DNA of 64,000 nucleotides from a virus: positions 62,001 to 126,000 of IMG/VR virus record IMGVR_UViG_3300045256_000050; one strand, 5' to 3'. Positions 1 to 64,000 of this stretch are shown one piece after another (positions within the stretch are counted from its first letter, which is position 1; each line of letters opens with the position of its first letter). The position numbers and the translations under genes were made by a program. The notes beneath the pieces are model-generated. The model saw only the letters and a list, made by a program, of their open reading frames with translations, searched no databases and was not told the DNA's origin.

Positions 1-78
1 CCGAGTGCTGAGTTCAAACAGCTTTTGGATGTTCTCCGACGCTTGGGTCAATATCTGCATTTGTAGGTCTTCACGCAT
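1..78 (-). CDS. N-terminus of an unknown gene, cut by the window edge
   Basis: Twenty-six open codons run leftward from an ATG at 76-78, beginning MREDLQMQIL on the minus strand and leaving the window still open. A good ribosome-binding sequence (AGGGGA) lies just upstream on the minus strand (about 82-88). It is divergent from the gene at 132, so the roughly 50 bp between them should hold start signals for both. No function can be given from so short a piece. Confidence 0.6.
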   Translation of the reverse strand, partial: MREDLQMQILTQASENIQKLFELSTR

Positions 79-107
79 GGTATTCCCCTAATATGTGGCT
101 TCGCAGC

Positions 108-114
108 TATATAC
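108..114 (+). promoter_or_regulatory. TATATAC element, candidate late-type promoter
   Basis: An AGCTATATAC sequence lies 18 bp before the first + strand gene, in the divergent intergenic gap. It resembles the TATATAA-type elements at 33138, 38382 and 59483 and the AGCTATATTA at 43063-43072. T4-type late promoters consist of a single TATAAATA-like -10 box, which is why this is noted. The match is short and untested. Confidence 0.3.
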
Positions 115-131
115 CATTAACAGGAGCAAAG

Positions 132-641
132 ATGGCAGAAACCAAGCAAGAAGTTAAGGTTGAGGAAGTGGATGAGGACGTGTTCGCCATCCCGACGGCC
201 GAAGTTATGGAAGACATGGGCGAGATCATGCCGACCATGAACGTCAACCCGTCCCTCCCCGCCCCGCAGCAAGAAGAGAAGTGCATCGTAGAAGACGAGA
301 AGATTCTGGGCCTCTACGACGAGATTCTGGTCAACTGTCGAGACGACCGAAAGCAATGTGACGAAATCCTCGTTCAGTTAATCAACATGGTGCTGAACGA
401 CGGTGACGCCTCCAGTGCGACGAAGGAGGCGATGGTCAACGTCCTCAAGGCGAAGACCGACGTGAGTGACAAGATGGCGAAGGTCGCCGATCTGATGACT
501 CGTATTAAGCTCAAGGACAAGGACACGTTCCCACGCTACCTCGCCGCTCACCAGCACAACAACGTGACGATTGAGAGTAACAACACGAAGCGTGACATCC
601 TCAAGGCACTTCAGACCGCAAAGAAAAAGGGTGGCAAATGA
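132..641 (+). CDS. Unknown acidic and Lys-rich protein, first gene of the tail operon
   Basis: Protein of 169 residues. The ATG at 132 is chosen over an upstream in-frame ATG at 93 because AGGAG sits directly before it and because the 93 start would overlap the promoter region. The first 60 residues are strongly acidic (MAETKQEVKVEEVDEDV), the remainder is helical and charged, and the C-terminus is a Lys/Gly tail. Its stop overlaps the next start as ATGA, so the two genes are probably translationally coupled. I recognise no family. Its place at the head of the tail-tip operon suggests a structural or assembly role (inference). Confidence 0.8.
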   Translation: MAETKQEVKVEEVDEDVFAIPTAEVMEDMGEIMPTMNVNPSLPAPQQEEKCIVEDEKILGLYDEILVNCRDDRKQCDEILVQLINMVLNDGDASSATKEAMVNVLKAKTDVSDKMAKVADLMTRIKLKDKDTFPRYLAAHQHNNVTIESNNTKRDILKALQTAKKKGGK

Positions 642-1924
642 CAAACAGAATCAATGAGATGTACTGGCTCGCCGAAATGGACATTCCGGCCGCAGGTGGT
701 CAGCCCGACCCCGGTGCCGGTGGTCCGCCCACGTCGATGCCGGGCGGGCCGGGCGACCCGATGGCTCAGAACCCAGGCCAGTTGCCGCCGCAAGGTGGCG
801 GCTCGCCCGTCCCACAGCAAGAGCCGATGGAAGAACCGGACGCCCCGGACATGCCGGACATGGGCGAAGACGTGAACTTCGAGACATGGAAGAAGGAGTA
901 CATGAAGGCGTCCGTCAAGGGCGACCCGAACGTGCTGCTCGACATGATTGGTCAGGTGCGTGACAAGGAACTCGACCCGAACCCCCGTAAGTTCGTGGAA
1001 GACAACCTCCAGGTCTGTTTCCTCCGTCAGCACCAAGACTTCCTCATCCCGTCGAAGAAGCTCCGCACGATGGTCAAGGATCAACTCGACCGGACGGCCC
1101 CTGGTACTTCACTGATTCAATACTTGACACAGGTACTCGACGAGTCCCCGCTGGTCGCACAAATCCTCCTGAAGCTCCCGAACACGGGCGGCGGCAAGGG
1201 TGACTACCACCGGAAGTTCCTGGCGGCGATGCTCGGGGCCGTTCAGGTCGGTAGCGGTGCTGGCAACGAAGACTTGGTTTACAACGAGAAGGATTACAGC
1301 ATCCTGGTCAGCACCCGGTTCAACACCCGCTGGGGTGACGTGAACCTGGGCCGCTGGTCGATGAAGGAAGACGACGCTCAGCGGTACTTGAAGCCCGCCG
1401 AACTGCAACGCCTCGAAGGCGGCAGCCCGGAGGAGCGTGACGTTCTGCGTCGGCGTGTCGTGATGGAATCCATCTCCGAGACGTTCAAGCTGCGGGCGTA
1501 TTTGATTAACGCCGTGTCGGACGACGGCACCATCGGCCACCTGGGACTCGACCTGGGGAACTGCCTGCGTGCCGCCTACACCGACGGCAAGCTCGTGGTG
1601 CGGACGAAGGACAGTGACGCCCGGAGTGCGTTCATTGACGAAGAGGGTCAGGTCGTGCCGATCCCGGACATGAACATCTACTACGTCAAGCAGGCCGAAG
1701 ACATGGACGAGAAGGGCCAGCAGGACACGGAAGAGATCGAGTTCATCGCCTACCGGGACGGGAACCTGTACCTGACCGCCCAGCCGGACGTGTTGAAGGA
1801 AGCCGCCAGCACCTTGCAGGGGTTGGTGTACAAAGAGACGCCGTTCCAGGGCAACCCGACCGATCTGGTTCGGATCAGCCGGTGCGTGCCGTCGGCAGCA
1901 GAAGTCCTCATGAAGCAGTGCTAA
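638..1924 (+). CDS. Unknown protein with Pro/Gly/Met-rich N-terminus, probable virion component
   Basis: Protein of 428 residues. Residues about 15-80 are a disordered Pro/Gly/Gln/Met-rich stretch; the rest looks globular and mixed alpha/beta. It overlaps the preceding gene by 4 bp (ATGA) and is followed 3 bp later by the next gene, so it belongs to the tail operon. The disordered N-terminus resembles that of the portal protein's C-terminal tail in composition (PGGxP repeats), but no homology is visible. Function unknown; the long ORF and consistent GC-rich wobble positions make it a secure gene. Confidence 0.85.
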   Translation: MTNRINEMYWLAEMDIPAAGGQPDPGAGGPPTSMPGGPGDPMAQNPGQLPPQGGGSPVPQQEPMEEPDAPDMPDMGEDVNFETWKKEYMKASVKGDPNVLLDMIGQVRDKELDPNPRKFVEDNLQVCFLRQHQDFLIPSKKLRTMVKDQLDRTAPGTSLIQYLTQVLDESPLVAQILLKLPNTGGGKGDYHRKFLAAMLGAVQVGSGAGNEDLVYNEKDYSILVSTRFNTRWGDVNLGRWSMKEDDAQRYLKPAELQRLEGGSPEERDVLRRRVVMESISETFKLRAYLINAVSDDGTIGHLGLDLGNCLRAAYTDGKLVVRTKDSDARSAFIDEEGQVVPIPDMNIYYVKQAEDMDEKGQQDTEEIEFIAYRDGNLYLTAQPDVLKEAASTLQGLVYKETPFQGNPTDLVRISRCVPSAAEVLMKQC

Positions 1925-1927
1925 CCT

Positions 1928-2155
1928 ATGGCAAGTAGTGACAGCCGCAAGGCGACGGAAGATTTAGTGAAGGGCTTTAAGGATGTGTTCTCTCGGTACA
2001 CGAAGGGGACACGTCAGACGGCGTTTGACCGAATCTTCAGTGCAAAGGGGAAGGAAGAGATACATAGATTGGTAGACAACCCGTCCCGTTCGGTCGGGTT
2101 GTTCCGTAGCTTGATTACGTTCAAGGAGTGGTATGCTGCACAAGAGCTTCGGTGA
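1928..2155 (+). CDS. Small unknown protein (75 aa)
   Basis: Short basic, helix-rich protein starting MASSDSRKATEDLVKGF. It begins 3 bp after the preceding stop and its end overlaps the next gene by 23 bp in another frame. The tight packing with its neighbours and normal composition support it as real. No family recognised. Confidence 0.7.
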   Translation: MASSDSRKATEDLVKGFKDVFSRYTKGTRQTAFDRIFSAKGKEEIHRLVDNPSRSVGLFRSLITFKEWYAAQELR

Positions 2156-2642
2156 TTTCGTAGATAAGAAAAAGCGTGACGCCATGAAGCAACTGAAGCT
2201 CGTCGAGAAGTTGTTGCAGAAGGGCGGGTTCAAGGTTGAAGGGTTCTTGGCAGAGGACGCCGAGACGGAACCGTACATTTTTTGCTACAATCCACGTCGG
2301 CACGCCAGTTTCGACGGCGTGCGGATATATAAGATTGGCAACTCACTCGCCTTCCGCATCCAGCAGGAGGCAGAAACTCACCCCTACGGCAAGGCTTACC
2401 CGCTCAACATCGAAGAGATGTTTCAGGACTTTCTTTCGGACGACGGTGTAACCCAGCGGCAGGCAGCCGAGAAGTGCATCGAGGCCGTCAGCAAGGAACT
2501 CCGAATGTTCTTCGAGAAGAGTGAGGCGGCAGAGCGGGACGCCTACAAAGCCCAAGTGTTCGACCGGGACAACGGCGATGGCGACATCGGCATCAAGTCA
2601 ACTGGTACGGATTACTCGGCCATGATCTATAATAAGTCATGA
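2133..2642 (+). CDS. Unknown protein (169 aa)
   Basis: Starts MLHKSFGDFVDKKKR inside the end of the previous gene and ends overlapping the next start by 4 bp (ATGA). It has a Lys-rich helical start, then a beta-rich centre (residues about 45-75) and a helical C-terminal half. A TATATAAG element lies inside the gene at 2326-2333, but its role is unclear. No family recognised; its context in the tail operon suggests an assembly or minor structural role. Confidence 0.75.
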   Translation: MLHKSFGDFVDKKKRDAMKQLKLVEKLLQKGGFKVEGFLAEDAETEPYIFCYNPRRHASFDGVRIYKIGNSLAFRIQQEAETHPYGKAYPLNIEEMFQDFLSDDGVTQRQAAEKCIEAVSKELRMFFEKSEAAERDAYKAQVFDRDNGDGDIGIKSTGTDYSAMIYNKS

Positions 2643-2884
2643 GAAACACCTGGGTATTGAAGCACCAGTTCCCCGTGGGAACGACGGTCGAAGTAGTTGG
2701 TGAAAGATTGTCCTTGTTCGGTTACGTCGGGGTGGTGGTGGATCACCACCGCTCAGGCTACATCGAAGTTCGTTTTGCAACGAGCGACATCGACGAGTTG
2801 TTTGCGGGCGACGAATGTATGCGTCCGCCGAACGACGACTTCATTTTCACGACTAATCAATTGAAGGTCTTAGTCAAATGGTGA
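2639..2884 (+). CDS. Small beta-rich unknown protein (81 aa)
   Basis: Compact protein with alternating hydrophobic residues (TVEVVGERLSLFGYVGVVV) that suggests a small beta-barrel of SH3/KOW type. It overlaps the preceding gene by 4 bp and is followed 3 bp later by the next. Function unknown. Confidence 0.7.
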   Translation: MRNTWVLKHQFPVGTTVEVVGERLSLFGYVGVVVDHHRSGYIEVRFATSDIDELFAGDECMRPPNDDFIFTTNQLKVLVKW

Positions 2885-2887
2885 GAT

Positions 2888-3562
2888 ATGGCCGGGCTAT
2901 TTCAGGACTGGAACCCGTTCGAGCGGGTTGCCAGTAATCAGTTCGGCTTCCAGGCCAATACCCTCGGGCGGGGCAGTTTGATTGCGTTCCAATACCCGAT
3001 CAGCCACGCCAGACGCCCGAACACCATCCACGACCCCTACCCGCTGCTCATCGTCACCGACATCTGGCCGCAGTACGTCCGGGGAGTGAACTTACACTAC
3101 CTGACGTTTCCCTACATAAAACGTGTTCTGACTTCCAATTGTAACAACAGAACATTCTCTTATTACAACGTCCGGCCGGATAAATACTTGGCGAGTGCAT
3201 TTCGCATGTACTACCGGACCGGCATGAGTCGGATTCGGGTGATGGATTGCCAGTTCCTTGTTCAACTACTGAACGGAATCCGGTCCTGGTCCGAGTCGGA
3301 GATCGAAAGGGTCCGGCTGGAAATCCGCCAGCAGATTCGCCAGCGGCTACAGGCTAAGGCGGACGAACTGGCGAACCTCAACAAGAGCCAGTACGAGCAG
3401 ATGCGGAGGAAGGCCGCAGACATTCAGCAGGCCGTGCAGTCCGGTGCGTTGGACAACCTAACCACCCTGCCGTCAGCAAGGAACCCGGCGAACTTCAACA
3501 CAGACGCAGGCCCGTTCGAGACGGGCGACATGACCCCGAATTTACCCGAAGGTACTGAGTGA
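2888..3562 (+). CDS. Conserved-looking phage protein next to the tape measure gene
   Basis: Protein of 224 residues with a distinctive N-terminal half (DWNPFERVASNQFGF near residue 7, then DPYPLLIVTDIW and RGVNLHYLTFP around residues 48-78) and a Gln/Arg-rich helical segment (about 135-180) that could form a coiled coil. The pattern looks like a small beta-barrel followed by a helix. It ends 4 bp into the tape measure gene. The position just before the tape measure gene suits a baseplate hub, tail-tip or tail-assembly factor, but I do not recognise the family with certainty. Confidence 0.8.
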   Translation: MAGLFQDWNPFERVASNQFGFQANTLGRGSLIAFQYPISHARRPNTIHDPYPLLIVTDIWPQYVRGVNLHYLTFPYIKRVLTSNCNNRTFSYYNVRPDKYLASAFRMYYRTGMSRIRVMDCQFLVQLLNGIRSWSESEIERVRLEIRQQIRQRLQAKADELANLNKSQYEQMRRKAADIQQAVQSGALDNLTTLPSARNPANFNTDAGPFETGDMTPNLPEGTE

Positions 3563-6500
3563 TCTCCGATAGCATCAGAAGTTACGTTGACGTGATGAAC
3601 GGCGAGGAGTTGGCGAAAGCCCTCATGGCCGAAGTACGTCGTGACGCAGAGATTCGTGTTACCGACGACGACACTCACACCAAGCTCGACGACATCAAGC
3701 GTATTCTGGAAAATTGGGACAAGAACCTCACCAAAGAACTTAAGGAACTGTCCGATACGGTCGAACGCAACTTGAAGGAGTTGGCGAACCGTGTGCCGGG
3801 TGCTTCTACGTCTGCCGCCAAGACCAAGCCGCTCAATATGGGCAACCTCGCTGTGGTCATGGGCCGGACCTACAACGCCATCAACAACCTGAACAAGACA
3901 CTCCTCGGCGGCATCAACATTAACATGTCGAAGGCCGTCGAACGTGCCCTCGCCGGGGGTGGCGGCGGTGGAGGGGGCGGCGGTGCCGGTCCTACTGGTG
4001 GTGGAGGAGGGGGCGGTGGCGGGGGTTCCTTGCCTGCTGCTCTCGGTGACGCCGGGGACGCAGAAGCGAAGCGGATGACGAAGATCACGGGCGTGTTGGT
4101 GGCGACGAACATGGTCGTCAACAAGGCTCTCGGGATGCTCTCCAGTGGCCTCCAGAAGATCGGCCTCGACTGGCAAAACACGTTCAAAGGCATCGGGGAC
4201 GGGGTAAAGTTCACTCAAGACATGCGTATGTTCGCCTACGAAACGCAGGGTGCGGGCGTGGCGATGACGAACATGGAGCGTGAGTACATCAACCTCGCCA
4301 ACGTGGCAAGAGAAACGGGCCAGGAGTGGGGCAAGGCCGCAACCCTGTACCGGAAGGAAATGCAGCGTGGCTTGACCACGGAAGTCGTGGCCGGACGGGT
4401 GCATCAACGGACCGCCCAAGATGCGATGAGATTGACTAAGAACAGCTTGCGTACCGCCAACATGATCGGTGCGTCCGCCGAAGGTACGGCCGAGTTGTTC
4501 AGCGAGTGGAACCGGCACCTGGGGTTGACCAACGAGCAGTTGAGCTTCGTGGGTCGTGAAATGGAACAGGTTGCCCGGAACAGCGGCGTGACCGGCGACG
4601 AACTGTTGCAGGCCACGAAGGCTGCGTCCGTTCTCGTTAAGGAAGTCCGAAACTTCGCCGGTATCAGCCAGCAGGCTATGGCCCAGATCATTCAGACCCA
4701 GACTTCGTTGCAGAAGTTCGGTGCTGAAGACATCGGGGCACGGTTCAACCAAGCTATGTCCCAGGGTGTTCGTACTCTCGCACAGGCCGAGCCAGCCATC
4801 GCAAGCATCATCGCCGAGTCGGCACAGCGGGCGGGTCAGAGCATGACCGGCTCGATGTTGACGGGCGGACAGCAGCAGCGGCGGATGCAGCAAGAGATCA
4901 TGCGGACCCTGCGAGGGCGTTTGGCTTCCATCGGTCTTGGCGGCGTAGACCCATCTCAGTTGCTTGACCGACTCCAGCAGATGCGTGACGCCGGTCAGGA
5001 CACGGGCGTTCTTGAACAACAGATTCGGAACGTCACGGGTATGGGTGCCGGTGAACTTCAGAACTTGTACAAGGCGTACCAAGAATCCTCCATGTCGTTC
5101 GGCGACCGGATGAGAGGGTTCGAGGAACGCATCAACCGGGCCACAACCCCAGAAGGTCGTCAGCTTGCCGAGCGGCAGCGTGACACGTTCGTTCAGACCG
5201 ACCGTCGGCAGCAGGCGTCTCAGTTGACCGACCTGCTCAGCAGTCGTGGCAACTTGGGGCAGGCGTTGGAACAGTTCAACCAGCGGATGCGGCGGGAAGG
5301 CCGTGCCGACGCACAGCTACAAGGCCCGGAAGCGGCAGCGAGACTTATTCAACAAAGCGTCGGCGACCTTGCCAACAGAAGCCGGGCGTCCGGTGTCGAT
5401 TTCAACGCCGCACTACGCCGACGTGGTTTGACGCAGGAAGGGTTGCAGCGTGGGTTGCTTGACCCGGCGTCGGCCCGTGAATTCGGTGCGATCTTGCAGG
5501 AGGTTGAGAACGAGGTAATGACCCAGGAACGGGCCAACCAAGACCCGGTGGCGAAGGCCAACCTGGAGTTGAAGAAGGTTAACGAAATGTTGACCCAGGC
5601 CGTGACACGGCTTTATACGGCGTTTGCATCCTTCGAACTCATCATGGGTGCGGCTGTTGCACTGATGGCGGCTAAGGCGGGCATGGGCCTGTTGAGCCTG
5701 CCGACGGGTCTGCTCGGCCGTGGCGGAAGAATGCTTGGCGGTTTGGGTCGTGGTGCCGGTCGCATGTTGGGTATCGGCGGACGTGCAGGTGCCACCGTTG
5801 CTGCCGAAGCCGGGACTGCCGCAGCCGGTCAAGTTGCCGGGCGTGCCGCTGGTGCAGCCGCAGGTCGGGCCGGTGGTGCTGTTGCTGGACGTGCTGCCGG
5901 TGCAGCCGCTCCGGGTCTACTCGGACGGGCTGGTGCGGGCCTCGCAGGTATGGCGGGTCGTGCCGGTGCCGGTCTTATGGGTGCAGGCCGGGCAGTCGGC
6001 GGCGTTGCAATGCGTGCCGGTGGTGCTGTCGCTCGTGTTGCTGGCGGCGTCGGTAGCCGTGTGCTGGGTGCGATGGGTGTTAAGGCACTCGCCGGGGCCG
6101 GTGCTAAGGTCGCAGGTCTTGCTCTTGGTGCAAGCAACCCGATTGGCTGGGTCGTTACCCTCGCTACGGCGTTGGGCGGCGGCTTCGTCAACGCTATGGA
6201 AGCGGCAAGCAAAGCTACCGAAATCTTCAACGTTCGGCAGGAAGAACTCACCTACACGCAGAAGGCGGCTGCCAAGTCGGCTGGCTTCTTGACGGGTATT
6301 CTGGACTTCATCACGTTCGGTATCTTCTCCGAGTACATCGGGCCGACGGGCACATGGACCGTGGCCCTCGCCAAGTTCTTCGACAAGTTCTGGCCGCTCG
6401 CCCTGCTGGGTGACATGTTGCTCAAGCCGTTCGAAGTGTTGTGGGCGGTCATCAAGGGTATCGGTCTGGGCATTTGGGAATACTGGAAGGGTCTGTGGGA

Positions 6501-9084
6501 CGGCTTCAACGCTGTCTGGGAGCCGATCAACGAAGCCTTCCAGATGTTCAAGACGGAAGTCCTCGTGCCGATCAGCGGGGCGTTCGACGAAGTGTTCGGT
6601 GCCGGTGCTTCGACCTTCGACATTATGCAAGGTATTTCCGACGCCCTCAAGTGGGTCGGCAAACAGTTCGGTGACTTCGCACGCTGGATCGGTAAGGGTC
6701 TGGGGGATGCGATCCGCTTCCTGATGCCGTTCATCAAGACAACGGCTCAGTGGATCGCAGGCTTCCTCGTGCCTGCATTGAAGGGCGTGTTTGTCTTCTT
6801 CAAGGGGCTGTGGCAGGTGTTGTCGGGTATCTTCACCCTGGACGGCAGCAAGATTTGGGAGGGATTGACAAACATCTTCAAGAACTCTGGCGAGTTGTTC
6901 GGCAAGGCCATCAAGGCGTTCTTCAGCTTGTTCATTCAGGGCATACCGCTCGTGGTGAACTGGATCGTGAACGGCTTGAAGCAGGCGTTCAACTGGCTGA
7001 TCTTCGAGTTGCCTAAGTATCTCGCACAGGGCTTCATGTGGCTTGTGACGGGTATCGGGGAGTTGTTGGTGCAGGGCTTCAACTGGCTCGTTACCGACCT
7101 GCCCAATTTGGTATCTGGAGCATTCCAGTGGGCTATTGACCAAGTGCCTCAAGCAATTTGGGACGCACTCGGGGCGGGCTTCAACTGGATCACTACGGAC
7201 CTGCCGAGAATCTTGCAGGAGACGTTCCAGAAGGTCATGGACTTCATCCTCAGCCTCATTCCGGGCGGACAGCGAGTTGCGGAAGCGGCGGGCGGCGTAA
7301 GCGACATCATGAACGGAGACGTTCTCACGGGCGGGCGGAAGATTCTGAGTGCCGGAGCCGGGCTGGCAGCCGACGCTGCGAACACCGTCACGAACAACGC
7401 TGTCACTCGTGCCCTGGGCATCGACTTTGAGTTGTTCGACATCGGGTCGATGGGCATTCTGCAAGACGGTTTGGCGTTCCTGCACCGTGGCGAAATGGTC
7501 GTCCCGGAAGAGGACGCACAGGCATTGCAAGGCAAGGCCACGAGCCGTGGTGCCTTCAACGGCGGTCGGGTGTTCGGCGGCTTCGCTCGCAGCCTCGGCT
7601 TAGGTTTGTTCGGTAACGAACAGGGCGGCGAGGCCATGACGAGTGGCCTGGACTCGTTCATTACAACGCTAACTGCTCCGGTTTCGTCCATCGTGGACGG
7701 CATCGGCAGCATGTTCGGGTTCGGCGGCGGACGCCGTGAAGAACAACCGGCACAGGGCGGCGGTGGCACTGGCGGTGCTACCGGCGGCTCGTGGTGGGAT
7801 CGCATGTTGAACATGGTCGGCGTGAGAACGCCGCAGCCTGCCGCTGCCGTACAGCCGGAGCCACGTCGTAAGACCGTCGAAGAATTCCTCGGCGAGATCG
7901 CCTCGAACGGGGCGGAAACGAACCGTCTGTTGCAACAGCAGGCCAGCGTCGTGAACAGCGGCTTGTTCGACAACACGCAGGTGTCGGAGGCGATCTACGA
8001 GACGAGCGAGCAGGCCAACAAGGAGTTCTCGAACATGTTCGGGGAAGTCAACAGTGACGCCCTCGAATCGGTCATCATTGAAGCACAAGAAGTCCTCCTC
8101 GGCGACTTCGAGTTCCCGGAGATGGAATTCGAGATGCCCGAACCGCCGGGAGTCGTGGACGGTATCTTGGCGAGCGTGCAGGACATGGGTCTGTTCGCCC
8201 GTAACACCGTGACGGAAGCCCTGGACACGGTGAACAGCGAGACGATCCAACAGGGGTCGTTGTGGGAAAACGCCGTCAGCATGTTCGACCGGATGTGGAA
8301 CAGTTCTGAAACCGACCCGTCCCGTAACAACGGCAACCAGCCGACGTTCTGGGACCGGGCGACTCAGGTCTGGGACCAACTGACCGGCCGTACCGAGCGG
8401 GCAGCCTCGAACCCGGTGGAAACCGGCTTGTTCGCTGCGTCGAACGTGCGGGAGTCGTTCTTCGAGTCGATGCGAAACGGGATCAGCAACAGCCCGATTG
8501 GGGCGTTGGCTGACATGTTCGGCTTCGGCCCGACCGGCGGCACGGGCACCAACGCCACCACTAACAACAACAGCACGGCGTCGGCCGGTAGCGGGTTGTA
8601 TTACAACAATCAGAGCGAGTACCAGGAAGCGACTACGCAGGGCAACGCTTCTAGCGGCACGACGAATAACTACATTAACCAGTCACGCCGGGTGCGTGGT
8701 CTGCCGGTCCGGGGACGTGTTTCCTCGAACCTGCTGGCTTCCTCCGGGGACGTTGAGGAATACATCCTCCAGCGTCAGTTGCTCGACCAGCCGAGCGGCG
8801 GTAGCGGCGGCGGGATGGCTCTGCCGATCCTCGAACGGATTGCCGAAGCCGTTGAGAGCGGTCGCCTAGACGAGATCATCAACCTGCTCACGGCCATCCG
8901 TGACAAGGACACGAATGTTCTGGTTGCTGCCGGTGGCAGCAGTCCTGGCGGCGGTGCCCCGAGCGTCGAGAACTCCGGCCTGCGTGACGGCTACAACAAG
9001 TCGTGGCTGAACGGCGACTGGACGCACTTGGCCGACATGTCCTACAGCGACAACGCTAACATCCTCGGCACGTCCCGTGGTTAA
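3559..9084 (+). CDS. Tail tape measure protein
   Basis: At 1841 residues this is the longest gene in the window. It starts at GTG 3559, which overlaps the previous stop (GTGA). The N-terminus is helical, followed by an almost pure glycine linker (residues about 133-156). A long Gln/Arg/Ala-rich helical region follows, then a Gly/Ala-rich hydrophobic region (about 690-880), then a Trp/Phe-rich amphipathic region with repeated GF-NW-like units (about 915-1230), and a Gly/Asn-rich C-terminus. Tape measure proteins fill the tail tube lumen, set tail length during tube polymerisation and often enter or disturb the host membrane; the hydrophobic regions fit this. It is directly upstream of the hub genes, as usual. 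At about 0.15 nm per residue the tail could approach 270 nm, which is only a rule-of-thumb estimate. T4 gp29 is about a third of this length. Confidence 0.9.
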   Translation: MISDSIRSYVDVMNGEELAKALMAEVRRDAEIRVTDDDTHTKLDDIKRILENWDKNLTKELKELSDTVERNLKELANRVPGASTSAAKTKPLNMGNLAVVMGRTYNAINNLNKTLLGGININMSKAVERALAGGGGGGGGGGAGPTGGGGGGGGGGSLPAALGDAGDAEAKRMTKITGVLVATNMVVNKALGMLSSGLQKIGLDWQNTFKGIGDGVKFTQDMRMFAYETQGAGVAMTNMEREYINLANVARETGQEWGKAATLYRKEMQRGLTTEVVAGRVHQRTAQDAMRLTKNSLRTANMIGASAEGTAELFSEWNRHLGLTNEQLSFVGREMEQVARNSGVTGDELLQATKAASVLVKEVRNFAGISQQAMAQIIQTQTSLQKFGAEDIGARFNQAMSQGVRTLAQAEPAIASIIAESAQRAGQSMTGSMLTGGQQQRRMQQEIMRTLRGRLASIGLGGVDPSQLLDRLQQMRDAGQDTGVLEQQIRNVTGMGAGELQNLYKAYQESSMSFGDRMRGFEERINRATTPEGRQLAERQRDTFVQTDRRQQASQLTDLLSSRGNLGQALEQFNQRMRREGRADAQLQGPEAAARLIQQSVGDLANRSRASGVDFNAALRRRGLTQEGLQRGLLDPASAREFGAILQEVENEVMTQERANQDPVAKANLELKKVNEMLTQAVTRLYTAFASFELIMGAAVALMAAKAGMGLLSLPTGLLGRGGRMLGGLGRGAGRMLGIGGRAGATVAAEAGTAAAGQVAGRAAGAAAGRAGGAVAGRAAGAAAPGLLGRAGAGLAGMAGRAGAGLMGAGRAVGGVAMRAGGAVARVAGGVGSRVLGAMGVKALAGAGAKVAGLALGASNPIGWVVTLATALGGGFVNAMEAASKATEIFNVRQEELTYTQKAAAKSAGFLTGILDFITFGIFSEYIGPTGTWTVALAKFFDKFWPLALLGDMLLKPFEVLWAVIKGIGLGIWEYWKGLWDGFNAVWEPINEAFQMFKTEVLVPISGAFDEVFGAGASTFDIMQGISDALKWVGKQFGDFARWIGKGLGDAIRFLMPFIKTTAQWIAGFLVPALKGVFVFFKGLWQVLSGIFTLDGSKIWEGLTNIFKNSGELFGKAIKAFFSLFIQGIPLVVNWIVNGLKQAFNWLIFELPKYLAQGFMWLVTGIGELLVQGFNWLVTDLPNLVSGAFQWAIDQVPQAIWDALGAGFNWITTDLPRILQETFQKVMDFILSLIPGGQRVAEAAGGVSDIMNGDVLTGGRKILSAGAGLAADAANTVTNNAVTRALGIDFELFDIGSMGILQDGLAFLHRGEMVVPEEDAQALQGKATSRGAFNGGRVFGGFARSLGLGLFGNEQGGEAMTSGLDSFITTLTAPVSSIVDGIGSMFGFGGGRREEQPAQGGGGTGGATGGSWWDRMLNMVGVRTPQPAAAVQPEPRRKTVEEFLGEIASNGAETNRLLQQQASVVNSGLFDNTQVSEAIYETSEQANKEFSNMFGEVNSDALESVIIEAQEVLLGDFEFPEMEFEMPEPPGVVDGILASVQDMGLFARNTVTEALDTVNSETIQQGSLWENAVSMFDRMWNSSETDPSRNNGNQPTFWDRATQVWDQLTGRTERAASNPVETGLFAASNVRESFFESMRNGISNSPIGALADMFGFGPTGGTGTNATTNNNSTASAGSGLYYNNQSEYQEATTQGNASSGTTNNYINQSRRVRGLPVRGRVSSNLLASSGDVEEYILQRQLLDQPSGGSGGGMALPILERIAEAVESGRLDEIINLLTAIRDKDTNVLVAAGGSSPGGGAPSVENSGLRDGYNKSWLNGDWTHLADMSYSDNANILGTSRG

Positions 9085-9098
9085 GACTAAGGAGTAAT

Positions 9099-9632
9099 AT
9101 GCCAAAGGCAACAACTCCACTCGGGCAGATGCGGCAACTTGAAAAGTGCTACATCGACATTCCGGGTGCGATCAAGATTACGTTCACCAACCTGCCCGAC
9201 TTGAGTGATTCCAAGTCGGTCGTGTACAACGGCGAGGGCATCATCGGCCGGTCCTCGCCGCTCCACACCTACTCGCACTCCGACACCCGCAGCCTCTCGA
9301 TCCAGTTGCACTTCTTTGTTCTGGAAGAACAGGACATCCAGCGTAACTTCCAGGCGTTGCGGGCCATCCAGAGTGCCGCCTACCCCCGGCCGGGGACGGG
9401 CGGTGCCCCGTTCCTCCCGCCGGTGATCTGTAAAGTCCGGTGCGGCGACCTGTTGGCGACGGAAGACCTGTGCTGCACGTTGCAGCAGTACAGCGTGAAG
9501 TTCCCGACGGACGTGGCCTGGGACGAGGAAACCTACCTGCCTTACAAATTCGACGTTGATACGACTTGGCAGGTTGTATATTCCTCTTCCGAGCTACCTT
9601 ATAACAACCGAATCTTCCAGTCAGGTAGGTAA
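9099..9632 (+). CDS. Tail tube initiator / tube-baseplate junction protein (probable)
   Basis: Protein of 177 residues with good ribosome-binding sequence (AAGGAG) before ATG. It has a beta-rich pattern typical of the tube fold: IPGAIKITFTNLPDL near the N-terminus, and GRSSPLHTYSHSDTRSLSIQ followed by FF (about 49-70). In contractile injection systems the tube-initiating protein carries this tube-like domain plus a LysM domain; here the next gene supplies a separate LysM-like protein. Order tape measure, tube initiator, LysM, hub, spike supports the call. T4 counterparts would be gp48/gp54 in role. Assignment is from fold pattern and context. Confidence 0.6.
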   Translation: MPKATTPLGQMRQLEKCYIDIPGAIKITFTNLPDLSDSKSVVYNGEGIIGRSSPLHTYSHSDTRSLSIQLHFFVLEEQDIQRNFQALRAIQSAAYPRPGTGGAPFLPPVICKVRCGDLLATEDLCCTLQQYSVKFPTDVAWDEETYLPYKFDVDTTWQVVYSSSELPYNNRIFQSGR

Positions 9633-9634
9633 AC

Positions 9635-9955
9635 ATGACAGTCCCCATCCAAGTGACCGACATCCGTGCCGAAACCCTCGTCACGGGGTCGAGTCGGTAT
9701 GCCACACGCAAGGTGATCTACTACGGCGAACAGAAGTTCATCACGTTCGACACCTACATCCGAACCAAGTACGAGCCGGATGGTAAAGAAAAGATCATGG
9801 TCATCAACAAGGGTGTTGAGTTCCGCCCGGACTTGGTTTCTTACGACTTCTACGGGTCCGTTGACTACTGGTGGAAGATCATGGAAGCCAACAACATCAA
9901 AGACATCTACGACTTCAAAGCGGGTCGTACCATCCTCCTTCCCCATTTGTTCTAA
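9635..9955 (+). CDS. Baseplate wedge protein gp53-like, LysM-type
   Basis: Protein of 106 residues. The C-terminal half (VSYDFYGSVDYWWKIMEANN through the GRTILLPHLF end) has the LysM-like pattern seen in T4 gp53 and in related short baseplate proteins: a helix with paired Trp, then a loop and a final 'lP' strand. In T4, gp53 joins the wedges to the central hub. It begins 3 bp after the tube-initiator gene and precedes the hub gene, the expected place. Good confidence from motif and synteny. Confidence 0.8.
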   Translation: MTVPIQVTDIRAETLVTGSSRYATRKVIYYGEQKFITFDTYIRTKYEPDGKEKIMVINKGVEFRPDLVSYDFYGSVDYWWKIMEANNIKDIYDFKAGRTILLPHLF

Positions 9956-9961
9956 GAGATT

Positions 9962-11479
9962 ATGTCAGGAGCCTGTAATTTAGCAACCGATTGCATCAAG
10001 CGTCCGCCCGAGGGGCACACGCTTTCGCCGTTCGTCCGCATCAAGTTCAAGGTGTCGGGCATCGAGATCAGCGTGGGCAACGACTCCGCTCCGTCCATCG
10101 AGAACCGTGCCTGCATCAAGGACTTCGAGTTCGGGCACGGCAACGGGTTCGAGTGCCGTGTTACGATTCACGATGACTTCGGCGGCTCGTTCACGAAGTT
10201 CATGGAAGACATTCTGAAGGACGCCAAGTGCGCCACGCCCGCCGGTGGCGTGACGATGGAGGTTGACTTCGGGTGGATCAACTCGCTGTGCGGCGGGGGC
10301 GGCGGCATCGTCGAGAAATCTCCGAAATATCACATGATGTGCATGGACATCGTGTGTAACTTCGCCGGTGGTAAGTTCATGTTCGAGGTTACGGGCAAGG
10401 ACATTACCGCCGTGGCTGCCGACGCCAAGTTCACGAAGATTTACGGCGGCGAGGGCGATCAGGCCGAGTTCTTGACTGAGGCTATCAAGAAGATGTTCAA
10501 GGAGGGACCGACTGAACCCATCGTGGCGGACGTGAAGTTCCTCCGGGTGGGTAGCGGGTCGTGCGGCGGCAGCCCCGAGCCGTGCGGGTTCGATAAGTTC
10601 GACAACGGCGACCGGATGAGGGGGCCGAAGGGCAAGTGGGAGGCCAACAACGTAGACAAGATCACGGCCGCACTGAACTGGCTGAAGGACTACAACACGG
10701 ACCGGAAGAAGGGCTGGATTCCCGCCTACAACTCCGAGGCCGAGGGCGGCGAGATGATCTTCTGGGAAGACACGAAGCCGAACTGCGGCGAGACGCTGGA
10801 TTGGGAAGGCCGGATGTTGGGTGCCTACGTCATCAACGGCGGGCAGTACAGCAAGGTCGTCGAGTTCAACCCGAAGATCAAGTGGAACTTCTCTTCACTG
10901 ACGAACGCCGGTGGTAGCATGGGTGAAGCCCAGACCAGCGGCAACCCGGACACGGGCGGTCGCAACGAGGGCATCTACGACTGCGAATCTTTGCGTCGTG
11001 AACGACTCGGCGACACGGGTTCGCAAACAACTTCCGCCGCCGACGAGAACATGGTCAACCGGGAAGGCGGGCGGGCCAACATCGAAACCGAGCGGGCGCA
11101 AAGTAAGCAGCAGAAAGCCTTTAAGTTGGATCACTACCCCATCGAGGCGGACCTTGTGGTGGTAGGCGAGCCGACGCTGCTGCGGCCGAGTTTGTGTCTT
11201 TACCGCAATCTCTGGCTTATCTTCTTCAACCCTTTCTTTATTAACGGAGGGGGGCAGGGTAGGTGTGGGGACTGGTTGTCGGTCCCGCCGCCGGGCTGTA
11301 ACCCCATCTTGAGTAACAAGGCTTGGTTGATTAAGCAGGTGGTTCACCGAATCACCGGGGACGGGAAGTTCACCACCAACTTCCAGGTCTTCTTGACAGG
11401 CCCAGGCGTTGACACGAACGTGGGCGAGCCGGTGGGTGGATTGGGATCGGGCGGCTGGGTGCCGCCTGCGAATTGCTAA
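9962..11479 (+). CDS. Baseplate central hub protein, gp27-like (late control gene D family fold)
   Basis: Protein of 505 residues between the LysM/gp53-like gene and the gp5-like spike gene. The N-terminus (PFVRIKFKVSGIEI, then CIKDFEFGHGNGFECRVTIH) has the repeated beta-strand pattern of the gp27/gpD tube-like domains. FEVTGKDITAV and VVEFNPKIKW are typical of the hub family. In T4 three copies of gp27 form the hub torus that holds the gp5 spike and adapts 3-fold to 6-fold symmetry. Unusually Cys-rich loops appear at both ends of the middle region (SGSCGGSPEPCGF). Followed after 9 bp by the spike gene. Confidence 0.8.
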   Translation: MSGACNLATDCIKRPPEGHTLSPFVRIKFKVSGIEISVGNDSAPSIENRACIKDFEFGHGNGFECRVTIHDDFGGSFTKFMEDILKDAKCATPAGGVTMEVDFGWINSLCGGGGGIVEKSPKYHMMCMDIVCNFAGGKFMFEVTGKDITAVAADAKFTKIYGGEGDQAEFLTEAIKKMFKEGPTEPIVADVKFLRVGSGSCGGSPEPCGFDKFDNGDRMRGPKGKWEANNVDKITAALNWLKDYNTDRKKGWIPAYNSEAEGGEMIFWEDTKPNCGETLDWEGRMLGAYVINGGQYSKVVEFNPKIKWNFSSLTNAGGSMGEAQTSGNPDTGGRNEGIYDCESLRRERLGDTGSQTTSAADENMVNREGGRANIETERAQSKQQKAFKLDHYPIEADLVVVGEPTLLRPSLCLYRNLWLIFFNPFFINGGGQGRCGDWLSVPPPGCNPILSNKAWLIKQVVHRITGDGKFTTNFQVFLTGPGVDTNVGEPVGGLGSGGWVPPANC

Positions 11480-11488
11480 TGAGGATAG

Positions 11489-13699
11489 ATGACTCAACAA
11501 CAGAACGTGAGCCTGGGCAGTTACATCGACGCCCTGCATACAAAGATTACGCAACTGGAGGCAACGGTTAACGAGATGGCGGTGGACGTGAAGTCTGCCC
11601 GCCGCACCAAGTTCCCGAAGAAGACCCAATCTCCGTCGTTGCACAATATGTCCCGTGCCCTGTGCGTGTCCACCCTGGACCCGCTGAAGGAGAACCGGGT
11701 CCGCTTCTACCACCCCGTTTTACACTCCCCGGACACGCCGATCAAGTCCCTGCCGTTCGCCAAGCCCGTCAGCACGATGGGCGGGTTCGACGACTGCGGC
11801 TTGAATTGGGTGCCGCCGCCGGGATCGACCATCTGCATGTTGTTTGAGAACGGCGTCCGGTCGCAGCCGTACTACATCGGGACGATGTGGCACCGGGACC
11901 GTGGGCCGGGCGGGAGCAAGTTCGGCTTCCCGGTTCAGGAATACTATCAGGTCTACAGCGGCCACCGGAAGGGCTACCTCGTCGGCCCGAACGACGAGTC
12001 CCAGGTTCTCCCGCCGTGGAACACCGAGTCGTACAACGGCAAGGACTTCAACTCCCTGCGTGAGTTCGTGAACAACTCCGAGGAGCAACGCCGCCTCACA
12101 TACCCGAACATCTACGGGTTCAAGACGCCTGAAAAACACATGCTGAAGATGGTGGACGGTGACGCCAAGTGTAACCGCCGCTGGAAACGTATCGAGATCA
12201 TGTCCGGTTGCGGCAACTGGATGATCTTCAAGGACGATCACATCCACTACGGCGGGCAGTGGTCCCACCCGAGTTGTCCGCCGACCCCCGGCGGTAGCGA
12301 CCTGGGGCCGTGTTCGGAAAACCAGGGGGCGTTGCCGTACTTCACCGACCCGCACGGCAAACCGATTGAAAAAGAGGACAACTGCGACGACCCGATCCTG
12401 GGCGGGCACCCGAGTACGCCCGACCCGAACTCGAAGTATTACAAGTCGCAGAAGGGTGCCAACAAATACTTCAAGCACCAGAACGAGTGCCGCCCGTACC
12501 GTGGGCCGGGTACGCCGCAGAACAACAAGTGCGACCTGCCGCAGTCGGGTGTGCAGATTCTCTCGATTGGCGGGCACACGATGGTGTTCGACGACTCGGT
12601 TGAGGAACCCCGTGGCAAGCCGATCTGGGAGCGGTCGATGGATCAGTTCGACTTCGGCTGCACGGACAAGTTCGAGGGCCGGATGTACATCAAGTCGGCC
12701 ACGGGTCACGCCTTCATCATGAACGATAAGGAGGAGGACACGGGCCTGCGTGGGAAGGACAACTACATCCGTTTGCAGACGGCGACGGGCAACAAGATCG
12801 AGATGAACGACGAGACGATTGGCTCGCCGGGGTGCATCCCGTGTCCGCCGAACTACGCTGGTGAGAACCGTGGTATTCACCTTCAGTCCACGAGCAACCA
12901 CCAGATCAACATGGTTGACCACATGAACAAGCAGTGCGGCCCGTGCCGCACCGAGGGTGGCACGCCGCAGGCGAAGGCGACGAAGGCGTACATTCAGATT
13001 CGGTCCGGGTACGGGCTGGAGATGCGGTACAACGACGACAACAGCCAGGAGGAGACGCAGAACCAGTGGATTCAGATCACGCACCCGCAGTGCGTGGACC
13101 CGCAGAACGACCCGAAATGTAACCGGGAGCGTGGGCCGCACTTCCTGCGGTTCCAGGGTCGGCCGCAGGGCCAGCCGGGCGTTGTTATGCTACGGGCCGG
13201 TGGTCACGCCATCCGACAGACGTATGACATGGACATTGTTTTGGTCGGGGATAAAGATAAGAACCCGTCCGACAAGTTTACATATGTTTCTAAGCGGCAC
13301 ATTCGGGCGACGGAGGAAACTGACTTCCGGTATGCCGGTGATCTACATATTCTCTTTGCCGAGAAGTACATATTGCTGATGGCCGGTCGGGACTGCCCGC
13401 CGCCTGCTGGCAAGAAGTGTTGTGGTCCCTGCCTTTACCCGGTCATTCTCGGCCGGTGCCCGGTCATCTGTCCTCTCACCGGCATTGTTCACTGGACCGA
13501 GATGGCTATGAGCGAGCGTGTGTTCGCCTCCGGTTACATGGCACCGCCGTGTCCGCCTGCTCCTGGTTGCTCGGGTCCGGGAGCCAAGAAGGGCTGCAAG
13601 GAGGATGACGAGCAGACGCAGGACATTGACACGGGCAACGGCTCGGTCACTGTCGGCGGCGGCTTGAACTTTAACGCCACCGGAGGCCCGACCTTATGA
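11489..13699 (+). CDS. Baseplate spike protein, gp5-like OB-fold plus beta-helix, no lysozyme domain seen
   Basis: Protein of 736 residues. After an N-terminal coiled-coil-like stretch (about 5-35) comes an OB-fold region: NRVRFYHPVLHSPDT (about 71-85), LPFAKPVSTMGGFDDCG, and PPGSTICMLFENG...PYYIGTMW (about 110-135), as in T4 gp5 and VgrG. The remainder has repeated short beta units (for example GGHTMVF, TGHAFIMND, TGNKIEMND, SNHQINMVD), fitting a beta-helix needle. T4 gp5 has a lysozyme domain between these two parts; no such domain with its Glu-Asp-Thr pattern is evident here. The protein is unusually rich in Cys and Pro (CGPCRTEGG, KKCCGPC). It overlaps the gp25-like gene by 4 bp. Confidence 0.85.
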   Translation: MTQQQNVSLGSYIDALHTKITQLEATVNEMAVDVKSARRTKFPKKTQSPSLHNMSRALCVSTLDPLKENRVRFYHPVLHSPDTPIKSLPFAKPVSTMGGFDDCGLNWVPPPGSTICMLFENGVRSQPYYIGTMWHRDRGPGGSKFGFPVQEYYQVYSGHRKGYLVGPNDESQVLPPWNTESYNGKDFNSLREFVNNSEEQRRLTYPNIYGFKTPEKHMLKMVDGDAKCNRRWKRIEIMSGCGNWMIFKDDHIHYGGQWSHPSCPPTPGGSDLGPCSENQGALPYFTDPHGKPIEKEDNCDDPILGGHPSTPDPNSKYYKSQKGANKYFKHQNECRPYRGPGTPQNNKCDLPQSGVQILSIGGHTMVFDDSVEEPRGKPIWERSMDQFDFGCTDKFEGRMYIKSATGHAFIMNDKEEDTGLRGKDNYIRLQTATGNKIEMNDETIGSPGCIPCPPNYAGENRGIHLQSTSNHQINMVDHMNKQCGPCRTEGGTPQAKATKAYIQIRSGYGLEMRYNDDNSQEETQNQWIQITHPQCVDPQNDPKCNRERGPHFLRFQGRPQGQPGVVMLRAGGHAIRQTYDMDIVLVGDKDKNPSDKFTYVSKRHIRATEETDFRYAGDLHILFAEKYILLMAGRDCPPPAGKKCCGPCLYPVILGRCPVICPLTGIVHWTEMAMSERVFASGYMAPPCPPAPGCSGPGAKKGCKEDDEQTQDIDTGNGSVTVGGGLNFNATGGPTL

Positions 13700-14127
13700 C
13701 AACGAAACCGAAGTTCATCGGGTGCCAGTACCCGTTGATGAAGACGCCTCGGGGCATCATGGCCCAGAAGAACGGCGTTGACCAGATCAAGGCCGACATG
13801 CTCCAACTCCTGCTCACCAACCCCGGCGAGCGGGTGATGTTGGCTGACTACGGTGTGCCGTTGCGGAAGCTGATCTTCGAGCCGAACGACGTTGGGCTGG
13901 AGATTCAGGCCCGGAACATGATCGCCGAAGCTATTACTAAATGGGAGCCACGGGTTGTTCTGCAACAGGTTCAGGTGAGTTCGGTCGTCGATATCGGCGA
14001 CCTCGCCCCGGACGACCCCCGTGAAGACACGCCGCACGTCTTGTCGATCAAGATATTGTTCTACGACCCGCAGAACATTACGGAAGTGCAGGAATTGAAA
14101 CTCGAAGTGCCACTAGGGAGCGTCTAA
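13696..14127 (+). CDS. Baseplate wedge protein gp25-like
   Basis: Protein of 143 residues with the GPW/gp25 family pattern: QIKADMLQLLLTNPGERVML (about 30-49), then DYGVPLRKLIFEP, and a C-terminal region with strands ending in LKLEVPLG. gp25 is the sheath-initiating wedge component of T4-type baseplates, P2 (gpW) and injection systems. It overlaps both neighbours (ATGA before, 1 bp after) and directly precedes the gp6-like gene, exactly the usual order. Confidence 0.93.
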   Translation: MTTKPKFIGCQYPLMKTPRGIMAQKNGVDQIKADMLQLLLTNPGERVMLADYGVPLRKLIFEPNDVGLEIQARNMIAEAITKWEPRVVLQQVQVSSVVDIGDLAPDDPREDTPHVLSIKILFYDPQNITEVQELKLEVPLGSV

Positions 14128-15680
14128 TGCAAGCAGGATGTCCGGTAGTAGTCGTACCTTACGACCAGAGTAGGTTAATCAAGAATCCGAACTTGGTGTC
14201 CATCAACTACACCAACCAGGACTTCTGGTCGATGAAGGCACGCCTTGTGGACTACATCAAGGAGAAGTTTGCGGACGATTTCAATGACTTCGTTGAGTCG
14301 TCCATCGCCATCATGTTGATCGAGAATTGGGCGTATATCGCAGACACGCTCTCGTTCAAGATCGACCAGATCGCAAACGAAATCTTCATCGATACCGTCA
14401 GTGAAACCGACAACGCCTTCCGCCTGTCGCAACTCGTCGGGTTCAAGCCGACCCCGCCGATTGCGGCCCGGAGCTTGTGGAGCGCCACGTCCACCCAGGT
14501 TCTCGAAACGGACCTGACCATCGACGTGCCGGTAGCCATCGACATCACGACCGAAGTCGGTGCCCGGACCATCGAGCTTTTCGCCGCCGACAGCAACAAC
14601 AACCCGATCTTTAACGAGCCGATCATCATCCCGGCCGGGAGCTTCATTAACACGTCCATCGTGGGCGTCGAGGGGCAGACCCGTGAGCAGATCGAACGGG
14701 GCGACGGGTCGATCAACCAGTTCTACCAGTTGGGCTTCGGCCCGGTGATCTGGAACTCGATCCGGGTGTACGTTGACGGGGTGCCGTGGGAGCAGGTGGA
14801 TTACTTCACCGATTCGCAACCCCGGCGGGAGTTCCGGGTGGAATATGACCCGGATTACAACGCATTCATCTTGTTTGGAAACAACCGGGCGGGTATGATC
14901 CCGTCTAACAACTCCGAGATTCGGATTCTGTACCGGACGGGCGGTGGCGTGGCCGGTAACATCGTGACCGGATCGGTGGAATTGCAGAGAAACTTCGTCC
15001 TTCCTGGGTTCGATTTGCGTATCCCGGTGACGTTCCGAAACTATACTAAGGGTGAGTTCGGGTACGCTGGCGACGGCATCGAAGACATTAAGAGAAAGCT
15101 GCCGCCGTACCTCAGAACGCAGAACCGCTGCGTGACGGGCGACGACTACCAGACGTTCGCCAACCAGTTCGTGACGCCGTACAACGGCCAGATCGGCAAG
15201 GCGACGGCGGTGTTGAGAAACTACGGGTGTGCGGCGAACATCGTTGACATCTACGTTCTGGCCCGATCCGAGGAAGACCAGTTGGTCGAGGCCGGGAACG
15301 AACTGAAGCGGGCGTTGAGCGATGCCCTCAGTGAAGTCAAGATGTTCACCGATTACGTCTGCATCAAGGACGGGTCGGTCATCGAGGTTGACGTGCAGAT
15401 CGACCTGACGATGGACAAGTTCTATAAGAAGTTCGAGGACGAGTTTAAGCAGCGGGTGACGAACCGGCTGGTGACGTTCTTCTCACTGAACAATTGGGAC
15501 TACAGCCAATCGCTGAAGGCCATTGACATTGTGAAGGAAGTGTCCGACATCAAAGAGATCAGGACGGTGGACGTGAACCTCGTGACGGACGACGAGGACA
15601 ACTCCGGGCAGTTGGTGGTGGCTCAGTTCTACCAAATCATCCGTCCCCAGGTGGTCGAAGTTAACTTCATCTACGAGTGA
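14127..15680 (+). CDS. Baseplate wedge protein gp6-like (baseplate J family)
   Basis: Protein of 517 residues. The start (LVSINYTNQDFWSMKARLVD, about 23-42) and the motif around SSIAIMLIENWAYIADTLSF are the N-terminal helical region shared by T4 gp6 and baseplate J-type proteins, followed by FIDTVSETDNAFRLSQLVGF. The C-terminal part (about 330-500) has the two-layer alpha/beta pattern with TGDDYQTFANQFV and EVDVQIDLTM. gp6 dimers form the inner ring of the wedges. Starts on the last base of the gp25-like gene. Confidence 0.92.
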   Translation: MQAGCPVVVVPYDQSRLIKNPNLVSINYTNQDFWSMKARLVDYIKEKFADDFNDFVESSIAIMLIENWAYIADTLSFKIDQIANEIFIDTVSETDNAFRLSQLVGFKPTPPIAARSLWSATSTQVLETDLTIDVPVAIDITTEVGARTIELFAADSNNNPIFNEPIIIPAGSFINTSIVGVEGQTREQIERGDGSINQFYQLGFGPVIWNSIRVYVDGVPWEQVDYFTDSQPRREFRVEYDPDYNAFILFGNNRAGMIPSNNSEIRILYRTGGGVAGNIVTGSVELQRNFVLPGFDLRIPVTFRNYTKGEFGYAGDGIEDIKRKLPPYLRTQNRCVTGDDYQTFANQFVTPYNGQIGKATAVLRNYGCAANIVDIYVLARSEEDQLVEAGNELKRALSDALSEVKMFTDYVCIKDGSVIEVDVQIDLTMDKFYKKFEDEFKQRVTNRLVTFFSLNNWDYSQSLKAIDIVKEVSDIKEIRTVDVNLVTDDEDNSGQLVVAQFYQIIRPQVVEVNFIYE

Positions 15681-15682
15681 GA

Positions 15683-18600
15683 ATGGCTGAGAAGAACTAC
15701 AATGACAATCCAAGAGTAACCGACACGGTTGTCTTCGATTTTACAACTCCCGACGCAGAAGGGTGCCTCACGTCCGATCCGTACAAGGTGGATCGGCTGG
15801 TGGTCTACTACGTCGAGCGGAACTTCCTCGGCAACAACTTCGGCGAATACGAACAAGTAAAATACAACGACACGCTCCTGTCTCAGACCCTTGCGGCCGA
15901 GCAGTTGGCGTGTACCGCACCTACCCCGGCGAACATTTTCGCTGCCCAGCAGCTAAGAAACGAATTGGAGTCGAAAGCTCAACGGAACCAGTTCTTCTTC
16001 AAGGATGCCGTGCCGGTAGAAACCGTTGGGACTCCACTTAACCCGGCGTGGCTCTCGTCTGACGAGGCCAACGCCCAAATCGAACACGTCACTGAAGATG
16101 AGGATGGGAACCCTCAGTTCGGCCGGTTCCGATTTAAGTGGATGCCCAACGGCTCCGTGCGGGAAGGCGACTACTTCATCTGTTGGACGTGGACCCCACT
16201 GCCAGCGGGTGACAGCCTTTCCGCACACGAATCATTCAGTATGTTGGGCGACCCTCGGGCCGTCATCACCATCCCGTCCCACATCACCCCGGAAGAGAAG
16301 TACGAGGTTCTGTTAGAACGCTACCTGCCGGAGATGTACAAGAACTATCTGGCGGACAAGGACATCACGCCCGAGACGACCGACAAGCTCAACCGGGCGG
16401 TGGCGAAGGGCTTCAAGTACCTGGAAGACTTGGCGAACCAGATCATCGACCTGTACGACGCCAACGCCCTCCATGAGAGCCTGTTGATCTACCTGTCGAA
16501 CCTGTTCAACCTCAAGCTGAAGTCCGACGACCCGACCCTGTGGCGGCGTCAGATCAAGGAGGCGATCACCCTGTTCAAGAAGAAGGGGACGCTCCAGGGC
16601 TTGCGGGATGCGTTCGCCCAGGCGGGGATGAAGCTCGAAAAACTGACTCAACTGTGGCAGGTGGTTTCGCCTTACACCTGGGTGGAGTCGTTCCGTGTTA
16701 AAGACAGCCCGGTGTTCACCCTGAGCAAGCGGGCACTGCCGGTTGACCCGGACAACTTCGGCCTGTGGATTCGGCGGGAGGGCGACGGCGTTTACCAAGA
16801 AGTGCAGAGCGACTGCGTGATCTTCGAGGATACCGATTGCAACTTCGCCACCCGGATGACCTGGGTTGGGGACGAACTGTCGTCGAACCCGATCAGCCTG
16901 TTCGAAGGCGACATCATCAAAGTGATGTACAAGTACAAGGAAGTCCCGGCCGGGCAGCAGTCCATCGAGAACTACATCCGTTCTCTGGAGTTGGCCGACG
17001 AGCGGGACGAGGTAGACCAGGAGTTCCCGCCGAAGAACTGGAACGTGAGAGTGATTGAGGAAGATGACCCGCTGTTCAGCGTGGTCGTCCCGGTCCGCCA
17101 CCCGTTCCACGAGGCGTTGGTGTTCGGGTGGATTCGCACGGAATTCCCGTACTCCGAAAACGTCTATAACATGGAAGAATATAACGGTTCGACCCGTGAG
17201 ACGGGCGACCCGTGTTTGATTGACAAGTCGTTCACCGACCCGTGCGGGGCGTGTATCGGCAGCAAGTTTAACATCGACGTGTCGGTGGAGTCGCTGAGCG
17301 ACGACCGGCTGAGCGAAGTCCGGGACATCATCCGGGAGTACACGCCGTTCCACGCCCAGGTTCACCGCATCAACTTCTACGGCTCGGTCAACGAGTTCGT
17401 GCCGCCGCCGGTGGAAACCATCGAATGCCTCGTGACCTACCGTGTCACAGACATCGTTCTGTCGGGTAACTCCAACCCATTCTTCACCCGCATCATGCCG
17501 GACGGCTGGAACCTGGAAACTCTCGGCGTGGCCCGTGACGCCCTGGCCGAGAACACGCTTGTTGTTAGTGAAACTTCCGGTATTGGCTACAACCCACGGA
17601 TTGCGGTCGTCACGCCGAACGTGAACCTTCAGAAGATCGGGTTGAACCTAGCGAAACACGTCTTCGAGGTACTGTCCCCGTCGTCGAACGCCGGGTCGTA
17701 CACAATCAGCAATCCGATCATGGAGACGGCGACGGTGGACGGCGGGGTGAGCGAGCCGATCAACGAGGCCATGTTCACCTTCCAGTTGTCTAACATCACC
17801 TACGACAACAGCCAGACGATCATCACCCAGGACGACAAGTTCAGCTTCACGTCCGACTCGGTTGACTTTGTATCGCTCGGCGTGAAGACGTTGTGGGACG
17901 TGGACAACACCCCGAACTACACGGGCGGGTCGTGGAAGGTGTCGATCCCGGCCTATGACGCCACGCCGTATGAGATTAAAGAAATCGTCGAGGGCGTGCT
18001 GATCCTGGCCGACCCGAACCGGACGCTGCCGACGACGGCCACTTCGAGCATCACGTTCGAGTTGTTGGATGACACGGACGTGACACGGGGCAGTGCCGTG
18101 GACGGCAGTCTGGAAGTCGAACGGTACGGTCGGGTGGACTTGAACGACACGGCCATCGTGGACATCCGGGAGTTCGTGCAGGTGAACGACAAGTTCATCT
18201 ACAACAACTTCGAGTACCGGGTGAGCGGGCTGGACGATCAGGAATTCATCATCGAAGACTATGTTGATGGTGATGTCAGCGGGGCGACCGTCGAGATTCG
18301 GCGGCGGCTGGTTGAGAATGACATCGGCTTCTTCGGCTACGCCGGGTTGAAGCTCCAGACGGCGGTTGACTACGAGAACTCGTTGGGGATTCTGAACGGC
18401 GAGAACGGCCCGGAAGACGAGGACGAGATCACTGACAACAGCCAGTTCAAAGAGAACTTTCTGGTGAAGATCGGGGACGACTACTACAAGATCGTCGCCA
18501 TCAACGCCACGGACATCACGCTGGACGGGCCGTCGAACGACTGGATGACGCTGGATGCGGGCGGGACGCTCGTCAACTTCTCGATCCACCAGTTCGTTGA

Positions 18601-18829
18601 GACGCCCGTCGCTACCTCGTTCATGGTGTTCGATCAGATCGACCGGCGGGGGCGTGACACGGTGGTGCGGGAAACCTTCTCGACCGTCACCGAGGATACC
18701 GAAGTGGTGGCGTTCGCCACGGGGGAAGAACCCCGGCCGACCGGCTTCTTCGATAAGGTCGAGCAGAGCGAGAAGGTGAGTTACACAATCGAGTATAAGA
18801 GTGGCAAGAAGTCCACCGGAGAAGTATGA
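15683..18829 (+). CDS. Large baseplate wedge protein with P2 tail protein I-like region (gp7 position)
   Basis: Protein of 1048 residues. ATG 15683 is preferred over GTG 15677, which lies in the end of the previous gene. Residues about 200-345 (LERYLPEMYKNYL, then LYLSNLFNLKL-like and FKKKGTLQGLRDAFAQAGM) show the helical pattern of tail protein I, which connects wedges to fibres or plays the gp7 role in many contractile tails. The remainder is beta-rich, Asp/Tyr/Val-rich repeats suggesting several beta-sandwich domains (about 430-1040). Position after gp25 and gp6 matches gp7 in T4-like and injection-system loci. The C-terminal part could bind fibres or receptor (inference). Confidence 0.8.
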   Translation: MAEKNYNDNPRVTDTVVFDFTTPDAEGCLTSDPYKVDRLVVYYVERNFLGNNFGEYEQVKYNDTLLSQTLAAEQLACTAPTPANIFAAQQLRNELESKAQRNQFFFKDAVPVETVGTPLNPAWLSSDEANAQIEHVTEDEDGNPQFGRFRFKWMPNGSVREGDYFICWTWTPLPAGDSLSAHESFSMLGDPRAVITIPSHITPEEKYEVLLERYLPEMYKNYLADKDITPETTDKLNRAVAKGFKYLEDLANQIIDLYDANALHESLLIYLSNLFNLKLKSDDPTLWRRQIKEAITLFKKKGTLQGLRDAFAQAGMKLEKLTQLWQVVSPYTWVESFRVKDSPVFTLSKRALPVDPDNFGLWIRREGDGVYQEVQSDCVIFEDTDCNFATRMTWVGDELSSNPISLFEGDIIKVMYKYKEVPAGQQSIENYIRSLELADERDEVDQEFPPKNWNVRVIEEDDPLFSVVVPVRHPFHEALVFGWIRTEFPYSENVYNMEEYNGSTRETGDPCLIDKSFTDPCGACIGSKFNIDVSVESLSDDRLSEVRDIIREYTPFHAQVHRINFYGSVNEFVPPPVETIECLVTYRVTDIVLSGNSNPFFTRIMPDGWNLETLGVARDALAENTLVVSETSGIGYNPRIAVVTPNVNLQKIGLNLAKHVFEVLSPSSNAGSYTISNPIMETATVDGGVSEPINEAMFTFQLSNITYDNSQTIITQDDKFSFTSDSVDFVSLGVKTLWDVDNTPNYTGGSWKVSIPAYDATPYEIKEIVEGVLILADPNRTLPTTATSSITFELLDDTDVTRGSAVDGSLEVERYGRVDLNDTAIVDIREFVQVNDKFIYNNFEYRVSGLDDQEFIIEDYVDGDVSGATVEIRRRLVENDIGFFGYAGLKLQTAVDYENSLGILNGENGPEDEDEITDNSQFKENFLVKIGDDYYKIVAINATDITLDGPSNDWMTLDAGGTLVNFSIHQFVETPVATSFMVFDQIDRRGRDTVVRETFSTVTEDTEVVAFATGEEPRPTGFFDKVEQSEKVSYTIEYKSGKKSTGEV

Positions 18830-19302
18830 AACTTGAATCAAGAGTAGATGTATACGGTCACGTCTTTGGCGTGATCGATTACAAAGACGGACGGAGCGAG
18901 AGGTTCGACTTCCCCAACACGATCCTTCGTGGTGGGCGTCGTGCCCTGGCCCTGGGCCTCGCCAATCAGGTCGGGGACGCCTTCGAGTTCTACGTCACCC
19001 GCATGATGTTCGGGGACGGCGGGACGTTCAACGGCGTGAAGAAGTTTGTGAACGCCGACCGGAATGGGTTGTTCGGCGTTACCCGGCTGTCGAAGCCGGT
19101 GATTGCAAACATCGACATCAACGTGCCGACGCAGGTCATCTTTACCTCGGTCATCACGTTCGACGAGGCGGTTGGCGTCGTCCTGAACGAGATGGCCTTG
19201 CAGATGGCGACCGGCGACTTGTACAGCATGGTGACGTTCCCGGACTTGAGCAAGACTGAGGAAATGCAGATCACCTGGAACTGGCACATCTCTTACAGCT
19301 AA
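18826..19302 (+). CDS. Small baseplate/tail accessory protein (probable)
   Basis: Protein of 158 residues overlapping the wedge gene by 4 bp. It has the pattern common to small phage tail accessory proteins: a short strand with DGRSERFDFPNTIL, a helix with GGRRALALGLANQ, then FYVTRMMFGDGGT, and a strand-rich C-terminus ending MQITWNWHISYS. The unknown protein at 45597-46121 (minus) has a similar layout. Function inferred from position and general pattern only. Confidence 0.75.
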   Translation: MKLESRVDVYGHVFGVIDYKDGRSERFDFPNTILRGGRRALALGLANQVGDAFEFYVTRMMFGDGGTFNGVKKFVNADRNGLFGVTRLSKPVIANIDINVPTQVIFTSVITFDEAVGVVLNEMALQMATGDLYSMVTFPDLSKTEEMQITWNWHISYS

Positions 19303-19310
19303 AAGGTAAC

Positions 19311-19754
19311 ATGAAGACTGTTGAAGAATGGATTGCGAAGTGGAATGAGACTCGGCTGTTGACCAACCTGCCGGAAGAGAAAGTCAGGCCGACGGCCTGT
19401 GCGTTGTCCAACCAGATCGGCTACAACGAGCGGAGTCAATTCCTGCCTGCGTTCCAGCGGTTGTCCATCCCCATCCTGCGGCGGGTGTTCGGCGGGATGA
19501 AGGCTAAGAATGTGACATCCAAGTTGGTTGAGACGCCGACCAAGAGCCACGTCGTCAACCTAGACCCTTTCAACGTTACGGAACTACAGTATGACGGTCA
19601 TGGTGGATACAACCTTGAGTTTGAGGCCCAGCGGACCGCCGAATACTGTGTCAAGCTCGCCGAGTACATCGACGAGTTGGCTTCGAAAGTTGATGAATTC
19701 GTCCTGCTCGGGATCGGGTGGAACGGATCAAACGTCGTCCTCTATACTGAATGA
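19311..19754 (+). CDS. Unknown protein (147 aa)
   Basis: Starts MKTVEEWIAKWNETRLL after AAAGG, 8 bp downstream of the previous stop. It contains a Met/Lys-rich centre (RRVFGGMKAKNVTSKLV) and a helix-rich C-terminus with VDEFVLLGIGW. I do not recognise the family. It lies between a baseplate-type gene and a macro-domain gene. Confidence 0.75.
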   Translation: MKTVEEWIAKWNETRLLTNLPEEKVRPTACALSNQIGYNERSQFLPAFQRLSIPILRRVFGGMKAKNVTSKLVETPTKSHVVNLDPFNVTELQYDGHGGYNLEFEAQRTAEYCVKLAEYIDELASKVDEFVLLGIGWNGSNVVLYTE

Positions 19755-19761
19755 AGGAAAG

Positions 19762-20433
19762 ATGAAGATTTACTTAGCAGACATCAAGCCGCAACTGCGG
19801 ATCGCCTGGAAGAATGCCTTCAGGGGCGTAGAGAACGTCCAGGTGTACGAGCGGGGCATTGGCTCCATTCTCGACCTGGAGGTTGACGCCCTGGTCAGCC
19901 CGGCCAACAGCTTCGGGTTTATGGACGGCGGGATCGACGAGTTGTACTCGGAAACCCTCGGGTGGCATGTTTCGGAACGTTTGCAGGATCACATCGTCAA
20001 GGATTTCAACGGCGAGTTGCTGATCGGGCAGGCGACCATCGTGCCGACCGACCATGCGGTGTTCAAGTATTTGATCGCCGCCCCGACGATGCGGGTGCCG
20101 ACCCGTCTGCCGGACAACACGGTGAACGTGTTCCTGGCGACTCGGGCGGCGTTGTTCCTGGCGGACAAGATGGCAAAGCGTGGGCTACTGACTTCCGTGG
20201 CGTTCCCCGGCTTGGGGACGGGCATCGGGGCGGTATCCCCGGAGAAGTGCGCACTCCAGATGCGTGCGGCTTACGATTGGGTGTTCAACAACGAACGCCC
20301 GGAGATGGAGTGGAAGAAGGTTCTCGACCACCACACCTACCTCTACACTGGACTTCGGGCAACTAACACTTGGGAGATGTCCGATAACGACCCAGACCCG
20401 GAACTCGGGTGGGAAGACGAACTAGAACAATAA
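19762..20433 (+). CDS. Macro-domain protein (ADP-ribose-binding fold)
   Basis: Protein of 223 residues; ATG 19762 follows AAGGAAAG and avoids the long overlap of upstream in-frame starts. Macro-domain signatures are clear: VDALVSPANSFGFMDGG (41-57), GQATIVPTD (89-97), YLIAAPTMR (103-111) and AFPGLGTGIGAV (147-158). Macro domains bind ADP-ribose and its derivatives; some remove ADP-ribose from proteins or nucleic acids or hydrolyse ADP-ribose 1''-phosphate. In a phage this could reverse host ADP-ribosylation or capture NAD-derived signals (inference). The C-terminal 50 residues are acidic and variable. Co-directional with baseplate genes. Confidence 0.9.
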   Translation: MKIYLADIKPQLRIAWKNAFRGVENVQVYERGIGSILDLEVDALVSPANSFGFMDGGIDELYSETLGWHVSERLQDHIVKDFNGELLIGQATIVPTDHAVFKYLIAAPTMRVPTRLPDNTVNVFLATRAALFLADKMAKRGLLTSVAFPGLGTGIGAVSPEKCALQMRAAYDWVFNNERPEMEWKKVLDHHTYLYTGLRATNTWEMSDNDPDPELGWEDELEQ

Positions 20434-20445
20434 GAAAGGACGAAC

Positions 20446-20694
20446 ATGGACATTTCGCATGTAATGATTGGTTTCGACAAGCTGGAGGAAGCCCTGGGTC
20501 TGCGGGGCTACGCAACCATCGTGGCTTGTAAGGAACACGAAAGTGGGCGGCACTTAACTCTGCGTTTGATTTCAGAACGTGCCCCGAGAGAGATAAATAT
20601 CCAAGAAGGAGAGCCGCTGTCCAAGCTGGGTGAAGCCTACCGTCCGGTAGAAGTCGCCGAAGTGCAGGTGGTGAAGGCTCCCGCCATCGAGTAA
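20446..20694 (+). CDS. Small unknown protein (82 aa)
   Basis: Begins MDISHVMIGFDKLEEALGLR after AAAGGA. Mixed alpha/beta, hydrophobic VVK end. It sits between the macro-domain gene and a structural-looking gene, with 12 and 10 bp gaps. No family recognised. Confidence 0.7.
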   Translation: MDISHVMIGFDKLEEALGLRGYATIVACKEHESGRHLTLRLISERAPREINIQEGEPLSKLGEAYRPVEVAEVQVVKAPAIE

Positions 20695-20704
20695 AAGGTG
20701 AAGA

Positions 20705-21490
20705 ATGCCTCGTATTGAGCTAATCACAGTCCCACTGTACAACCCGACTGACCCGTACCACTTTGAGTTCGACAACATCCCGTTGAAGAACATCTTGCGG
20801 CGGCAGAACCTCATCAATCTGTCGCTCGACAACGTGATCGAGCAGATTCGGGATGCCATCGGCACGCAGGGGAGCATGGCGAACCGGCTCAACCAGTCGA
20901 TCAACGCCGACGGTAGTCTGAAGACGGACGCCATTGACGAGGCACTTCACAGCGTTGAGGAACACGAAGACACGGTAGACTATGTTCGTATGCTCCGGTC
21001 CGAGTCCGACAAGCTGGCGTTGATCGCCGACGAGGCGACCAACACTTCTTTGGAAATTCAGCTTGACGACGACGGGGATGATGTCGTAACATTAGACAAT
21101 GGTCCGGCGAGACTCGTCCCCAGCAACACGGTGACGTGGAGCGTCGAGTCCCCGAACAAGATCAGTGCAAATCTGGCGTTCCCGGCCGAGGCTGCCCACA
21201 AGCATTACTACGACCAGGAACCAGTTCCCGCCGATCTCACCGAGCCGGACTACATTAACTACAAGGTAAACTCAGCGGCCACGCCGTTCGTCGAAGGCAC
21301 CCTGCGTGTCTACATCAACGGCGTGCGGTTGTCCGCCACAACTTCCATCTACGTCCCAGGCGCACTGGTAAACGACCCCTGGACGCTGATGACCTACACG
21401 CCCGACTTCGAGAACGGCACGTTCGCCCTTTCTACCGCCGTGTCCGAAGAGGACGTAGTAAGAATTGACTATGACATCTCGTACATCTAA
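20705..21490 (+). CDS. Probable tail fibre or baseplate decoration protein
   Basis: Protein of 261 residues. Begins PRIELITVPLYNPTDPYHFE, has a helical segment (about 35-75), a long polar region, then a beta-rich C-terminal domain (about 165-261) with GTLRVYINGVRLSAT and TFALSTAVSEEDVVRIDYDI. The 'VYINGVRL...D.VRIDYD' pattern is common in phage fibre-associated and virion decoration domains. Good upstream AAAGGTGA. Its last 20 bp overlap the following glycosyltransferase-like gene. Confidence 0.65.
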   Translation: MPRIELITVPLYNPTDPYHFEFDNIPLKNILRRQNLINLSLDNVIEQIRDAIGTQGSMANRLNQSINADGSLKTDAIDEALHSVEEHEDTVDYVRMLRSESDKLALIADEATNTSLEIQLDDDGDDVVTLDNGPARLVPSNTVTWSVESPNKISANLAFPAEAAHKHYYDQEPVPADLTEPDYINYKVNSAATPFVEGTLRVYINGVRLSATTSIYVPGALVNDPWTLMTYTPDFENGTFALSTAVSEEDVVRIDYDISYI

Positions 21491-22046
21491 GAAAAAGGCA
21501 GAGGTAGTACGTCCCGAGTTCGGGTTCGTGATCCTCTGCCCGGAACGCAACCTCGGTGGGTTAAAGAACACCGTCAACTCGATCAAGAGCCACTTCCCGG
21601 AATGCTCCTACGTCTGCACCGTCGGCGACGACGTGCAGAAGGACGAGTTGGCCGAGATGATCGGGATTTGCAACACCGTCAAGGCCGGGAACACGATCAC
21701 GTCCCTCATCAACGTGGGGATGAAGCACTCGGACGCCGAGTGGAACATCATCGTCTTTTCCGGTAGCTGGCTCCGCACCAGCCTCATCAACAAGGCCAGG
21801 ACGTTCATCAAGAGCGACCGGGATGTGTTGTTCCCGGTGGTTGACTGGAAGACGAACTTCGTGGACGGCTCGATGAACGGCATATTCCTGCACCGCAAGA
21901 TGTTCGAGGACGCCGGTGAGTTCCCCGCCGGGGCGATGGAGAAGGCGGGCGTGAGCGACATCGAGATGGCGAAGCTGTTTTGGGCGGCTGAGGCCATCGA
22001 GAAGGGTGCGATCTTCAAAGCCATCGTGGGAATGCGAGTGTGTTAA
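21471..22046 (+). CDS. GT-A fold glycosyltransferase-like protein
   Basis: Protein of 191 residues. FGFVILCPERNLGGLKNTV (N-terminal strand and helix), a strand with YVCTVGDDVQKDE, a helix followed by AGNTITSLINVGMKHSDAEW, and NIIVFSGSWLR make the nucleotide-sugar binding pattern of family 2-like enzymes; the 'D-x-D' position is not clear. MNGIFLHRKMFEDAGEFP resembles the acceptor-side 'g.n..fr+.....gGf' motif. Start ATG 21471 preferred to TTG 21465. It may decorate virion or host surface sugars. It lies inside the baseplate decoration region. Confidence 0.55.
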   Translation: MTSRTSKKKAEVVRPEFGFVILCPERNLGGLKNTVNSIKSHFPECSYVCTVGDDVQKDELAEMIGICNTVKAGNTITSLINVGMKHSDAEWNIIVFSGSWLRTSLINKARTFIKSDRDVLFPVVDWKTNFVDGSMNGIFLHRKMFEDAGEFPAGAMEKAGVSDIEMAKLFWAAEAIEKGAIFKAIVGMRVC

Positions 22047-22556
22047 ATGCCAGTCCTGTCCGACGTTACCCGTGCCCGCCTCCTAGACGCCAACCAGAAC
22101 CCTCTTACGGAATGGCACGCAGTTTATAACCTAAAGCCGGAACTGTCGGGCGGGAACAGCATGTTCCTGGTGGACTTGGCCGTTGCCGCCCGGAACGACA
22201 GCTTCGGCTCGGCAATCGTCACCCGTGACCCGTTCAGCAACATGATGCTACTGGTGCAACGGTCCGGCGACAACCACCACAACTACTACCTGTTCAAGAA
22301 CTGTATCTTCCAGAGCTTCAATGCCCTGGATATTGCGGAAGGGGTTTGGTACGGGGAGACGACGTTCTACTGTCAGTTTTACGAGATTCACACGGGGGAC
22401 AGGCTCCAAATCATCCGGCCCATCAGAAGTCAACAATCACGGACCCAGGCTAATCCCGACACCGAGATTAGAAACAGGTTGCAAGACCTGGGGAGAAACC
22501 CGGATTGCGGCAGAGACTCTGATGGGCCGGTGGATTGGCTCAACAACGGCTTTTAG
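22047..22556 (+). CDS. Unknown protein (169 aa), probable virion component
   Basis: Starts immediately after the previous stop. Beta-rich, with FLVDLAVAARNDSFGSAIVT and MMLLVQRSGDNHHNYYLFKN, and an Asn/Arg/Asp-rich C-terminus. Its stop overlaps that of the converging deoxyribosyltransferase-like gene by 4 bp. No family recognised. Confidence 0.65.
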   Translation: MPVLSDVTRARLLDANQNPLTEWHAVYNLKPELSGGNSMFLVDLAVAARNDSFGSAIVTRDPFSNMMLLVQRSGDNHHNYYLFKNCIFQSFNALDIAEGVWYGETTFYCQFYEIHTGDRLQIIRPIRSQQSRTQANPDTEIRNRLQDLGRNPDCGRDSDGPVDWLNNGF

Positions 22557-23092
22557 ATCAAGCCGTAGGTGAACGACCAGCGGTCATTCTCCTTATGTTT
22601 ACCCTGGTTCACTTCGTCCAGGTAGTTATACAACTCGTCCCAAGACCCGAACATGAAGTCCAGCGGGATGAACCCGTAGTACCACAGCGGGACGTATTCC
22701 TTGCCCTGCGGACACATCAACAGTGTGGGCTTCTTTTGGTTGCTGCTGTTGATGATCTCGTGGTGCGTGCCGGTCGTGGGCACCTTCCGGGGAAGGTACG
22801 AGATCACGATGTCGGCCCGGTCCACCATCTTCAGGTCTTTCTTCACGAACTGGCGGGCGATCCGCTGCATCGTGTCGAAGTCCTTCTCGGCCTGAGCTTT
22901 CGTGAGTGAAGGCACCCACTGCTGCTTCGGGTCGTCGAACGGGTCGAACAGATCGAGGCCGAACCGCTCGGTCAGCACCTTCTTCGGTTCGGTCCGCCAG
23001 TTGTGGCCGGACGTGTCGTGTTCAATCGGCCCGGACAGGTAGACTCGCTGTCCGGCCAAGTAACTTGTCTTTCCTTCCGTGGACACGAACAT
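22553..23092 (-). CDS. Nucleoside 2-deoxyribosyltransferase-like protein
   Basis: Protein of 179 residues on the minus strand. Family marks: RVYLSGPIEHD (16-26) for the first strand and ligand loop; a long helix ending KKDLKMVDRADIVISYLP (about 84-101), and TTGTHHEIINSS (about 105-117) that holds the usual catalytic Glu position. The fold covers nucleoside 2-deoxyribosyltransferases and related hydrolases of nucleosides, nucleotides or cytokinin-type substrates. In a phage it might salvage bases, remodel nucleotides or remove a nucleotide signal. It is an opposite-strand insertion in the structural cluster, with its own start region shared with the divergent 23142 gene. Confidence 0.8.
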   Translation of the reverse strand: MFVSTEGKTSYLAGQRVYLSGPIEHDTSGHNWRTEPKKVLTERFGLDLFDPFDDPKQQWVPSLTKAQAEKDFDTMQRIARQFVKKDLKMVDRADIVISYLPRKVPTTGTHHEIINSSNQKKPTLLMCPQGKEYVPLWYYGFIPLDFMFGSWDELYNYLDEVNQGKHKENDRWSFTYGLI

Positions 23093-23141
23093 TCCTAGTC
23101 CTCCTTAACTTTCATAATCACAGTACCGAAACGAGGAAAAT

Positions 23142-23876
23142 ATGTCAAGCATCGACCCCCAGAAGTTGTTCGAGAACATTCAGGAACTCCTGGCGAAAGC
23201 CGAAATGCCGGAGCGGCACACCTTCTTTCAGATGAAAAACTTCATCGTCGGCAAGGAATGCACGGTACAAGGCCAGTTGTGGCAGATCACCCGTGAACTC
23301 CGTGCCCGGTCGGACTCCCTCCTGGCCCTCCACGACCAGATCGCCGACTCCCAGGATAGCATCGAATTGCTGAACATTGCAACTGAGCGGCTGCGGATTA
23401 ACCACAAATCCTCCGGCACGATGGGGAACGACGAACTGGACGAGCGGGAAAAGCAGGTCAAGTTGCGGAAACTGGACCGGGAGCGGGCTTCCCTGGAAAG
23501 AACCGTGGAAACCCTGAAGAATAAATCTAAATACCTTCTGGAAGAGATGGCTTACCTTTACAACGCCCACGAGACGTTGAGTAAGGTTCAGGCCATGAAG
23601 CCGCTGGATGACGTGCAGGCACAGCAGGAATACTGGAACGAAAAGCTCACCGAAGAACTCAATCTTCGCCTACTCCTCCGTAACCCGCTCGACAGCGATT
23701 TTGTAAAGACCATCCTGGCCCTCGAAGACACGTCGCCTGTCAAGAAGCAGATGGTCGAAATCCTCGGCAAAGTTCAGAAAAACATGCTCGAAGAACGTGA
23801 CCGGCAGTTGGCCCTCGCCGCCGACAAGCAGACCGGCCAGCACAAGGCTTTACTGAGAAAACAAGGTGGTAAGTAA
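23142..23876 (+). CDS. Coiled-coil structural or assembly protein
   Basis: Protein of 244 residues, almost entirely helical with heptad-like spacing (residues about 40-150 and 200-240), rich in Glu, Lys, Leu and Arg. Starts after a GAGGAAAAT sequence at the divergent promoter region. It overlaps the next gene by 1 bp and so belongs to the PKD-protein operon. Possibly a coiled-coil fibre, whisker or assembly factor (inference). Confidence 0.7.
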   Translation: MSSIDPQKLFENIQELLAKAEMPERHTFFQMKNFIVGKECTVQGQLWQITRELRARSDSLLALHDQIADSQDSIELLNIATERLRINHKSSGTMGNDELDEREKQVKLRKLDRERASLERTVETLKNKSKYLLEEMAYLYNAHETLSKVQAMKPLDDVQAQQEYWNEKLTEELNLRLLLRNPLDSDFVKTILALEDTSPVKKQMVEILGKVQKNMLEERDRQLALAADKQTGQHKALLRKQGGK

Positions 23877-24919
23877 TGGCTATCGACAGAATCTCCTCAC
23901 TGGATGAAGGTTACGCAACAGGGGATTTGTCCGTCTTCCCGACCGCCCTGGACGACAAGAACATTCTGTACACGGCCACGAACAACTCCAAGACTTCACT
24001 GAAGCAAACCCTGTCCTACAACGGCCAGATCGTCGTCGTGGACGACACGACCGGGTTCCCGGACCGGGGCATCATCCGCATCGGGTTCACCGGCGAGGGC
24101 GAGGGGAACTTCGAACTGATCGCCTACAACAAGAAGACGGGTAACACCTTCCAGCAGTTGAAGCGGGGGTTCGCCGGGTCCAAGCAGGGCGTATGGCGTC
24201 CGGGGCAGGCGTACATCACGAACAGCGTCGTGGCGGAACACCACAACGCCATCAAGGACGCCATCCTGAACATTGAGAAAGACCTGGGGACGAAGGAAGA
24301 CCCGGACCCGCTGTCGCTCAACGGCATTCTGAAACAGCAGGAAGTACGTTTCCTAACGCCGAAACCCCTGTTCCGGGCGTTCCCGACGAAGGGGCCACCC
24401 CCGCATCAGGTCCGGTTCCAGAACTTCACGACGGGGCACATCGTCCGCAACCTGTGGGACTTTGGCGACGGCGGTACGTCCCTGGAGAAGAACCCGGTCC
24501 ACACCTATCTGCAAGAGGGTGTGTACACGGTGAAGTTGAACATCATCACTTCGACGGGTGCCCAGGGGGTTGCGACGAAGACCGGCTACATCACTGTGGA
24601 CAAGGACGAGAACATTCCGTTCGTCTACGTTGACTCGCTGCTCAACCCGTACTCCGTGGAGACGGCCTCGGCGTTGACCGACGGCGGCAACCCGACGGAG
24701 CCGAAGACGTTCGTCTTCGTGGATCAGTCGGACGGCGACATCGTTCAGCGGAATTGGGTGTTCGGCGACGGACAGCAGTTCACTGAGAACGACCCGGACA
24801 TCCATACGATCTCCCACGTCTACGACAAGCCCGGAACGTATGACGTGACTCTGATCTTGATCTACAGCAACCGGCGGCTGAAGAAAGTGAATTTGTCTGA
24901 AGAACTGGTGGTTTTGTAA
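23876..24919 (+). CDS. Virion decoration protein with two PKD-like domains (paralogue 1 of 3)
   Basis: Protein of 347 residues. After an N-terminal domain with SVFPTALDDKNILYTA and the motif VAEHHNAIKDAILNIE (about 120-135), two PKD-type folds follow: LWDFGDGGTSLEKNPVHTYL (about 190-209) and NWVFGDGQQF...SHVYDKPGTYDVTL (about 285-325). PKD domains are Ig-like beta-sandwiches seen in surface adhesins and phage virion parts. The next two genes share the N-terminal layout and the HHN motif, so they are paralogues. Probable baseplate or fibre decoration that contacts host surface polymers (inference). Confidence 0.8.
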   Translation: MAIDRISSLDEGYATGDLSVFPTALDDKNILYTATNNSKTSLKQTLSYNGQIVVVDDTTGFPDRGIIRIGFTGEGEGNFELIAYNKKTGNTFQQLKRGFAGSKQGVWRPGQAYITNSVVAEHHNAIKDAILNIEKDLGTKEDPDPLSLNGILKQQEVRFLTPKPLFRAFPTKGPPPHQVRFQNFTTGHIVRNLWDFGDGGTSLEKNPVHTYLQEGVYTVKLNIITSTGAQGVATKTGYITVDKDENIPFVYVDSLLNPYSVETASALTDGGNPTEPKTFVFVDQSDGDIVQRNWVFGDGQQFTENDPDIHTISHVYDKPGTYDVTLILIYSNRRLKKVNLSEELVVL

Positions 24920-27204
24920 TGACGATCCCTACAGCGAGTGACTACCCGGACGCCTTCGACTCGGACACTAACCTGTTCGCAGTTCATGACGGTCTGCGGG
25001 TCCGTCTTGCCGAAGATTACAACCCCGGCGATACCGAGATCACGGTGGAGGGCGACCTTCTCATCCTGTCTCGGTTCCCGCCGACGGGCATCATCACGCT
25101 CACCGAGCAGTGCAGCGACATCGACAAGCGGGCCATCTCGCTGTTCTACTCGAACATCGACACGGCCACGGGCGTCATCAGCGGCCTCGAAGTCCTGCCG
25201 ACGTTCGTAGATGTTCCGAAACTCAAGCGGATCACGAACGTCACGCAGAACGTCATGGCTCAGCACCACAACGCCCTGAAGGACGCCCTGATCGCTATCG
25301 AAGAGTTCATCGGCGTCAAGGGCACCGTGGACGACCTGCCGTTCGGGCCGACGATGGAAGGCCGGGTCAACTTCTTACGCAAGGTGGTTCTCATCCCCCG
25401 TGCGTGGTTCACCGCCGACAAGCGGACGGGCATCGTCCCGCTCGACATCGAGTTCCGTGACCTGAGCTTCCGCCTGGGTACTGACGGCACCGCCGGTCCC
25501 GTGACGATCTCCTGGGACTTCGGCGACAACACGACCAGCAACATCTCGCTCATCAGCGTCATCAGTGAAACCTCCGTAGTTCCAGAGGACGCCGAGAACG
25601 TGTTGGTTTACGACACGGACGGCGGGACGATCAAGAAGACCTACCTGCGGCCCGGCATCTTCGACGTGACCCTGACCGTCACGAACGACTTCGGCAGCGA
25701 CTCCTGCACCTTCCCGGCCTTCATCAAGGCTCGGGTGAAGGCACCGGACGAGGCCATCATCAAGTTCCAGAACGGCGAAGGGCAGACGATCACCCCAGGC
25801 GTGCCGGTCAACGGACCGTACACCGTGAACCCACGGGTGCGGGCACCGATCAACACCATCATCAATCTGTTCATCCCGGACGGAGAGAACCTGTCCACGC
25901 CGGGAATCAGCTTCGGCGGGGAACCGCTCGACGGCAGCGGCTCGCCGATTGACCCGATTGTGAACTACACCTGGAGTCTGGGTGACGACCTGAACCACCC
26001 GAACGCCTCCAGCACGAAGGCGTCTTACTCTATCGGCGGGTTGTACGACCTGAAGCTGCGGGTGGACACGGACTTCGGGGCTTACAGAATCACCACCTAC
26101 GAGAACTGCATCGACGTGGTGGAGAACGTGAACCTGTGGCTGTGGACGTTCGACACGGGCGTTACGGTCCGGGCCTACGAGTATGGGTTGATTAGCGAAA
26201 CATTCAAGCTCAACAGCAACTCGTCGCAGATCGTGTTGCGGGACGACAGCTTCTTGGACAACGTGCCGTCGGCCTCGCAGCAGAAGCGGGAGTTCAAGCG
26301 GAACACCGGCTTTGCTCCCCGTGGTACGCTGGAGTCGGGCCGTGGCGGCTCTGTGTTGCTTTATTGGGCGAGCGGCCGGTCTGGTTCCGACCCGATCAGT
26401 GCCGAGGAGATTCGGTTCGTTGAGTACACCGGGTTCAGCGACACCTACATCACCCGGTCCGAGGTTAGCCGCCCGTGGAATTGGGCGACGTTCAATTCCG
26501 CCGGGGCTGCGTTCTTCGTGTTCGGTGCCCCGACCACCGTGCCCTCGCCATCGACTTCGCCGACCAACCCGACGAAGACGATCCTCGACCTGACGTTCTT
26601 GACGACCACGGACGAAACGCTGACGGTGGACAACTTCAGCAACGGTGCCCAGGAATTGTTGAGTAACGTGGCCTCGTATGACGACGACGGCAACAGCATC
26701 TACGGTAACTTCAGCGTGTACCGGACGGCCTGGAAGGACAACACCGGGTACATCACCCGGAACTCGGGCATCGGCCCGTTCTTCCGCATCAAGAGCTTCT
26801 ACCGGACGGAGGGGACTGTGGGCAACCCGTTCCAGACGATCCGCAAGCTGACGGACATGCAGGGGCCGACGAAGACCGAGGGCCAGTTGACTAACTTGAG
26901 CCAGGGTGTGTACTTCTTCAACAACTCCGGGTCGATCTCGGCGTTCAGCGACACGAGCTTCACTTGGTCTACGGGCGGTCCTGGGTTTAACTCCGTGGCG
27001 TACCGGGCTTTGCAAGATACCGGCGTTCCGGGATACGATAATACATCGAACACGCTGCTGTGTACCTCGGACGGGGACAAGCGGGCGTACCTGAGCTTCG
27101 ACTACAGCGAGAACGTGTTCCTGAAGTTCTCTGAGACGGACCTAACATTCACCGCCCTGGGCGCACGGCCGAGCGGCGAGCAATGGATCATGGGAGTTTA
27201 CTAA
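24919..27204 (+). CDS. Virion decoration protein with PKD-like domains (paralogue 2 of 3)
   Basis: Protein of 761 residues overlapping the previous gene by 1 bp. N-terminal part: YPDAFDSDTNLFAVHDGL, then MAQHHNALKDALIAIEEF (about 112-129). PKD-like units follow: ISWDFGDNTTS...KKTYLRPGIFDVTLTV (about 195-255) and YTWSLGDDLN...SIGGLYDLKLRV (about 350-390). The C-terminal 370 residues form an Asn/Ser/Thr/Gly-rich beta region that could be a receptor-binding or lectin-like domain. Likely part of a fibre or baseplate surface; the exact role is not known. Confidence 0.75.
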   Translation: MTIPTASDYPDAFDSDTNLFAVHDGLRVRLAEDYNPGDTEITVEGDLLILSRFPPTGIITLTEQCSDIDKRAISLFYSNIDTATGVISGLEVLPTFVDVPKLKRITNVTQNVMAQHHNALKDALIAIEEFIGVKGTVDDLPFGPTMEGRVNFLRKVVLIPRAWFTADKRTGIVPLDIEFRDLSFRLGTDGTAGPVTISWDFGDNTTSNISLISVISETSVVPEDAENVLVYDTDGGTIKKTYLRPGIFDVTLTVTNDFGSDSCTFPAFIKARVKAPDEAIIKFQNGEGQTITPGVPVNGPYTVNPRVRAPINTIINLFIPDGENLSTPGISFGGEPLDGSGSPIDPIVNYTWSLGDDLNHPNASSTKASYSIGGLYDLKLRVDTDFGAYRITTYENCIDVVENVNLWLWTFDTGVTVRAYEYGLISETFKLNSNSSQIVLRDDSFLDNVPSASQQKREFKRNTGFAPRGTLESGRGGSVLLYWASGRSGSDPISAEEIRFVEYTGFSDTYITRSEVSRPWNWATFNSAGAAFFVFGAPTTVPSPSTSPTNPTKTILDLTFLTTTDETLTVDNFSNGAQELLSNVASYDDDGNSIYGNFSVYRTAWKDNTGYITRNSGIGPFFRIKSFYRTEGTVGNPFQTIRKLTDMQGPTKTEGQLTNLSQGVYFFNNSGSISAFSDTSFTWSTGGPGFNSVAYRALQDTGVPGYDNTSNTLLCTSDGDKRAYLSFDYSENVFLKFSETDLTFTALGARPSGEQWIMGVY

Positions 27205-27206
27205 AG

Positions 27207-29078
27207 ATGCCATTTCCGCCGATTCCTGCGTACCCGAATGCGATTGACTCGGACTACACTTTGTTCCTGGTGTACAACACCACGGAGACGAAGCTGTGCG
27301 CAGACAACGCCGCCTGGGCGGAAACCATCGAACTCCTGCCCGTGGCCTCCGACAAGCCGGAAATCTGGGCCGACAACGGGTTCGGAAACATCGACGGCGA
27401 GTTGTTCTACTACGACTCCGTGGAGAAGGACTCCAACGGCAAGGTGAACAAGCTCAAGGGCTGTGCCCGAGCGTTGCTCGGCAAGTCCAAGTTCAACCCC
27501 CGTGGCACCTGGGTTCGCAGTTACGTCATTGCCGAACACCACAACCAGTTGGTCGATGCGATCCTGAACGTCGAGAACTTCGTGGGGTTCAACTTCGACC
27601 CACGGCAGGAAACCCTCGACTGGCGTATCCGCAACCTTCAGGCGTTGGCGATCATCTTCGACGACTACGCCTGCCCGGACGTGAACTTCACGTTCAACAT
27701 CGTGGAGAACGACAAGGAAACGGGTATCCTCGCCAACTATATCGTCGAGCTTACACAACCCACGACGGCCAACTCGTTCCGCTTGGACTTCGGCGACGGC
27801 GAGTCCACGACGACGGCCCTGTCCGGCAGCCACCGCTACGCCCTGAACGCCACGATTGACCCCGTGGTGACTTTGAGTAACGACAAGTGCCAGATCATCG
27901 TGACGCCGGTCGAGCGTGAGAACCCGAGTGAACCGCCTGCCGTCATTGAAGACGTGTTCGACATCCCGATTCCGACCGTGCCGGATATCCCGGACTTCAC
28001 CTTCGTCCCGTGCGAAGTGCCGGAGCCGAACATCAACCTGCCGCCGCTGGTCTTCCCGTGCATCTCGCTGGAAGGTCAGATCGGCCCGCTGCCGTCGGTC
28101 ATCATCGGCCCGGACATCCAGTTGGTTTCGAACGTGGTGATCGAGGGGCCGGACAACCCGGTACAGATTCTCCACAGCACCGTTACGATTGAGGGCGGGT
28201 TCAGCCTGCCGTCGATCATCTTCGTTGACGTGCCGCCGACGATTGTCATCGACCCGCCGATCCCGCCGACGATTGTCATCGTGGCTCAGTCGAGCATTGC
28301 GATGGGCATCGACTACGGCGAGTTGCCGAAGTTCGAGATCGACTGGAGCAACATGCCGGAGATGACCATGCAGATGACGATGGTCCGTCCGGTCACGAAG
28401 CCGCAGTTGATGGCCCAGAACGTGCAGAACGAGTTCGGCGACGAGTTCGCCGACTTGTTCCAGGCGTCCGAGCAACTGAAGGTGGAGTACGAGACGGTCG
28501 GGATGCCGGAAGAGATCAGGATCGTGATGCCGGACGAAATCCCGGACATCAAGATCGACGCCACCAGTGTGCCGAAGACGATCAAGGTTGTTACGGAAGA
28601 TTGCCACCTGCCCGAGATCATCCGAATCTTCGGCCCGGACAAGCCGCTGCCCGACGTGATCCACATCCACGGGCCGGAGACGCCGCTGCCGGACCAGATC
28701 GAGTTGGTGAACCGTGACGTTCCCCGTCAGATCGAATTGGTCAACAAGGACGTGCCGCACGAGATGGTGTTGCGGATGGAACACCCGATCCCCGAGAAGA
28801 TCACGGTCGAGATGGTCGAACCCATTCCGAGCAAGATCATCTTGGACGCCTCGGGTGTGCCGACATCGCTGCCGGTCACGGGTATCCCGGAAGCCCTGAC
28901 GGTCGTGGGCTTCCCGGAGGGCATCCCGATTCTCTTCCCGAAGGAAGAAGATATGCCGAAGATGGAGCTAGTTTATAAAGGTGCCCCGCTGGAACTGAAG
29001 ATCACGATGGACAAGATGATCGCAGCAGCGGAAGGCGAAGACGCACCGTGCGTGCGGATCATGCCTTGTATAAAGTAA
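27207..29078 (+). CDS. Virion decoration protein with long Pro/Ile beta-repeat tail (paralogue 3 of 3)
   Basis: Protein of 623 residues; ATG 27207 is chosen because an in-frame ATG at 27183 lies in the previous gene. The N-terminal domain matches the two preceding proteins (YPNAIDSDYTLFLVYN; IAEHHNQLVDAILNVENF). One degenerate PKD-like unit has FRLDFGDGES. From about residue 250 to 610 it is built of short repeats of the type 'hP-x-x-I-x-h' (for example PPTIVIDPPIPPTIVIV, DVPRQIELVNKDVPHEMVL, EHPIPEKITVEMVEPIPSKI), which suggests a strand-turn solenoid or fibre shaft. Compared with its paralogues the PKD part is replaced by this repeat. Confidence 0.75.
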   Translation: MPFPPIPAYPNAIDSDYTLFLVYNTTETKLCADNAAWAETIELLPVASDKPEIWADNGFGNIDGELFYYDSVEKDSNGKVNKLKGCARALLGKSKFNPRGTWVRSYVIAEHHNQLVDAILNVENFVGFNFDPRQETLDWRIRNLQALAIIFDDYACPDVNFTFNIVENDKETGILANYIVELTQPTTANSFRLDFGDGESTTTALSGSHRYALNATIDPVVTLSNDKCQIIVTPVERENPSEPPAVIEDVFDIPIPTVPDIPDFTFVPCEVPEPNINLPPLVFPCISLEGQIGPLPSVIIGPDIQLVSNVVIEGPDNPVQILHSTVTIEGGFSLPSIIFVDVPPTIVIDPPIPPTIVIVAQSSIAMGIDYGELPKFEIDWSNMPEMTMQMTMVRPVTKPQLMAQNVQNEFGDEFADLFQASEQLKVEYETVGMPEEIRIVMPDEIPDIKIDATSVPKTIKVVTEDCHLPEIIRIFGPDKPLPDVIHIHGPETPLPDQIELVNRDVPRQIELVNKDVPHEMVLRMEHPIPEKITVEMVEPIPSKIILDASGVPTSLPVTGIPEALTVVGFPEGIPILFPKEEDMPKMELVYKGAPLELKITMDKMIAAAEGEDAPCVRIMPCIK

Positions 29079-29081
29079 ACT

Positions 29082-29987
29082 ATGCTCAACCTACCTATCG
29101 ACCTGACTCAATCCAAGAACACCTTGTTCTTGGGCATCGGGGGCGGCTTCGACATCTACGGGGCCGTCCCTTTGTTTGCGCAAAACCACAACGCCAACAC
29201 GAGACTCTTCTTCGCCAATGTCAACGCCTCGGTCAAGAGCGTGTTGAAGTTCCCCAGGGACGATCACCCGTGTCCCGAAGGCTTCCTGGCCGGGTGGCTG
29301 GAGAAGCAGGAATACAAAACCACCGTCTACGCCCTACCTCGTGCCGGTGTGATCCCAACCCGGAACATCCTGCACACCATCATGAAAGAACACGCCATTG
29401 ACACGATTGTGTGCGTGGACGGCGGGGTGGATTCACTGATGGTGGGCGACGAGGAAGGGGCCGGGACGATTCTGGAGGACTTCGTGACGATGCAGGCGGT
29501 GAGTGCCCTGCGTGTGGCGAAGGTTCTGGTCTGCCTGGGTTTCGGCACGGAGACGGACGAGGACGTGTGCCACAACCATGCGTTACAGAACATGGCGGCT
29601 CTGGCTGCCGACGGGGCGTTCTGGGGTTGTTCTTCACTGACGAAGGACGACCCGGAATACCAAGCCTATCGAGAAGTGTGCGAGTACGCATGGGCCGACG
29701 GGAGGCGTAAGAGCCACGTCCACACGAAAGTCATCTCGGCCGTCGAGGGGAAGTTCGGGAACGACTCTCTGTACTCGGACGTGGACCCGCAACTCGCCGG
29801 GAAGACGAACACAGTAAACTACATTAACCCGTTGATGCCGATCATGTGGTTCTACGATCTCGACAAGGTGCTGGCCCGTAACAAGCTGGCGAAGTTGTTC
29901 GAGAACACCAACCTCAGCACCGACGTGTTGATGTTGTACAGGTCTAACAAGTTACCACTGAGGGAGCGACAAGCTATTCCGCTATGA
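29082..29987 (+). CDS. DUF1152-like protein
   Basis: Protein of 301 residues. The N-terminus (NTLFLGIGGGFDIYGAVPLF, about 13-32) is a glycine-rich strand-loop of Rossmann type, and TIVCVDGGVDSLMVGDEEGA (about 107-126) with GTILEDFVTM follows. This layout matches the DUF1152 family as I know it, which has no firm biochemical role. It overlaps the next gene by 4 bp and follows the decoration genes after 3 bp. The family name is fairly likely, the function unknown. Confidence 0.6.
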   Translation: MLNLPIDLTQSKNTLFLGIGGGFDIYGAVPLFAQNHNANTRLFFANVNASVKSVLKFPRDDHPCPEGFLAGWLEKQEYKTTVYALPRAGVIPTRNILHTIMKEHAIDTIVCVDGGVDSLMVGDEEGAGTILEDFVTMQAVSALRVAKVLVCLGFGTETDEDVCHNHALQNMAALAADGAFWGCSSLTKDDPEYQAYREVCEYAWADGRRKSHVHTKVISAVEGKFGNDSLYSDVDPQLAGKTNTVNYINPLMPIMWFYDLDKVLARNKLAKLFENTNLSTDVLMLYRSNKLPLRERQAIPL

Positions 29988-30847
29988 GAATCCGAAAAGA
30001 CGAAAAGACTCGTAACAATTTCATTCGTGCAGGCGGGGTCTGGGTCCGGGACTTCACTAAACCCAACTCCATGCCCGTGACGCCGAACGCCCTGGTCCGT
30101 CCGGCCGACAAGCCGTTGATCGTGCAGAACGAGTTCCAGAACCGGGCGTTGAACATCGGCAACATCTGCGACGAGAAGTTGGTGTTCCCGAAGGTGGTCA
30201 TCATCTCCGACGGCTACTCGTTTGCCAAGCGGGTAGACTTCATCAACAGCCTGCCGAACGACGTGGCGGTCTTCGCCGTCAACCATGCGTTGAACAAGTG
30301 GCGGACGACCGGGTTCAAGAAGCCCGTAAACCTGTATGTGGTGAATAACCCGTACCCGGAGGCGACAAGCTACCTGCCGAGAAAGTCGAAATACTACCCG
30401 GCGTGCGTGGCGTCAATGCGGACCAATGCGAAGTTCCTGAAGGACTACAAGGGGACGACGTATGTGTACGAGCCGGTTCCCGAGGAAGGGTTCGGACAAA
30501 AGGGTGACAGTCTTTACTATGTTGATGACTACCGAAACCCGGTGTGTGCGGCGATTGGCCTCGCCTACCGGATGCGTGCCCAGAAGATCATGCTCGTCAG
30601 TTGCGACGAGTCATTCGGTGAGAAGAAGGACGGGGCTGAGGAATTACCGAACGGCCTCTATACCTATCCGCAGCAGTTGATGGCCCAGGAGTTGATCGAC
30701 GCCAACCTGTACTGGTTTACTAAGAAGAAGACCGGCGAGGCGAAGGCCGCAAACTACTCAGACGGCCCAGAAAACAAGCATGCTACATATATAACCCAAG
30801 ACGAGCAGGCATTGGCATTCTTTGCGGATGAAGATGAAGACGCCTAA
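29984..30847 (+). CDS. DUF115-like protein, possible surface-sugar enzyme
   Basis: Protein of 287 residues. VVIISDGYSFAKRVDFINSL (about 71-90) and NPVCAAIGLAYRMRAQKIML followed by VSCDES (about 185-210) have the layout of DUF115-type proteins ('GxGxS' style loop; 'A..LA..lG...I.LiG.D'), some of which act in surface glycan or flagellin glycosylation. The preceding part has YVVNNPYPEATSYLP. It is coupled to the DUF1152-like gene by a 4 bp overlap and precedes a glycosyltransferase region. Assignment moderate. Confidence 0.45.
   Translation: MRIRKDEKTRNNFIRAGGVWVRDFTKPNSMPVTPNALVRPADKPLIVQNEFQNRALNIGNICDEKLVFPKVVIISDGYSFAKRVDFINSLPNDVAVFAVNHALNKWRTTGFKKPVNLYVVNNPYPEATSYLPRKSKYYPACVASMRTNAKFLKDYKGTTYVYEPVPEEGFGQKGDSLYYVDDYRNPVCAAIGLAYRMRAQKIMLVSCDESFGEKKDGAEELPNGLYTYPQQLMAQELIDANLYWFTKKKTGEAKAANYSDGPENKHATYITQDEQALAFFADEDEDA
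30788..30795 (+). promoter_or_regulatory. TATATAAC element, candidate late-type promoter
   Basis: TATATAAC inside the end of the DUF115-like gene, about 117 bp before the ATG at 30912. One of several TATATAA elements noted; T4-type late promoters are short AT-rich -10 boxes. Distance to the next gene is longer than for the others, so this is weaker. Confidence 0.2.
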
Positions 30848-30911
30848 AGGATGTGCTGTGCGGGCCTGAATGAATGCAGTGCTTACACGGGTACATTCTT
30901 CGGAGGACTTA

Positions 30912-31244
30912 ATGAGTAACGAACGACCATCGTTTTCGCTACACGATTTCAAGAACTGGCTGTCCCAACAGAAGGATATGTCCGAGTTCTTCAACATCGA
31001 GAAACCCACCGCCTCGAAGGCAGAGGGCTTCATCGGGATGAGTGTGACCCCAAAGGTGGGGATGAAGAAGTTGCTTGAGAAGGCTCACGCCGACGACGGC
31101 GATGCGGAACAAATGGTTCACGAACTCGTCGAGGAAGGCGGCGTGATCGTTGACACGAAGGGCAAAGAACTCTTAATTGAGGTTGATTCGGGTTGTTTTT
31201 ACCTGCCCCGCTTCTGCGTCCGACTGGTTAAGGACGAGGAGTAA
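30912..31244 (+). CDS. Unknown protein (110 aa)
   Basis: ATG 30912 is preferred over an upstream in-frame start at 30870 because GGAGGA lies just before it. The protein begins MSNERPSFSLHDFKNWL, a helical start commonly seen in phage proteins, and ends in a strand-rich segment (GKELLIEVDSGCFYLPRFCV). Its last 72 bp converge with the end of the opposite-strand GT9 gene. Function unknown. Confidence 0.65.
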   Translation: MSNERPSFSLHDFKNWLSQQKDMSEFFNIEKPTASKAEGFIGMSVTPKVGMKKLLEKAHADDGDAEQMVHELVEEGGVIVDTKGKELLIEVDSGCFYLPRFCVRLVKDEE

Positions 31245-32036
31245 CGCCTTCCACATGTCGTCCACCGAAACCCGGCTGATGCACGCCTGATCGCCGGTTT
31301 CGCAAACATCCGTGCAATACGTTAGCCCTGTCTTGCGGCTGTGACAGCCCAGACAGGGCAATTCTTTTGCCGTCACCGGCACCACGTTACTGTTGAACAC
31401 CCGAGTGTTCGGGGCCACGCTCCCGAAGAACACCACCGCCGGAGTCTCGACGGCCTGGGCGACGTGGAACGGGAACGAGTCTACCCCCACGAACGCCTTC
31501 GCATCTTTGATGATGGTCGCCAGTTCGCCGACCGTCGTCTTGTTCCTCACGTCAACGTGGCTCGGGACGAAGTGGTCGCCCTCGCCGCCCACGCACACGA
31601 TCTGGTAGCCCGCATTATACAACCGAAGGGCGAGTTCCCGCCACTCGTTCTTGCCCCACGCCCGGCCGACCCAGCCTTCCGAAACACCGGCGTGGACGAC
31701 GACGTAGTTCACCACTTCCGGCTTGTTCACCGGGTCGTTCTTGACGAACAGTTCGCAGTCCTCGACGGGAACCCCGGCCTTGTCGGCGTAGCACTTCAGG
31801 AAGTTCTCGCTCTGGCGGGCCTCGTAGGCGGCGTCCAGGTTGATGACGAGATCGAACTGTCGTTGTGGGTCCGGCTTGATGATGAAGTCCACGAACGGGT
31901 TGCCGTGGAGGGAGTGGTGGCACTCGGTAGCGAAGTAGATTCGGCAGTCCGGGTACTTCTTTTTGAGGGCGGGGCAGACGGCGGCGGCTACGAAAACGTC
32001 GCCGGTCGAACCCATTCGGTTGATGAGGATGTCCAT
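31173..32036 (-). CDS. Glycosyltransferase family 9 (heptosyltransferase-like)
   Basis: Protein of 287 residues on the minus strand. N-terminal MDILINRMGSTGDVFVAAAV is the GT9 'R..aiGDvl...P.l' loop; NYVVVHAGVSEGW with W.k.eW follows (about 108-130), and KAFVGVDSFPFHVAQAVETP with AVVFFGS (about 183-210) is the ADP-sugar side ('D.g.mHlAaal..P.v.lFg'). A Cys-rich end (LPCLGCHSRKTGLTYC) resembles bacterial heptosyltransferases. GT-B enzymes of this family add heptose or similar sugars to LPS. In a phage it may modify host LPS or the virion. Its start abuts the upstream minus gene (1 bp overlap). Confidence 0.85.
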   Translation of the reverse strand: MDILINRMGSTGDVFVAAAVCPALKKKYPDCRIYFATECHHSLHGNPFVDFIIKPDPQRQFDLVINLDAAYEARQSENFLKCYADKAGVPVEDCELFVKNDPVNKPEVVNYVVVHAGVSEGWVGRAWGKNEWRELALRLYNAGYQIVCVGGEGDHFVPSHVDVRNKTTVGELATIIKDAKAFVGVDSFPFHVAQAVETPAVVFFGSVAPNTRVFNSNVVPVTAKELPCLGCHSRKTGLTYCTDVCETGDQACISRVSVDDMWKALLLVLNQSDAEAGQVKTTRINLN

Positions 32037-32404
32037 TACGATTCTTTCTTTCTGAGCATTGTCTTCACCACCTTACACCCGCTCGTGTTGGCCTTCGGGG
32101 CTTTGTGGATGTTGGTGAAGTGGATCATGGGGATTTCCCCCATCGGTAGATTAGTGAAACCACGGTCTTTTAGCCGCTGTCGAAGGTCGGCGTAGGAGTT
32201 GGCCGTCTCCAGGCGGGCCTCGTACATCATCTTATTTTCATTCAAGACCCGGCCGACTGCCATCTTCCACTGCGGCGGGAGTTCCAGTTCCTCCAGGCTC
32301 GCCAGCGGCGAGTTCACTTCCTTGTCCGTGTCCGCCTTGAAAGTGGTCACTATCTTGACCCCCTGTTTGGACCGACTCGCCAAGTAGAGATACAACTTTC
32401 GCAT
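32036..32404 (-). CDS. Small basic unknown protein (122 aa)
   Basis: Minus-strand gene beginning MRKLYLYLASRSKQGVKIVT after a strong GAGGAG. It is Lys/Arg-rich with a helical middle (LARLETANSYADLRQRLKDR-like segment) and ends one base into the GT9 start, so the two are translated together. Upstream it overlaps a longer open frame (32238-32528) in a different frame. Function unknown. Confidence 0.65.
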   Translation of the reverse strand: MRKLYLYLASRSKQGVKIVTTFKADTDKEVNSPLASLEELELPPQWKMAVGRVLNENKMMYEARLETANSYADLRQRLKDRGFTNLPMGEIPMIHFTNIHKAPKANTSGCKVVKTMLRKKES

Positions 32405-32528
32405 TAAACAACTCCTCTAGTAGTATAGAAAGTAAATCGAAGGTGTACTTCCCGTCGGGTCCGCCGAACTGCTGGAAGAAGTCCTTCACGGTGACGGCGG
32501 CGAGTGCCGCTTTTTCTTGTTCATTCAT
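32238..32528 (-). CDS. Doubtful overlapping ORF, N-terminal 45 codons look coding
   Basis: On the minus strand, the first part reads as a plausible helical protein (MNEQEKAALAAVTVKDFFQQ, then FGGPDGKYTFDLLSILLEEL), after which the frame enters the start of the 32404 gene and becomes Gly/Gln-rich, which looks non-coding. The strong ribosome-binding site for the 32404 gene lies inside it. Either a short upstream gene that has lost its stop or a spurious overlap. Its ATG is immediately back to back with the + strand ATG at 32529. Confidence 0.35.
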   Translation of the reverse strand: MNEQEKAALAAVTVKDFFQQFGGPDGKYTFDLLSILLEELFNAKVVSLLGESVQTGGQDSDHFQGGHGQGSELAAGEPGGTGTPAAVEDGSRPGLE

Positions 32529-33185
32529 ATGATACCGTTCCCGAAATACGCCAAGATCAAAGACAACTACTGCGTGGCCTACCTGGGGCAGTGCAACGAG
32601 TACCTGTTGTTATTGAACTACTTCGTGCCCCGGCTGGAAGTGCTACACCCCGGCATCAATATCTATCTCTGCTGCCGTGACGAATATCTGCCAATTCTGA
32701 CCCACCCCCGGTCCTTCCCCATCTCCCTGCTCAAGCAGAAGAAAGAAGAACTCGTCTACGTCAAGGAGATCGTTTACGACGGGAACGGGCACCCCATCGA
32801 GAATTTCCTGACCGAGAGCGGGCTGACCAACGTCCGGGTGGACGTGACCCCGCCGCCAGTGACGACGAGGGCCGTGGTCTTGACTAAGGGCAACTTCCCG
32901 ACGACCGGCCTGAACACGCAGGAGACGGAGTGGCTGCTGATGAAGGCCCAATCGGAAGGGTTCCACCCGGAGGTAGACGTGCCGGTGGACAACGCAGGGT
33001 ACGTCCTGGGGGTGGAATGTTACGAAATGTACCGGGCCGGGTTCGCTGGGGTGCGGACGGCGTTGGTCGCTAACGGCGTTGGGACGGGGTTCTACAAAAA
33101 GTTGTTCCCCGAGTCGGAGATTTTAGAACTGGCGGGATATATAAAATCGAAGACGGGCAAAGTACCTAACACTCTTAGGAGATAA
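32529..33185 (+). CDS. Unknown protein with partial GT-B/GT9-like look
   Basis: Protein of 218 residues. AKIKDNYCVAYLGQCNEYLL (about 7-26) with LLNYFVPRLEVLHPGINIYL resembles the first Rossmann half of GT9 proteins ('n.GdillalPal..L...P.a.I.'). The second half has RAVVLTKGNFPTTGLNTQE and AGYVLGVECYEMYRAGFAGV, not a full sugar-donor site. No ribosome-binding sequence is visible, and the opposite-strand ORF starts one base before its ATG. It may be a degenerate relative of the flanking GT9 genes. The call is tentative; the ORF itself is convincing. Confidence 0.6.
   Translation: MIPFPKYAKIKDNYCVAYLGQCNEYLLLLNYFVPRLEVLHPGINIYLCCRDEYLPILTHPRSFPISLLKQKKEELVYVKEIVYDGNGHPIENFLTESGLTNVRVDVTPPPVTTRAVVLTKGNFPTTGLNTQETEWLLMKAQSEGFHPEVDVPVDNAGYVLGVECYEMYRAGFAGVRTALVANGVGTGFYKKLFPESEILELAGYIKSKTGKVPNTLRR
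33138..33146 (+). promoter_or_regulatory. TATATAAAA element, candidate late-type promoter
   Basis: TATATAAAA lies 45 bp before the ATG of the gene at 33191, inside the end of the previous gene. That gene has its own good ribosome-binding site, a strong terminator after it and high-expression codon use, so a dedicated promoter is expected here. T4-like late promoters are TATAAATA-type -10 boxes; this element differs slightly. Confidence 0.4.
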
Positions 33186-33190
33186 AGAAT

Positions 33191-33766
33191 ATGTCAGTAT
33201 TCAAGGTCAAGTTGAACAACGTCGGCCAGGGTCGTCTGGACATCGATCCGACCACGGGTGTTCCTTTTGCTACGTCGAACCAGCGTAGCATCTACGTCGC
33301 TGGTCCGGGCCGCAAGTACCGGAAGCTGCGTGACGGTGAAACCTTCACCGACAACAACTACTGGAAGCAGTTCACTGCCGAGATCGCTGGCTACGAAGCC
33401 GCTTTCATCGAGGTTGTGAGCGACGACGGTTCGGTTTACTCGGACATCCCGGAAGAGAACACGTTCGCTATTGGTCACACGTTCACGAACCTCTCGACGA
33501 GCTTCAGTGACAACGTTATCGACTTCGTTGACACCTACGGCGGTCCGGCAACGTTCCTCCAGGTCACGAACACGACTGGCTCGACCCGTTCGATCCAGGG
33601 CGAAGTCAACGGCGACACGAACGTCATCTTCACCCTCGCTGACGGCGAAACCCAGGTCTTCAACACCGGCGATGTTCGCATCACCATGTTGCGGCTCAAG
33701 GGCGTTGGCGGCACCGACGGTGACGCTCAGGTTATCGGCTCCGTCCGGTCCCTGTCCCAGAGCTAA
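33191..33766 (+). CDS. Abundant virion protein (probable decoration or outer structural protein)
   Basis: Protein of 191 residues with strong AGGAG before the ATG. It begins MSVFKVKLNNVGQGRLDIDP, is almost free of Cys, and has a polar beta-rich body with Thr/Asn/Gly/Val (DTYGGPATFLQVTNTTGSTR). Codon use shifts towards GCT, GGT, GTT and CGT compared with its neighbours, as it does in the capsid-scaffold genes at the right end, which suggests very high expression. It has its own TATATAAA element before it and a strong terminator after it. Likely a single-gene transcription unit for a major virion component. Confidence 0.75.
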   Translation: MSVFKVKLNNVGQGRLDIDPTTGVPFATSNQRSIYVAGPGRKYRKLRDGETFTDNNYWKQFTAEIAGYEAAFIEVVSDDGSVYSDIPEENTFAIGHTFTNLSTSFSDNVIDFVDTYGGPATFLQVTNTTGSTRSIQGEVNGDTNVIFTLADGETQVFNTGDVRITMLRLKGVGGTDGDAQVIGSVRSLSQS

Positions 33767-33787
33767 GTTTGACAAGACAAACAACGA

Positions 33788-33819
33788 ACACCCGGCAGAA
33801 ATGCCGGGTGTTTTCTTTT
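33788..33819 (+). terminator. Rho-independent terminator
   Basis: Perfect 10-bp stem (ACACCCGGCA / TGCCGGGTGT) with a GAAA tetraloop, then TTTTCTTTT. It ends the transcription unit of the 33191 gene, 22 bp after its stop. Confidence 0.93.
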
Positions 33820-33826
33820 ATACGGC

Positions 33827-34066
33827 ATGAACGCCGGTTACTTTTACTGCCCGTACATCCCGTTGCAAGATTCACCCACGGTTCTTGCGCCGGAGGGGAC
33901 GGAGTTCCCACAGGATGACGCCAGAACCATTAACGACATCGTGAACGGTCATGAGCGGTGGCGGTACGACGAGGACGACTACGACCCGTACTTCGATCCG
34001 GCCTCCGTGTTCTACATGGGTGGCAGTCTGCCCATCGACTTTGACTGGCTAAAGGAAGGATTCTGA
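33827..34066 (+). CDS. Small unknown acidic, aromatic-rich protein (79 aa)
   Basis: Starts just 8 bp after the terminator T-run with no visible ribosome-binding sequence. It is rich in Tyr, Asp, Pro and Phe (WRYDEDDYDPYFDPASVF) and overlaps the next start by one base (TGATG). Being coupled to the GT9 gene, it is likely translated, but by readthrough or an unknown promoter. Function unknown. Confidence 0.55.
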   Translation: MNAGYFYCPYIPLQDSPTVLAPEGTEFPQDDARTINDIVNGHERWRYDEDDYDPYFDPASVFYMGGSLPIDFDWLKEGF

Positions 34067-35046
34067 TGAAGATTGTTACCCGACGGGTAGAGAACCGCAG
34101 GCCCGACAAGCTCCAGCGAATCATGTCCCTGGGCGACTTCGCCGAGAAGCGTAACCAAGTGCTGATTCAGCGGAACGTCGGCGGGTTGGGCGACATCTTC
34201 ATGCACCGGATGATGTTCGAAGATTTCAAGCGGGTCATGCCCGACGCCAAGATTCACTTCGCTTGCCCCCGTCAGTACCACGACGCCGTGACTGACCACC
34301 CGTTCGTGGACAAGGTACTGGACTCGGCGACGGTGGATCGGTTTCAGTACATCGTCTCGTACAACACCACCACCGCCTGTGGCCGGTACGAACTCCGTAT
34401 GTTCCCCTATTCCGGCTTGCACCGGAGCGACATCTGGGCGCAACACTGCGGGGTTCACCTGACGAACCACAACATGCACATACGCATGACGGCCGAGGAA
34501 GTCGCCTGGGGGCGAGCGAAGTTGGAGGAGAACCGGGACCGGCCGGGGCCGATTGTCCTGATGTCGCCGGTGAGTGCGATGGAGAACAAGAACCTGCTCT
34601 ACCACCAGACGGAGGGGACGGTGAAGGGGCTTTGGGAGCGGGGGAATTGTGTGATCGGACTGCACTACAACCCGCTCATGCACTTCACCAAGTTAAACGC
34701 CCCGTGTATCTACAAGCTCTCGGTTCGGCAGTGGATGAGCGTGATTGCGGCGGCGGATTACGTCGTGAGCGTGGACACGGCGGCGTTCCACTGTGCAGGC
34801 GGGATGGGGAAGCCGCTGACGGGCATCTTTACTTTCGCCGACGGGAAGGTGTACGGGCGGTATTACAAGGGGTTCGAGTTGGTTCAACGGCACCGGGACG
34901 ACGGGGATTGGGACTGCGGGCCGTGTTACGATTGGGGCCGTTGCACGAAGACGAAGGCAAACCCGAAGCCGTGCCTGACCGAGATCACTTCGGACATGAT
35001 TCTGAAGGCAACTGACAAAATGTTTGCGAAACACTCATCTAAATAA
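34066..35046 (+). CDS. Glycosyltransferase family 9-like protein
   Basis: Protein of 326 residues. Residues about 30-60 (QVLIQRNVGGLGDIFMHRMM) form the GT9 'R..glGDi......' loop, and FACPRQYHDAVTDHPFVDKV follows as in other phage GT9 proteins. The donor side has LSVRQWMSVIAAADYVVSVD with TAAFHCAGGMGKP and LTGIFT (about 220-258), matching 'aDl.V..D.a..HlAga.gkp.v.lf'. C-terminal Cys-rich patch (DCGPCYDWGRCTK) as in bacterial ADP-heptose enzymes. It is the second clear GT9 in 4 kb, on the opposite strand from the first. Probably acts on host envelope glycans or virion sugars. Confidence 0.8.
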   Translation: MKIVTRRVENRRPDKLQRIMSLGDFAEKRNQVLIQRNVGGLGDIFMHRMMFEDFKRVMPDAKIHFACPRQYHDAVTDHPFVDKVLDSATVDRFQYIVSYNTTTACGRYELRMFPYSGLHRSDIWAQHCGVHLTNHNMHIRMTAEEVAWGRAKLEENRDRPGPIVLMSPVSAMENKNLLYHQTEGTVKGLWERGNCVIGLHYNPLMHFTKLNAPCIYKLSVRQWMSVIAAADYVVSVDTAAFHCAGGMGKPLTGIFTFADGKVYGRYYKGFELVQRHRDDGDWDCGPCYDWGRCTKTKANPKPCLTEITSDMILKATDKMFAKHSSK

Positions 35047-35049
35047 GAC

Positions 35050-35292
35050 ATGCCTCAGCGTATTACACCCGTGAAGGTCATGTCCGTGAGCCAGAATGGC
35101 GAGTGCCATCTGACGATCACGTTGGAGTTGAACATCAATTTGACCGCCAACGGTGAGATCGGTGCGTCACTGCAAGCTCAGGGAGAGAAGCCTATGAAAG
35201 CCCGGCCGATTCAGGAAGACGATGATGTCGAACTTACGGTCCCGGATTTCGTATCGGGTATGAAGCTGGACTTTGGTAAACAAGTGGAGTGA
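35050..35292 (+). CDS. Small unknown protein (80 aa)
   Basis: Begins PQRITPVKVMSVSQNGECHL, a beta-rich start with alternating Thr/Val/Leu, and ends acidic. Starts 3 bp after the GT9 stop. The last bases (GTGGAG) probably provide the ribosome-binding site of the actin-like gene. Function unknown. Confidence 0.6.
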   Translation: MPQRITPVKVMSVSQNGECHLTITLELNINLTANGEIGASLQAQGEKPMKARPIQEDDDVELTVPDFVSGMKLDFGKQVE

Positions 35293-35297
35293 AAGAA

Positions 35298-36308
35298 ATG
35301 GCTATTGGATTCGACGCCGGAACCTACAACTTGGTGTGCTGCCACCGCAACGATAAGGGAGACTTCCTTTACCGCCGGGAGGTTAACGCCTTCTTGGAAA
35401 TGCCTCTTGAGAACAAGTTCGTCTACAACATGATGAAGAAGGCAGGCGTGCCGCTGATCCTCCGGGAAGATGCGAACGTCGCCTACGCCATCGGTGAGGC
35501 CGCTGTCGAGATGGCTTACACGATGCCCCAGATCGAGCTTCGCCGCCCGATGAAGGACGGCTGTGTCAACCCGAAGGAGCGTGACGCTTTTCAAATCTTG
35601 AACATCATGGCCCACAGCCTGATCGGGGACGTTGCGGAAGACAAGACGACCCTGTACTACTCCGTCCCGGCCAACGCCGTGAACACAGAGACGGACGCTG
35701 ACTACCACCGCAAGATTCTCGACGCCATCTTCAAGGCGTACAAGAGCAAGAATGGGTACATCGTCAACGCCCACCCGATCAACGAAGCCCTCGCCCTGAT
35801 CTACGCCGAGTTGGCGAACAAGGCGTTCACGGGCATCGGCATCAGCTTCGGGGCCGGTATGGTCAACCTGTGTTACTCGATCTTCGCCGCCCCGGTGTTC
35901 CAGTTCTCGCTGGTCAACTCGGGCGACTGGATCGACAAGCAGGCCGCTAAGGCTCTCGGCGAGAGCGTGGCGTTCGTCAACAAGGAGAAGACGAAGATTG
36001 ACCTGGGCAAAGAGCCGACGAACAACACCGAGCGGGCCATCGGCACTCAGTACAAGCTCATGATCGAGAAGACCGTCGCCGGGATCAAGAAGGGTCTGGA
36101 AGACAGCAAGAAGGGTAACACCGCCGAGGCCGTTGACGTGGTGATCGCCGGTGGCACGTCGAGTCCTCCGGGCTTCGACAAGCTGTTCGAGACGGTGCTG
36201 CGTGAGGCCGAACTGCCGATCAAGATTGGCAAGGTCATCCGCCCGGCCGACCCGCTGTACAGTGTGGCCCGTGGCTGCCTCGTAGCAGCGGAGAACGCCA
36301 ATGTCTAA
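35298..36308 (+). CDS. Actin-like ATPase (ParM/MreB-type fold)
   Basis: Protein of 336 residues; ATG 35298 (MAIGFDAGTYNLV) is preferred over GTG 35289. All nucleotide-binding motifs of the actin/Hsp70 fold are visible: phosphate-1 (AIGFDAGTYN, 2-11), connect-1 (HPINEALALIY, 159-169), phosphate-2 (IGISFGAGMVNL, 180-191) and the adenosine motif (VVIAGGTSSPPGF, about 281-293). YYSVPANAVN (about 120-129) fits the subdomain IB/IIA link of plasmid and phage segregation proteins. Known phage actins build tracks or position DNA. Here it is followed by a membrane protein (8 bp overlap) and a capsid-like protein. Whether it polymerises cannot be told. Confidence 0.85.
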   Translation: MAIGFDAGTYNLVCCHRNDKGDFLYRREVNAFLEMPLENKFVYNMMKKAGVPLILREDANVAYAIGEAAVEMAYTMPQIELRRPMKDGCVNPKERDAFQILNIMAHSLIGDVAEDKTTLYYSVPANAVNTETDADYHRKILDAIFKAYKSKNGYIVNAHPINEALALIYAELANKAFTGIGISFGAGMVNLCYSIFAAPVFQFSLVNSGDWIDKQAAKALGESVAFVNKEKTKIDLGKEPTNNTERAIGTQYKLMIEKTVAGIKKGLEDSKKGNTAEAVDVVIAGGTSSPPGFDKLFETVLREAELPIKIGKVIRPADPLYSVARGCLVAAENANV

Positions 36309-36717
36309 CCGTCAGATGGCGTGCCTCGTCCCGATCTTCTGTTTCGTTGTCGGCGTGGCGGTGATGCTCAGTTGTATGGTCTGGCGGGTGGTTCCACCCG
36401 TCGGCCAGCCGATGAACCAACCCGCCCCGACAGCCCCGCCCGAGTTGAAGGGCAACAGGACGGTGATGGGCCACATCAGCACTCACCGCCTGGACGCCGA
36501 CGGGTTGATGCTGATGGTGTGTACGGACCAGTCCTGTCACAACGTTAAGATCACGAACAAATCCGAGATCATCGTAACCAACCTCAACGGTCGGCGTGAA
36601 CTCCACCACTCCTACGAGTCGGTTGCGGACATCTTGAGCAAGACCAAAGACTGTAACGCCGCCGTAGGAATCAGCGGCGGGAACGTGGAGATGGTCATCA
36701 TCTACTTGCCTGAATGA
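36301..36717 (+). CDS. Single-pass membrane protein, unknown
   Basis: Protein of 138 residues. One hydrophobic helix (MACLVPIFCFVVGVAVMLSC, residues 6-25) then a Pro-rich linker (about 30-50) and a small soluble domain that would be outside the membrane if the N-terminus is inside. It overlaps the actin-like gene by 8 bp, so the two are likely translationally coupled. It could anchor the actin-like filament or be unrelated. Ends 9 bp before the next gene. Confidence 0.75.
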   Translation: MSNRQMACLVPIFCFVVGVAVMLSCMVWRVVPPVGQPMNQPAPTAPPELKGNRTVMGHISTHRLDADGLMLMVCTDQSCHNVKITNKSEIIVTNLNGRRELHHSYESVADILSKTKDCNAAVGISGGNVEMVIIYLPE

Positions 36718-36726
36718 AAGGAAACA

Positions 36727-37191
36727 ATGGCAGCTAACATGTTTGGAATCGATATGGAAGAGAGTTTCTTGGATCACGACGAAGTGGTCAAGATGCTGGA
36801 GGCGGCGGGCACCCGATGTGCCTGGGATTTCAACACGGCCCTGGGCGACACGATCCGTGAGAAGTACGAATCCCTGTACATCAAGGTTGTGGAAGTCACC
36901 AACGTCCTGATTCGTAAGGGGGCGAGCGGGTTGTTCTGGATTTGTGCCTCGCCGGAAGTCGCCTCGATCTTCGAGGTTGCGACGATGGGCTTCTACCCGA
37001 CCAGTGCGGAACAGATCGAGTTGGGCACCAAGAAGGTTTACAAGCTCGGGGTCATGCAACGCCGGTGGAGCATCTACGTTGACCCGTCGCTCGACGGCAA
37101 CAAGGTTTTGATCGGGTGTGGCGAACACAAGATGCACGAGGGCGACGAAAAGAGCTACGCCGCAATGACCGTGGCTAACTTTGTCATCTGA
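36727..37191 (+). CDS. Stand-alone protein resembling the C-terminal part of a gp23-type capsid protein
   Basis: Protein of 154 residues after AAAGGA. Residues about 62-150 (RKGASGLFWICASPEVASIF, then TMGFYPTSAEQIELGTKKVY, RWSIYVDPSLDGNKVLIGC and an aromatic 'YAAMTVANFVI' end) follow the order seen at the C-terminal half of T4-like major capsid proteins: 'N.iv.Sp.va..l', 'G.l.g.y.VY.DP....+.lvG.+...y.Ay....'. The main gp23 gene lies 26 kb away and is incomplete here, so the two cannot be aligned. It may be a fragment, a specialised capsid-domain protein or a vertex component. The first 60 residues are helical and specific. Confidence 0.6.
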   Translation: MAANMFGIDMEESFLDHDEVVKMLEAAGTRCAWDFNTALGDTIREKYESLYIKVVEVTNVLIRKGASGLFWICASPEVASIFEVATMGFYPTSAEQIELGTKKVYKLGVMQRRWSIYVDPSLDGNKVLIGCGEHKMHEGDEKSYAAMTVANFVI

Positions 37192-37218
37192 TATTCACTG
37201 ATTGTCTTTCTTAACAAG

Positions 37219-37256
37219 AGCCGCAGCATTTTCGGGTGCTGCGGCTTATATATTTC
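37219..37256 (+). terminator. Probable rho-independent terminator
   Basis: Perfect 10-bp stem (AGCCGCAGCA / TGCTGCGGCT) with an 8-base loop (TTTTCGGG), followed by TATATATTTC rather than a clean T-run. Lies 28 bp after the stop of the capsid-like gene, so it may end the actin-like operon. Confidence 0.75.
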
Positions 37257-37312
37257 TTGTCTTACACCTGGGTAACGTGTGGGACATAGGTAAAAAATGT
37301 CAAAGGCAGTCT

Positions 37313-37858
37313 ATGAATTACACCGAAACGAAGGACGTGAAATCCGAGCGCACTAAGTGCGCATCAATTCCATTCCACTCACTGAATAACATTTGGAACA
37401 TGGACGGGCGAGAAGTGCGCCTGATCTATGAGCGTGAGTTCTTGAAGCAGATGAGTGCGTTCGGCATGCCGACGCTCGTCCGTCTTCCCGTCGATCCCAA
37501 TTTCGAATATCCGTTAACGTTCGAGCAACTGGTTGCTGCCGGTGTCGAGCAGTACGTCGTCGAGGACTACAAGGGTTACTCCTGGTATCCGCACGACCTG
37601 CTGGTGTTGGCGGGTGTCGTGGCGTCGTCGGAGCCGGAAGTGGTGGAAGAGGAAGAAGAAACCTTCGAGGAACCAGTCGTCCTCACCTACGTCGAACCAG
37701 AATCTCGTGCAACCCGCTACTCTAAGTTGATCGGCGGTTGCCTGAAAAATTGGTATCGGAGTTGTGTCGCCGGGACTAGATACCTGCGAAATCATCTGGT
37801 GCAAGCCAAGCGGTTTGCCCGGAAGAAACTGAAATGCCTGTACAAAGAAAGAGAGTGA
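37313..37858 (+). CDS. Unknown protein with acidic middle and basic C-terminus
   Basis: Protein of 181 residues. ATG 37313, after AAAGG, is chosen because longer starts would run through the terminator at 37219-37256. The middle contains an acidic stretch (PEVVEEEEETFEEP, about 108-121) and the last 40 residues are Lys/Arg-rich (RFARKKLKCLYKERE). No family recognised. Followed after 4 bp by the duplicated-domain gene. Confidence 0.65.
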   Translation: MNYTETKDVKSERTKCASIPFHSLNNIWNMDGREVRLIYEREFLKQMSAFGMPTLVRLPVDPNFEYPLTFEQLVAAGVEQYVVEDYKGYSWYPHDLLVLAGVVASSEPEVVEEEEETFEEPVVLTYVEPESRATRYSKLIGGCLKNWYRSCVAGTRYLRNHLVQAKRFARKKLKCLYKERE

Positions 37859-37862
37859 AAAG

Positions 37863-38363
37863 ATGGTTGAAGAACGTACCTTTATCCACAAGTTCGTGAA
37901 CGACTTGGGCGTTGCCGCCTACCTGCTGATGCACGGGTACACCGTGATCGGGAAGAAGGCTAAGTCGATCTTCTTCGAGTGTCATAACGAAGAAGAGGCC
38001 CAGGAGTTCGATAAGATGGTTCTCGAATATCAGCCGCCAAACGAGTTCTACACGTTTGATAGCTGTCTGATGTTCTTGAAGAAGATCAACGAGCAAGTCC
38101 CTGCTCAACTGGACGATTCCATCCACAAGGTCGTCAGTGACCTGGGTGTGGCTGCGTACTTGCTAATGCACGAGTACCGGCCGAATGCGATGGGCCTGAA
38201 GGTGATCGGGAAGCGTGGTAAGCACGTTTACTTCGAGCATCCGGCTGGTCGGGGCGAGGACTTCAAGCGGCTGAGCTACGAGTATCTGCCGAGCCAGTTC
38301 CAGACCTACGACAGCAACCTCATGGCATTGAAGAAGATTGGGGAATATCTACCCGACGAGTGA
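37863..38363 (+). CDS. Tandem duplication of a DUF5659-like domain
   Basis: Protein of 166 residues made of two similar halves. Unit 1 (about 6-80): FVNDLGVAAYLLMHGYTVIG with KKAKSIFFECH; unit 2 (about 86-165): VVSDLGVAAYLLMHEYRPNA with KVIGKRGKHVYFEHP. The 'DLGVAAYLLMH.Y...GKKg..iyFe' pattern is that of DUF5659-like short proteins. Both halves end with 'FYTFDS.L..LKKI' / 'FQTYDSNLMALKKI', so the whole unit was duplicated. Role unknown. Confidence 0.75.
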   Translation: MVEERTFIHKFVNDLGVAAYLLMHGYTVIGKKAKSIFFECHNEEEAQEFDKMVLEYQPPNEFYTFDSCLMFLKKINEQVPAQLDDSIHKVVSDLGVAAYLLMHEYRPNAMGLKVIGKRGKHVYFEHPAGRGEDFKRLSYEYLPSQFQTYDSNLMALKKIGEYLPDE

Positions 38364-38381
38364 TTTTGATCCTTTTTCGGG

Positions 38382-38390
38382 TATATAAAT
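38382..38390 (+). promoter_or_regulatory. TATATAAAT element, candidate late-type promoter
   Basis: TATATAAAT, the closest match in the window to the T4 late consensus TATAAATA, stands 20 bp before the ATG at 38411, in a short AT-rich gap with GAGAGGGG ribosome-binding sequence after it. Supports a new transcript starting at the long structural gene. Confidence 0.5.
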
Positions 38391-38410
38391 CATTCGAGAG
38401 GGGAAACGTT

Positions 38411-41005
38411 ATGCTATTGAGTTTTGACGATTTCCGAAAGACTCGGCGGCAATCCGCCATTGCCGAGTCTTCGGTACTGGAAGCAATCGACCACATGTTC
38501 GACCAGTTCAAGGTCGATCTGTCCGAGTCCGCACGGCTCAACGTCGTTCTTACTGAACACTACGACCCGCTGGCACATTTCGTAATGGAATCGGTTCTGC
38601 GGGAAGACGAGCGTCAAAACAAAATCTTCCTCGAAGCCTACATCGACTACTGCAAAAAGAACTTCCATAACTACATTATCGAGGCGACCAGCACGGGCGG
38701 GGCGTTCGACGCAACTGCGTTGAAGAAGAACCTCGTCAATGCACTGAACCAATTCTCCAAGCAGGTTAAGGTTCAGATCGCCAAGATCATCAATACATCT
38801 CGTACATCAGCCGATCCGTCAGCGGATTCGTCTTTAAGTCCTCCTCCTCATTCTCACAGCGGAGACGAGGGCGGGTCGGCTGGTATTACACCCCCAGGTC
38901 CGAGTGGTATGCCGAAACCGGCAACCGCCGCTGGGTTGGCGGGGGCAGGGTTCAAACCTGCCGGTTCCGCCTCGACTCCACCGTCTGCCCCGGCACCGGG
39001 TTCTGAAGAAGAAGCCCCGACATCCGCAGCCGCACCGGCACCCAAGAAGGGAGGCTGGCCGTGGCGGCGTTTCGATACGTCTAAGGGCAACCTCCTGAGC
39101 CGTGGCCTGAAGGGCGTGGCGAACCTCGTTCGCACCCCGCTCCATTGGGCTGCTAACAAAATCCGTAGTGCGTGGAGAGGCGACAGCCTGCCCGAAAACG
39201 TCGTCAATGCGATGGCCCTCCTGTTGGAAGAGGCCGCTAACGAGCAGCTTGAGAAGCTGATGAAGGACGTTGACGAGTTGACGGCAACTCTTGAGAAATA
39301 CATCAGCGACCAGATCGACAAGTACGCTGCGGCCCTCGGTGCGATGCCGAAGCCGACCGGCCCGACTGGCACGCCTGAAGTGACCCCGACCGGCCCGGCC
39401 GGTGCCGCTGATGCGGTCAAGCCGGAAGCTCCGGCCGAGAAGGCATTGCCGCCTGAGAAAGTTGCAGCCGCTACGGGCGTTGACCCCGAAGCTGCTAAGG
39501 CTGGTGCGGCTGAAGGTGCAGACCCGCTCGCAGAACGGGTGAAGTTCCTGAAGTCCATCCTCGGCGGGCATCGGTTGAACAACTCGTTCCTGAAGGCTCT
39601 CCAGGCCGCACTGACGAGCGTGGACAGCGGGGCCGCTATCCGTGCCCGGCCGATGATTAAGAAACTGATCGCTGGCATCGCCAGCGACACTCCGAACGAC
39701 GACTGGAGTCGGTTCGGCGGCACCGCTAAGAAGTGGCGTAGTCGGGCCATCCCGGCTATGGATATTCTGAAGCAGGCCGTGTACAACGCCATGCAGAAGA
39801 AGAACGCCGGTCAGCCGGTTGACCTGTCCGACGAGATCATCGACCTGATGCGTAACGAGGACAAGCGGGCGAAGGTAGACATGGCTGGCATCTTTGACAA
39901 GATCAAGGGTAAGGCCGCTGCCGCTACCGGCACCACGCCTCCGGCCGCAAGCACGCCGCCGCCTGCTGGCTCTAAGCCAGCAGCAGGTTCGCCGCTCCCG
40001 AAGCCGCCGCTTCCGGGTACGGCACCGATGGATACCCGTAAGCCGGGTCAGCCGCCAGCCCCGGTTAGCGGCACGGCCCCAGGGGCGGGTGCGTCGAAGA
40101 TTAAGGGCGATGCCAACACCGACGTGACTGGCAGCGGTACACAAACCGTCAACGTGAACGGCAAAGAAGTTGATCCGACGACTGCTGTGAAGGCGGTGGT
40201 GGCAAGCGTCACGAACGCCAAGCCGGGTTCGCCGCTCGAAGTCTTCGCCGACATGGACGAGAACGACGACTTCTTCACCAAGTACCTGCCGCCGCTCGCA
40301 CAGCGGGCCGTCAGCCTGTCCTTGTTGAAGAACGACCCGTTGACGCCGGACAAGATCGTTGAACTGGTGAAGGCGGCTGTTCGCAACACGAAGGACAAGG
40401 TTCCGTTCCCACCGGAAGTGCTGGCGTTCGCCGGGGTTGATGCAACTCCGTCGTCCACGCCTCCGGCAAAGCGTCCGGGGTCTGAAGCCCCGACCGCTGC
40501 TCCCGAGGCTGGCAAGGTTGCTCCTGAAGCCAAGCCGGAAGCCGGTAAGCCAGAAGCACCGAAGGTTGCTCCTGAAGCCAAGCCGGAAGCCGGTAAGCCA
40601 GAAGCCCCGAAGGCTGGCGGCATGAAGATGTCGGAAGACCCGAATGCCCAGAAGGCGTTGGAAGCGTACCTCGCTGCTAAGAACCCGAAGGCTGCGGGCA
40701 ACGCACACTACCCGGTTTCGATCCGGCTGACGGCCATCCGTAACGCTATGGCGAAGGACGGCCTGGGTTCGATTGAAGAACTGGAAGGCATGTCGCCGGA
40801 ACAACTGGCACTCAAGATTAAGGGTGCGGAAGTCGGCGTAGAGAAGCCGACCGAAGCCCCGAAGGAAACTCCGAAGGAGGCTCCAAAGGAAGCCCCGAAG
40901 CCAGAGGCTAAGAAGGGCGAGGAGAAGAAGCCGGAAGAGAAGAAGGAAGCTCCGAAGCCGGAAGAGAAGAAGAAGGACGGCGAGGGCGACGTAAAAAAAA
41001 AGTAA
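38411..41005 (+). CDS. Large Pro/Ala/Lys-rich protein, probable virion or injected protein (zero-frame product)
   Basis: Protein of 864 residues. ATG 38411 (MLLSFDDFRKTRRQ) has good GAGAGGGG upstream; an in-frame GTG at 38360 lies in the previous gene. Domains: helical N-terminus (1-130), Ser/Pro-rich linker (about 135-210), a helical region (about 215-305), Pro/Ala linkers, a helical domain (about 370-495), another linker (about 500-570), further helical parts, and a Lys/Glu/Pro tail with two exact-length 16-residue units (AKPEAGKPEAPKVAPE type) encoded by a tandem 48-bp repeat at 40514-40609. The architecture resembles long virion internal proteins. The zero frame ends at TAA 41003, directly after an A AAA AAG slippery site. 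Confidence 0.8.
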   Translation: MLLSFDDFRKTRRQSAIAESSVLEAIDHMFDQFKVDLSESARLNVVLTEHYDPLAHFVMESVLREDERQNKIFLEAYIDYCKKNFHNYIIEATSTGGAFDATALKKNLVNALNQFSKQVKVQIAKIINTSRTSADPSADSSLSPPPHSHSGDEGGSAGITPPGPSGMPKPATAAGLAGAGFKPAGSASTPPSAPAPGSEEEAPTSAAAPAPKKGGWPWRRFDTSKGNLLSRGLKGVANLVRTPLHWAANKIRSAWRGDSLPENVVNAMALLLEEAANEQLEKLMKDVDELTATLEKYISDQIDKYAAALGAMPKPTGPTGTPEVTPTGPAGAADAVKPEAPAEKALPPEKVAAATGVDPEAAKAGAAEGADPLAERVKFLKSILGGHRLNNSFLKALQAALTSVDSGAAIRARPMIKKLIAGIASDTPNDDWSRFGGTAKKWRSRAIPAMDILKQAVYNAMQKKNAGQPVDLSDEIIDLMRNEDKRAKVDMAGIFDKIKGKAAAATGTTPPAASTPPPAGSKPAAGSPLPKPPLPGTAPMDTRKPGQPPAPVSGTAPGAGASKIKGDANTDVTGSGTQTVNVNGKEVDPTTAVKAVVASVTNAKPGSPLEVFADMDENDDFFTKYLPPLAQRAVSLSLLKNDPLTPDKIVELVKAAVRNTKDKVPFPPEVLAFAGVDATPSSTPPAKRPGSEAPTAAPEAGKVAPEAKPEAGKPEAPKVAPEAKPEAGKPEAPKAGGMKMSEDPNAQKALEAYLAAKNPKAAGNAHYPVSIRLTAIRNAMAKDGLGSIEELEGMSPEQLALKIKGAEVGVEKPTEAPKETPKEAPKEAPKPEAKKGEEKKPEEKKEAPKPEEKKKDGEGDVKKK
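40514..40609 (+). repeat. Tandem 48-bp repeat inside the 38411 gene
   Basis: Two copies (40514-40561, 40562-40609) differing by only one base near their ends. Each encodes a 16-residue Pro/Glu/Ala/Lys unit. Likely adjustable-length linker DNA. Confidence 0.9.
40996..41002 (+). promoter_or_regulatory. Probable programmed -1 ribosomal frameshift site
   Basis: Heptamer A AAA AAG in the zero frame, inside a run of nine A, immediately followed by the zero-frame stop TAA. This is the same heptamer as in E. coli dnaX and IS1-type elements. A purine-rich, Shine-Dalgarno-like stretch (GGCGAGGG, about 40979-40986) lies about 10 bases upstream, as in dnaX; a short stem (TGTCG/CGACA) occurs at about 41025-41038. 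A -1 slip leads into 92 more codons ending at 41280. A sequencing error in the A9 run is the alternative. Confidence 0.6.
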
Positions 41006-41280
41006 TTGACGCCGGAGACGAGTATGTCGCCCCCGACAGCGTGGACGCAGTGATCGATAACGTGAGCGACGAAGACTTGCTCGGCAAGGTCGATGTGGTG
41101 CTGGGTAGCCGCTGGGGCGAAAAGTTCAGAGACTACCTGCAAGACATGCTCGACCAGGAGATGACGGGCACGCCCGACAAACTGGTCAGACGTGCCCTGG
41201 CTAAAGTCTCTGCGGCTCGGAAGGCGAAGAAGAATCGGTTCGCCGACGATCACGACGACGACGCCTGGGGTGAAGACTAA
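41002..41280 (+). CDS. -1 frame extension of the 38411 protein (92 codons)
   Basis: After a -1 shift at 40996-41002, reading continues V-I-D-A-G-D-E-Y-V and then to residue 92, giving a 956-residue fusion. The region has a coherent helical protein (LLGKVDVVLGSRWGEKFRDY, then LDQEMTGTPDKLVRRALAKV) and a charged tail (DDHDDDAWGED). There is no ATG in frame: only GTG codons at 41041 and 41050 could start it independently, without a convincing ribosome-binding site. This makes expression as a fusion the simpler reading. The stop overlaps that of the converging gene at 41277. Confidence 0.6.
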   Translation, partial: VIDAGDEYVAPDSVDAVIDNVSDEDLLGKVDVVLGSRWGEKFRDYLQDMLDQEMTGTPDKLVRRALAKVSAARKAKKNRFADDHDDDAWGED

Positions 41281-41738
41281 CGCTTCTTGTTGTCGAAGCC
41301 TTCTTTCGATTGCTTCGCCAACTGCGTCAGACGCCGAATATCAACGAACGCCGCCTCTTGCTGGGGCGGCGTTTCTTCTTTTACGGCCGGGGGCGTGGCG
41401 GTGGTCGGGGCAAGGTGCGGACTCACGTCGCTGACGACCTTCTTGCCGGACTTCTTCTCGTACTCCTCGATCATCTTTCGGTGTTCGGGGTTGTTCACCG
41501 GGTCCAGCACGATCTCCTCTTGGATGCTGATGACGCTCTGCATCGGGAAGAAGGCGACGGTCCCGTTGTAGGGGTGCGTCCCCCAGATGCACTCACGGCC
41601 GATTTCCTGAACTTCCACAACGAAGTGTTCTCGGGCGAACGTCTCGTTGAACTCACGGTTGATGGGGCTGGTCAGGATGGTGCAGACCTTGCCCTTGAAG
41701 TATTGCAGCCTCTCGACTGTCTTGGCGGTGATTTCCAT
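41277..41738 (-). CDS. Unknown protein (153 aa)
   Basis: Minus-strand gene with GAGG before ATG. The N-terminal 85 residues are beta-rich (MEITAKTVERLQYFKGKVCT; HFVVEVQEIGREC; TVAFFPMQSVISIQEEIVL), then a helical basic stretch and a Pro-rich linker (APTTATPPAVKEETPP). Function unknown. Divergent from the 41771 gene with only 32 bp between. Confidence 0.65.
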   Translation of the reverse strand: MEITAKTVERLQYFKGKVCTILTSPINREFNETFAREHFVVEVQEIGRECIWGTHPYNGTVAFFPMQSVISIQEEIVLDPVNNPEHRKMIEEYEKKSGKKVVSDVSPHLAPTTATPPAVKEETPPQQEAAFVDIRRLTQLAKQSKEGFDNKKR

Positions 41739-41770
41739 ATGATCCTCAATTCGGGTTGATATATAAGAGC

Positions 41771-41998
41771 ATGCCAGCTAAAAGTAAATCCCAACAACGG
41801 TTCTTCGGCATGGTACACAAGTGCCAGAAGACCGGCAATTGCGCCAGCCCCGAAGTCAAGAAAGTTGCGGGGGACATCAGCTACGACGATGCGGACGACT
41901 TCGCCTCGACCAAGCACAAGGGCTTGCCCGAAAAGAAAGAAGAGGGCTACAAAGGCCCGTTTAGCCGGTGGCTAGAAGCTAAGCTCGCTTCATCCTAA
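41771..41998 (+). CDS. Small conserved phage-type protein (DUF3008-like)
   Basis: Protein of 75 residues beginning MPAKSKSQQRFFGMVHKC, the start typical of a family of short phage proteins ('MPAKSKaQqrlfgm...'). Rest is Lys/Ser/Asp-rich. ATG 41771 is preferred to TTG 41756. A TATATAAG element at 41760-41767 sits right before the ATG, so if it were a promoter the transcript would be leaderless. Overlaps the end of the primase gene by 20 bp on the opposite strand. Function unknown. Confidence 0.75.
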   Translation: MPAKSKSQQRFFGMVHKCQKTGNCASPEVKKVAGDISYDDADDFASTKHKGLPEKKEEGYKGPFSRWLEAKLASS

Positions 41999-43028
41999 GC
42001 ATCTCTTCGGTCCACATGTTGAAAGGCATCTCGAACTTCTCGATGTATGCCTTGACGACGGCATCGCCCTTTTTCTGGTAGAGTTCGTTCCAGTCCTTGT
42101 ACCCCTTCGGGGGTCGGACGTAATGGACTTCAGTGAAACCGGCAGCCAGCAGCTTGTTTCCGTTCTCGATGGTGGCCTCGAACCCCGTGTCCTTCCGTTT
42201 CCCTTCGTCGTTGTCGTAGGCCAAGACCGGGATGTAACCCCGGAGCATGTTGATCTGGGCGTCGGTGATCGACTTGCCGCCCTGCCCGCACCCGTTCAGC
42301 CCGCACAGGTCTAGCACGATGGCGTCGAACTCGCCCTCGGTGATGTAGAGCTTCTTCCCTTTTCTCGGCCACTGACGACAGAACAGGACGTTTTCCTGTG
42401 ACAGATTCGGGTCGTCGGGCTTCATGTATTTCAGCCCGCCCTCTTTCACGTTCCGGGCGTTCCAGTAGATCAATCGGCCTTGCTGGTCGAAGTACGGGAT
42501 AACGATCCGGTTGCGGTAATCCCCGTCCGTGCAGTAGTACAGCCCGTCGCTCGGCAGGTTCCGGGAGCGGAGGTAGTTGCAGGCGATTCGCTTGTTACGA
42601 CTCAGTGAGGGCATGTCGTCGATCTTGTAGGTGTCCGGCGGGAACTCGATCCCGGCGTTCACCGGCTCGTCGGGGGCCGGGGCCACTTCGTCCATCGGGC
42701 TGTTGAAGAAGGCATGGACACGGGCTTCGAGTGCCCTCAGTGAAGGGATGTTGCAGATCGTCTCTTCGGCTTCCTCGAAGGTGCATTTATCGACGTAGGC
42801 GACGAGGGAGACGAGACTTCCGGCCTTGTGGGTCTTCCAGCAGCGGTAGGAGCCACGCTCGCCGTGCTTCGACTTGCCGCCGCTGGGGTTCATCCACAAG
42901 TGGAACTTGTGGTCGTCGTTGACGAACACGGAGTTCACTTTGATTTCGTCGCCGTGGACACGCACGTTTTCAACGCCAAAGCGTTCTTGTGCCCACTTCA
43001 GGAATGTTTCGTAATCGACGTTGCTCAT
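41979..43028 (-). CDS. DNA primase with TOPRIM domain
   Basis: Protein of 349 residues. TOPRIM marks: KLYITEGEFDAIVLD (226-240, catalytic Glu) and VLAYDNDEGKR (268-278, Asp-x-Asp). Ahead of it, RNRIVIPYFDQQGRLIYWNA (172-191) fits the primase core N-terminal part. Residues about 40-80 (HKFHLWMNP...SYRCWKTHKAGSLVSLVAYV) occupy the place of the zinc ribbon, but only one Cys plus His residues remain, so the CHC2 zinc finger is degenerate. Primase makes RNA primers for lagging-strand synthesis. No helicase gene adjoins it. Probably a replication gene inserted in, or rearranged to, the structural region. Confidence 0.9.
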   Translation of the reverse strand: MSNVDYETFLKWAQERFGVENVRVHGDEIKVNSVFVNDDHKFHLWMNPSGGKSKHGERGSYRCWKTHKAGSLVSLVAYVDKCTFEEAEETICNIPSLRALEARVHAFFNSPMDEVAPAPDEPVNAGIEFPPDTYKIDDMPSLSRNKRIACNYLRSRNLPSDGLYYCTDGDYRNRIVIPYFDQQGRLIYWNARNVKEGGLKYMKPDDPNLSQENVLFCRQWPRKGKKLYITEGEFDAIVLDLCGLNGCGQGGKSITDAQINMLRGYIPVLAYDNDEGKRKDTGFEATIENGNKLLAAGFTEVHYVRPPKGYKDWNELYQKKGDAVVKAYIEKFEMPFNMWTEEMLRMKRA

Positions 43029-43065
43029 TAGTGAATCTCGTCTGGACTTACGCCCTGCAAATAGC

Positions 43066-43072
43066 TATATTA
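43066..43072 (+). promoter_or_regulatory. TATATTA element in the divergent primase/nuclease gap
   Basis: AGCTATATTA in the 74 bp between the divergent primase and nuclease genes, followed by TAACAGGA. Similar context to the element at 108 (AGCTATATAC then TAACAGGAG). Weak promoter candidate. Confidence 0.25.
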
Positions 43073-43102
43073 CTTTAGTCTCTAACAGGAAACAAGTGCA
43101 GG

Positions 43103-43945
43103 ATGCTTATCGAACACATTTCCATTAGCCGGTCGAAAAGCTGGAAACAGTGCGACTGGTACTATAAACTCAAGTACCACGAGAAAATCCCCAACCCTGG
43201 GCCGGAGCAGTGGTACTTCACCTATGGTAAGATCGTCCACAAGTGCGCCGAACTTTACGTCCAGTCGAAGGGCGAGCGGGCGATGGGCGAGATCATGACC
43301 GACGTGACCCGAGGGAAGGTCGAGCTAGAGCCGGGCAAGAAAGCCCCTCCCCGCCACCCCGATTATACCACAAGACTGCCCACCCAATTGCGGAACATCC
43401 AGAAGATTTCGCACCAAATGGGGTTCGACGGGCACTGCGAGTACAAGTTCACCTACGACCTGGACCCGCCGCACAACCGGAACATCCTGGGGTTCATCGA
43501 CCGGATTATCATCCGGGACGACAAGGCGTGGATTCTCGACTACAAGACGACCAAGAAGGGGCCGTACCGGGAGACTCGGGAAACCATCGTGCGTGACCCG
43601 CAGCTTCGGATGTACGCCCGTGTCGTTAACAAAGACTTCGGGATCGCCCCGGAGAACATCAAGTGCGCCCTGTACTACGTTGACGGCGGCGACCTTGTGG
43701 GATCGACCTACAGCGAGGAGTCCATCCTGGCGATTGAGCAGGAGCTTCTGCAAGTCTACAAGGACATCCAGAACAAGCCGCCGGAGGCCGCTCGTGGGAA
43801 GATCGGCCCGCACTGTACCCGGTGCGAGTACAACAACATGTGTACGTTCTACCAGAACAGTGCATACGGCAAGGCGGGCGGCGTCTCGGCCTCGGAGGCG
43901 TGGGACGGCGACCTGAGCAAGCTCGGCAGAACCAACCTACTGTAA
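43103..43945 (+). CDS. PD-(D/E)XK nuclease of RecB/Cas4 type with Cys cluster
   Basis: Protein of 280 residues. SISRSKSWKQCDWYYKLKYH (about 7-26) is the start motif with first Cys; ILGFIDRIII (about 130-140) and KAWILDYKTTKKG (about 146-158) provide the Asp and the D-Y-K catalytic residues; a later Gln/Arg-Tyr motif has DPQLRMYARVV. The C-terminus CTRCEYNNMC (about 236-245) with the first Cys can hold an iron-sulphur cluster as in Cas4/AddB. Such phage enzymes act as 5'-3' exonucleases or in recombination. It is divergent from the primase gene, suggesting a replication-recombination pair. Confidence 0.88.
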   Translation: MLIEHISISRSKSWKQCDWYYKLKYHEKIPNPGPEQWYFTYGKIVHKCAELYVQSKGERAMGEIMTDVTRGKVELEPGKKAPPRHPDYTTRLPTQLRNIQKISHQMGFDGHCEYKFTYDLDPPHNRNILGFIDRIIIRDDKAWILDYKTTKKGPYRETRETIVRDPQLRMYARVVNKDFGIAPENIKCALYYVDGGDLVGSTYSEESILAIEQELLQVYKDIQNKPPEAARGKIGPHCTRCEYNNMCTFYQNSAYGKAGGVSASEAWDGDLSKLGRTNLL

Positions 43946-43954
43946 AGGAATATC

Positions 43955-44203
43955 ATGAACGAAACGATTGTGTGCCCGACGTACATCCTGACCGACACGA
44001 CGCAGATTGCTTGTCACGGGATGAGCTTCCCGTCGGTCGAAGATGCGATTGCTTACGCCAAGCAGTTGCAGGAGTTGGGGCTGTGTCAAACGTTTACCGT
44101 CGGAGGTTACTCCGACGGCAAGTACGTTAACGTCTTTACTTCTTCCCCGGAGTCGGGATATAGTCCGGCGGATACTGTCCTTGCGGGTTGTTTCGGTCTT
44201 TGA
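43955..44203 (+). CDS. Small unknown protein (82 aa)
   Basis: Begins MNETIVCPTYILTDTTQIAC after AAGGAATATC. Contains two or three Cys in a small alpha/beta pattern (SVEDAIAYAKQLQELGLCQT helix). Its C-terminal 68 bp overlap the opposite-strand protease gene, which is unusual but compatible with compact packing. Function unknown. Confidence 0.6.
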   Translation: MNETIVCPTYILTDTTQIACHGMSFPSVEDAIAYAKQLQELGLCQTFTVGGYSDGKYVNVFTSSPESGYSPADTVLAGCFGL

Positions 44204-45077
44204 TCGGAATACGGCGAACCGGATTCTGACCAACCTCGTTCAACCAGTCGTACCCGTTGATCTTATTCTGATTACGGACGGTTCCTAGTGGGGTGAACAG
44301 GCCGATGCCGTTGCCGGTCTTATCGGACGTACCCCAACAGATACCGACGTAATACCCGTCGTCACTCATCAGCCCGCCGCCGGACCGCCCCGGCCGTGGG
44401 CTGTTGTTCTTCGTAATCAAATCCTGGTACTGGCCCCGAGCGGCCTGCATACCGACGACCTGTACTTCGTAGTGGGCAACTTCCCGCCCGCCGTCACATC
44501 CGACCGAGTGCAACTGCGTCCCTGCGTTGAGGGTGTAGTTCTCAGGGGCAATCGGGAAGTAGTCCGGTGCGTAGTCCGGGTTGAACTTCACGAGGCTGCT
44601 GTCCCGACCACGGTCGTTGCAGTAGTACAGCACGGTGCCCTTGTAGGTCTTCGTTTGCGGAAGCTTGTTCATGTTCTGATACCAGATGATGATCTCGCAT
44701 TCCACGTTCTTCTTCTTAGCCTCCTCGCCAGACATGTTCCCGTTCCACAAGTGGCCGCAGGACTGGACGTAGGCGGTGTTATCCTTCGTGTCGTAGTAGA
44801 CGATGGTGCCTGAACCGGACGCCCCACGGACGCCGATCTTCACCGACGGTGCGAGCCACTTGCGCACGGCCTCGTCCCGCTGTTCGATGGGAGCCATGTT
44901 GCTCCCATAGATCGCAAGCGGGTGGTCCGGCACAACAGGCATGCCCTCGATCAATTGAAAGTTCCCGTAGTCACGCTGAACCACGGGCGGCTTTACTTGT
45001 TTATCTGAGACGACCACGATGGTCATGCACAGTAAACTCAGGGCGATGGACGTAATGGCAATAGCTATTTTCTTCAT
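44136..45077 (-). CDS. Secreted trypsin-like serine protease
   Basis: Protein of 313 residues with an N-terminal signal or anchor (KKIAIAITSIALSLLCMTIV, residues 2-21; Cys-17 could be a lipobox but is not typical). Catalytic triad candidates: His-109 in VQSCGHLW, Asp-159 in GRDSSLVKF, Ser-232 in PGRSGGGLM. GSGTIVYYD (88-96) is the beta-barrel start seen in trypsin-fold proteases, and YYVGICWG the specificity-pocket strand. Minus-strand gene with GGAGGGCGC before ATG. In a phage this might act on host periplasmic or envelope proteins, or on the virion's path; not a usual phage gene. Confidence 0.85.
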   Translation of the reverse strand: MKKIAIAITSIALSLLCMTIVVVSDKQVKPPVVQRDYGNFQLIEGMPVVPDHPLAIYGSNMAPIEQRDEAVRKWLAPSVKIGVRGASGSGTIVYYDTKDNTAYVQSCGHLWNGNMSGEEAKKKNVECEIIIWYQNMNKLPQTKTYKGTVLYYCNDRGRDSSLVKFNPDYAPDYFPIAPENYTLNAGTQLHSVGCDGGREVAHYEVQVVGMQAARGQYQDLITKNNSPRPGRSGGGLMSDDGYYVGICWGTSDKTGNGIGLFTPLGTVRNQNKINGYDWLNEVGQNPVRRIPIKDRNNPQGQYPPDYIPTPGKK

Positions 45078-45103
45078 AGCGCCCTCCTTCTCACCGGATA
45101 GCT

Positions 45104-45643
45104 ATGACTAATAACACCCAACCTCTCACCCTCGCCGTTCATCACCTGATTCACCTGACTCGGGAGCAGCGGTACGCACTTCACGCAGGAGAACAAGTGA
45201 AAACGGTGGGCGTGAGCGTCCCGGTGTGGTTCATCGGCGAGAACTCGACCGAACCGGCCAAAGAAGTGTTCTGTAACTACTACCTGTCGAACCCGAAGGG
45301 CGACTTCCCGATTGGGATAAGAAAAGACGGCTATTCGATCCCGCTGCCGCACAAGCCCGCCCCGCCGCTACCGGAAGTAACGGACGAGGAGTGGTTCAGG
45401 ATGAACAAGGAGGAGCGGGCGGCTTACGATGAGCAGGTGAAACCGGGGTTCACGTCGGAGAACTTGCTGGACATCCCGGACGGCGGCAGCAAGTTCCTGT
45501 ACTACCGTGAACACAACAGGATCAAGCACGAAGGGCGGTGGCTGACCATCATCCACTTCGTACAGATATCGGACATGGCGGACCTGACGGAATCTCTTAC
45601 TCTACAGGACAGTCCCGAAGCTGAATCGCCAGCCGAAGAGTGA
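45104..45643 (+). CDS. Unknown protein (179 aa)
   Basis: Begins MTNNTQPLTLAVHHLIHLTR with no visible ribosome-binding site, 26 bp from the divergent protease start. It has an alpha-helical start, then Pro-rich (IPLPHKPAPPLPEVTDEEWF) and acidic parts. Its last 47 bp overlap the opposite-strand gene at 45597. Function unknown. Confidence 0.6.
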   Translation: MTNNTQPLTLAVHHLIHLTREQRYALHAGEQVKTVGVSVPVWFIGENSTEPAKEVFCNYYLSNPKGDFPIGIRKDGYSIPLPHKPAPPLPEVTDEEWFRMNKEERAAYDEQVKPGFTSENLLDIPDGGSKFLYYREHNRIKHEGRWLTIIHFVQISDMADLTESLTLQDSPEAESPAEE

Positions 45644-46121
45644 CCGTCTCGCCGTCGTTAACGGTGATCGGCGTCTGGATCGTGGCCGTGGCGATGAGGA
45701 AGCCCGTGTTGTCCGTGCGGTCCGTCAGGAAGAGGTTCTGCACCGGCCCCCAGCTACCGCCTGCCGCCTGGAACGCCACGATGGGCGACACGGCCCGGAA
45801 GTGACTGCTGTCTTCCACTACCGTGAAGTCACCGGCCGAGCTAATCGGCTGCCTCGTATAGCCGTTCGCCGTCGGCTCTGCGATCAGGCTGTCCATCGTG
45901 TCCGAGGCCACCGGGGTCTGGCGGTTGTCCAGACCCATGTAGAAATTCTCGGGGATGATATTACTGACCCGCCCGCCGTTGAATGCGGCCCGTAGGACGA
46001 ACTCTTCGCCGTCGTTGTGGAGCAGGTTGAGGATGTTCTTCTGCTCCCAGATTACTTTACCGTCTCGAATGTGTTGGATTTCCAACACCTTCATGATGCC
46101 ACGCCAGTTTGGATTACTCAT
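45597..46121 (-). CDS. Unknown protein, tail-accessory-like layout
   Basis: Protein of 174 residues (or 165 from an internal ATG at 46094). The pattern RDGKVIWEQKNILNLLHNDG, then EFVLRAAFNGG and ENFYMGLDNRQTP, and a beta-rich C-terminus resembles small phage tail accessory proteins and, loosely, the protein at 18826. It may be a duplicate virion decoration gene on the minus strand. Confidence 0.6.
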   Translation of the reverse strand: MSNPNWRGIMKVLEIQHIRDGKVIWEQKNILNLLHNDGEEFVLRAAFNGGRVSNIIPENFYMGLDNRQTPVASDTMDSLIAEPTANGYTRQPISSAGDFTVVEDSSHFRAVSPIVAFQAAGGSWGPVQNLFLTDRTDNTGFLIATATIQTPITVNDGETVTLRLAIQLRDCPVE

Positions 46122-46129
46122 GACAATAT

Positions 46130-46366
46130 ATGAGTATGCTGAGTTTCAAATCGTGGTTCTTGAAAGAAGTGGGGGACGGCGGATACGCCGAGCCGATGAA
46201 GGAACTGCCGAACCTGTTCTTTAAGGCGAATCCGGGTGAAATCAGGCCGAAAGAGTACCCGCCGAAGGGTCCGCAGACGGCGACTTCGAAGTATGTTCTG
46301 AAACAAGACCCGAACAAGAAGGCGATGCGTCCCGAGCCGAATATCGGTCTAAGTAGACAGGGCTAA
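46130..46366 (+). CDS. Small basic unknown protein (78 aa)
   Basis: Begins MSMLSFKSWFLKEVGDGGYA; a start two codons later (MLSFKSWF) is equally possible. Lys/Pro-rich with PKEYPPKGPQTA. Overlaps 125 bp of the opposite-strand gene's C-terminal end. Only 8 bp separate it from the divergent gene at 46121. Function unknown. Confidence 0.5.
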   Translation: MSMLSFKSWFLKEVGDGGYAEPMKELPNLFFKANPGEIRPKEYPPKGPQTATSKYVLKQDPNKKAMRPEPNIGLSRQG

Positions 46367-46973
46367 ACGCCAACTCTCCCGCCACGCCCCGCTCGGTCAG
46401 CTTCATCATGCTCTCGGGCATGATGATCCGCTTCCAGAGCAGCCAGTGCGTCCACAGGTACTTGTCCTTCCGTGCGAAGTCCTTCGCATTCATCCGCACG
46501 AGTTCTTCTTCCAGTTCGTCCCAGGCGGCTCCCTTGCTCTCAGTGAAGGGGAGCATGTAGATTTCGTAGAACGCACGCCACAGCCAGCTTTCCTTGACGC
46601 TGCGGTGGTAGCCGCTGTTGAGCAGGTTCAGGGCGTAGTAGTGGTAGACTTCGGACTCGATGGGTCGTCGTGGTGAGTTGAGGGAGGCTTCGACGGGTTC
46701 CTCGACATACGAGATCGGGTGCATGCCATCGATCACGATGCGAGGGTCACTGAACATCGCACTGGACTTGATGACAAACTCATCGCAGGGCGGTAGGGCG
46801 GCTTTGGTGTCGGTTCGGTCGATCAGATAGCGGCGAACCAGAAGCTTCGTATTACCCTTCCGGTCGAACGTGAGAGCAACCCGCTCAGCCCCTTCGAGGA
46901 ACAGGCTGAGCGGGTATTCCACCATATCTTCGACGATGCGGTGACGGATCAGGTACTCCATGCCAAGCGTCAT
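46242..46973 (-). CDS. Unknown protein (243 aa)
   Basis: Helical protein with a Trp/Arg-rich region (SVKESWLWRAFYEIYMLPFT and KYLWTHWLLWKRII). The first 200 residues look coding; the last about 40 (Ser/Asp-rich) lie over the opposite-strand 46130 gene and look less so, suggesting an older stop may have been lost. It starts 3 bp after the Asp-rich gene's stop. Function unknown. Confidence 0.6.
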   Translation of the reverse strand: MTLGMEYLIRHRIVEDMVEYPLSLFLEGAERVALTFDRKGNTKLLVRRYLIDRTDTKAALPPCDEFVIKSSAMFSDPRIVIDGMHPISYVEEPVEASLNSPRRPIESEVYHYYALNLLNSGYHRSVKESWLWRAFYEIYMLPFTESKGAAWDELEEELVRMNAKDFARKDKYLWTHWLLWKRIIMPESMMKLTERGVAGELAFSPVYLDRYSARDASPSCSGLVSEHTSKSPSADPSAGTLSA

Positions 46974-46976
46974 GGA

Positions 46977-47321
46977 TTACTCATCCTCTTCGTCGTCGTC
47001 CAGGTCCGAGTCGAAGTCGTCGTCATCGTCGTCATCGAGATCGGAGTCCCAATCGTCGTCGTCGTCATCATCGAAGTCATCGTCATCGTCGAAGTCGTCG
47101 TCGTCTAGGTCCGAGTCCCAATCGTCGTCATCGTCGAGATCGGAATCCCAATCGTCGTCGTCGTCCAGGTCGCTGTCGAAGTCGTCGTCATCATCGTCGT
47201 CGAGATCGGAGTCGTAGAACTCGTCATCGTCGTCGTCATCATCCACGGAGGCCGTCATGAACGACCCCTCGTGGCGGGCCAGGATTTCGTCTTCCAGGGC
47301 TTCGTTGAACAGATCGGACAT
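46977..47321 (-). CDS. Asp-rich repeat protein (acidic, possible DNA mimic or Ca-binding)
   Basis: Protein of 114 residues on the minus strand. ATG 47321 has a perfect GGAGG seven bases upstream. After a short start (MSDLFNEALEDEILARHEGS) almost the whole chain consists of repeats of the type DSDLDDDDD / DWDSDLDDDDD, giving a hugely negative charge. Such chains occur in acidic DNA-mimic inhibitors and in Ca-binding matrix proteins; neither is proven. The opposite strand shows a Ser-rich open frame (46960-47217), which is a shadow of the repeat. Confidence 0.7.
   Translation of the reverse strand: MSDLFNEALEDEILARHEGSFMTASVDDDDDDDEFYDSDLDDDDDDDFDSDLDDDDDWDSDLDDDDDWDSDLDDDDFDDDDDFDDDDDDDWDSDLDDDDDDDFDSDLDDDEEDE
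46980..47245 (-). repeat. Asp-codon (GAC/GAT) repeat tract
   Basis: Trinucleotide-type tandem tract encoding the DSDLDD repeats of the acidic protein; blocks of about 30 bp recur with small changes. Prone to length change by slippage. Confidence 0.85.
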
Positions 47322-47363
47322 CACCGAACCTCCGTGCTTGGTTGGACCGAACTTAAGGTAGTG

Positions 47364-48911
47364 TTACTTAACCACCTTGTACCGTGTAAAGCAACCCCGT
47401 TTCACTTCGGGTTTCTTAGGTTCTACCACGTTCGTGTTTTGTTGGCAACCACATCCTGCGTTATTTTGCGGTTTGTATCTTCTCATGTACTCGGGAGAAG
47501 ATTTAGCCGGTTGGCGGCAGCCGCATCCGCAGGCAAAGTGCGATCTCGTGATCTTGTTGTCACAAACCTCGAACGGGGTGAACTCCGATTGAGATACTTT
47601 ACCTCGGGTGTGGAGGTAATGCAACGCCGCACCTAGCTCCTCGCCGTCTTCTTCAGGAACGTGGCAGTGGAACTGGTGGAGCGGGTTGTGGCCGCTCTGT
47701 GCGGAAACGCAGAGATCGCAGGCCCGAACCAACTTTGGGGCCGAAGGTTGTTCCGAAACTGCCTGGGCCTGGACGCCCGAAATGATCTGGCGGTCTTGGA
47801 AAACCTCCCACATCATGTCGTGGTACGGCCGGAGCGGGCTGGTGTAGTCGGCCCACAGGAGGGTGTTGGCGAACGAGGCGTACAGTTTGTTGCTCAAAGG
47901 CATGTAGCGGATCGCCCGAAGAACATACCGCATCATCGTGTCACGGGCCACCTTGATCGCCCCTGCCTGCCCGTGGGCGTTGATGTTTGTCTCATAAATT
48001 CGGACGAAACAGTCGTACAGTGCCCCGCTCATGACACGGGAGAAGCTGTGGGGTTCGCCCGTCAGTACAGTGTCCGGGCCGTCCGTACCCAGCAGGGCTG
48101 GCGGGGTGTACTTGTAGCCGTTGTACGCACACCGTAGGTAGTTCTGGCTCAACCGACCCTTCCCCTGCTTCTGGTGCCAGATGACAAGGCCGAACTCTTC
48201 TGCGAGGTTGCTGCACAAGTTGCCCGTGCGGAGGTTGCCCCCGGTTTGATTCAGTAAATAGGCGATGGCCTCGTCGCACATGATTGCGTTCATGGCGGAC
48301 CAGAAGTCCCCGAACGCTTCGTGGAATGCCCATACCTCCAGTGAAACCATGTTCCACAACTCCGGGCGGTAGGAGTCGAGGATGGCGTGGCCGAGTTCGT
48401 GGGATACCACGTCGGCCGAGTCGGCACAGAAGAAGGTCTTATTCGTCACCGGGTCTACGTCGTAGAAGAACGCAAGGTTCCGCCGGTCGTAGAAGGCGTT
48501 CATCATCTGTCCGGCCCGTGGGATCACGTTCAGTTGAGAAACAGCGGCCCACCGGGTTATCGGGGCGTCCGACGAGTAAAGGTTGACGTTGTTGATGCCG
48601 TTGGCGACGGTGACGTACACGCCACCGGCCTGTGCCCCGACGGTGCCGAGGGCGAAGCCGGGGCCGGTGTAACCGATCACCTTGAAGGCGGGCTTTGCCG
48701 GGACGACTGGCGGCACGACTTCCTTAACCAGCGTCGGGTTCACCGGATCGCTGAGGTAGTATTTGATCGTTTTCGGAGCGGCCGGTGTGCCGACCTTTCG
48801 GGTCACGGTCGAAGGCGTGACCACTTTCTTACGGATGACGGGCGTCCGTTTTACAACGAAACGCATGGCCTGATTCTCATCTAGGCGGCGAAGTTTGTGT
48901 AACCAATCCAT
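47364..48911 (-). CDS. Zinc metalloprotease, HExxH gluzincin-like
   Basis: Protein of 515 residues. HELGH at 171-175 (SADVVSHELGHAILDSYRPE) is the zinc and catalytic motif; HEAFGDFWSAM (197-207) supplies the third ligand Glu about 23 residues later, as in thermolysin-type gluzincins. N-terminal 75 residues are Lys/Pro/Val-rich and may be a pro- or linker region. The C-terminal 140 residues are Cys-rich (CDLCVSAQSGHNPLHQFHCH; CGCGCRQPAK), suggesting metal-binding or disulphide-linked modules. No clear signal peptide. It is one of three proteases within 9 kb. Possibly released at lysis or carried in the virion. Confidence 0.8.
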   Translation of the reverse strand: MDWLHKLRRLDENQAMRFVVKRTPVIRKKVVTPSTVTRKVGTPAAPKTIKYYLSDPVNPTLVKEVVPPVVPAKPAFKVIGYTGPGFALGTVGAQAGGVYVTVANGINNVNLYSSDAPITRWAAVSQLNVIPRAGQMMNAFYDRRNLAFFYDVDPVTNKTFFCADSADVVSHELGHAILDSYRPELWNMVSLEVWAFHEAFGDFWSAMNAIMCDEAIAYLLNQTGGNLRTGNLCSNLAEEFGLVIWHQKQGKGRLSQNYLRCAYNGYKYTPPALLGTDGPDTVLTGEPHSFSRVMSGALYDCFVRIYETNINAHGQAGAIKVARDTMMRYVLRAIRYMPLSNKLYASFANTLLWADYTSPLRPYHDMMWEVFQDRQIISGVQAQAVSEQPSAPKLVRACDLCVSAQSGHNPLHQFHCHVPEEDGEELGAALHYLHTRGKVSQSEFTPFEVCDNKITRSHFACGCGCRQPAKSSPEYMRRYKPQNNAGCGCQQNTNVVEPKKPEVKRGCFTRYKVVK

Positions 48912-48940
48912 AGAAATCTCCTCCTACCCTAGATATTATT

Positions 48941-49465
48941 ATGAACCCCAAAGAGATAATGATTGCCGAGAAGCGTCAGATCGAGGCCACCCGGAAGAAC
49001 CTGATGGGTGCCAGCGGTAAGCTCGGCATGATCGCCAAGACGCTCGGGACGCCGATCCAGCGGCAGGGCAGTCCGTTGTTTGATATGTCGTACCTGGACG
49101 ACCCGTTCGCCCTGCACGACCCGGACGAGATTCCGATGTTCAACGGCACCCAGGACTACGTTGTTACGGAAGGCTTCCTGTTCGACGGGACGACCAGCGG
49201 CATCCACATGGAGATCAAGCTGATGGCGGCTGAGAACAAGCTGCGGGTGACGTGGAAGGGCCACACCGTCTTCGAGGAGAAAGCGGGCGACCTGCTCGGG
49301 TATGTACCGAGTGAAGAGTGGGAGGGCTGGGTGGACAAGCTCTACAAGCGGGCCAAAGAGAAAGGCCAGCGTGAGATGGAGCGACTGAAGCCCGAGATCG
49401 AGGAGCAGACCAAGAACCAGTTAGGTCGGTTCATGGATCGGCTTCGTCAACGCTGGGGCATATAA
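48941..49465 (+). CDS. Unknown protein (174 aa)
   Basis: Begins MNPKEIMIAEKRQIEATRKN, helical, then a beta-rich region (DYVVTEGFLFDGTTSGIHME) and a charged helical C-terminus. + strand, divergent from the metalloprotease gene. A stable hairpin at 49543-49568 follows 77 bp after its stop and may terminate it. Function unknown. Confidence 0.65.
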   Translation: MNPKEIMIAEKRQIEATRKNLMGASGKLGMIAKTLGTPIQRQGSPLFDMSYLDDPFALHDPDEIPMFNGTQDYVVTEGFLFDGTTSGIHMEIKLMAAENKLRVTWKGHTVFEEKAGDLLGYVPSEEWEGWVDKLYKRAKEKGQREMERLKPEIEEQTKNQLGRFMDRLRQRWGI

Positions 49466-49615
49466 GTGGTCGAACATCCCGGCGATGTCCTCGTCGGGGA
49501 CGACCGGGATTTCCGGGACCGATTGAAGCTCCAGATAAACGAACGGCCCGCTCTGTTGAGCGGGCCGTACTTCTGTTATACCTGGAGGAAAGTTAACGAG
49601 TTCGTATTTCCACAT
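49421..49615 (-). CDS. Doubtful small protein (64 aa)
   Basis: Minus strand, MWKYELVNFPPGITEVRPAQ. It overlaps the hairpin at 49543-49568 and the end of the 48941 gene. Its composition is protein-like (VPEIPVVPDEDIAGMFDH), but the ribosome-binding site is weak. It directly follows the 49618 gene, so it could be the last gene of that operon. Confidence 0.4.
   Translation of the reverse strand: MWKYELVNFPPGITEVRPAQQSGPFVYLELQSVPEIPVVPDEDIAGMFDHLYAPALTKPIHEPT
49543..49568 (+). terminator. GC-rich hairpin, possible terminator
   Basis: Perfect 11-bp stem (ACGGCCCGCTC / GAGCGGGCCGT) with a TGTT loop, followed by ACTTCTGTT, a weak T-rich stretch. Sits after the 48941 gene and could work in that direction; it also lies inside the doubtful minus ORF. 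Confidence 0.55.
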
Positions 49616-49617
49616 GG

Positions 49618-50175
49618 TTACTGGCCGAACAACAAGTAGCCGAAGAAGCCGACTTGTGCGATCAGTGCGATAACCATGACGCCGATCCAGAGGGCGTCAT
49701 TCTTTTTCTTGGCAGCAACGTTTTCTTCCACAACGCTCTGCGCCCGGAACAGCGGCTTCGGAGCCGGGGCGGGCTGCTGAACGGCGACCTGCTGGGGCTT
49801 TGCAGCCGCAACACCGGCGACGACAGCCTGGGTTACTACATCGATCAAGTCCTTCTTCGTAGCATAATTGAGTGCCCCGATCTCAGACTTGTCGGTCTTT
49901 GCGATGTGTTCACGAAGTTCCATCTTCACGTTCGGCTCGGTCGAGAGAACCTTCACTTCGACGACTTCGCCGTCCTTGATGGTTTCGACCTTCTGCTCGT
50001 GAACGACTTCCTTTTTCTTTTCCGTGATACGCTTTTCGAGCTTCAGCGGCAGCTTTTCTTGTACGAAGACTTCTACAACCTTCTCACCGGCTGGGTTGAG
50101 AGTGATGTGACGCTCGGCCATCCGGCCGTCTTCCAGCGTGAACTTCTCGACGGTTTTGGTTACTTTGTTGTCCAT
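49618..50175 (-). CDS. Tail-anchored membrane protein with Lys/Glu-rich body
   Basis: Protein of 185 residues. Charged body with many Val/Glu/Lys (EKRITEKKKEVVHEQKVETI), a Pro/Ala linker (about 128-145), and a C-terminal hydrophobic helix WIGVMVIALIAQVGFFGYLL (164-183) that would anchor it in the membrane. GGAGGGGG before ATG. Preceded by the hairpin at 50233-50266. Function unknown. Confidence 0.75.
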   Translation of the reverse strand: MDNKVTKTVEKFTLEDGRMAERHITLNPAGEKVVEVFVQEKLPLKLEKRITEKKKEVVHEQKVETIKDGEVVEVKVLSTEPNVKMELREHIAKTDKSEIGALNYATKKDLIDVVTQAVVAGVAAAKPQQVAVQQPAPAPKPLFRAQSVVEENVAAKKKNDALWIGVMVIALIAQVGFFGYLLFGQ

Positions 50176-50232
50176 ATCCCCCTCCGAGGTTGACTATGCA
50201 CAATCTGAAAGAGTTGTGCGACAACGATATTT

Positions 50233-50266
50233 ATGCCGCATCGGTAGGAATTCTACCGTGCGGCAT
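50233..50266 (-). terminator. Long imperfect hairpin, terminator or regulatory structure
   Basis: ATGCCGCA-CGGTAG paired with CTACCG-TGCGGCAT around a GAATT loop, one bulged base. Lies between the minus-strand 50295 gene end and the next minus gene. No strong T-run, so termination is uncertain. The 13-mer ACCGTGCGGCATA of its right arm recurs at 59436-59448. Confidence 0.45.
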
Positions 50267-50294
50267 AGTAGGAAAGGGAAGTTGCTTAATAACC

Positions 50295-50645
50295 TCACGC
50301 ACCGTTCTTGACCAGATCGAACATCTCGGCCCTGGTCAGGGTGCTTTCGCTGTCGTTGCGGTTGTAGTTCTGACGGTTCTTACGGAGGCGGCTGTAGTCG
50401 CCGAACTTGGCGATCCGGTCCTTGCGGTAGCTGCGGATCACGGCGTCCCCGTAACTGCGGATGGTCTTGCCTTCACGCAGTTCGTAGCCGGTCAACATGG
50501 TCGGGGTTTCGTCCACAATCAGCACCGTCCGGCGGATCGGGTGGCTGTGGCTGCCCTGGTAGTAAAATCGGGCCACCGGCATGCTCGATACCGGCTCGTA
50601 CTGCTTCGTCGTCTCAGTCCTGCGTTGCGTCCTTGCGTTAGACAT
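50295..50645 (-). CDS. Unknown protein (116 aa), WYL-like pattern possible
   Basis: Basic protein. VARFYYQGSHSHPIRRTVLI, ETPTMLTGYELREGKTIRSY and VIRSYRKDRIAKFG resemble the WYL-type beta-sheet repeats ('hRRtV.v...y..GyE...g.+sF...rI'). WYL-like domains sense ligands in regulators. Starts 3 bp after the CYTH gene. The family is only suggested. Confidence 0.6.
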   Translation of the reverse strand: MSNARTQRRTETTKQYEPVSSMPVARFYYQGSHSHPIRRTVLIVDETPTMLTGYELREGKTIRSYGDAVIRSYRKDRIAKFGDYSRLRKNRQNYNRNDSESTLTRAEMFDLVKNGA

Positions 50646-50648
50646 TGG

Positions 50649-51185
50649 TCACTCCTTTTGTTTGCCAAGCGTCTCGTAGAGATTCTTGGCATATTCCAAG
50701 TCTCCCAATCTTTTATTCGCAAAACGGTCATCTGTCAAGGGGACTTCGTACACCAAGTAGTCCTTAATGAATCTTGGCGTGGCCGGTCGGCCGTGCCCCT
50801 CCTCGACTTCCACTTCCGCCATTGCGAAGTACAGGCATTGTAGCGGGTCGTAGAAGAAATCCAACTCCCACTTGTGCCCTACACTGTCTTCGAGTTCGTA
50901 GCGGTATTTCTTTAGCTTTCCGATGCAGGTTGCCCAGAGTTCCTGGCCGTCCCGCTCGTCCAGTTTTTGTTCTAATTCGATGACCCGATCCCCGACCTTC
51001 TGCTTGTAAGTGAAGAAATACTTCTTCTTCCCGCTGTCCTTCGTCACCACCCGGATTCTGGCCGAAACCCCCTTGTTGAACACCGTGTACCCCTGCTCTA
51101 TCTCCTCGACCTTCTTCGCCAGTCGCTTAGCGTTGTCCAGGGCATCCTTGCGGATCACATACTTGTACTCGTGTTCGGTCGGCAT
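50649..51185 (-). CDS. CYTH-domain protein (triphosphate-binding tunnel fold)
   Basis: Protein of 178 residues beginning MPTEHEYKYVIRK. The EHEYK at 4-8 is the family E-x-E-x-K signature, with a later basic pattern (ARIRVVTKD; KKKYFFTYKQK) and acidic strands (YRYELEDSV, LDFFYD, EVEVEEG) that form the tunnel around a triphosphate and metal ion. CYTH proteins include adenylate cyclases, thiamine and tripolyphosphate triphosphatases. In a phage it may cleave or bind a triphosphate, nucleotide or RNA 5' end. Overlaps the next upstream minus gene's stop by one base. Confidence 0.88.
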   Translation of the reverse strand: MPTEHEYKYVIRKDALDNAKRLAKKVEEIEQGYTVFNKGVSARIRVVTKDSGKKKYFFTYKQKVGDRVIELEQKLDERDGQELWATCIGKLKKYRYELEDSVGHKWELDFFYDPLQCLYFAMAEVEVEEGHGRPATPRFIKDYLVYEVPLTDDRFANKRLGDLEYAKNLYETLGKQKE

Positions 51186-51613
51186 CAGTCGTCCTCTCGG
51201 TAGGAATCGCTCCAGCAGTTGACCCGCTCGTGGCCGTCGTCGTAGTCCTCGACTTCGGCAAAGACTTTCACTTTGACCACCTTCAACCCGTGAATGTGGC
51301 CGTAGTAGGACTCCGGGTAGGAGTCGTCTTTGTGAACTTCGTGCAGTGCCCGAACGCAGTCGATCAAGTCCTTCTGCGTGCGAAAGGCGAGGCTTTCCGA
51401 CCGGGGGTGATAGTACCAGTCGGAGAAGCCTTCAACGAGGTAGTTAAGCGGCCAGTCGCCCTTCTTGTTGTAATCGTATTCCGATTCTTTAACGACCTTC
51501 CAGCCCCGGTTCTCCATCAGCCACAGAGCCATCTCCGTGTCGATGTGGAACCCGCCGTACTTTCGGTGAAGGACGACTTCCATCTCGAAAACCGGGCCTG
51601 ACTTGTCGAACAT
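51185..51613 (-). CDS. Unknown protein (142 aa)
   Basis: ATG 51613 after GAGGTTGT is preferred over 51628. Beta-rich (FEMEVVLHRKYGGFHIDTEM), with many Tyr, Trp and Asp. The layout suggests a small alpha/beta fold. It is part of a compact minus-strand operon with the ferritin-like and CYTH genes. Function unknown. Confidence 0.65.
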   Translation of the reverse strand: MFDKSGPVFEMEVVLHRKYGGFHIDTEMALWLMENRGWKVVKESEYDYNKKGDWPLNYLVEGFSDWYYHPRSESLAFRTQKDLIDCVRALHEVHKDDSYPESYYGHIHGLKVVKVKVFAEVEDYDDGHERVNCWSDSYREDD

Positions 51614-51614
51614 T

Positions 51615-52067
51615 TTACAACCTCGCAAGCATCATCTGGACTTCATGCACCGTCTTGTGCGAGTCCATGATCTGATCCTCGTAGAAGATGTGGAGAAGCT
51701 GGCCGAACGGTCCCGGCCACCCTTCCGTCTCTTTCAAACGATCTGAGAAGATGGTAACGACTTCTTTCTCCATTAGCAAGACTTGTTGCAGAATCTCCTT
51801 CGGCCCGCCGTTGACGTAGCTCGGCAGGTTTTCGGTGACTTGTTTCGGTAAAAGCGGCACGCCGCCGTGGGCCAGGATTTGATCCGTGAACTCCCGGACG
51901 TGTTTCAACTCGCTCTGAGCCTCTTCGAAAAGGAACTCGCTGATCTCGTGCCGGTGCAGGCCGGTGACGAGGGCACTGGAGTGGAGGTAGAACAGCATGT
52001 GCTGGTACTCCCGCTTCAGGTCTTCGTTCATCAATGCAAGGAATTCTTCTTGAGTCATTCTTTTCAC
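51615..52067 (-). CDS. Ferritin-like (bacterioferritin/Dps-type four-helix) protein
   Basis: Protein of 150 residues. The N-terminal helix has Glu-20 in LKREYQHMLFYLHSSALVTG; the second helix has EEAQSELKHVREFTDQILAH (48-67), in which E53-x-x-H56 is the bacterioferritin-type 'E-M-K-H' diiron motif, followed by GGVPLLP as in 'LEGLPNL'. A later helix (about 90-112) and DQIMDSHKTVHEV complete a four-helix bundle with acidic/His ligands. It could store or detoxify iron, bind DNA or protect against peroxide. Overlaps the M28 gene by 4 bp. Rare in phages. Confidence 0.82.
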   Translation of the reverse strand: MKRMTQEEFLALMNEDLKREYQHMLFYLHSSALVTGLHRHEISEFLFEEAQSELKHVREFTDQILAHGGVPLLPKQVTENLPSYVNGGPKEILQQVLLMEKEVVTIFSDRLKETEGWPGPFGQLLHIFYEDQIMDSHKTVHEVQMMLARL

Positions 52068-53131
52068 TTCCTGTTTGAGTTCACGCCCAGCACTTGCTGG
52101 TCGTACTGGTATACCAAATCCATGCCCGTCTTGGCAACCGCTACGAGGCCGTCGAAGTTAATCAACGCCACCTTATCGGTCGCCCGGTGGTACTGCGGGT
52201 GCATCCCCGTGAAGAAGAAGCACACCGGAATCCCCCGGTCGTAGAACGGGGCGTGGTCGCTGTTCCCCTGGCCGTCGCCGGTCTTCGGGTCGAGCGTCTT
52301 GATCGGCGGGTACTTGCCGTCGAGTTTCTGCAACAAGCTGGTGACGGTGGCGGACTTGCGTGCCCCGACGCACTCGACGTAGCCGTTGTCCTTCAGCCGA
52401 CCGATCATGTCATAGTTCACCATCAGGTCGATCTTCTTCAACTTGTCGGCCCCGAGTTGCGAGACGTAGTGCTTCGACCCGAGCAGCCCCATCTCCTCGC
52501 CGCTGAACAGCACGAAGATGATGCCGTGCCGCAGGGGAGGCAGCTTACTCATCGCCTGTGCCGTCAGTAAAACCCCCGTCGTGCCCGAGCCGTTGTCGTC
52601 GGCACCGGGGTGAATGGCGATGCCCTGGTCGAGTGCCATCGCCGGGCCGTAGCCGACGTGATCCAAGTGGGCACCCACGATGATCCAGTAGTCGGTCGTC
52701 CCCGGCTTGTAGGCGATCACGTTCTGCGTGAAGTCGTCGCCCTGTTCGCCCTTCGGTCCGGGGTTGACCCGTCGGATGTTGAACTTTTGCAATTCGGTTT
52801 TGTAACCCCAGCCCTCGAACTTCTTTTGGGCGAAGGCGGCGGCGAGCTTGTTGCCCGCCTTGCCGGACATCCGCCCTTCGAGTTCATCGGACGTGAGGTA
52901 GGTCAGCCATTCTGTAGCGTCGGCCTTGTTGACGAGGGCGAGTGCGTCGTCGAACGTGTACGTCTTCGGCCCGACCGGAGGTACGGGCGAGACAGGTTGC
53001 ACCGGAGTAACCGGACCGGCTTGCGGCCCGTATTTGCTCTCGGGTTGTTTCTTGTGTGATTGTTTGTAAAGGTAGAGGCCACCCGTCATCAGCGTGCTGA
53101 AGATCAAGGCGACGAATAGAAGTTTCTTCAT
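52064..53131 (-). CDS. Exported M28-family zinc peptidase
   Basis: Protein of 355 residues with an N-terminal signal anchor (KLLFVALIFSTLMTGGLYLY, 3-22) and a Pro/Val-rich linker (about 38-56). Co-catalytic zinc motifs: GAHLDHVGYG (153-162), HPGADDNGSG (174-183), FSGEEMGLLGS (209-219), VNYDMIG (238-244), SDHAPFYDRGIP (291-302) and a final His near YHRATDK. Such enzymes remove N-terminal or other amino acids from peptides outside the cell. Forms an operon with the ferritin-like and CYTH genes. An exported phage peptidase is unusual. Confidence 0.92.
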   Translation of the reverse strand: MKKLLFVALIFSTLMTGGLYLYKQSHKKQPESKYGPQAGPVTPVQPVSPVPPVGPKTYTFDDALALVNKADATEWLTYLTSDELEGRMSGKAGNKLAAAFAQKKFEGWGYKTELQKFNIRRVNPGPKGEQGDDFTQNVIAYKPGTTDYWIIVGAHLDHVGYGPAMALDQGIAIHPGADDNGSGTTGVLLTAQAMSKLPPLRHGIIFVLFSGEEMGLLGSKHYVSQLGADKLKKIDLMVNYDMIGRLKDNGYVECVGARKSATVTSLLQKLDGKYPPIKTLDPKTGDGQGNSDHAPFYDRGIPVCFFFTGMHPQYHRATDKVALINFDGLVAVAKTGMDLVYQYDQQVLGVNSNRK

Positions 53132-53177
53132 TTGCCCCTCTGGCGTAAATGCCCCATAAGTTAGTTCAAAAATGAAC

Positions 53178-53204
53178 GTTTCTTATTATCTACTTCCAGG
53201 TAAC
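53178..53204 (+). promoter_or_regulatory. 27-bp conserved box before the terminase gene
   Basis: Matches the box at 56442-56468 before the portal gene at 22 of 27 bases without gaps, ending CCAGGTAAC in both. It ends 30 bp before the terminase ATG. Only two clear copies were found. Best read as a phage-specific promoter or operator shared by the packaging genes. Confidence 0.55.
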
Positions 53205-53234
53205 TGAAAGGCTCTATGATTTAAGGAACACCAA

Positions 53235-55028
53235 ATGCCATACAAACCGCAAGATGCTGTAGACCCGAACTGGAGGGGCAAGTACGACTCTCTGGAGGCG
53301 TTTTACAAAGACAACTACCCGGACGACTACTACGAGTTTGAGAAGTTCGAGTACACCATCGACCCGATGGAGACGGAAGACTCCATCGAGGCTTACGACG
53401 AGAAGCGGCAGCAGCTAGAGATCAAACGTTGCGCCCTCTCGTTCAACTACTTCTGCCACAAGTACGTTAAGATCGCCCACCCGAAGAAGGGTCTTCTGCC
53501 CTTCATCACCTACGCCTACCAGCGTTACGCAATCCGCAAGTACGACGAACACCGCTTCAACATCATCCGTAAGTTCCGGCAGGGCGGTCTGACTACGGTC
53601 ACGACCATCTGGGCACTCTGGCGGTGTTTGTTCAAGATGGACGAAACGATCATGGTCGTGTCGAAGACCGACCGTGAGGCCATCGCCGCCGGTGAAATCG
53701 TGAAGCGGGCCATCGAGGAGCTACCGAGTTGGATGGCCCCGGTGATGGAGAAGAACAACGACCACCAGAAGATTTTCAACGACACGGGCTGCAAGCTGTT
53801 CTTCTACACCCCGGAAGCTGCCCGTGGTCGTGCTATCTCCTACCTCATCATCGACGAGGCGGCGTTCATCCCGAACATGCACAAGTTCTGGAACGACGTG
53901 TTCCCGACGATTAGCACGGGTGGTAGCGTTATCGTCGTCTCCACGGTGAACGGCGTCGGCAACTGGTACGAGGAAATGTACCACCAAGCCGAGCGGGGCG
54001 AGAACGACTTCAACATCATCCAGTTGGATTACAAGCAACACCCGGAATACAACGACGACGAGTGGGTGAAGGTCATCCGCTCGCAGCTTGGCGAGAAGGG
54101 CTTCGCCCAGGAAGTCTTGGGCGACTTCCTCGGTGGTGGTGACACGTTCATCCCGTCCAACATCCTGAACGACCTGGACTTGGCGGTCCGGGAGATCGAA
54201 CCCGTCCGCTATCTGTTCGAGGATTGGGCGAACAAGGCGACCAAGTTCCAGGCCCGAGCGGACAAAGCCGCCATGTTGGTCTGGCGGGAACCGATTGAAG
54301 GCCGGGAGTACATCATGGGCGTGGACGCCGCCGAAGGCGTCGGCGACGACGGCGACAACTCCACGATTGAGGTTATCGACGCCAACACGGGCGAGCAGTG
54401 CGCTCAGTTCTACAGCAACAACTGTCCGCTGCACATCTTCTCGCAGATCGTGGCCCAGGTCGGGATCATGTACAACACCGCCCTGTGCGTGGTCGAAAAG
54501 GAAAAGTGCGGCCTGACCGTGTTGAGTAAGCTCGAACACGACCTGGACTACGAGAACCTGTACTACGACGAGAACCACCAAGCCGGGCTGAAGACGACCA
54601 AGAACAGTCGGCCGATGCTGCTGGAAACCCTCCAGACCCGGTTGTTGATGAAGTCCATCATCCTCCGCAGCCGCCGGACGGTGTACGAGTTGAAGCACTT
54701 CATCTTCAACAAGGCGACGAAGAAGGCCGAGGCACCGAAGGGCTACCACGACGACTCGATCATGAGCCTGTGTTTCGCCCTGTACATCCGGGAAATCTCC
54801 GGCCGGTCCGCCCCGATTGTCGGCGACGGCATGCCGGAGGAGTTGACCGAGACGTTCAAGGCGAAGGTGTACGAGGAAATCAAGAAAGAACTCGAAAGAG
54901 GGGCACCGGAAACTTGGTTAAGTCCGCAGGACTTGTACAAGGACGAGTTCGACGTGGAAGTGGACGAGGCCGTGAAGAAAGAATACAAACGGCCGTTCGA
55001 CACGCTGTTCAAGGAATTCGGGTGGTAA
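53235..55028 (+). CDS. Terminase large subunit (packaging ATPase-nuclease)
   Basis: Protein of 597 residues, gp17 type. The Walker A-like loop is KFRQGGLTT (113-121), Walker B is LIIDE (204-208), and the coupling motif STVNG is at 236-240. The nuclease domain has GVDAAEGVGDDGD (362-374), VVEKEKCG (419-426) and YHDDSIMS (504-511) for metal ligands. It hydrolyses ATP to pump DNA into the prohead through the portal and cuts concatemers. The small terminase was not recognised; the next gene is a coiled-coil protein. Preceded by a conserved box (53178-53204). Confidence 0.95.
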   Translation: MPYKPQDAVDPNWRGKYDSLEAFYKDNYPDDYYEFEKFEYTIDPMETEDSIEAYDEKRQQLEIKRCALSFNYFCHKYVKIAHPKKGLLPFITYAYQRYAIRKYDEHRFNIIRKFRQGGLTTVTTIWALWRCLFKMDETIMVVSKTDREAIAAGEIVKRAIEELPSWMAPVMEKNNDHQKIFNDTGCKLFFYTPEAARGRAISYLIIDEAAFIPNMHKFWNDVFPTISTGGSVIVVSTVNGVGNWYEEMYHQAERGENDFNIIQLDYKQHPEYNDDEWVKVIRSQLGEKGFAQEVLGDFLGGGDTFIPSNILNDLDLAVREIEPVRYLFEDWANKATKFQARADKAAMLVWREPIEGREYIMGVDAAEGVGDDGDNSTIEVIDANTGEQCAQFYSNNCPLHIFSQIVAQVGIMYNTALCVVEKEKCGLTVLSKLEHDLDYENLYYDENHQAGLKTTKNSRPMLLETLQTRLLMKSIILRSRRTVYELKHFIFNKATKKAEAPKGYHDDSIMSLCFALYIREISGRSAPIVGDGMPEELTETFKAKVYEEIKKELERGAPETWLSPQDLYKDEFDVEVDEAVKKEYKRPFDTLFKEFGW

Positions 55029-55029
55029 C

Positions 55030-55461
55030 ATGAAAGAAAAGAAAATACAAGAAGCTCTGGCCCATAGCCAGCACGCCGTTCGGGTACTCAGTCAATTGGC
55101 CCAGGGCAGCCAGGAACTCCGGGAGGCTTACGGCCACCTGAAGATGGCGGTTCAGAAAATGGAACACCAAGCCCACAAGGCTGCCAAACGGCAGGAGGCC
55201 AACCAGACCGCCGCCCAACAGTGGTGGGGGACGGTGCAGTCCGGGGCGACGAGCATGGCTGCGACCGCCAACCAGCCGTCGAGCAAGATGGCCGAGCAAG
55301 CCGCCATGCGGACGCTTAAGGAACTCGACCGGATGCTCTCCGTGGAGCAGAAGAAGCTCAACGAGTTGGAAAACAAGGTCAAACCTCAGCCGAAGCCGGA
55401 CCAACAACCGGCCGACGACGGCCCGTCCGACCCGCAATCCGGTCAGGTGTTTTTTGGATGA
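55030..55461 (+). CDS. Unknown coiled-coil protein
   Basis: Protein of 143 residues rich in Gln, Ala, Lys and Glu, with coiled-coil-like helices (about 1-60 and 85-120) and a Pro-rich tail (PQPKPDQQPADDGPSDPQSG). Starts one base after the terminase stop and ends 4 bp inside the next gene. Its location next to the terminase could fit a packaging partner such as a small terminase, but no small-terminase motif is visible. Confidence 0.65.
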   Translation: MKEKKIQEALAHSQHAVRVLSQLAQGSQELREAYGHLKMAVQKMEHQAHKAAKRQEANQTAAQQWWGTVQSGATSMAATANQPSSKMAEQAAMRTLKELDRMLSVEQKKLNELENKVKPQPKPDQQPADDGPSDPQSGQVFFG

Positions 55462-56015
55462 TCCGGCTAGATACCGGAATCATGCCTGCTCGACACGGCT
55501 TTTCTTCCGTCTACATCCCGATTACCGGCTCCCTCGCCGAAGCGATCTTAACCTTCGGCGAGGATTCCGTTGGCGAGGGCGACCTGTTCATCGACAACGA
55601 GACGCAGTTCTACGGCCGGGAGGACGAACCCCACATCACCGTCGCCTACGGGATGCACGCCGACTCCCCGGAGGAGATCGCCCGCATCTTCGAGAAGCAC
55701 TTGCCGTTCACGGTCACGCTCGGTCAGGTTGACATGTTCAACCGGATGGAGTTCGACGTACTCATCATCCGGGTACACGGCAGGCAACTTCACGAACTCC
55801 ACCACGAAGTCATGAAGGCGACCAAGACCACATCCAAGTTCAAATACTACGAGCCGCACTGCACTCTGGCGTACATCCAGAAGGGGAAGTGTAAAGACAT
55901 GCTGGGGGACGAGACGTTCGTGGACGTGGAGTTGGAAGTCGAGAAGCTGGTCTTCTCGAACAAGGTCGGGGTTAAGACAACTCTGCCGTTGGGAAAGCGG
56001 CCCTCACTAACTTGA
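55458..56015 (+). CDS. 2H phosphoesterase (LigT / anti-CBASS Acb1-like fold)
   Basis: Protein of 185 residues with both 2H motifs: PHITVAYG (58-65) and PHCTLAYI (133-140), each H-x-T followed by hydrophobics. 2H enzymes cleave 2'-5' or cyclic phosphodiester bonds. T4 57B (Acb1) is a member that degrades cyclic nucleotide signals of CBASS defence; others act on RNA ends. The motif pair and small size make an anti-signalling role plausible, not shown. It overlaps the preceding gene by 4 bp; its end overlaps the opposite-strand gene by 44 bp. Confidence 0.85.
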   Translation: MIRLDTGIMPARHGFSSVYIPITGSLAEAILTFGEDSVGEGDLFIDNETQFYGREDEPHITVAYGMHADSPEEIARIFEKHLPFTVTLGQVDMFNRMEFDVLIIRVHGRQLHELHHEVMKATKTTSKFKYYEPHCTLAYIQKGKCKDMLGDETFVDVELEVEKLVFSNKVGVKTTLPLGKRPSLT

Positions 56016-56424
56016 CCAGCCGGGGCGACTGCTCTCCGGGTTCACTGATGACAAGTGCCTTCTTGCGTGCGACGAACTGGCTGATGCCCGTCAGCCGGTT
56101 GACGTAGTAGTCCTGTGCCCTCTCCCGGTACACACCTTTCAGTATGTCCTCGCACACCTTAGTGGTGCTGACGTAGGCGATCACGTCCACGAACGGTAAC
56201 AGGAACCGACTCAACCCGGCGTTGTCGAGGATCACGTCGCCCCAGACGGCGGCGGCGTTCTTGGCGTGGTGGGGCAATGAGCGGAGATATTGCAGGTCGT
56301 CGTAACTCTGATACTGAGTGCCGTTACAGAACAGATGGACGTTGGGCCGGACGGCGTAGATGGCTTCTTTGAGGGAGGCGATCTCTGCCCCGGTGTGGGT
56401 CAGAACGAATAAAACGTTGCGCAT
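55972..56424 (-). CDS. Unknown protein (150 aa), possible NTP-fold
   Basis: ATG 56424 is chosen because a longer open frame would run through the portal promoter region and the portal gene. MRNVLFVLTHTGAEIASLKE looks like a strand-loop-helix start, followed by VHLFCNGTQYQSYDD. VWGDVILDNAGLSRFLLPFV and a Tyr/Val-rich C-terminus follow. No firm family; the ribosome-binding site is weak. It is divergent to the portal gene. Confidence 0.6.
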   Translation of the reverse strand: MRNVLFVLTHTGAEIASLKEAIYAVRPNVHLFCNGTQYQSYDDLQYLRSLPHHAKNAAAVWGDVILDNAGLSRFLLPFVDVIAYVSTTKVCEDILKGVYRERAQDYYVNRLTGISQFVARKKALVISEPGEQSPRLVKLVRAAFPTAELS

Positions 56425-56441
56425 ATACAGAGAAATAGGGT

Positions 56442-56468
56442 GTTTGTTAATACCTAACTCCAGGTAAC
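56442..56468 (+). promoter_or_regulatory. 27-bp conserved box before the portal gene
   Basis: Twenty-two of 27 bases match the box before the terminase gene (53178-53204); it ends 20 bp before the portal ATG with GGAG after it. Candidate phage promoter. Confidence 0.55.
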
Positions 56469-56488
56469 AGTCTACAGGAGTTTCATTT

Positions 56489-59065
56489 ATGGCTTGGTAC
56501 GATTTCTTCAAGCTTTTTACACGGGCGTTCCAGAACGACCCGCTCGCCCAGAAAGACGGGCGGGACTTCCCGAACGCCGGTGTTTCACAACCGGACGCCA
56601 TGCCCGACGTGCGGGCGATGGCCGACGGCACGCTGGGTGGCCGTGGGTCCGTTCGCCTTCGTGACACGAACGAGATGGTTGACCTGTCCACGGTCACGAA
56701 CCGCCTCCACCGTTATAAAGAGTACGAGCGGTTGCGAAACATGCCCGAGATCGAGATGGCGATGACCGTCTTCGCCGACGAGGCGTGTCTGGCGGGCGAT
56801 ACTAAGATCGCTACCCCGGCATACGACGGGGGGTTTCGCACTCTCGAATGGCTCGCAGAGAACAAGAAGGGCGAACGCTTCCTGGTATATTGCTGGGACT
56901 TCGCAAAAGAAGACTACACGTTGGGCTGGGCCTACGACCCCCGGCTCGTTAAGGAAGAGGAAACCGTCCGGGTCATGCTCGACGACGGTAGCTCGTTCGT
57001 CGCCACCCGTGACCACCGTATCTTGACTAAGGATCAGAAGTGGCGGAACGCAGGCGAACTGAAGGAAGGCGACCTGCTGATGCCGTTCTACCGGGTGAAC
57101 CCTCGGGTCGGCGAGGATCAGCCGAAGGTCCGCCAGTTCCCCCGAATCTTCACCAACCGCAAGGGGTGGATCAACGAGCGGCAGTTCGTGGACGAATGGA
57201 AGACCGGCCGGGACGACCCGTTCTACGAGAAGGGTAACAAGTTCTGCCGAATGCTGTGCGAGGGCTTGACCGTCCGTCAAATCTACGGCGGCGGGCACGG
57301 CGACTTCGACACGATCAAACGGCACATGGAGAAGTGCGGGTTTAGTAACGCTGAACTCAAACAACTGGCGAAGAAGGAACCGGCTCGGCGGGTGATCGGG
57401 GTTGCCCCGAACGGCGTCCAGAAGGTGTACGACCTGTCGGTTGAGAAGCACGAGAACTTCTGCACGGATTGGGGTGTAGCCCACAACTGCCAGAAGGACG
57501 ACAGCGGCCGGGCGTTCCAGATCGTTTGCAAGAACCAGGACATTCAAGAAGAACTGGAGTTCCTGTGCTTCCACCGCAAGATGCTGAACCTGGATCAGAA
57601 GAAGTGCTGGAACCGGGCGAAGCAGTTGTTCATCAACGGCGACGACTTCTGGGAAGTCGTGATCGACCCGGAGAACCCGTCTCGGGGCATCGTTAACATC
57701 GTCCCGCTCCCGCCGGACACGATGTACCGTATTGAAACCACGAAGGGGCGGCTGGTCGAGTTCCAGCAGTCTAAAGAAGGCCCGGACTACGATTCGCTGG
57801 CCCGTGTCGAGGTTACGAAAGCGACTGACCTGGACTTGATGCAGGCGAAGGCCATCCGGTTTGCGCCTCAGCAGATCGTCCACATCCGTATCGGCGACGA
57901 CCGGAAGACGTTCTACCCGTATGGTGTTTCACTGATCGAAGCCGCCCGTGGCCCGGCCCACCAGTTGCGGCTGATGGAAGACGCCATGTTGGTGTATCGG
58001 TTGACCCGTGCCCCAGAACGGCGTGTGTTCTATATTGATACACAACAGTACAGCGGTGCCCGTGCCGAAGCCTTCATCGAGCGGATGAAGGATCAGTTCA
58101 AGAAGAAGAAGGTTCCGAAGCAGTTCAACGCCGAAGGGGCGAGTGCGGTTGAAGAACGGTGGCACGCACCGGCTGCGGACGAGGACTACTGGATTCCGAT
58201 CCGGCCGAACTCGAACACCCGTATCGAAACCCTCCCAGGGGCACAGAACTTGGGCGAAATCGACGATACGGTCTACTTCCGTAACAAGCTGTTCGTGTCG
58301 ATGAACTTCCCGAAGAACTACTTCAACAACGAGGACGCCCAGGCGACCAGAATCAGCCTGTCCGCCCAGGACGTGAAGTTCGCCCGGATGATCGAGCGGC
58401 TTCAGAGCCACATGGAAGACGGGCTGTGGGAACTGTGTGACCGCCACCTGAAGCTCCGTGGGTATCCCGAGGAGATGTACGAAGACCTTGAGATCAAGAT
58501 GACCCCGCCGAGCGATTGGCGGGAACTCACCCGGTCCGAGGTTGTTACGGCTCGCATCGGTAACGCCGGGTCGTTGAAGGGTTCTCAGTTGATGAGCGAC
58601 TTCGACATCCTGACGAAGTGGATGAAGTACCCGGACGACGAGGCCAAGATCATGCTGGCCCGGCTGAAGATTCAGAAGATCGAAGACCTGAAGTTGCAGA
58701 TCATCGCCCAGAACCCGCAGTTGTTGGGTGTTGGTCTACCGTCGGATGACGAACAACAGGTCGGTGCCGAGGCCGGGTTGGGCCAGCCGATGTTGGGCGG
58801 CGACCCGATGGCTGGTGGCGGTGCCCCTCCGGGCGGTATGCCACCGGCTCCGGGTGGTGCCCCGATGGGTGGCGCTCCTGGTGCGGCCCCGCCGCCTCCG
58901 GGTGGCGGTATGCCTGGGATGAGCATGGCGGCGGAAACCCCGCCTGTGGGTGGCGGTCAGCCGCTCCCCCAACCGGCGTTGGACGACATCGCCAAGTACG
59001 ACCTGGAGATCAAGGATTACGGGTCGGAGCAGGACGAAGAAGAGATCGACAACTCGGAGATGTAA
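56489..59065 (+). CDS. Portal protein (gp20-like) interrupted by a mini-intein
   Basis: Protein of 858 residues before splicing, 624 afterwards. The first 99 and last 525 residues are the portal: EIEMAMTVFADEA then, after the intein, CQKDDSGRAFQIV, with later ILNLDQKKCWNRAKQLF-like and VPLPPDTMYRI segments and a Pro/Gly/Met-rich C-terminal tail (about 760-830 of the precursor). The portal forms the dodecameric ring at the head vertex through which DNA passes and to which terminase docks. The intein splits it at the conserved A|C of the 'ADEAC' motif. It follows the 27-bp box and ends at a strong terminator. Confidence 0.93.
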   Translation: MAWYDFFKLFTRAFQNDPLAQKDGRDFPNAGVSQPDAMPDVRAMADGTLGGRGSVRLRDTNEMVDLSTVTNRLHRYKEYERLRNMPEIEMAMTVFADEACLAGDTKIATPAYDGGFRTLEWLAENKKGERFLVYCWDFAKEDYTLGWAYDPRLVKEEETVRVMLDDGSSFVATRDHRILTKDQKWRNAGELKEGDLLMPFYRVNPRVGEDQPKVRQFPRIFTNRKGWINERQFVDEWKTGRDDPFYEKGNKFCRMLCEGLTVRQIYGGGHGDFDTIKRHMEKCGFSNAELKQLAKKEPARRVIGVAPNGVQKVYDLSVEKHENFCTDWGVAHNCQKDDSGRAFQIVCKNQDIQEELEFLCFHRKMLNLDQKKCWNRAKQLFINGDDFWEVVIDPENPSRGIVNIVPLPPDTMYRIETTKGRLVEFQQSKEGPDYDSLARVEVTKATDLDLMQAKAIRFAPQQIVHIRIGDDRKTFYPYGVSLIEAARGPAHQLRLMEDAMLVYRLTRAPERRVFYIDTQQYSGARAEAFIERMKDQFKKKKVPKQFNAEGASAVEERWHAPAADEDYWIPIRPNSNTRIETLPGAQNLGEIDDTVYFRNKLFVSMNFPKNYFNNEDAQATRISLSAQDVKFARMIERLQSHMEDGLWELCDRHLKLRGYPEEMYEDLEIKMTPPSDWRELTRSEVVTARIGNAGSLKGSQLMSDFDILTKWMKYPDDEAKIMLARLKIQKIEDLKLQIIAQNPQLLGVGLPSDDEQQVGAEAGLGQPMLGGDPMAGGGAPPGGMPPAPGGAPMGGAPGAAPPPPGGGMPGMSMAAETPPVGGGQPLPQPALDDIAKYDLEIKDYGSEQDEEEIDNSEM
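56786..57487 (+). mobile_element. Mini-intein in the portal gene (234 residues)
   Basis: Cys-100 begins block A (CLAGDTKIATP); block B is SFVATRDHRILT (169-180) with T-x-x-H; the C-terminal blocks are VYDLSVEKHENFCT (313-326) and VAHN (330-333), followed by the extein Cys-334. This is a complete splicing set: N-terminal Cys, TxxH, terminal His-Asn, +1 Cys. The middle (about 205-297) lacks LAGLIDADG or HNH motifs but has a helix-turn-helix-like stretch (TVRQIYGGGHGDFDTIKRHM), perhaps what remains of a homing endonuclease's DNA-binding part. Splicing is likely, homing is not. Confidence 0.92.
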
Positions 59066-59068
59066 CGA

Positions 59069-59098
59069 AAGAACCCGGCGAAAGCCGGGTTCTTTTTT
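59069..59098 (+). terminator. Rho-independent terminator
   Basis: GAACCCGGC / GCCGGGTTC stem (extended by AA/TT), GAAA tetraloop, then TTTTTT. It lies right after the portal stop and touches the stop of the converging 59097 gene. Confidence 0.95.
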
Positions 59099-59417
59099 AA
59101 CCTTCGCCGCCGTTGGACCCCCGGTCGGCCATCGGGGCTACAACCTCGTCGGGTTCCTTGTTACGCAAGTCCCCGTCCCGGAATGCGCCCTTCCGCTCGT
59201 GGGCCACCTTGTCCATCAACTCTTGGAGTTCCGAGTTGCCCTCGTCGTCGGCTAATTGCTGGAGAAACGTGAAGAATTCGGTGTGGTAGGTACTCACTAA
59301 TAACTTAGCGAGATTCTTCAGGTCGTTTTCGTAGTCTCCAGCCTTGTCTTGGTCGAGGCCGTACTTCGCTCCAAATGACTCCCGATGCTGCCTGACCCAA
59401 TCTTTGAATTTGCCCAT
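59097..59417 (-). CDS. Small unknown helical protein (106 aa)
   Basis: ATG 59417 (MGKFKDWVRQHRES) after AGAGG is preferred to the earlier 59447. Helical, with LKNLAKLLVSTYHTEFFTFL and a charged tail. Its stop overlaps the portal terminator. Function unknown. Confidence 0.65.
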   Translation of the reverse strand: MGKFKDWVRQHRESFGAKYGLDQDKAGDYENDLKNLAKLLVSTYHTEFFTFLQQLADDEGNSELQELMDKVAHERKGAFRDGDLRNKEPDEVVAPMADRGSNGGEG

Positions 59418-59436
59418 GATGCCTCTGAAAAAACGA

Positions 59437-59518
59437 CCGTGCGGCATAACTACAGGTTAGTAGGCATTATTTGCCGCCACCGTATATAAGCGAACGTACC
59501 GTCAAATCGGCCGCACGG
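59437..59518. repeat. Structured intergenic region with inverted repeat
   Basis: CCGTGCGGC at 59437-59445 and GCCGCACGG at 59510-59518 are inverted repeats. In between lie the TATATAAG at 59483-59490 and a smaller hairpin (CTAC/GTAG inside GCGGCA/TGCCGC). The 13-mer ACCGTGCGGCATA also occurs at 50255-50267. It could be an operator or an RNA structure before the 59538 gene. Confidence 0.4.
59483..59490 (+). promoter_or_regulatory. TATATAAG element, candidate late-type promoter
   Basis: TATATAAG 48 bp before the GTG at 59538 (78 bp before ATG 59568), inside the inverted-repeat region. Fits a new transcript start for the head-structure genes after the portal terminator. Confidence 0.4.
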
Positions 59519-59537
59519 ACCATAGATAATAGCGAGA

Positions 59538-61400
59538 GTGGCAAACATTATCGAGGAGTTAAGAGATATGCGACGTAAACTCATCAAGCAAGATGCCTTC
59601 GAGCAGATCGCCAATACCTCAATCAATGCAGCAGCTACCGAGTTAGTCGAAGCCGGTGATGTCCTAGCCAAGAAGCTTGGCAAGGGCACTCTCTCGCTTC
59701 ACTGCTTTAATGAATCCACTGCTGTTTACGAATCGGATGACGAAACCTACGTCCACGCCGGTTACGAGATTGAGAATGGTAAGATCACCTTCCAGAACAT
59801 CGAGGAACTGGTTGTAGACCACGACTCGAAGAAGGAAAAGCAGAAGGCAATTCTGTCGGAAGTTCTCGATGCCGTTTTGACGGATAACAACGAGAAGGCA
59901 TCCGAACTGTACAAGGGCTACCTGGGCCTTCACTCGTGGAACGAGTCGAAGAAGATGTTGTTCGGTAAGGACGACAAGAAGGACGGCAAGAAGATGCCGC
60001 CGTGGCTCAAGGGCAAGAAGGATAAGGATGGCGATGACGAGAAGGACGGCAAGAAAGTTCCGGCCTTCATGAAGAAGAAGGGCGACAAGAAGGACAAGAA
60101 GGGTGACAAGAAGTCCCCGGAGTTCATCAAGAACCTGAAGGGTGCTGGCAAGAAGATCGAGGAAGCTTGGCACGTTGCTAACAACGTCCTCAGCTACGTC
60201 GAGTTCGTCAACCTCGGCCCGGTTCTGTCTGAGTCCGCAGTCGCTACCGACGACAACGGCAACGTTGTTGGCGTTCAGATTCCGACCGTTAAGGTTCGCA
60301 ACGAGGGTAAGGTTCTCAAGTTCAACTGGCGCACTCTCAACGAGAAGTGCAAGAGCCTGCGTGAGTCCGCTCTTTCCCTGTGGGAGAACCAGAAGTTCTG
60401 CAAGTTGGTTGCGGAACTGAAGAAGCAGAACAACGTCTCCAACCCGCAGGCTCTCGAAGAGTCGCTGGAAGAGATTGTCAAAGAATTCCCGCAAGTCCTC
60501 TACGCCACCCAGAGCGAACTCGCTCAGGTGATCGGCGAGTCGCTGCGTCTTGTTGGTGTTACCAACTACGGCGACCGGGACTGTGAATTCTTGGCCGAGG
60601 GCGTTCTGCGTCACGCACACGGTTCGTACTCCGAGCGTGTTAACCAAATCCTGCATCTCGCTTCCGCCCCGAAGGTTGAAGAAGGTACTGATCCTTACGA
60701 GTTCTTCCAGAGCGTCGTAGAGCAGTTCTTCCCGGCCGTGGACGAGAAGTTCGAGTTGGAGCAGCGTGTGTTCAGCGACTTGTACGAGTCGTTCGAGAAC
60801 ATCTACAAGGCCGCAGACCGTCGTGGCGACCGTGAAACCATGAAGGTTTCCGCCAGCTACCTGAACGATCTGGCCGACGTACTCAACGGCGATGCGAAGG
60901 CAGATGTCTCGCTGGCCGAAGAAGCTGCCACCTTCCTCGTTGACTTCATCGAAGCCAACCTGCCGGGTGCTGGTAGCTGGAACGTAAGCAACAAGCCGCA
61001 CGTCACGGTTGTGGGCGACCACCCGGACATGGCTAAGAAGGCTTCCGTTGACGGCGTGCCGGGCAAGTACAAGGGCGATTGGGGTGACGAAGCCCCGATG
61101 ATCGGCCAGGACGACAACAACTACAAGGGCAAGCACTCCAAGACCGCACGCAAGTCGTCGTGGGGCAACGAGGGTGGTAGCGATACCTTCCCGAGCTTGA
61201 AGAACCCATACGTTCCGAAGCCTTTCGGTGATTACACAATGAAGGGCGAGAAGGGCGTTGATAAGGAAGCAACCGGCCAGCACCACTCGACGTGGCAGTC
61301 TAAGGACACTTGGCCGACCCTCCAGAACCCGTATGTCCCGAAGGCCGAGACTCCGAAGTCTTACAAGATGAAGGAAAAAGACCTGATCGTAGACAAGTAA
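59538..61400 (+). CDS. Large prohead-associated or internal virion protein (probable)
   Basis: Protein of 620 residues from GTG 59538 (MANIIEELRD); ATG 59568 with strong GAGGAG is an alternative giving 610. Helical, with a Lys/Asp-rich low-complexity stretch (about 145-205, KKDGKKMPPWLKGKKDKDGD type), a long helical core (about 215-480) and a C-terminal region with tandem motifs (TFPSLKNPYVPKP and TWPTLQNPYVPKA). Its codon use moves towards GCT/GTT/GGT like the following capsid genes. Lies between portal and prohead protease where T4 has small core proteins. Likely an internal or scaffolding-linked protein. Followed by a strong terminator. Confidence 0.75.
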   Translation: MANIIEELRDMRRKLIKQDAFEQIANTSINAAATELVEAGDVLAKKLGKGTLSLHCFNESTAVYESDDETYVHAGYEIENGKITFQNIEELVVDHDSKKEKQKAILSEVLDAVLTDNNEKASELYKGYLGLHSWNESKKMLFGKDDKKDGKKMPPWLKGKKDKDGDDEKDGKKVPAFMKKKGDKKDKKGDKKSPEFIKNLKGAGKKIEEAWHVANNVLSYVEFVNLGPVLSESAVATDDNGNVVGVQIPTVKVRNEGKVLKFNWRTLNEKCKSLRESALSLWENQKFCKLVAELKKQNNVSNPQALEESLEEIVKEFPQVLYATQSELAQVIGESLRLVGVTNYGDRDCEFLAEGVLRHAHGSYSERVNQILHLASAPKVEEGTDPYEFFQSVVEQFFPAVDEKFELEQRVFSDLYESFENIYKAADRRGDRETMKVSASYLNDLADVLNGDAKADVSLAEEAATFLVDFIEANLPGAGSWNVSNKPHVTVVGDHPDMAKKASVDGVPGKYKGDWGDEAPMIGQDDNNYKGKHSKTARKSSWGNEGGSDTFPSLKNPYVPKPFGDYTMKGEKGVDKEATGQHHSTWQSKDTWPTLQNPYVPKAETPKSYKMKEKDLIVDK

Positions 61401-61418
61401 TCGAATGGGAAGTCCAAC

Positions 61419-61447
61419 AGGGGGCGGTTCGCCGCCCCCTTATTTTC
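61419..61447 (+). terminator. Rho-independent terminator
   Basis: AGGGGGCGG / CCGCCCCCT stem with a TTCG tetraloop, then TATTTTC. It separates the 59538 gene from the protease-scaffold-capsid genes. Confidence 0.9.
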
Positions 61448-61467
61448 ACAATCTGGAAAGAGGTTAA

Positions 61468-62133
61468 ATGGACAAGATTTTGCTGATCGATTGCTGTGAC
61501 CACGGCGGGGTTACTCTCAATCTTAATGAATCAACTACCGTGCGCAACGGTAAGACCATCTTCCGTGGTAAGTTCCAAGAAGCGGAAGCCGTCAACAAGA
61601 ACAAGCGTAGCTACCCATTCGACGTGTTGGACGAGAACGTTCACGGTCTTCAGGCAGCTATCAAGGACCGTCGTCTCATCGGTGAATTGGATCACCCGAC
61701 GGACTCTATCGTACACTTCGCCAACGCATCTCACCTTGTTACGAAACTGTGGTGGGAGGGCAACATCCTGATGGGTGAGGGCGAAATCCTGAACACCCCC
61801 AGCGGCAAGGTTCTTAAGGCACTCCTTGAGGACGGCGTGAAGGTGGGTATTAGCTCCCGTGGCGTAGGCAACGGGAAGGTAAACGAGGACGGCGTACTCG
61901 TTATTGGTGAAGGCTACAAGCTTATTACCTTTGACGCTGTTGCTGATCCTTCCACGTTCGATGCCTTCCAAGAGAAGGTTGTATCGGGCCGTCGGAACGA
62001 AAGCCGTGAAACGAAGGAAATTGCTAAGAATGTGACTGTGAAAAATGAGAGCAGTCGCATAGATACCACCGTAATCAAAGAGACGTTGATCGCAGCCCTC
62101 GGTGGGATCGTGAACTCAAAGGTTGCTGAATAA
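61468..62133 (+). CDS. Prohead core protease, gp21-like (S77 family)
   Basis: Protein of 221 residues with AAAGAGG before the ATG. The catalytic parts are GELDHPTDSIV (72-82, His-76) and VGISSRGVG (126-134, Ser-129 or Ser-130), as in T4 gp21. SYPFDVLDENVHG precedes them. This enzyme cuts the scaffold and capsid precursors during head maturation. Its last 60 residues are poorly conserved. It precedes the scaffold gene, the normal order. Confidence 0.93.
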   Translation: MDKILLIDCCDHGGVTLNLNESTTVRNGKTIFRGKFQEAEAVNKNKRSYPFDVLDENVHGLQAAIKDRRLIGELDHPTDSIVHFANASHLVTKLWWEGNILMGEGEILNTPSGKVLKALLEDGVKVGISSRGVGNGKVNEDGVLVIGEGYKLITFDAVADPSTFDAFQEKVVSGRRNESRETKEIAKNVTVKNESSRIDTTVIKETLIAALGGIVNSKVAE

Positions 62134-62152
62134 CATAGGCGAGGTTAACAAT

Positions 62153-63076
62153 ATGAACAAGGTACTAGAAGCTTTGAAGAAGATTCTGCCTGCCGAGCAT
62201 GTGCAAGAAGTCGCAACGGCCGTTGAAGCCATGATCGCTGAAGCCGAGGCGAAGATCGAAGCTAAGAAGGAAAAGGAATTCAACGCTAAGCTCCTCGAAG
62301 CTTACGACAAGGTTTCGGCTGAACTGCAAGAAGCAGAAGCAACGGCCGAGACGGGTTACAAGCAAGCTTTCGCTCACATTCAGGAGTTGACTCTGCGTCT
62401 GGAACGCCAGCAGGAAGAGTTCGACAACCTGATGGACGAGGGCTTCAGCGAAGCATACGAGATGCTGGAGAAGGAACAGGCCAAGAACAACAATCTCGAA
62501 GTCGAGATGTACGAAGAGTTCAACAACCGCCTGAAGCGGATGAAGGACATGTTCGTCGAGAAGTTCGACCAGTTCAGCCAAATCCAGTACGCCGAAATCT
62601 ACGAAGCCGCTCGTCGGGACATCATGAATGACCCACGGATGGTGGAACACAAGGTCGCTCTGGACAAGATCATCGACATCGTTGGCAACTACGTTAGCGA
62701 AGAAGACTTCGCTGGTGTAAACAGCACGAAGGTCAATGAGGCGTTCAAGGCGGTCGAAGACCTGAAGGGTCAAGTCCGGGTGCTGGAAGCCCGTAACGTG
62801 CGTCTGTCCACTCAGAACAACAAGCTCAACGAGCAGGTTCGTGAGATGAACAACATGCTTACGGAAAGCACCAAAGTTGAAAAGCAAGAACGGAAGCGAG
62901 TAGCAGGAACAGCAAGTGGGCGTGGAAGCAAGGTGCTTGGTGGTAAGGAGCAGATCATTGCCGAATACCACAATCCGCAGGCACAACAACAAGATGATGA
63001 CGGTCAATCGTTGGTTGAAAACAACGCAGCGTTGGAAGACCTGCTCGCTCTCGCCGGTTTGACGGAGCAAAAGTAA
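62153..63076 (+). CDS. Prohead scaffold protein, gp22-like
   Basis: Protein of 307 residues from ATG 62153 (MNKVLEALKKILPA) after GAGG; an in-frame ATG at 62123 lies inside the protease gene. Highly helical and acidic with long coiled-coil stretches (KLLEAYDKVSAELQEAEATA; LRLERQQEEFDNLMDEGF) and a Gln/Asp-rich tail with QNNKLNEQVREMNN, typical of gp22. It is cleaved by the prohead protease during maturation. It sits between the protease and capsid genes as expected. Confidence 0.9.
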   Translation: MNKVLEALKKILPAEHVQEVATAVEAMIAEAEAKIEAKKEKEFNAKLLEAYDKVSAELQEAEATAETGYKQAFAHIQELTLRLERQQEEFDNLMDEGFSEAYEMLEKEQAKNNNLEVEMYEEFNNRLKRMKDMFVEKFDQFSQIQYAEIYEAARRDIMNDPRMVEHKVALDKIIDIVGNYVSEEDFAGVNSTKVNEAFKAVEDLKGQVRVLEARNVRLSTQNNKLNEQVREMNNMLTESTKVEKQERKRVAGTASGRGSKVLGGKEQIIAEYHNPQAQQQDDDGQSLVENNAALEDLLALAGLTEQK

Positions 63077-63113
63077 GGTTCACTAACACTGAGAAATAAA
63101 GGAAACATAACCT

Positions 63114-64000
63114 ATGATGAATTCCCGATTCTTGAACGAAGCTAAGGCCATCGAACAAAAGTGGGCCAAGACTAAGCTTCTCAACAAGATTGAAGACCGC
63201 TTCACTCGTTCCGCCACTGCTGTTCTTCTGGAAAACCAGTGGTTGATGAATGAAGCGATGACGGATACGGGCGACATTGCCAGCTTCAAGCGTATTAGCA
63301 TTCCGCTGGTTCGCCGTATCTACCCGCAGTTGATTGCGAACAAGATTGTGTCGGTTCAGCCGCTTCTCGGCCCGACGGGTCTTGTGTACTACCTCCGCTT
63401 CCGCTACTCGTCCAACAAGGGCGGCATGCGTGGCGCAAGCCTCCAGGGCGGCTACCCGAGCGACGACGCAGCATCGCTGCAACAGTTGGCTTCCGGTGAC
63501 GGCAACCTGGAAATCTACTACACCCACCAGTTCGTACAGAACGAAGTTTCTTCGACGCATCCGGGTGGTAGCAGCGTAGCAGCAGTGTACGCACCGCTGG
63601 AACACACTCCGGTTCTTCCGGGTGCGTTCACCGGCACCGTGTACGACGGCAGCACCGCAATCCAGACCTTCATTGTGTCCACGTCTGGCGTGTTCACCTT
63701 CACGGACATCGGCACCCCGACCGTCAAGGCTCAGTCGAGCGGTTCGTCCATCGACCTGAACACCGGCGAAGTTGTTCTGCAATGGACCGGCGGCGATCCT
63801 GGTGACAACCACTTCGTTGCCTCCTACGAGTACAACATGGAGTGCAACCAAGACCTTCCTGAAGTCAACCTCGTCGTTGAGTCGGAAGAAATCGCAGCCA
63901 AGACCCGTAAGTTGAAGGCTGTGTGGAGCTACGAGGCTCAGCAAGACCTGCGTTCCCAGCACAACCTGGACGCCGAAGCTGAGTTGACGAGCGTCCTGGC
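63114..64000 (+). CDS. Major capsid protein, gp23-like, cut at the right window edge
   Basis: Open from ATG 63114 (MMNSRFLNEAKAIEQKWAKT; ATG 63117 is equally possible) through the last base, 295 codons. The N-terminus matches T4-like capsid proteins: IPLVRRIYPQLIANKIVSVQ, PLLGPTGLVYYLRFRY, then VESEEIAAKTRKLKAVWSYE and QQDLRSQHNLDAEAELTSVL. The extra polar beta region between them (about 160-245, FTGTVYDGSTAIQTF to LNTGEVVLQWTGGDPGD) looks like the insertion domain found in gp23 relatives. Forms the hexameric HK97-fold shell. Codon use is biased as expected for a very highly expressed gene. Confidence 0.93.
   Translation, partial: MMNSRFLNEAKAIEQKWAKTKLLNKIEDRFTRSATAVLLENQWLMNEAMTDTGDIASFKRISIPLVRRIYPQLIANKIVSVQPLLGPTGLVYYLRFRYSSNKGGMRGASLQGGYPSDDAASLQQLASGDGNLEIYYTHQFVQNEVSSTHPGGSSVAAVYAPLEHTPVLPGAFTGTVYDGSTAIQTFIVSTSGVFTFTDIGTPTVKAQSSGSSIDLNTGEVVLQWTGGDPGDNHFVASYEYNMECNQDLPEVNLVVESEEIAAKTRKLKAVWSYEAQQDLRSQHNLDAEAELTSVL

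Follow-up and report, generated by a model that had tools for sequence, protein, structure and literature searches.

The window analysed here is a stretch of 64,000 nucleotides, corresponding to bases 62001–126000 of a record of 244,986 bases from a large uncultivated bacterial virus. At positions 19762–20433 on its plus strand lies an open frame, running from ATG to TAA and encoding 223 amino acids, with a ribosome-binding-like AAGGA stretch just 5' of its start. The encoded protein is a member of the Macrodomain superfamily, with matches far beyond chance to Pfam Macro (PF01661; E 3.3e-11, scoring 43.6 bits where the cut-off is 22) and to PHROG 2613 (E 2e-56). Its AlphaFold2 model, built on 38 sequences, has a mean pLDDT of 89.5 and a pTM of 0.85, the C-terminal end forming a low-confidence acidic stretch, and VIA-align placed the model among macrodomain structures with Z up to 19.5, the other rows shown lying at about 14–17. 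The macrodomain recognized here by the first-pass annotation is thus upheld by profile matches and by the predicted fold.

Profile and structure comparisons all ranked yeast YMR087W (Ymx7), an ADP-ribose-1''-monophosphatase (PDB 1njr, 1txz and 1ty8), as the best match. A PDB search with a profile of 12 phage sequences returned YMR087W first (E 4.6e-14), ahead of TTHA0132 (E 8.5e-10); Foldseek likewise put it at the top for the model (4.2e-12), and VIA-align superposed 184 residues on 1njr with Z 19.5 and an rmsd of 3.0, the next match reaching Z 17.3. DarG and MacroD-type hydrolases share the fold (Z about 14–17) and the Asn/Asp of the first pocket loop with the window protein, but score below YMR087W in both profile and fold comparison. 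Assignment as a DarG antitoxin was considered and rejected, since none of the scanned neighbours gave a DarT-like match and the DarG profile matched at only E 0.0034.

Conservation of the ligand pocket was judged in an alignment of 38 phage and bacterial sequences, in which N49, S50, M54, D59, G67, E85, G89, A107–R111, A129, G156 and A164 are invariant, and D42, S46, P47, A48, F51, G52, G56, G57, L86, P113, L125, A126, G152 and G154 are nearly so. The nearly invariant D42 (codon at 19885–19887, plus strand), aligned to 2dx6, supplies the Asp in the 'DA[IL]V' strand, the residue that contacts adenine in other macrodomains. Pocket loop 1 (S46–D59, SPANSFGFMDGGID; 19897–19938, plus strand) was placed by alignment and profile, as was loop 2 (G150–G156, GLGTGIG; 20209–20229, plus strand), the diphosphate-binding loop of macrodomains, and between them lies the family signature APTMR (residues 107–111; 20080–20094, plus strand), invariant in all 38 sequences.

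The catalytic triad of YMR087W has reportedly been proposed, in the paper on its structure, to consist of N80, D90 and H145. Comparison of the two pockets yielded a partial correspondence: N49 and D59 of the window protein align with N80 and D90, giving both proteins an Asn-x9-Asp spacing in loop 1, and the loops are conserved, but in the profile alignment H145 is replaced by A106. The Asn/Asp spacing is also typical of MacroD hydrolases. Because of the replaced histidine, we filed the protein as nearest to, rather than as, an ADP-ribose-1''-monophosphatase. YMR087W is moreover longer (284 versus 223 amino acids) and carries PTVVAP where the phage and bacterial branch has the invariant APTMR. 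Overall, the residues support a macrodomain of the ADP-ribose type whose pocket looks intact and enzyme-like.

Upstream of the gene, on the same strand, lies a baseplate block (13696–18829) comprising a gp25-type baseplate wedge (13696–14127), a second baseplate wedge recognized in PHROGs (14127–15680) and a Tail_P2_I protein recognized in Pfam (15677–18829). It is followed by a conserved tail gene of 158 amino acids (18826–19302, plus strand), weakly fibre-like at scores below threshold in Pfam and PHROGs, and by a 147-amino-acid gene (19311–19754, plus strand) whose stop lies 7 bases before the macrodomain start codon. Downstream, on the plus strand, are an 82-amino-acid gene (20446–20694) and a conserved gene of 261 amino acids (20705–21490). 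Neither the 147- nor the 82-amino-acid protein has a family match in Pfam (E 0.1), PHROGs or NCBIfam, and the 261-amino-acid protein has one Pfam match, CDCP1_CUB_6, at E 0.074, far below the cut-off. A position between structural genes, as originally described, is therefore borne out on the upstream side only, by the baseplate and tail genes there, the three nearest neighbours lacking an above-cut-off match. The 147-amino-acid protein has a 220-amino-acid homologue (34% identity) at the same place in L185/L186; a viral scan recovered an identical protein and one further weak match, and a phage search with it returned no match. Promoter-like matches around the macrodomain gene occur at chance level (2 found, versus 1.0 with an sd of 1.1 in shuffles), so the gene is probably read together with the tail genes. 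Further along, a gene resembling nucleoside 2-deoxyribosyltransferase lies on the opposite strand (22553–23092, minus) within a second variable stretch of the tail block, and downstream of the block (29082–32036) are a DUF1152 gene, a weakly MptE-like gene and a glycosyltransferase-9 gene.

With two conserved tail genes as queries (the best 80 of 298 matches for one and 70 of 70 for the other), 145 related loci were retrieved, of which 112 held both border genes, the 158- and 261-amino-acid genes, and 62 were left after identical stretches had been dropped. Near-identical slots (e.g., L297–L299) are still among the 62, and counts of slots are therefore counts of non-independent events. The recurrent order is the Tail_P2_I gene, the 158-amino-acid gene, the 261-amino-acid gene and then further conserved genes. 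Whereas the junction 5' of the 158-amino-acid gene spans −37 to 2 bp (n = 61) and never reaches 200 bp (0/61), the junction 3' of it, here called the slot, spans 9–1848 bp, with at least 200 bp in 26 of 62 and 190 bp or less in the other 36. Lengths of at least 200 bp were found in 7/51 junctions after the 261-amino-acid gene, in 32/40 cases across the stretch that follows, which in the window is home to two further genes, and in 0/42, 1/40 and 2/19 of the subsequent junctions. Variation is thus concentrated at two places, and the macrodomain gene sits in one of them.

The contents of the slot are diverse. A macrodomain occupies it in one case of 62, a contig nearly identical to the window (L183); the 147-amino-acid family occurs in two slots and the 82-amino-acid family in four. 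LAGLIDADG endonucleases or their remnants fill ten, seven of them (L194, L199, L205, L209, L217, L275 and L305) with endonucleases that have helix-turn-helix ends and three (L204, L302 and L307) with remnants. SET-domain proteins of the lysine-methyltransferase type fill another ten (L216, L225, L226, L243, L290, L297–L299, L303 and L326), preceded in eight by a partner of about 90 amino acids and accompanied in L226 by a glycosyltransferase. Five of the ten endonuclease slots and five of the ten SET slots were checked in Pfam, the others being assigned by homology to these. The slot of L264 was not added to the endonuclease slots: by eye it holds a helix-turn-helix end resembling the endonucleases of other slots, with no tblastn match at 1e-3. 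The free-standing homing endonucleases suggest, without proving it, a possible driver of turnover in the slot.

The closest relative without the macrodomain gene (L184/L264) has a 158-amino-acid gene 95% identical to that of the window. In blastn, DNA of about 85% identity between L264 and the window breaks off at 19289 and restarts at 20426, so that the 147-amino-acid gene and the macrodomain gene are absent jointly and form a cassette (19290–20425, plus strand), with the 147-amino-acid gene as its upstream half. No match to the macrodomain protein was found anywhere in 14 records of relatives (24–459 kb), while the same query recovered its own gene in the record of the window. The near-identical contig L183 matches the window exactly up to about base 20526 and then becomes L264-like until its end, its last 976 bases being 98.5% identical to L264; this switch, about 100 bp to the right of the macrodomain gene (L183 about 16400–17276, corresponding to 20527–21400 of the window), reflects either recombination just beside the gene or a misjoined contig end.

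Presence in 1 of 62 slots and in none of the 14 records, together with the clean borders of the cassette, shows that the macrodomain gene is optional cargo (a moron) in a slot of the tail operon and not a part of the baseplate. The location within the baseplate operon given by the first-pass annotation is hence right as to the genes upstream, but the place is a cargo slot rather than a fixed component of that operon. A structural protein of the baseplate or tail that merely uses the macrodomain fold, the alternative raised alongside that location, would suit the position in the tail block and the label 'tail protein' given to some relatives; it is disfavoured for this phage, and in our view highly improbable, given that 61 of 62 slots lack the gene despite conserved border tail genes and that the pocket looks intact.

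The wider family was surveyed by keeping the best 80 of 200 confirmed viral stretches and the best 80 of 507 in bacterial and archaeal genomes, with relatives in 33 phage records and 48 plasmid records; 173 loci fell into 98 clusters at 70% identity, 50 of them with viral members. Bacterial copies have no constant partner within three genes, the most frequent neighbour family, a short-chain dehydrogenase, occurring in 4 of 48 clusters. One scan with the window protein singly returned only a contig with an identical protein and a second returned no match; a scan with the protein of another relative, L038, found L038 itself only. In the family tree the window protein has no supported placement. 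Phage proteins annotated as 'Appr-1-p processing' (phiM12, RHph_TM16 and Mae-JY35) are 43–45% identical to it but lie in other gene neighbourhoods, and in phiM12, RHph_TM16 and P106B the family member is found among small genes of unknown function. Ten neighbours of family genes, picked by size rather than at random, comprised seven head, connector, portal or tail proteins, one ribonucleotide reductase and two without a match. This mixture, together with the small unknown genes around the phiM12, RHph_TM16 and P106B copies, led us to reject adjacency to tail fibres as a rule for the family. At one locus (L024 6381–6995, plus strand), a gene overlapping the macrodomain gene gives, by impression from the sequence, a resemblance to iron/manganese superoxide dismutase.

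One branch of the family is nevertheless tied to tail fibres. Gifsy-1, SEN5 and Escherichia phage Chuche each carry the family member between a tail-fibre gene and a fibre-assembly gene (stf–macro–tfa), and the arrangement was followed in 34 enterobacterial prophage loci of one 70% cluster (including L004, L005 and L009); these are close relatives, so that counts among them are not independent events. The macrodomain gene and the tail-fibre gene share a 4-nt overlap in 34/34, a homologue of the fibre chaperone comes next in all 33 loci that extend to a downstream gene, and behind the macrodomain a GxHxH motif is present in 33/34, versus 0/139 of the other loci. HxH motifs serve as iron ligands at the tip of the T4 fibre. 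The C-terminal tail of these enterobacterial proteins also carries conserved cysteines, and in a model of the prophage version it falls below pLDDT 50 (residues 180–274). At the seven loci of the 34 in which the tail was compared with the Stf tip, 0, 12, 0, 0, 4, 1 and 5 of 500 shuffles reached its score; as controls on four loci, 70, 103, 4 and 69 of 300 shuffles did so against Tfa and 274, 9, 195 and 249 of 300 against the Stf shaft, two of these eight controls being low (L060 with Tfa and L009 with the shaft). The tail thus appears fibre-tip-like, with a likeness exceeding most shuffles at 7/7 loci, although two controls are low as well.

DNA similar to the Gifsy-1 macrodomain gene occurs in 125 of 5426 complete E. 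coli genomes. Six of these loci were inspected (L177–L182): the fibre-assembly gene comes next in all six, and the preceding gene is annotated as a tail or tail-fibre protein in five and is a broken IS element in the sixth. The backbones vary, from a lambda-J homologue in Gifsy-1 and Peduoviridae for SEN5 to a 110-kb plasmid, and the macrodomain gene therefore seems to be mobile together with the fibre module. In L038, outside the enterobacterial branch, the gene also lies directly 3' of a tail-fibre gene; L038 clusters with a Flavobacteriaceae sequence (support 91/81, short of the starred level of the tree, and with the composition of L038 flagged), so genes of this family may have come to lie beside fibres on more than one occasion. 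Proteins of Gifsy-1, SEN4/5 and E. coli prophages belong to the same family as the window protein (34–37% identity) and likewise adjoin tail genes, but they are locked to fibre and chaperone and end in a Cys-rich GxHxH tail, and the window protein shows neither.

These loci bear on the idea that the window macrodomain is carried by the virion, riding in or on the particle and entering or meeting the cell as infection begins. Its location within the tail block, on the same strand and with a chance level of promoter-like matches, would fit such a protein, as would the enterobacterial relatives with their fibre, chaperone and fibre-tip-like tail. Iyer et al. 2022 (PMC9503650) argue that phage macrodomains are often packaged in virions, particularly those of contractile-tailed phages, and propose packaging for those near virion genes. 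However, the window protein ends in a low-confidence acidic stretch instead of a GxHxH tail, members of the family lie also beside ribonucleotide reductase and among small unknown genes, and the literature search, covering titles and abstract openings, yielded no virion proteomics of a family member. For the window phage we therefore regard carriage by the virion as unlikely.

In the enterobacterial branch, a structural role in the virion is a realistic possibility. A bolder proposal, which we think rather unlikely, is that part of the family are tail-fibre enzymes, made with the side tail fibre, joined to it through a needle-like GxHxH tail and borne on the particle, the window phage having a looser, cargo-slot version. 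In the titles and abstract openings of the literature searched, no report places a macrodomain on a tail fibre or between stf and tfa. The arrangement is also not named in the portions consulted of PMC9503650, PMC7824862, PMC9700779, PMC13232231 and PMC11204291, nor in the 'macro domain' passages of PMC12724379, PMC12846349, PMC12571901, PMC6715854 and PMC8504454, and the terms 'tail fiber' and 'baseplate' are absent from the main text of PMC9503650.

Elsewhere, the record encodes enzymes of NAD and ADP-ribose metabolism. One is a nicotinate phosphoribosyltransferase (E 1.3e-58; 384 bits, where TIGR01514 has its cut-off at 269.55), another a Nudix protein whose closest matches are NudE and ADP-ribose pyrophosphatases, at scores below the equivalog cut-offs; these NAD enzymes lie about 95–105 kb from the macrodomain gene and outside its operon. 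The phosphoribosyltransferase gene (L332 6509–8535, minus strand; record 176509–178535) adjoins a frame that, by impression from the sequence, resembles methionine aminopeptidase. Its family was found in one of ten records of relatives, making this gene accessory as well. KptA (PF01885), NADAR, sirtuin and the PRPP-synthetase N-domain had no match in the record, which may be incomplete. RNA-ligase matches occur at two places, about 80 and 105 kb from the macrodomain gene, one of them resembling DRB0094 and, at 143.9 bits, slightly short of the 151.15 cut-off. One Ralstonia jumbo phage combines a macrodomain gene with RNA ligases and a nicotinate phosphoribosyltransferase (PMC8504454).

These genes make a role in handling ADP-ribose plausible, without thereby proving a shared pathway, and with the phosphoribosyltransferase and the Nudix protein in the record an ADP-ribose-processing cargo enzyme fits best. 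A part in host NAD/ADP-ribose chemistry is most likely the function class of the window macrodomain, judging from its pocket, its accessory site and these genes. The first-pass annotation had pointed the same way; its more specific link to Thoeris-like systems found no support. Such a role was proposed earlier for phage macrodomains generally by Iyer et al. 2022 (PMC9503650), who argue that they counter NAD-derived signals of the host, report macrodomains in 56% of the jumbo phages surveyed, and note that direct evidence of phage macrodomains acting on macromolecules is lacking outside toxin-antitoxin pairs.

Two other functions can be weighed. The protein might clean up after RNA repair, removing the 1''-phosphate from ADP-ribose-1''-phosphate that arises as 2'-phosphates leave broken RNAs. 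The nearest solved relative is an ADP-ribose-1''-monophosphatase, the record has its two RNA-ligase matches, and in the Klebsiella jumbo phage FBKp24 (L012 3496–6555) the family member is the fifth gene after that for an RNA 2'-phosphotransferase; terms for a macrodomain protein were not found in the paper on phage Kp24. Yet KptA is unmatched in the possibly incomplete record and the ligases lie far from the gene, and we consider this function quite improbable.

Alternatively, the macrodomain could act as a decoy or sponge, binding ADPR or the imidazole and histidine ADPR adducts of Thoeris-type TIR proteins and so starving a macrodomain effector. The histidine adduct of ADPR is a product of Thoeris-type TIR proteins, and an intact-looking pocket would permit binding; the conserved Asn and Asp of catalytic type favour an enzyme over a sponge. 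The TM-macro ThsA of Thoeris is likewise a macrodomain in the conflict between phage and host, but it is a membrane effector of the host with a TIR partner, and it binds ADPR/IAD and not cyclic ADPR, its macrodomains failing to bind 2'cADPR or 3'cADPR (PMC11204291). A decoy for cyclic signals is consequently the weaker form of an idea that we rate as decidedly improbable overall.

The explanation we prefer, with moderate confidence, is that the gene is accessory cargo in a recombination-prone slot, accompanied by the 147-amino-acid partner and encoding a soluble hydrolase with a macrodomain fold, from the branch closest to YMR087W and active on 1''-substituted ADP-ribose. The gene would be expressed with the tail genes, and in the infected cell its product would most likely convert 1''-substituted ADP-ribose (ADP-ribose-1''-phosphate, or ADP-ribose linked to acyl groups or acidic residues) to free ADP-ribose. 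Such cleavage could benefit the phage by detoxifying or reversing products of NAD-consuming host defence or of RNA repair, and the Nudix protein and nicotinate phosphoribosyltransferase of the phage might then handle the ADP-ribose and restore NAD+. The presumed timing sits awkwardly with the locus: a tail operon is an odd site for a protein that should act early, unless virions carry it or its action comes late.

Much of the idea of a cargo enzyme is already in print, in Iyer et al. 2022 and in the work on Pseudomonas phage Adele. In PMC12846349, the Adele macrodomain gene lies downstream of the NARP1 genes, which rebuild NAD+, and its authors suggest that the macrodomain frees ADP-ribose for this rebuilding and compare the protein with yeast Poa1p. 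Set beside the window protein by description, it is similar in its proximity to an NAD+ pathway; the window phage differs in having a distant nicotinate phosphoribosyltransferase instead, and its record gave no PRPP-synthetase N-domain match that would point to NARP1. PhiKZ104 is the macrodomain protein of the jumbo phage phiKZ; according to PMC12571901, its knockdown lowered the ChmA protein without substantially changing plaque or colony counts, which the authors interpret as a sign that the gene serves the phage in other hosts or conditions. A preprint provides a useful parallel: its enzyme, encoded in an NAD-synthesis operon, came to light through a related, 84% identical phage without the gene.

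The window phage and L264 form a natural pair in which the cassette is present and absent, and the slot is small enough to lend itself to a comparison of contents among relatives. For the family, the stf–macro–tfa loci offer a tractable model for asking whether a tail fibre carries an ADP-ribose enzyme; if this were true, a domain that processes ADP-ribose would be delivered at the first contact with the cell.
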